The position numbers and the translations under genes are program-made. From Bdellovibrionales bacterium RBG_16_40_8 (lineage in GTDB: Bacteria; Bdellovibrionota; Bdellovibrionia; Bdellovibrionales; UBA1609): a stretch of DNA of 11,473 nucleotides. Shown one piece after another: positions 1-11,473 of the stretch. Under the pieces are notes generated by a model, which saw only the letters and a list, made by a program, of their open reading frames with translations, ran no database searches and was not told the DNA's origin. Each line of letters starts with the position of its first letter. The stretch's first letter is position 1. Location of the stretch: assembly GCA_001769925.1 (NCBI GenBank), contig MEPT01000027.1, positions 6,118-17,590 on the forward strand, read 5' to 3'.

Positions 1-1
1 A

Positions 2-667
2 CTTGCTGGTGACGACTATGCTGCGCAAAAATCACGAACTCTTGTACAAATAAAGAGATTTCAAAAAATAATAAAATATTTTGATAGCCCCGATGTTTTG
101 CCTCACGTGTGGAATAGTAGCGCACTTATCGCGCGATATTTGACAGATGAAAAAAGTAGATGGACATGGGGCGCAAGACCCGGCATTTCTTTGTATGGTA
201 TAAAACCAGAATTGATGAACATGAATACAAAACTGCGCGAAAGTTGGAAGAAAATTGAACTTAATCCTGTGATGCGCGTAGATTCTAAAATTGTATTTAT
301 ACAAAATATTTCAAAGGGTGAAACGGTATCCTATAGTGGGTGCTTTCGCGCCAAGCGTAATTCAGTAATTGGCATTGTTCCTATCGGCTATGCAGATGGG
401 TTTAGGCGACACTTTTCTTGCGTTGGAAATATGCTTTGCAAAGGTAAAATTGTACCGGTTGCTGGTATAGTATGTATGGATCTCACTATGATTGATTTAA
501 CAGAAATCAGTGAGCCTCAATCAGGGTGGATTGGCGAAGAAGTTGTAATTATCGGCAAACAGCGCACACAAAATATTAGCGCTGAGCAGTTGGCTAAAAA
601 AATTAATACAAATGCCTACGAAATTTTAACAAACTTAAGTGATCGAGTCCCGAGGGTGTATGAATGA
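2..667 (+). CDS. alr: alanine racemase, C-terminal part (5' end outside window)
   Basis: PLP-dependent interconversion of L- and D-alanine, supplying D-Ala for peptidoglycan in the cytoplasm. The open frame runs in from the left edge, so only the last 221 residues are seen and the PLP-binding lysine lies outside. Visible family signatures, numbered from the first visible codon: the ARPGISLYG segment (about 58-66), whose Arg matches the one contacting the PLP ring nitrogen; GETVSYSG (about 106-113) with the catalytic Tyr of the C-terminal beta domain; PIGYADGFRR; VCMDLTMID; and the end motif YEILTNLSDRVPRVY. A TTG at 98 is not the real start, because homology extends upstream. The gene ends with a 4-nt ATGA overlap with the mlaE-like gene, so it is the first visible gene of that operon. 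The family assignment is firm. Confidence 0.95.
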   Translation, partial: LAGDDYAAQKSRTLVQIKRFQKIIKYFDSPDVLPHVWNSSALIARYLTDEKSRWTWGARPGISLYGIKPELMNMNTKLRESWKKIELNPVMRVDSKIVFIQNISKGETVSYSGCFRAKRNSVIGIVPIGYADGFRRHFSCVGNMLCKGKIVPVAGIVCMDLTMIDLTEISEPQSGWIGEEVVIIGKQRTQNISAEQLAKKINTNAYEILTNLSDRVPRVYE

Positions 668-1506
668 TCAGTGCATGGATGCGCACCAGAGACAAAATCG
701 ATAAGGCCATTGATAATTTTTTTCTTTCGATATGGCAAACACTTATTGTTTTATTCTCAGAAACTGGTTCTATTGCTTTTTTCTGTGCAGAGTCTATTAA
801 ACAAATTTTTACAAAGCCTTTTCGTTTCGATGAAATAATAAAGCACATGGAATTTGTCGGCAATAAATCACTACTGATAATTATGCTCACCGGAGCATTT
901 ACCGGTATGGCAATGTCATATCAAATTTATTTGGGGTTTGAGCTGGTTAATGCTGTAAACTTGGTCGGCCCAACTGTTGCTCTAGGTATAACACGAGAGC
1001 TTGGGCCGGTGCTAACCGGGCTTATAGTTGCGGCCAGAGCAGGTGGCGCAATGGCTGCCCGTATCGGCACAATGCGCGTTTCTGAACAAATTGATGCGCT
1101 CGAGGTCATGGGTATAGATGCAAAGCAGTATTTGGTTTCACCAAGAATTTTAGCGGCTTTTGTGGCGATGCCGCTACTATGCGGAGTTTTTGATTTTGTA
1201 GCAATGACTGGTGCTTATTTTTTGTGTGTAAAAGTATTAGGACTTGATGAAGCAATATTTTGGGACAAAATTCAGCTTTGGCTTAATCCTCGAGATATAA
1301 ACGAGGGACTTATTAAGTCAGCAGTGTTCGGGGTATTGTTTTCTACCATATGTACCTATCGCGGTTATAATACAAAAGGCGGAGCAAAAGGGGTGGGAGA
1401 AGCCACCAACACAGGTGTTGTTTACAGTATGGTGATTATCATAGTAACCAATTTTTTTATGACTAATATCATTCGTTTTTACTATAAAGTTATGGGTATT
1501 AAGTAA
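664..1506 (+). CDS. mlaE: MlaE-family ABC transporter permease (lipid asymmetry / MCE transport)
   Basis: Inner-membrane permease of an MCE (Mla-type) phospholipid transporter, 280 aa, normal for the family. The MlaE hallmark is clear: RELGPVLTGLIVAARAGG (about 111-128) followed by AARIGTMRVSEQIDALEVMG (about 131-150). Hydrophobic segments occur at about 70-90, 97-125, 160-190, 220-235 and 250-272. ATG 664 overlaps the alr stop (ATGA), and GAGGG at 652-656 lies 7 nt upstream of it. The ATPase gene follows with a 1-nt overlap and then the MCE protein, the standard core of the complex. No mlaC (periplasmic carrier) or mlaB (STAS) gene is next to it here. Family assignment is secure; the substrate (phospholipid) and direction of transport are inferred from the family. 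Confidence 0.95.
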   Translation: MISAWMRTRDKIDKAIDNFFLSIWQTLIVLFSETGSIAFFCAESIKQIFTKPFRFDEIIKHMEFVGNKSLLIIMLTGAFTGMAMSYQIYLGFELVNAVNLVGPTVALGITRELGPVLTGLIVAARAGGAMAARIGTMRVSEQIDALEVMGIDAKQYLVSPRILAAFVAMPLLCGVFDFVAMTGAYFLCVKVLGLDEAIFWDKIQLWLNPRDINEGLIKSAVFGVLFSTICTYRGYNTKGGAKGVGEATNTGVVYSMVIIIVTNFFMTNIIRFYYKVMGIK

Positions 1507-2261
1507 TGAAGAACGCTGTTGAAATTCATAGCCTTAACAAGACCTTCGACGGAATGGATTATGTTTTAAAAAATTTAAATCTAAATATTCCAGAAGGTCA
1601 TATAACGACAATCATTGGTTTTTCTGGCACAGGCAAATCTGTACTGTTAAAACACATATTGGGTCTGGTTCAGCCATCGTCTGGCCGCATCTGCGTACTA
1701 GGCAAAGATCTTGCTGCGATGAGTCCTGAAGAATTAATAGATTTTCGCTGTCATCTTGGTGTTTTATTTCAGCACGCCGCACTTTTTGACGATATGACCG
1801 TGTTAGAGAATGTGTGTTTTCCTATAATTGAGCATAGGCGAAATTGGGAGACAGACGCAATAATTGAAACAGCAGCAAGGAAGCTGAAAGATTCTGGCAT
1901 GGAAGAAAAGCATTTTCATAAGTTACCAAGTGAGTTATCAGGAGGTCAAAGAAAGCGCGTAGGTTTAGCGCGTGCGCTGGCACTAGATCCTGAGATATTA
2001 CTTTATGATGAGCCAACAACCGGTCTTGACCCGATTCTTACAGAAATGGTCGATGATTTGATACGAACGACTCATGATAAACATCCAGGTTCTACAAGCA
2101 TTGTCGTAACTCACGACCTTCATGCAGCATTTAACGTAGGTAATTTTATTGTTATGCTTGATAAGGGCGGGGTTTTGTTACAAGGCAACAGAGACACTTT
2201 TTTTAAATCTGATATCCCGCTAGTGCAAAGTTTTCTTGAGAAAGGTTTTAAAAAGGAATAA
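1506..2261 (+). CDS. mlaF: MlaF-family ABC transporter ATP-binding protein
   Basis: Cytoplasmic ATPase that powers the MlaE permease; 251 aa. All ABC motifs are intact: Walker A GFSGTGKS (38-45), Q-loop LFQH (Gln89), signature LSGGQRKRVGLARAL (144-158), Walker B ILLYDEPTTGLDP (164-176) and the switch His in VVTHD (His203). The ALFDDMTVLENV stretch after the Q-loop is typical of the MlaF/Ttg2A group. The gene is joined to its neighbours by TAATG overlaps on both sides (1506 and 2261), which suggests coupled translation of permease, ATPase and MCE subunits. The ribosome binding site is weak (GGG about 11 nt upstream), consistent with coupling. Confidence 0.95.
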   Translation: MKNAVEIHSLNKTFDGMDYVLKNLNLNIPEGHITTIIGFSGTGKSVLLKHILGLVQPSSGRICVLGKDLAAMSPEELIDFRCHLGVLFQHAALFDDMTVLENVCFPIIEHRRNWETDAIIETAARKLKDSGMEEKHFHKLPSELSGGQRKRVGLARALALDPEILLYDEPTTGLDPILTEMVDDLIRTTHDKHPGSTSIVVTHDLHAAFNVGNFIVMLDKGGVLLQGNRDTFFKSDIPLVQSFLEKGFKKE

Positions 2262-3631
2262 TGAATTTAACTCCTGAATTTAAAGTGGGCGCGCTCATAG
2301 TGATCGTTTCTGGTCTGATAGGCATTATGTCACTAAAAGTTAACGAAGGCCCAGGTCTTTTTTCAAGATCAAAAAGATATTGGTTTGATTTGCAAGATGC
2401 TGGAGGGCTTGTCGAAAATAGTGCGGTAAAATCTGCCGGAATAAAAGTTGGTATAATTGAAAAAATCAAACTAGTAGACGATAAGGCACGCGTTTACGTT
2501 TTGGTTGGCAGTGACCTATCAATGAAAAAAACTGGGTACGTAGAACTTCGCTCTGACGGAATTCTTGGCGATCGCCATGTAGAGTTGGTTCCTGGTAGCT
2601 CAACTGATCCGGCATTGCCAGATGGCTCGCAAATTTTAACGGCGCATGAACGTGGCTCAATTAACGCAATGTTAAAAGAGATAGGTAAAATTAGTGAATC
2701 TATAGGGCAATTATCTGAAACGCTGAGAAAAGCTACAGGGCCTACCGGTGACACATCTACGGCACTTGGTCGGATAATTTATAACGTTGAAAAGCTAACA
2801 GGTGATATTTCTGAAATAACCGGCGAAAATAAAAGTAAAGTAAATGAAATTGTGAATAATGTACGATCGCTTACTGCCCAGCTAGATAAATTTGTTGGCG
2901 ATGATAGTTCTGAGGGATTTGCCGCCGGATGGCAAAAAGCCGTGAGCAGTCTTTCGCGAATTGATACAAGTTTGCGCAATATTGAAGAAATCACGGGCAA
3001 AATTAATAGAGGTGAGGGCACGATAGGTCGGCTCGTTAATGATGAAGAAACGGTTGATAAAATTAACGAAGCGGTCGGTAATTTTAAGGATTTTATGGGT
3101 GGCGCTAGCCAGTTAGAGACTAGCTTTGATTTTCATTCAGAATATCTCACAGACGCAGAGCTGACTAAATCTATTTTGAATATAAAAATTCAGCCAGGCC
3201 TTGATCGTTACTATGAATTGGGAATTGTTGAGGATCCACGTGGTGTTGTTGAAGAAACACGTATTGAAGAATCTGGCACAGCAACAAGTGATATCAACGA
3301 AACCAAGACTTTCAGAGGCAAGGTTAAGTTTAACGCATTATTTGCTAAAAACTTTTATGATTTCACAATCAAAGGCGGGTTATTTGAAAATTCAGGCGGT
3401 CTTGGTGTCGATTATTATCTTTTAGGTCGTGATTTGCGAATGACGCTAGAAGCTTTTGATTTTGACCAAATGGTTTTGCGGGCGTATTTACGTTACAACG
3501 TATTTAAAGGTATTTATCTTATAGGCGGCGGAGATCATCTTGTAGATGACTTGCGTAGTGGATTCGTTGGAGCAGGGTTGTTTATTACAAATGATGATTT
3601 AAAATTTTTGGCAAGTAAGGTAAATTTCTAA
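2261..3631 (+). CDS. MlaD-family MCE protein with long helical and beta-rich C-terminal extension
   Basis: Substrate-binding subunit of the MCE lipid transporter, anchored in the inner membrane and facing the periplasm. Layout of the 456 residues: short N-tail, one membrane helix (about 10-26), MCE domain (about 38-112; ENSAVKSAGIKVGIIEKI and GILGDRHVELVPG are typical), a long helical, partly heptad-like segment (about 132-285), then a strand-rich domain (about 286-456) with alternating short beta segments such as KVKFNALFAKNFYDFTIKGG and MVLRAYLRYNVFKGIYLIGG. E. coli MlaD has about 183 residues, so most of this protein is extension. Long MCE proteins of this kind are known from deltaproteobacteria and Bdellovibrio relatives. 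The tail could be a sheet near, or a barrel in, the outer membrane; this is inference. AAGGA at 2253-2257 is the likely ribosome binding site. Confidence 0.9.
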   Translation: MNLTPEFKVGALIVIVSGLIGIMSLKVNEGPGLFSRSKRYWFDLQDAGGLVENSAVKSAGIKVGIIEKIKLVDDKARVYVLVGSDLSMKKTGYVELRSDGILGDRHVELVPGSSTDPALPDGSQILTAHERGSINAMLKEIGKISESIGQLSETLRKATGPTGDTSTALGRIIYNVEKLTGDISEITGENKSKVNEIVNNVRSLTAQLDKFVGDDSSEGFAAGWQKAVSSLSRIDTSLRNIEEITGKINRGEGTIGRLVNDEETVDKINEAVGNFKDFMGGASQLETSFDFHSEYLTDAELTKSILNIKIQPGLDRYYELGIVEDPRGVVEETRIEESGTATSDINETKTFRGKVKFNALFAKNFYDFTIKGGLFENSGGLGVDYYLLGRDLRMTLEAFDFDQMVLRAYLRYNVFKGIYLIGGGDHLVDDLRSGFVGAGLFITNDDLKFLASKVNF

Positions 3632-5133
3632 TGTTTAAAAATGCGCTTGTAAGTTGTTCTAATAAAGAAGGAGTCGCAGATTTTTTACGGCCGCTTCAAG
3701 AAAAGGGTTTGCGAATAGTTTCTACAGGAGGCACAGCTAAATATCTGCGTGAACAGGGCTTAAACGTTATAGATGTAGAAGAGCAAACTGGTTTTCCTGA
3801 AGTAATGAATGGGCGCGTAAAGACATTACATCCAAAAATTCATATGGCGCTTCTTGCGCGTAGTGACAATAAAGAGGATTTAGCAACACTAGAAAAATTT
3901 GAGGTTTTGCCCTTTGATTTAGTTATTGGCAATTTATACCCGTTTGAAGAAAAGCCATCAGTTGAAACTATAGATGTGGGCGGGCCATCTTTTCTACGAG
4001 CTGCCGCAAAAAATTTTTCATGTATTACTGTAATTTGCAACCCAAAAGATTATTCATGGGTGGCAAAAAAAACTGAACTAAATCTACAAGAGCGACAAAA
4101 ACTTGCCGGCAAAGTATTTGCTCACGTTTCTGCCTATGATGCGATGATAGCTAAACATTATGGCGGAGAAGAGTATTTAGAAAACTCAGAGTTTTCTTTG
4201 GGCGGAGAGTTAGTTAGATCACTTCGTTACGGAGAAAATCCACAACAAAAGGCGGCGTGGTTTAGAACTCGAGGAGAATCGTACGGCATTCATGAGGCAA
4301 AAATAATTCAAGGCAAAGAGCTTTCTTATAATAATTTACTTGATATTGAAGCAGCAGTTTCAACTCTACGTGAATTTTCTGGTGGTCCAGCATGTGTTGC
4401 CGTTAAACATAATAACCCATGTGGTGTTTCTACTAAAAAAAATCCGGCAGAAGCTCTTAGAGATGCTCTGCAAGCAGACCCACAATCTGTTTTTGGTGGT
4501 ATTGTTGCATGTAATTCTCCAATTGACGATGAAATGGCTGAGCAACTATCAAACATATTTCTTGAAGCTATTATCTCACCGCACTTTACCGCAGGAGCTT
4601 TGCGCCGACTTGAAAAAAAGAAAAATATGCGTATTTTAGAATGGCCTACATTAGAAAAGTACTGTTCTTCTATTATTTGTAAAACTATTTCTGGCGGATT
4701 TCTTGTACAGACACCAGATAAAGTAGCAGCAGAATGGCAACCCTCTTGGGAGATTATAGGTAAGGCGCCAGCAGAAAATATAAAAAATGATTTGTTGTTT
4801 GCCTGGAAGGTAAGTTCGCACTTAAAGAGTAACGCTATAGCGGTGGCCTCTAATTGTCAGACAATAGGCCTTGGTATGGGTCAGGTTAATCGTGTCGACG
4901 CAGTTGAGCAAGCGATAAGTCGCATGCGAAAATTTCATGGCAATGCTAAGACCCCAGTGCTAGCTAGTGACGCATTTTTTCCGTTTAGTGATTCTATTGA
5001 TTTAATTTCTGATGCGAATATCGGGTATGTAATTCAGCCAGGTGGATCTGTGAAAGATGATGAAGTGAAGGCAAAAGCCAAAGAGATGGGGATCACTTTG
5101 GTTTTAACAAAAAAAAGGCATTTTTTGCACTAA
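3631..5133 (+). CDS. purH: bifunctional AICAR formyltransferase / IMP cyclohydrolase
   Basis: Catalyses the last two steps of de novo IMP synthesis: formylation of AICAR with 10-formyl-THF, then ring closure. 500 aa, slightly shorter than E. coli PurH (529). The N-terminal MGS-like cyclohydrolase domain (about 1-145) shows IVSTGGTAKYLR, GRVKTLHPKIH (Lys64) and IDVGGPSFLRAAAKN. The transformylase domain shows RYGENPQQ (199-206), KELSYNNLLDIEAA (229-242) and the catalytic VKHNNPCG (Lys259-His260), then DPQSVFGGIVA, LKSNAIAVA and SDAFFPFSDSID. The end RHFLH resembles the usual RHFRH tail. ATG 3631 overlaps the stop of the MCE gene (TAATG), with AAGG 10 nt upstream. Placing purH in an envelope operon is unusual, but the overlap makes cotranscription likely. 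Confidence 0.97.
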   Translation: MFKNALVSCSNKEGVADFLRPLQEKGLRIVSTGGTAKYLREQGLNVIDVEEQTGFPEVMNGRVKTLHPKIHMALLARSDNKEDLATLEKFEVLPFDLVIGNLYPFEEKPSVETIDVGGPSFLRAAAKNFSCITVICNPKDYSWVAKKTELNLQERQKLAGKVFAHVSAYDAMIAKHYGGEEYLENSEFSLGGELVRSLRYGENPQQKAAWFRTRGESYGIHEAKIIQGKELSYNNLLDIEAAVSTLREFSGGPACVAVKHNNPCGVSTKKNPAEALRDALQADPQSVFGGIVACNSPIDDEMAEQLSNIFLEAIISPHFTAGALRRLEKKKNMRILEWPTLEKYCSSIICKTISGGFLVQTPDKVAAEWQPSWEIIGKAPAENIKNDLLFAWKVSSHLKSNAIAVASNCQTIGLGMGQVNRVDAVEQAISRMRKFHGNAKTPVLASDAFFPFSDSIDLISDANIGYVIQPGGSVKDDEVKAKAKEMGITLVLTKKRHFLH

Positions 5134-5144
5134 CTTGAGTATAT

Positions 5145-6920
5145 ATGGCTAATAAGGCAAAAGTTTGGTTAATTAAAGGTGGCGGACAGATATTAGGTCC
5201 ATTTGCTGACAAGCAGGTGATTGATCTATTAAAAAATCGTGTAATAGTACCGCTCGACGAGGCATCAAATCCATGTGGGCGCTGGCAATATATTAGAGAT
5301 GTGCCTGCTTTTGCCAAGGTGGTTGAGGATATAAGAACAAAGAATTTGCTTGGCACAGATAATACAACTACTCAGGGTACAGATCATTCAAGCTTTACGC
5401 CAACGTTTAAAGTGACCAATGTTGATCCAGACGAACTCACGCAAGACATTCCTAAAGTGAATACTATACAAGATGTTCTTTTTCACTCTGTTGATGATTT
5501 AATTAAACCCGAACAGGAGCCTCGAGGAGAGGTGTTTACACACGATAAAGATCTATTTATTAAGCAGCAGGCGCAGTATACATCAAAATGGATTTGGGTA
5601 GTTACATCGATAATCATCTTATTTACCACTGGGTTTGTTATATATAGACAATTTATAGCAAAGCCAAAACATAATAAAATAATCGCTACAGAAAGTATTG
5701 ATCAAGCAATGCAGGCCCTTGACTTTGGCGACTATCAGAGAGCATTAGAAAATTTTAGGCGAGCACATTCTTTAGACCCAAATGATGCGTCTATTTATAT
5801 TTATTTGGGGCTATTAGAAATACAGATCGGCGAACAACCTTTGCGAGGTAGAAAATTACTTGAAAAAATTGATATGCTAGGAAATCGGCAAAAAGTTCTA
5901 ATTGGTTTAGGACTTTCTTACCTAAGAGAAGATGATATCAATAACGCTGAAAAAAAATTTAATAAGGCGTTAGAAATAGACGGTCTTAATAGGCCGGCGC
6001 TAATAGACTTGGGGGCTGCCGCCATGTATGGCGAAGATTATGCAAAAGCTATCAATCAATTCTTGTTAGTTATAAATGAAAATAAAAATGAAAATGATAG
6101 TGATTATAACGGAGCAGTAACTCTATTGCTTGTTGAATCATTTATTAAGTTATACGAAAAAGAGCATGAAAAAAAATACCTTACTGATGCGAAGAAATAT
6201 CTTATTGATTTACTTAAAAAAACACACAACTACGCGCTCGAGGCATCAGTGGGGCTAGCGTATGTAAATTTTCTTCTTGAAGAAAAAGATAATATTTACA
6301 CGCAAATTGATAAAATTCTTGATATGGACACAGAAGAAACGAGTTTGCACAAACAAAATCTACTAATAGATGGTTCAAAGTTAAATTGGAAATTATTTTC
6401 GCAATGGTGTCTAAAATTCACAAGCGAATTAGACCCAAATTCACATGTGATTGCGTTAGAGGCTTTATGCATAGTTAAAAACGGAGGGCTTGGAGTCGCA
6501 TATAATAAGATTTCTGATGCTATTGGGAAGTCATCTAAAGATCCGCTTGTAAATTCAATTTTTGCGATTATTTTGCGACATATGAATTCTCAAGAAAATA
6601 TGATTGTGCAAATTGATAAAGCGCAAGAGTATAATGAAGATAAGTATGAGCAACCACTAAGATTGGGTGCAGAGTTATGTAAAGCTAGAGGGGACGCGGA
6701 TTGTCAAAATAATAAATTACAATTATTATTAAGTAAAAATCCTACATCTTTATATGCATTAGCTGAACTTGCAAAAATCAATTTAAAATTAAATGATGTC
6801 GGTAAGGCTAAAGAATACCTATCGCGAGGGCAAAAACTTTCTAGCCACTATCGCCCGTTTCTTGAAATAGAAAAAATGGTATCAAAACAAGAAGATCGAA
6901 ATGGATCGCGAGGTCTTTAA
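5145..6920 (+). CDS. GYF_2-domain, single-pass membrane TPR protein
   Basis: 591 aa, of no gene I can name. An N-terminal GYF_2-like domain (about 6-56) reads VWLIKGGGQILGPF, then an LLKN helix and a GRWQYI end. An acidic, disordered linker (about 65-145) is followed by one membrane helix (about 149-167, WIWVVTSIIILFTTGFVIY) and then TPR-type helical repeats. Clear TPR units lie at about 183-216 (ALDFGDYQRALENFRRAHSLDP), 248-282 and 283-314, with another near the C-terminus (about 530-575). GYF_2 domains in the Myxococcus gliding protein GltJ are cytoplasmic, which suggests GYF inside and TPRs in the periplasm. However, the basic residues flank the C-terminal side of the helix, so topology is uncertain. 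The gene begins 11 nt after purH with a weak GAG ribosome binding site, and the lipoprotein gene follows with no gap. Likely a scaffold of an envelope machine. Confidence 0.8.
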   Translation: MANKAKVWLIKGGGQILGPFADKQVIDLLKNRVIVPLDEASNPCGRWQYIRDVPAFAKVVEDIRTKNLLGTDNTTTQGTDHSSFTPTFKVTNVDPDELTQDIPKVNTIQDVLFHSVDDLIKPEQEPRGEVFTHDKDLFIKQQAQYTSKWIWVVTSIIILFTTGFVIYRQFIAKPKHNKIIATESIDQAMQALDFGDYQRALENFRRAHSLDPNDASIYIYLGLLEIQIGEQPLRGRKLLEKIDMLGNRQKVLIGLGLSYLREDDINNAEKKFNKALEIDGLNRPALIDLGAAAMYGEDYAKAINQFLLVINENKNENDSDYNGAVTLLLVESFIKLYEKEHEKKYLTDAKKYLIDLLKKTHNYALEASVGLAYVNFLLEEKDNIYTQIDKILDMDTEETSLHKQNLLIDGSKLNWKLFSQWCLKFTSELDPNSHVIALEALCIVKNGGLGVAYNKISDAIGKSSKDPLVNSIFAIILRHMNSQENMIVQIDKAQEYNEDKYEQPLRLGAELCKARGDADCQNNKLQLLLSKNPTSLYALAELAKINLKLNDVGKAKEYLSRGQKLSSHYRPFLEIEKMVSKQEDRNGSRGL

Positions 6921-7628
6921 GTGTATCGCATAGTTGCTTTAATTTATGCTTTAAATCTTGTGCTAATGACGGTAGGTTGTAGAAAAACTAAAGACCTTGA
7001 TGTTGAATATAGACCAGGTTTTGTTGAAAAAACGAGTAAAGATTTTCTTATACCAAGAAATTTGAAAAGTGATATTGAACAAAAATATTTACAATTTATT
7101 CGAATTGAAAATCCAAAAGTCGTATTAACTGACGAAGAACTTTTAGCGCGTATTCCACGAGAATTTTTAGACATACAAGTTTACTTGTATGCTAATTCAT
7201 CTGGCGTTCTTGTGCATAACACAAAATTTATAATACCTCGTGGCGGTGGCGAAATTGATCTAAAGGATTACGTTAAAGGCAGTAAAGGGTCATTTTACCT
7301 AAAGATTGGCGTTAGTCGCTCGAATCAATCTGACATAGCATTAGATAAATTTCATGTTTTTTTTCTTAGCGAAGCAAAAGAAAGAAAGATACAGGGCGAG
7401 AAGTTTGGTGCTGGTTGCAAGAAATATATGGATATCTCTAGATTTATATCTAACGCAAACGCAGCCGAAGGGGTATTACTTAACGCCACAGATCAGCGAT
7501 ACTTATCTGTAGTTGGTGGAATCTTTTATTTTGTAAATTTTGATTCTGAGAGAAAAATTTATCTGGGGGCCTTAAGACTTTCAGACTCTAGATATACTAA
7601 TATTCTCTGTGAACAGCCTAATTTATGA
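6921..7628 (+). CDS. putative lipoprotein of unknown function
   Basis: 235 aa, family not recognised. The start is GTG 6921, directly after the TAA of the TPR gene, with GAGG (6910-6913) 7 nt upstream. The N-terminus has Arg3, a hydrophobic stretch (4-19) and Cys20 in the context LMTVGC. This is lipobox-like, but position -3 is Thr rather than the usual Leu, so lipidation is likely but not certain. The mature part is charged and looks strand-rich, with GGGEIDLKDYV in the middle and further Cys near residues 161 and 231, which could form a disulfide in the periplasm. Zero spacing to the GYF-TPR gene suggests a partner of that protein. It overlaps the convergent HAD gene by 6 nt. Confidence 0.7.
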   Translation: MYRIVALIYALNLVLMTVGCRKTKDLDVEYRPGFVEKTSKDFLIPRNLKSDIEQKYLQFIRIENPKVVLTDEELLARIPREFLDIQVYLYANSSGVLVHNTKFIIPRGGGEIDLKDYVKGSKGSFYLKIGVSRSNQSDIALDKFHVFFLSEAKERKIQGEKFGAGCKKYMDISRFISNANAAEGVLLNATDQRYLSVVGGIFYFVNFDSERKIYLGALRLSDSRYTNILCEQPNL

Positions 7629-8342
7629 CTTGAACCAATATTCTCTAATAACTGTAAGATTTTTTGGTGGCTGGGCGCGACCAGAATGAGTAGTGTCAAC
7701 CCACACAACTTTAATCTCGGGTAAAGATCTGCGAACTTTATCAATAATAATTGGCTCATTTTCAAAAAACCAAATGTGTTTTGATAAATGCTTTAATTTT
7801 AATAGCATATGTGATTTGAAATCATCGTCTTTAATGCTGCCTTTGGTAGGCTTCATTAATAAAATGCTTTCGAGATTATTTGTAGGAAACTTCCAGTGCG
7901 TCAAGCTTTTCACGGTACCTGAGCGCATATTTTTTTCGTCACGACCTGTTAGATAAAAAATTTTAACGCCATTATTATAAAGCTCATTAACATATTCGAC
8001 AGCGCCCTTATAGGGTAAATCTGCATAAAGGTATCGTGAACTAAAGAAATATTTTCTCCAATAATTATAGAGATCCTTAAAAAAATTTTTAGTTGGGTTA
8101 AAATTAGCTTTTATTAGAGATTCACTTAGACCCCAATCTTCAGAGGCCACTCTTACGGATAATAGTCTAGTTGTCTCGTCTGTATATAGTTTTTTAAATT
8201 TACTTTCATTTGCAAAGGCCTCAATGATAAGCTGTGTTCGGTGACTGACATCAAAAAGTGTTGAGTCTAGGTCAAAAATGACCAGCGGAGTATCATTTCT
8301 GGCTTGCAATATGGTATTTAGCACTCGTTTGGCGTCAGGCAC
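7623..8342 (-). CDS. HAD-superfamily hydrolase
   Basis: 239 aa from GTG 8342. Haloacid dehalogenase fold phosphatase: motif I DLDSTLFD (Asp24 nucleophile, Asp26, Thr28), a helical cap region (about 35-105), motif II LTGRDEKNMR (Thr132), motif III lysine in LLMKPTKGSIKDD (Lys164 or Lys167), and a motif IV position FFENEPIIID (Glu194, Glu196, Asp201) with Glu where most members have DD or GDxxxD. Asp24 and Asp26 mean phosphohydrolase chemistry is plausible; the substrate is unknown. No signal peptide is visible, so it is probably cytoplasmic. The start is doubtful: a TGA in frame at 8348-8346 limits the ORF, and GAGG (8347-8344) is only 1 nt from GTG 8342. GTG 8324 is an alternative. The gene is a lone reverse gene between the two + strand blocks. 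Confidence 0.85.
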   Translation of the reverse strand: MPDAKRVLNTILQARNDTPLVIFDLDSTLFDVSHRTQLIIEAFANESKFKKLYTDETTRLLSVRVASEDWGLSESLIKANFNPTKNFFKDLYNYWRKYFFSSRYLYADLPYKGAVEYVNELYNNGVKIFYLTGRDEKNMRSGTVKSLTHWKFPTNNLESILLMKPTKGSIKDDDFKSHMLLKLKHLSKHIWFFENEPIIIDKVRRSLPEIKVVWVDTTHSGRAQPPKNLTVIREYWFKS

Positions 8343-8350
8343 ACCTCATT

Positions 8351-8377
8351 GCTATATGTTTCATTTTAATACGTCAA
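8351..8377 (-). promoter_or_regulatory. weak sigma-70-like promoter candidate of the HAD gene
   Basis: On the - strand, TTGACG (8377-8372), 15 nt, TATAGC (8356-8351). The -35 is good and the -10 fair; the spacer is short. Transcription would start about at 8344, almost on GTG 8342, which would favour a leaderless start or GTG 8324. Confidence 0.2.
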
Positions 8378-8405
8378 TAGCGCTACTTGGTCTTGAGTGT
8401 CATAT

Positions 8406-8430
8406 TTATCGACACAAAAACACAACTTTA
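8406..8430 (-). promoter_or_regulatory. weak candidate sigma-28-like promoter of the HAD gene
   Basis: Read on the - strand: TAAAGTTG (8430-8423 area), 9 nt, then GTCGATAA (8413-8406). Each box matches the consensus 7 of 8, but the spacer is two shorter than the usual 11, a serious objection. The -35 shares the palindrome with the + strand promoter. Confidence 0.25.
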
Positions 8431-8455
8431 AGTTTCACCGACTTATGTCCGATCG
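8428..8455 (+). promoter_or_regulatory. candidate sigma-28 (FliA)-type promoter of the motor operon
   Basis: TTAAGTTT (8428-8435), 12 nt, then TCCGATCG (8448-8455). The enterobacterial sigma-28 consensus is TAAAGTTT-N11-GCCGATAA, so the -35 matches 7 of 8 and the CCGAT core of the -10 is intact; spacing is one longer. The -10 ends 49 nt before ATG 8505. The same arrangement recurs at 10333-10360, which raises confidence. Confidence 0.55.
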
Positions 8456-8491
8456 GCATGTTTGAGTGCATAGGACTAAAGTAAGAAAGTA

Positions 8492-8497
8492 AGGGAG
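8492..8497 (+). promoter_or_regulatory. ribosome binding site of the TolQ/ExbB-like gene
   Basis: AGGGAG, 7 nt before ATG 8505. It fixes this ATG as the start over the ATG codons at residues 3 and 5. Confidence 0.8.
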
Positions 8498-8504
8498 CAA
8501 TTTT

Positions 8505-9224
8505 ATGGAAATGGTGATGAAATTCTTCATTGATTACAAAATAGTTGATTTTTGCATAATCTCTGTAGGTATATTTGCCTTCGGCCTAATATTCGATAGA
8601 GTTAAGGCGCTCTACTTTGATTTATCTTTACCTACCGAGCAGTTTATGAAGCAGGTAATGGGTATGGTATATCAAGATAAAATAGAAGATGCGGTAACCT
8701 TCTGTTCGGCAAACGAAAAAAAGCCATTGGCATATGTAATTAAAAAAATTCTAGAAAAATCTGATCGAGAAAACGAGTCTATAGACCAGGCGTTAGATAT
8801 AGCTGCTAGCGAGGTGGCGCCTAAATTAATTAAAAATCTTGGACATTTATCGATGGTCGCTAATGTGGTTACTTTAGTGGGTCTGCTAGGCACGGTGTGC
8901 GGATTAATAGTGGCATTTAAAGCCGTTAGCTTTGCCGATGTTTCGCAAAAGCAAACACTTTTAGCTGAAGGTATATCGATAGCAATGTCAGCTACAGCTT
9001 TGGCTTTAAGTGTTGCAATACCGACGATGTTTGCTTATTCTTTTTTGCAATCAAAGCAAAATCGCTTATTCGGAGAAATAGATTTATATTCGCAAAAAAT
9101 TATTGAGGTTTTAAAGTCGCGCGGTTATACGCAATTTTCAGCCGCTACAGTTTACCACAGTCCAATTAATTCGCATGAGTTAACTAATAAAACAAATACG
9201 CCACCGCCCGCAAAGATTGCGTAA
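8505..9224 (+). CDS. MotA/TolQ/ExbB-family proton channel protein (AglR-like)
   Basis: 239 aa integral inner-membrane protein; the channel subunit of a proton-driven motor. Three membrane helices: about 12-31, 117-140 and 157-180, with a cytoplasmic loop between the first two, as in TolQ/ExbB. Signature stretches are LVGLLGTVCGLIVAF (124-138) and GISIAMSATALALSVAIPT (156-174) with the conserved Thr of the third helix (Thr164). It is followed by two TolR/ExbD-like genes, the same one-plus-two composition as AglR-AglQ-AglS of Myxococcus gliding and unlike the usual ExbB-ExbD or TolQ-TolR pair. No TonB or TolA gene is seen. The family is secure; the gliding-type assignment comes from gene order and the form of the partners. 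Confidence 0.9.
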   Translation: MEMVMKFFIDYKIVDFCIISVGIFAFGLIFDRVKALYFDLSLPTEQFMKQVMGMVYQDKIEDAVTFCSANEKKPLAYVIKKILEKSDRENESIDQALDIAASEVAPKLIKNLGHLSMVANVVTLVGLLGTVCGLIVAFKAVSFADVSQKQTLLAEGISIAMSATALALSVAIPTMFAYSFLQSKQNRLFGEIDLYSQKIIEVLKSRGYTQFSAATVYHSPINSHELTNKTNTPPPAKIA

Positions 9225-9250
9225 TCAGACAAGTAGTAGAGGAGCTAGTT

Positions 9251-9739
9251 GTGAGAATACATAGAACACGATCAAATGATTCTACGTTCGAGCTTAATTT
9301 GGCTCCTTTTTTGGATATTATTATATCAGTAATTCCGCTATTACTATTAAGTGTTGCATTTATTCATGTTAAAATGATCGCAGCGCCAACTCCTCAAGTC
9401 GTAAGCGAAGATAATCTTAAGAAGCCGCCAGTGCCAGAGGCATCGATAGTCTTACGCATTTCGAAAGTAAATGGATTTGAGTTTGCCGTAACTGATGTTA
9501 AGGGTAAACTTATGACCACAAATATTGCGCTTTCAAACGGGATACTTAATTTTGATGCTTTGTTAACGACAGCTATAAAAATTAAAGAAACTTACCCGAA
9601 TATTTCTAGTGTTCAGCTTTCACCTAATGCCGATGTGTCTTTTGACGAGATAATAAAAGTTATGGATAGAGTTCGCCATAAAGACAAAGTTAGTGAGTTG
9701 CTGTTCCCAGATGTAACTTTTGCCACTATTGGGGGATGA
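9251..9739 (+). CDS. ExbD/TolR-family motor subunit, first copy (AglS/AglQ-like)
   Basis: 162 aa. Single N-terminal membrane helix (about 17-39) with the family's key acidic residue, Asp22 in LNLAPFLDII, which in TolR/ExbD/MotB-type proteins carries the proton. A periplasmic domain of about 120 residues follows (VLRISKVNGFEF..., PNADVSFDEIIKVMDRV matches the typical TolR end region). The start is GTG 9251: AGAGGAG (9238-9244) sits 6 nt upstream, a strong site. It lies 26 nt after the channel gene and overlaps the area upstream of the second ExbD-like gene, so all three are one transcription unit. It is clearly different in sequence from the second copy, which suggests non-interchangeable roles. 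Confidence 0.88.
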   Translation: MRIHRTRSNDSTFELNLAPFLDIIISVIPLLLLSVAFIHVKMIAAPTPQVVSEDNLKKPPVPEASIVLRISKVNGFEFAVTDVKGKLMTTNIALSNGILNFDALLTTAIKIKETYPNISSVQLSPNADVSFDEIIKVMDRVRHKDKVSELLFPDVTFATIGG

Positions 9740-9740
9740 T

Positions 9741-10256
9741 GTGGGCAGGCGAGGACTAAAAAAATATATTGAAAAAAGAGCGCCATCAGCTTTTAAAATA
9801 CAGATTACCTCAATGGTAGATATGTTTATTATTATTCTTGTATTTTTGCTAAAAAGTTTTTCTACTAGTCCGGTAAACATAGTGCCAAATGAGCATTTGC
9901 GTCTGCCGCAATCGACCGCCTCAGTAGATCCAGTAGATGTTTTAAAAATTATAGTTTCAAAGTCTTCGGTATTTGTTGAAGACTCTAAAGTAGCTGATAT
10001 CGCAAATAATGAATTTGATAAAAGCCAATTAGACGTAGCAGATAAAGAATTCATAAGACCATTATACGAAGAGCTTGATAAAAAAGCGCAAAAGGCCAAA
10101 GACATTTCGAAAGTTAATGACACAGTAGAGTTCGAGGGCAAAGTGCTTATGCAAGTTGACAGAGAGATGCCTTATTCTTTATTAAGAAAGGTAATGTATA
10201 CGTCAATGCTTGCCGGCTACTATGACGTAAAATTTGCAGTCGTAAGTAAAGATTAA
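9741..10256 (+). CDS. ExbD/TolR-family motor subunit, second copy (AglQ/AglS-like)
   Basis: 171 aa from GTG 9741. Basic N-tail, one membrane helix (about 25-40) with Asp27 in ITSMVDMFIIILVFLLKSF, the form typical of AglQ/AglS-type gliding motor proteins; NEHLRLPQSTA after the helix is also characteristic. The periplasmic domain has an acidic helical insert (about 90-125) and ends in LMQVDREMPYSLLRKVMYTSMLAGY, the usual TolR/ExbD end region. Upstream frame positions TTG 9720 and TTG 9729 also exist, but GTG 9741 has GGGGGA (9731-9736) before it and begins 1 nt after the preceding TGA, and gives the normal short basic N-terminus. The last gene of the motor unit; a 145-nt gap follows. Confidence 0.87.
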   Translation: MGRRGLKKYIEKRAPSAFKIQITSMVDMFIIILVFLLKSFSTSPVNIVPNEHLRLPQSTASVDPVDVLKIIVSKSSVFVEDSKVADIANNEFDKSQLDVADKEFIRPLYEELDKKAQKAKDISKVNDTVEFEGKVLMQVDREMPYSLLRKVMYTSMLAGYYDVKFAVVSKD

Positions 10257-10326
10257 TGTTAGATTTATTGATTAAATTTTTTACAGTATCAAGTCCCATT
10301 TAGAGAATAATACAATTTTGATAACA

Positions 10327-10340
10327 TAAGTCTTAAGTCT
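10327..10340 (+). repeat. perfect tandem repeat TAAGTCT x2
   Basis: Two adjacent copies, 10327-10333 and 10334-10340. The second copy forms most of the putative -35 box. It may be a doubled binding site or a chance duplication. Confidence 0.5.
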
Positions 10341-10360
10341 AGATATTTTTTAGCCGATTG
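10333..10360 (+). promoter_or_regulatory. candidate sigma-28 (FliA)-type promoter of the GYF-PilZ gene
   Basis: TTAAGTCT (10333-10340), 12 nt, GCCGATTG (10353-10360). The -35 matches 6 of 8 and the -10 6 of 8 (intact GCCGAT) of the sigma-28 consensus. It has the same 12-nt spacer as the promoter at 8428, and a similar distance to the gene (41 nt to ATG 10402). Confidence 0.55.
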
Positions 10361-10389
10361 TATTAACAAGATGAATTGATTTTTTATAT

Positions 10390-10393
10390 GGAG
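10390..10393 (+). promoter_or_regulatory. ribosome binding site that fixes ATG 10402
   Basis: GGAG, 8 nt before ATG 10402. The earlier in-frame GTG at 10396 lies only 2 nt from it and is rejected as start. Confidence 0.75.
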
Positions 10394-10401
10394 AAGTGTG
10401 T

Positions 10402-11241
10402 ATGCAACTCAAGTACTACGTTTCACATGAAACCAAGCAAATGGGCCCGTATACAATAGATGAAATAGTAAGCTTCGTAAGTCAGGGTACGCTCTCACCA
10501 CTTGATTATATTTATGATGAAAAAAAATCTGATTGGATAATTTTTCTTGATTATGAAGAGTTGTCTGAAAAGGTTAAATCATTAAAGCCAAAAGCGCCCC
10601 CGCGCTTTGAAGAGCCAAATGTTCAAGAGCAAATAGTGAAAAAACCCTCGTATCAAGATAATGTGCCGTCTGTCGCAAAGGGCCCAGCGCAGCAGGAGTG
10701 GTTTGTTTTAAAGGGTGATAATAAATTTGGGCCATTTACGTACACAGATGTTGTAAAAATGCTGCAACAGGGTGTTGTCTTCGAATTTGATTTTGCTTGG
10801 CATGCAGGTATTGACGGCTGGCGGCGATTAGCAGAAATAGAAGAGTTCGACAAAGATCATATGAAAAAACTCAAAGACACAGCTTCGCTTGGTATTAGTG
10901 AAGTTTTTTTTCGTCGCCGGTATAAACGTGTAAAATACGGCGGAACCATATTGATTCATGATAATAAAAAAGTATGGAAAGGTAAGGGCGTTGAAATTAG
11001 TGAAGGCGGGGCAGGAGTTGTCATGGAAAACTCGATGGTGTTACCCGGTCAAGAGCTTTATTTACATTTTAAGCCTGGTGACGGCGTGCCGCCATTTAAT
11101 GCCATATGTGAGGTGGTAAGTAAGCAATTTGTTAACAAGGTCGAAGGCCCAAATGCATCAATGAAATATGGTTTAAAATTTAAAACGGTCAGTACAGAAA
11201 CACAGAAATTAATTAAAGATTATATGAAAAAAGCTGCATAG
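10402..11241 (+). CDS. tandem GYF_2 plus PilZ domain protein (c-di-GMP effector candidate)
   Basis: 279 aa, cytoplasmic; no signal peptide or membrane helix. Domains: GYF_2 no. 1 (about 3-52; LKYYVSHETKQMGPYTIDEI, W45), a Pro/Lys-rich linker (about 60-97), GYF_2 no. 2 (about 99-150; EWFVLKGDNKFGPFTYTDV, ending DGWRRLAEI), and a PilZ domain (about 170-278). The PilZ c-di-GMP motif RxxxR is present (Arg172-x3-Arg176). In the second motif (D/N)xSxxG the first residue is Glu: EISEGG (Glu198, Ser200, Gly203). Binding is therefore plausible but not assured. The GYF_2 domains usually bind Pro-rich peptides or partner proteins. Its neighbours are the proton motor upstream and an exported protein downstream, and it carries its own FliA-like promoter, so it is a candidate link between c-di-GMP and the motor. 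Confidence 0.85.
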   Translation: MQLKYYVSHETKQMGPYTIDEIVSFVSQGTLSPLDYIYDEKKSDWIIFLDYEELSEKVKSLKPKAPPRFEEPNVQEQIVKKPSYQDNVPSVAKGPAQQEWFVLKGDNKFGPFTYTDVVKMLQQGVVFEFDFAWHAGIDGWRRLAEIEEFDKDHMKKLKDTASLGISEVFFRRRYKRVKYGGTILIHDNKKVWKGKGVEISEGGAGVVMENSMVLPGQELYLHFKPGDGVPPFNAICEVVSKQFVNKVEGPNASMKYGLKFKTVSTETQKLIKDYMKKAA

Positions 11242-11321
11242 TATTTTGTTAGCAATTTTTAAAAAAAGCTCGCGTTTTGGCATGTACCCTCGTAGCGACA
11301 AATAAGTACTAAGGTATGTGC

Positions 11322-11473
11322 ATGAAGTTAAATAAATATTATAAATTGATTTTAATAAGTATATTTTCTATTGTGGCGCAGTCGCTATCATGGCCTACCT
11401 TTGCGAAAAGTCATAAAGATGCTGATCCTGAATTGTCTGGCTTGCAATACAAGGCTAATGATGAAAAAGGTAA
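11322..11473 (+). CDS. exported protein, N-terminus only (3' end outside window)
   Basis: Fifty codons are visible from ATG 11322, with AAGG (11311-11314) 7 nt upstream. An in-frame ATG at 11316 is only 1 nt from this site and is less likely. The N-terminus is a Sec signal peptide: basic start (Lys2, Lys5, Lys8), hydrophobic core (about 9-20, LILISIFSIVAQ), and a probable signal peptidase I site after Ala29 (WPTFA-KSHKD). The mature start is charged and hydrophilic. No family can be named from this much. It starts 80 nt after the GYF-PilZ gene on the same strand, with no clear terminator between, so it may be cotranscribed. Confidence 0.75.
   Translation, partial: MKLNKYYKLILISIFSIVAQSLSWPTFAKSHKDADPELSGLQYKANDEKG

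Follow-up and report, generated by a model that had tools for sequence, protein, structure and literature searches.

The window, meaning the whole stretch of 11,473 nucleotides analysed from Bdellovibrionales bacterium RBG_16_40_8, carries in its right half a probable motor operon and a gene for a GYF-PilZ protein, each preceded by a putative FliA-type promoter. The features are as follows:

8428..8453, + strand: putative FliA-type promoter 1, ahead of the motor operon (-35 TTAAG at 8428-8432, N16 spacer, -10 CCGAT at 8449-8453)
8491..8496, + strand: probable ribosome-binding site of the first motor gene, aaggga, read from the sequence
8505..9224, + strand: AglR-like motor gene, MotA/TolQ/ExbB family (Pfam PF01618, E 4e-25)
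9251..9739, + strand: first ExbD/TolR-like gene, AglQ-like by position (Pfam PF02472, E 1.4e-9)
9720..10256, + strand: second ExbD/TolR-like gene, AglS-like by position (Pfam PF02472, E 2e-10); start uncertain, TTG 9720 or GTG 9741
10333..10358, + strand: putative FliA-type promoter 2, ahead of the GYF-PilZ gene (-35 TTAAG at 10333-10337, N16 spacer, -10 CCGAT at 10354-10358)
10390..10395, + strand: probable ribosome-binding site of the GYF-PilZ gene, ggagaa, read from the sequence
10402..11241, + strand: GYF-GYF-PilZ gene (Pfam GYF_2 in two stretches, and PilZ)
11322..11473, + strand: start of the next gene, with an N terminus that is signal peptide-like by eye; it extends past the window end

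The motor consists of one MotA/TolQ/ExbB gene and two ExbD/TolR genes in a row (Pfam), as in AglRQS, and the AglR-like protein falls far under the TolQ cut-off (70.9 bits compared to 221). Judged from its sequence, it looks like an AglRQS-type gliding motor rather than a flagellar stator, and assignment as a flagellar motor was ruled out by gene content. Large ORFs (about 970 to 1270 aa) adjoin the PilZ-motor unit in most relatives. Both of the large neighbouring ORFs that were scanned contain TPRs, and one of them exceeds the YbgF cut-off. At the place of the window's next gene, the ORF is 1017 aa long in the relative G003, where Pfam finds TPRs in it, and 1030 aa long in the relative G005.

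For the GYF-PilZ gene, ATG 10402 was preferred over the listed GTG 10396 because of ggagaa at 10390-10395 and because M-Q at this point is also the beginning of several orthologues. PilZ domains that bind c-di-GMP carry the motifs RxxxR and (D/N)xSxxG. The first is present in this protein, with R174 and R178 invariant in 14 sequences. In place of the second is ExSxxG, whose E200 is likewise invariant in the 14 sequences. The GYF domain has a PDB match in Adventurous gliding motility protein X (chain 7z3c_A, E 0.0024).

The first-pass annotation described two like-built boxes ahead of these units, and both sequences were confirmed letter for letter. Its distance of 41-49 nt from box to start codon was also correct, the end of the 8-mer box lying 49 nt upstream of ATG 8505 and 41 nt upstream of ATG 10402. 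It had counted the two gaps as the only sizeable ones on the + strand of the right half; both exist, at 8343-8504 and 10257-10401, but an 80-nt gap also follows the PilZ gene (11242-11321). Opposite the motor, the first gap is also bounded by a HAD-type gene that runs divergently on the minus strand (8342-7623). When both strands of the window were scanned, TTAAG-N16-CCGAT was found exactly at these two places and at no others, compared to a mean of 0.04 exact matches in 200 dinucleotide shuffles of the window, none of which held two. With one mismatch allowed, the window still has two matches, and the shuffles average 0.84, with at least two in 35 of the 200; this pattern alone is unimpressive. 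The fuller pattern of the first-pass annotation, TTAAGTNT-N11/12-NCCGATNG, matches the 2.47 Mb genome at these two places and nowhere else; its reversed control has no match. A search for sigma-70 promoters in the region gave 13, compared to 14.2 expected, and an Rfam scan of the window returned no match.

One gene of the source genome lies above the FliA cut-off (245.9 bits compared to 189.6), and three further genes match the FliA model below it. In Bdellovibrio bacteriovorus, the attack-phase FliA consensus TTAAG-N16-CCGATA is described for 92 of 140 mapped promoters (PMC3627812), and Bdellovibrio FliA is reported to be active in E. coli on promoters of TAD and flagellin genes (PMC5430801). 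The suggestion that the N12 spacing might be lineage-specific did not hold, in that N12, which equals N16 as counted here, is the published Bdellovibrio form (PMC3627812). Among nine spacings tried across the source genome, N16 was the commonest, with 17 of 49 matches (P 1e-5 compared to equal shares). Since the reversed pattern gave 63 matches compared to 49 for the real one, and N13 and N17 gave 9 and 8, only the share of N16 is unusual. Four of the 17 N16 matches lie inside ORFs of at least 150 aa, compared to 16 of the 22 examined (of 32) with other spacers (p 0.004). TAAAG as an alternative -35 element showed no peak in the source genome (63 matches; six at N15 and eight at N16).

The expectation that motility genes of the same genome would carry the motif was borne out for FliL, which has an exact N16 box, but only in part for the flagellins. 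Five of the eight flagellin-type regions best fit N15, two fit N16 and one fits neither. The two N16 regions match at 8/10 bases, 87 nt from the start, and at 9/10 bases, 274 nt away; some of the N15-fitting regions match at just 8/10 bases and lie up to 267 nt from the start. Across the order, flagellin boxes have N15, one base shorter, in 18 of 28 loci. Those of G003 and G005, which belong to the window's genus, have N16.

Upstream of GYF-PilZ genes, an N16 box was found in 26 of 29 loci and none was found at eight other spacers. In the non-redundant set, the N16 box was present in 36 of 51 regions, with any other spacing in at most one. A pattern-free count of dyads in these 51 regions put AAGT-N15-CCGA at the top (34/51; at most 10 in shuffles). 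An exact box lies ahead of the PilZ-gene orthologue of the B. bacteriovorus genome kdesi (locus L151). For the motor, 19 of 38 relatives have a box with at least 9/10 bases, 14 of them ahead of a PilZ-first unit and five directly upstream. G044 was tallied as boxed, its box preceding an upstream in-frame ATG. Another three have 8/10 variants (G011, G023 and G024), two loci are truncated, and in 14 of the 38, including the Bdellovibrio-like G048, G053 and G056, there is no box within about 2.6 kb. Conservation of the boxes in orthologous gaps, which the first-pass annotation had made a test of its claim, is therefore seen for the PilZ gene (36/51) and for the motor at 9/10 bases or better (19/38). 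Within the window's genus, PilZ comes after the motor, with one box each, and all four of its genomes that hold these genes have both boxes at 9/10 or 10/10 bases. The promoter 1 box is in the same place in G003, G004 and G005 with at least 9/10 bases. The variant letters are TTTAG in the PilZ box of G003 to G005 and TCAAG in the motor box of G003 and G005.

FliA was found above the cut-off in 53 of the 59 genomes searched, the source genome included. Five of the other six are at most 86% complete; the sixth, G012, is listed at 100% and has flagellins and an exact PilZ box, yet no FliA above the cut-off, possibly owing to an assembly gap. Lineages that lost FliA were considered as a test for box loss and found unusable because so many genomes have FliA above the cut-off and five of the remaining six are this incomplete. 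In ten relatives, FliA is kept and FlhA was not found.

Chance resemblance is a highly improbable explanation for the boxes. The one-mismatch count would allow it (two in the window compared to a shuffled mean of 0.84), but it is contradicted by the exact-match mean of 0.04, with no shuffle in 200 holding two, and by recurrence across the order at one spacing. It is also quite unlikely that the units are co-regulated by another alternative sigma factor with an overlapping motif. The three sub-threshold matches to the FliA model and the PilZ box of G012 are consistent with such a factor, and the N15 flagellin boxes of the order (18/28 loci) could mean two factors. However, the source genome has a single gene above the FliA cut-off, the published motif attributed to FliA in the attack phase has the N16 form (PMC3627812), and in E. 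coli, Bdellovibrio FliA is described as activating a TAD as well as a flagellin promoter (PMC5430801). The N16 boxes of the G003 and G005 flagellins and of the source-genome FliL also argue against another factor.

Another possible explanation, which we consider unlikely but worth weighing, is that only one box matters, either because PilZ is transcribed mostly by read-through from the motor operon or because one of the boxes is weak or accessory. The base after CCGAT, which is C in box 1 and T in box 2 where the published consensus has A, points in this direction, as does the lack of any + strand site from aglS to PilZ in a terminator scan. A simple scan of this kind can miss sites, however, and all four genomes of the genus with these genes keep both boxes at 9/10 or 10/10 bases.

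The claim that the motor operon and the GYF-PilZ gene share a FliA-type promoter is thus supported by the tests run: FliA is present, N16 is the commonest spacing, the box recurs at orthologues and it matches the attack-phase consensus. Recurrence before these genes fits the known role of FliA in the hunting phase. We consider it very probable that both promoters are read by FliA in that phase, which would place the gliding motor and PilZ in one regulon, probably co-expressed as partners. Each 26-base element would serve RNA polymerase with bound FliA (sigma-28) as a promoter. With FliA active in the motile hunting (attack) phase, the first box would lead to transcription of the aglRQS-like motor operon and the second to that of the GYF-PilZ gene and probably of the TPR gene that follows. 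The PilZ protein may then connect the gliding machine to a cyclic-dinucleotide signal. The ancestral arrangement was probably a single PilZ-aglR-aglQ-aglS-TPR unit behind one box; within the window's genus, the PilZ gene would have come to lie behind aglS with its own box, so that both units stayed in one regulon.

A broader idea, which we regard as evenly balanced, is that FliA in this order is a regulator of hunting and surface life independent of the flagellum. It would be kept with N16 boxes in flagellum-less lineages, where it may run genes for pili, PilZ and surface proteins. One conserved non-flagellar target would be the PilZ-gliding-motor unit, and the flagellins of most relatives would be set apart by N15. 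This is made less likely because the flagellins of G003 and G005 use N16. The shared FliA regulon of motor and PilZ would by itself carry the published attack-phase regulon beyond a single species, to a promoter that recurs over much of the order ahead of a probable gliding motor and the PilZ gene that partners it. It would also join three topics that have been studied apart: FliA, the AglRQS-type motor and the control of gliding by cyclic dinucleotides. The relatives that keep FliA and in which FlhA was not detected are a natural experiment on the role of FliA without a flagellum. In the literature on Bdellovibrio covered here, which was mostly without subscription papers, neither a FliA promoter for a gliding motor nor a report of FliA in a flagellum-less relative was found.

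The bacterial sigma-28 consensus is TAAAGTTT-N11-GCCGATAA. The window's boxes have the same two elements, with the spacer from AAG (-35) to CCGAT one base longer. The shorter spacing persists at the flagellins of most relatives examined (18/28 loci). Like the attack-phase promoters described for B. bacteriovorus (PMC3627812), they combine TTAAG, a 16-base spacer and CCGAT in a genome that encodes FliA, and they precede non-flagellar targets; unlike those promoters, they have C or T instead of A after CCGAT. The source organism belongs to the same order but to another genus and family group. In the gliding operon described for B. bacteriovorus, the PilZ gene at the 5' end is Bd1482 and aglQ is bd1480, with Bd1482 proposed as a candidate receptor of the gliding signal made by DgcA (PMC3271064, PMC9140294). 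As in that Bd1480-1482 operon, the window's PilZ gene adjoins aglRQS-type motor genes. The operons of the Bdellovibrio-like G048 and G053 would correspond to Bd1480-1482 by gene order. The PilZ gene in these operons is a weaker homologue, and no box was found there; the closest homologue of the window's gene sits elsewhere and has a box. In common with the AglRQS/Glt gliding machine of Myxococcus xanthus, as described in PMC3169522, one TolQ-type and two TolR-type genes are consecutive, and the GYF domain of the window's gene resembles that of GltJ/AgmX. In contrast to that system as described, GYF and PilZ are here on one protein encoded beside the motor, and the promoter is of the FliA type.

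Both boxes of the FliA (sigma-28)-like promoters proposed by the first-pass annotation were found where it had placed them, and they are the only exact matches to TTAAG-N16-CCGAT in the window (G000:C27:6118-17590, from an assembly of 2.47 Mb in 131 contigs, 93.8% complete).

8428-8453, + strand: box 1, before the motor operon
10333-10358, + strand: box 2, before the GYF-PilZ gene
10402-11241, + strand: GYF-PilZ gene, with two GYF_2 stretches and one PilZ domain (Pfam)

By Pfam, the right half of the window carries a MotA/TolQ/ExbB-family gene, followed by a pair of ExbD-family genes and the GYF-PilZ gene; a HAD-type gene is divergent from these. Shuffled windows gave a mean of 0.04 exact matches, and none of 200 held two. 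With one mismatch allowed the pattern is not rare (mean 0.84; two or more in 35 of 200) and, therefore, the argument for the boxes rests on exactness and context.

In B. bacteriovorus, 92 of 140 mapped attack-phase promoters carry TTAAG-N16-CCGATA, as given in excerpts of PMC3627812, which attribute it to FliA. The N12 spacing between the 8-mer boxes of the first-pass annotation equals the N16 of this published consensus, so the suggestion that it might be lineage-specific falls away. According to excerpts of PMC5430801, a fliA deletion was not achievable in B. bacteriovorus. FliA was over the cut-off in 53 of 59 genomes, including the window's, where one gene passed. G012, a relative listed as 100% complete, had no FliA over the cut-off, yet flagellins and an exact PilZ box were present.

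The boxes had been expected to recur in orthologous gaps, and before the PilZ gene they do. The gene is also found in MAGs and strains of Bdellovibrionales, Bdellovibrionaceae and Bdellovibrionota (one labelled only Proteobacteria), B. bacteriovorus kdesi among them. A first set held 30 loci, the window's own included, one lacking upstream sequence. An N16 box with at least 9 of the 10 bases of TTAAG and CCGAT lay within 250 nt in 26 of the other 29, and eight other spacers gave no box at this threshold before these genes. The remainder of the 110,564 bases held six N16 boxes on the same strand and nine on the opposite strand. A pooled set of 75 loci, minus three with short upstream sequence, left 72, which collapsed to 51 non-redundant regions; 36 of these had the N16 box (22 exact), while other spacings gave N15 once and nothing else. 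A pattern-free dyad count ranked AAGT-N15-CCGA first, in 34 of the 51 regions; across 20 shuffled sets the maximum ran from 7 to 10. T and C, outside the search pattern, often follow TTAAG (83% and 67% of the 36 boxes); 13 of the 14 remaining spacer columns reach 44% or less. Twelve of the 15 regions without an N16 box reach 8 of 10, looser than the controlled threshold, eight of them as TAAAG-N16-CCGAA. Across the window's genome, TAAAG as the -35 element had 63 matches, with no peak at N15 (6) or N16 (8).

Searching the window's genome for TTAAG-N(12-20)-CCGAT gave 49 matches: N12 1, N13 9, N14 2, N15 4, N16 17, N17 8, N18 1, N19 2 and N20 5. Compared to equal shares over nine spacers, the N16 share has a P of about 1e-5. 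The reversed pattern, all spacers pooled, had 63 matches and, thus, only the N16 share is elevated, not the total. Four of the 17 N16 matches lie within ORFs of at least 150 aa, compared to 16 of 22 examined among the 32 at other spacers (Fisher p 0.004). Genes directly 3' of N16 matches include FliL and S30AE, a ribosome hibernation-type protein; several others appear secreted by eye, and most lack an informative Pfam match. The exact box G000:C120:23068-23093 precedes the S30AE-type gene, with an S-adenosylmethionine synthetase gene next. A box ahead of an S30AE-type gene fits a non-growing hunting phase.

Flagellin genes gave a mixed answer. Among 29 loci of relatives (the best per genome among the matches listed), 28 had upstream sequence, which was searched within 400 nt for TTAAG or TAAAG plus CCGAT at 9 or more of 10 bases. 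Boxes were at N15, one base shorter than at other FliA-type targets, in 18 of 28 and at N16 in five, three of these being an N15 site read a second time with a one-base shift; eight loci had neither within 400 nt. The two N16-only loci, in G003 and G005, are both from the window's own genus. The same-genome flagellin check proposed for the motif gave an N16 match in two of eight regions; N15 was best in five, and one had no box. The N15 matches are 93 to 267 nt from the start, some at 8 of 10 only; one N16 match is 8 of 10, and the other is 9 of 10 but 274 nt off. These mixed spacings indicate that both forms coexist and that the split is not absolute. We infer that a single sigma factor may read both, helped by the finding, in excerpts of PMC5430801, that in E. 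coli Bdellovibrio FliA turns on promoters of both TAD and flagellin genes.

Before the motor, the expected conservation held in 19 of 38 relatives with a fetched motor region (five directly, 14 ahead of a PilZ-first unit) and failed in 14.

Boxes near the motor in 38 relatives (box, at least 9 of 10)
Immediately before motor, 5/38: G003, G004, G005, G014, G047
Ahead of PilZ-first unit, 14/38: G008, G009, G010, G012, G016, G022, G025, G027, G030, G036, G039, G041, G044 (box 25 nt ahead of an in-frame ATG further upstream), G051
8 of 10 variant ahead of PilZ-first unit, 3/38: G011, G023, G024
No box within roughly 2.6 kb of motor (less at contig ends), 14/38: G007, G015, G019, G026, G029, G037, G042, G045, G048, G050, G053, G054, G056, G057
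Motor region truncated, 2/38: G020, G049

The commonest order is PilZ, the aglR-, aglQ- and aglS-like motor genes and a large ORF, some with an additional ORF between PilZ and aglR; both large ORFs scanned have TPRs. In the window's genus (G000, G003, G004, G005) the motor comes first and PilZ lies behind aglS, with one box each; G001 (78% complete) and G002 (76%) gave no close match. The two units are divergent in G047 (L177), with an exact box before each, and on separate contigs in G014, with a 9 of 10 box at each. A box on each of two separated units argues for selected co-regulation. Bdellovibrio-like genomes have the motor without a nearby box, which would confine FliA regulation of this operon to part of the order.

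FlhA was searched in 15 genomes, 12 small or flagellin-less and three flagellate controls, and was not matched in 11. FliA was over the cut-off in 10 of these, all from the family of the window's genome and several of them incomplete assemblies (G006, G007, G017, G018, G019, G021, G026, G032, G033, G034); the eleventh, G013, had a partial match. Flagellin, searched in 38 genomes, was also not found in G007, G019, G021 and G026. FliA from nine of the 10 aligned with flagellate FliA, and the C-terminal region, which we take to be the DNA-binding region, was well preserved. Pooling six FlhA-less genomes, N16 made up 16 of 42 TTAAG-N(12-20)-CCGATA matches (P 5e-6). Singly, it stood out only in G026 (6/12) and G018 (4/5), with G019 at 3/12, G021 2/7, G006 1/3 and G007 0/3; flagellates in the same search gave 10/19 (G048), 8/27 (G053), 5/11 (G005) and 5/24 (G009). 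Four of 15 N16 boxes examined in FlhA-less genomes sit within ORFs, and genes after the remainder include a PilZ protein and PilB-type ATPases (T2SSE plus MshEN). Exact N16 boxes precede the latter by 8 nt (L242, G026) and 35 nt (L247, G018); FlhA was not matched in either genome. The motor operons of FlhA-less G007, G019 and G026 had no box within about 2.6 kb.

Attack-phase FliA likely transcribes the putative gliding motor and its PilZ partner along with other hunting genes. In B. bacteriovorus, excerpts of PMC9140294 report that aglQ (bd1480) goes up on surfaces, and excerpts of PMC3271064 name Bd1482, a PilZ gene that heads a gliding operon, as a candidate receptor of DgcA signals. Whether the window's protein would bind a cyclic-dinucleotide-type signal is uncertain because its second PilZ motif is ExSxxG, with E in the D/N position, invariant in 14 orthologues. 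Its GYF domain is similar to the one in GltJ/AgmX, a gliding protein (NCBIfam E 5e-6, 25.8 bits vs a cut-off of 450; PDB 7z3c, E 0.0024), a likeness which suggests that the GYF domain may dock the protein on the gliding machine.
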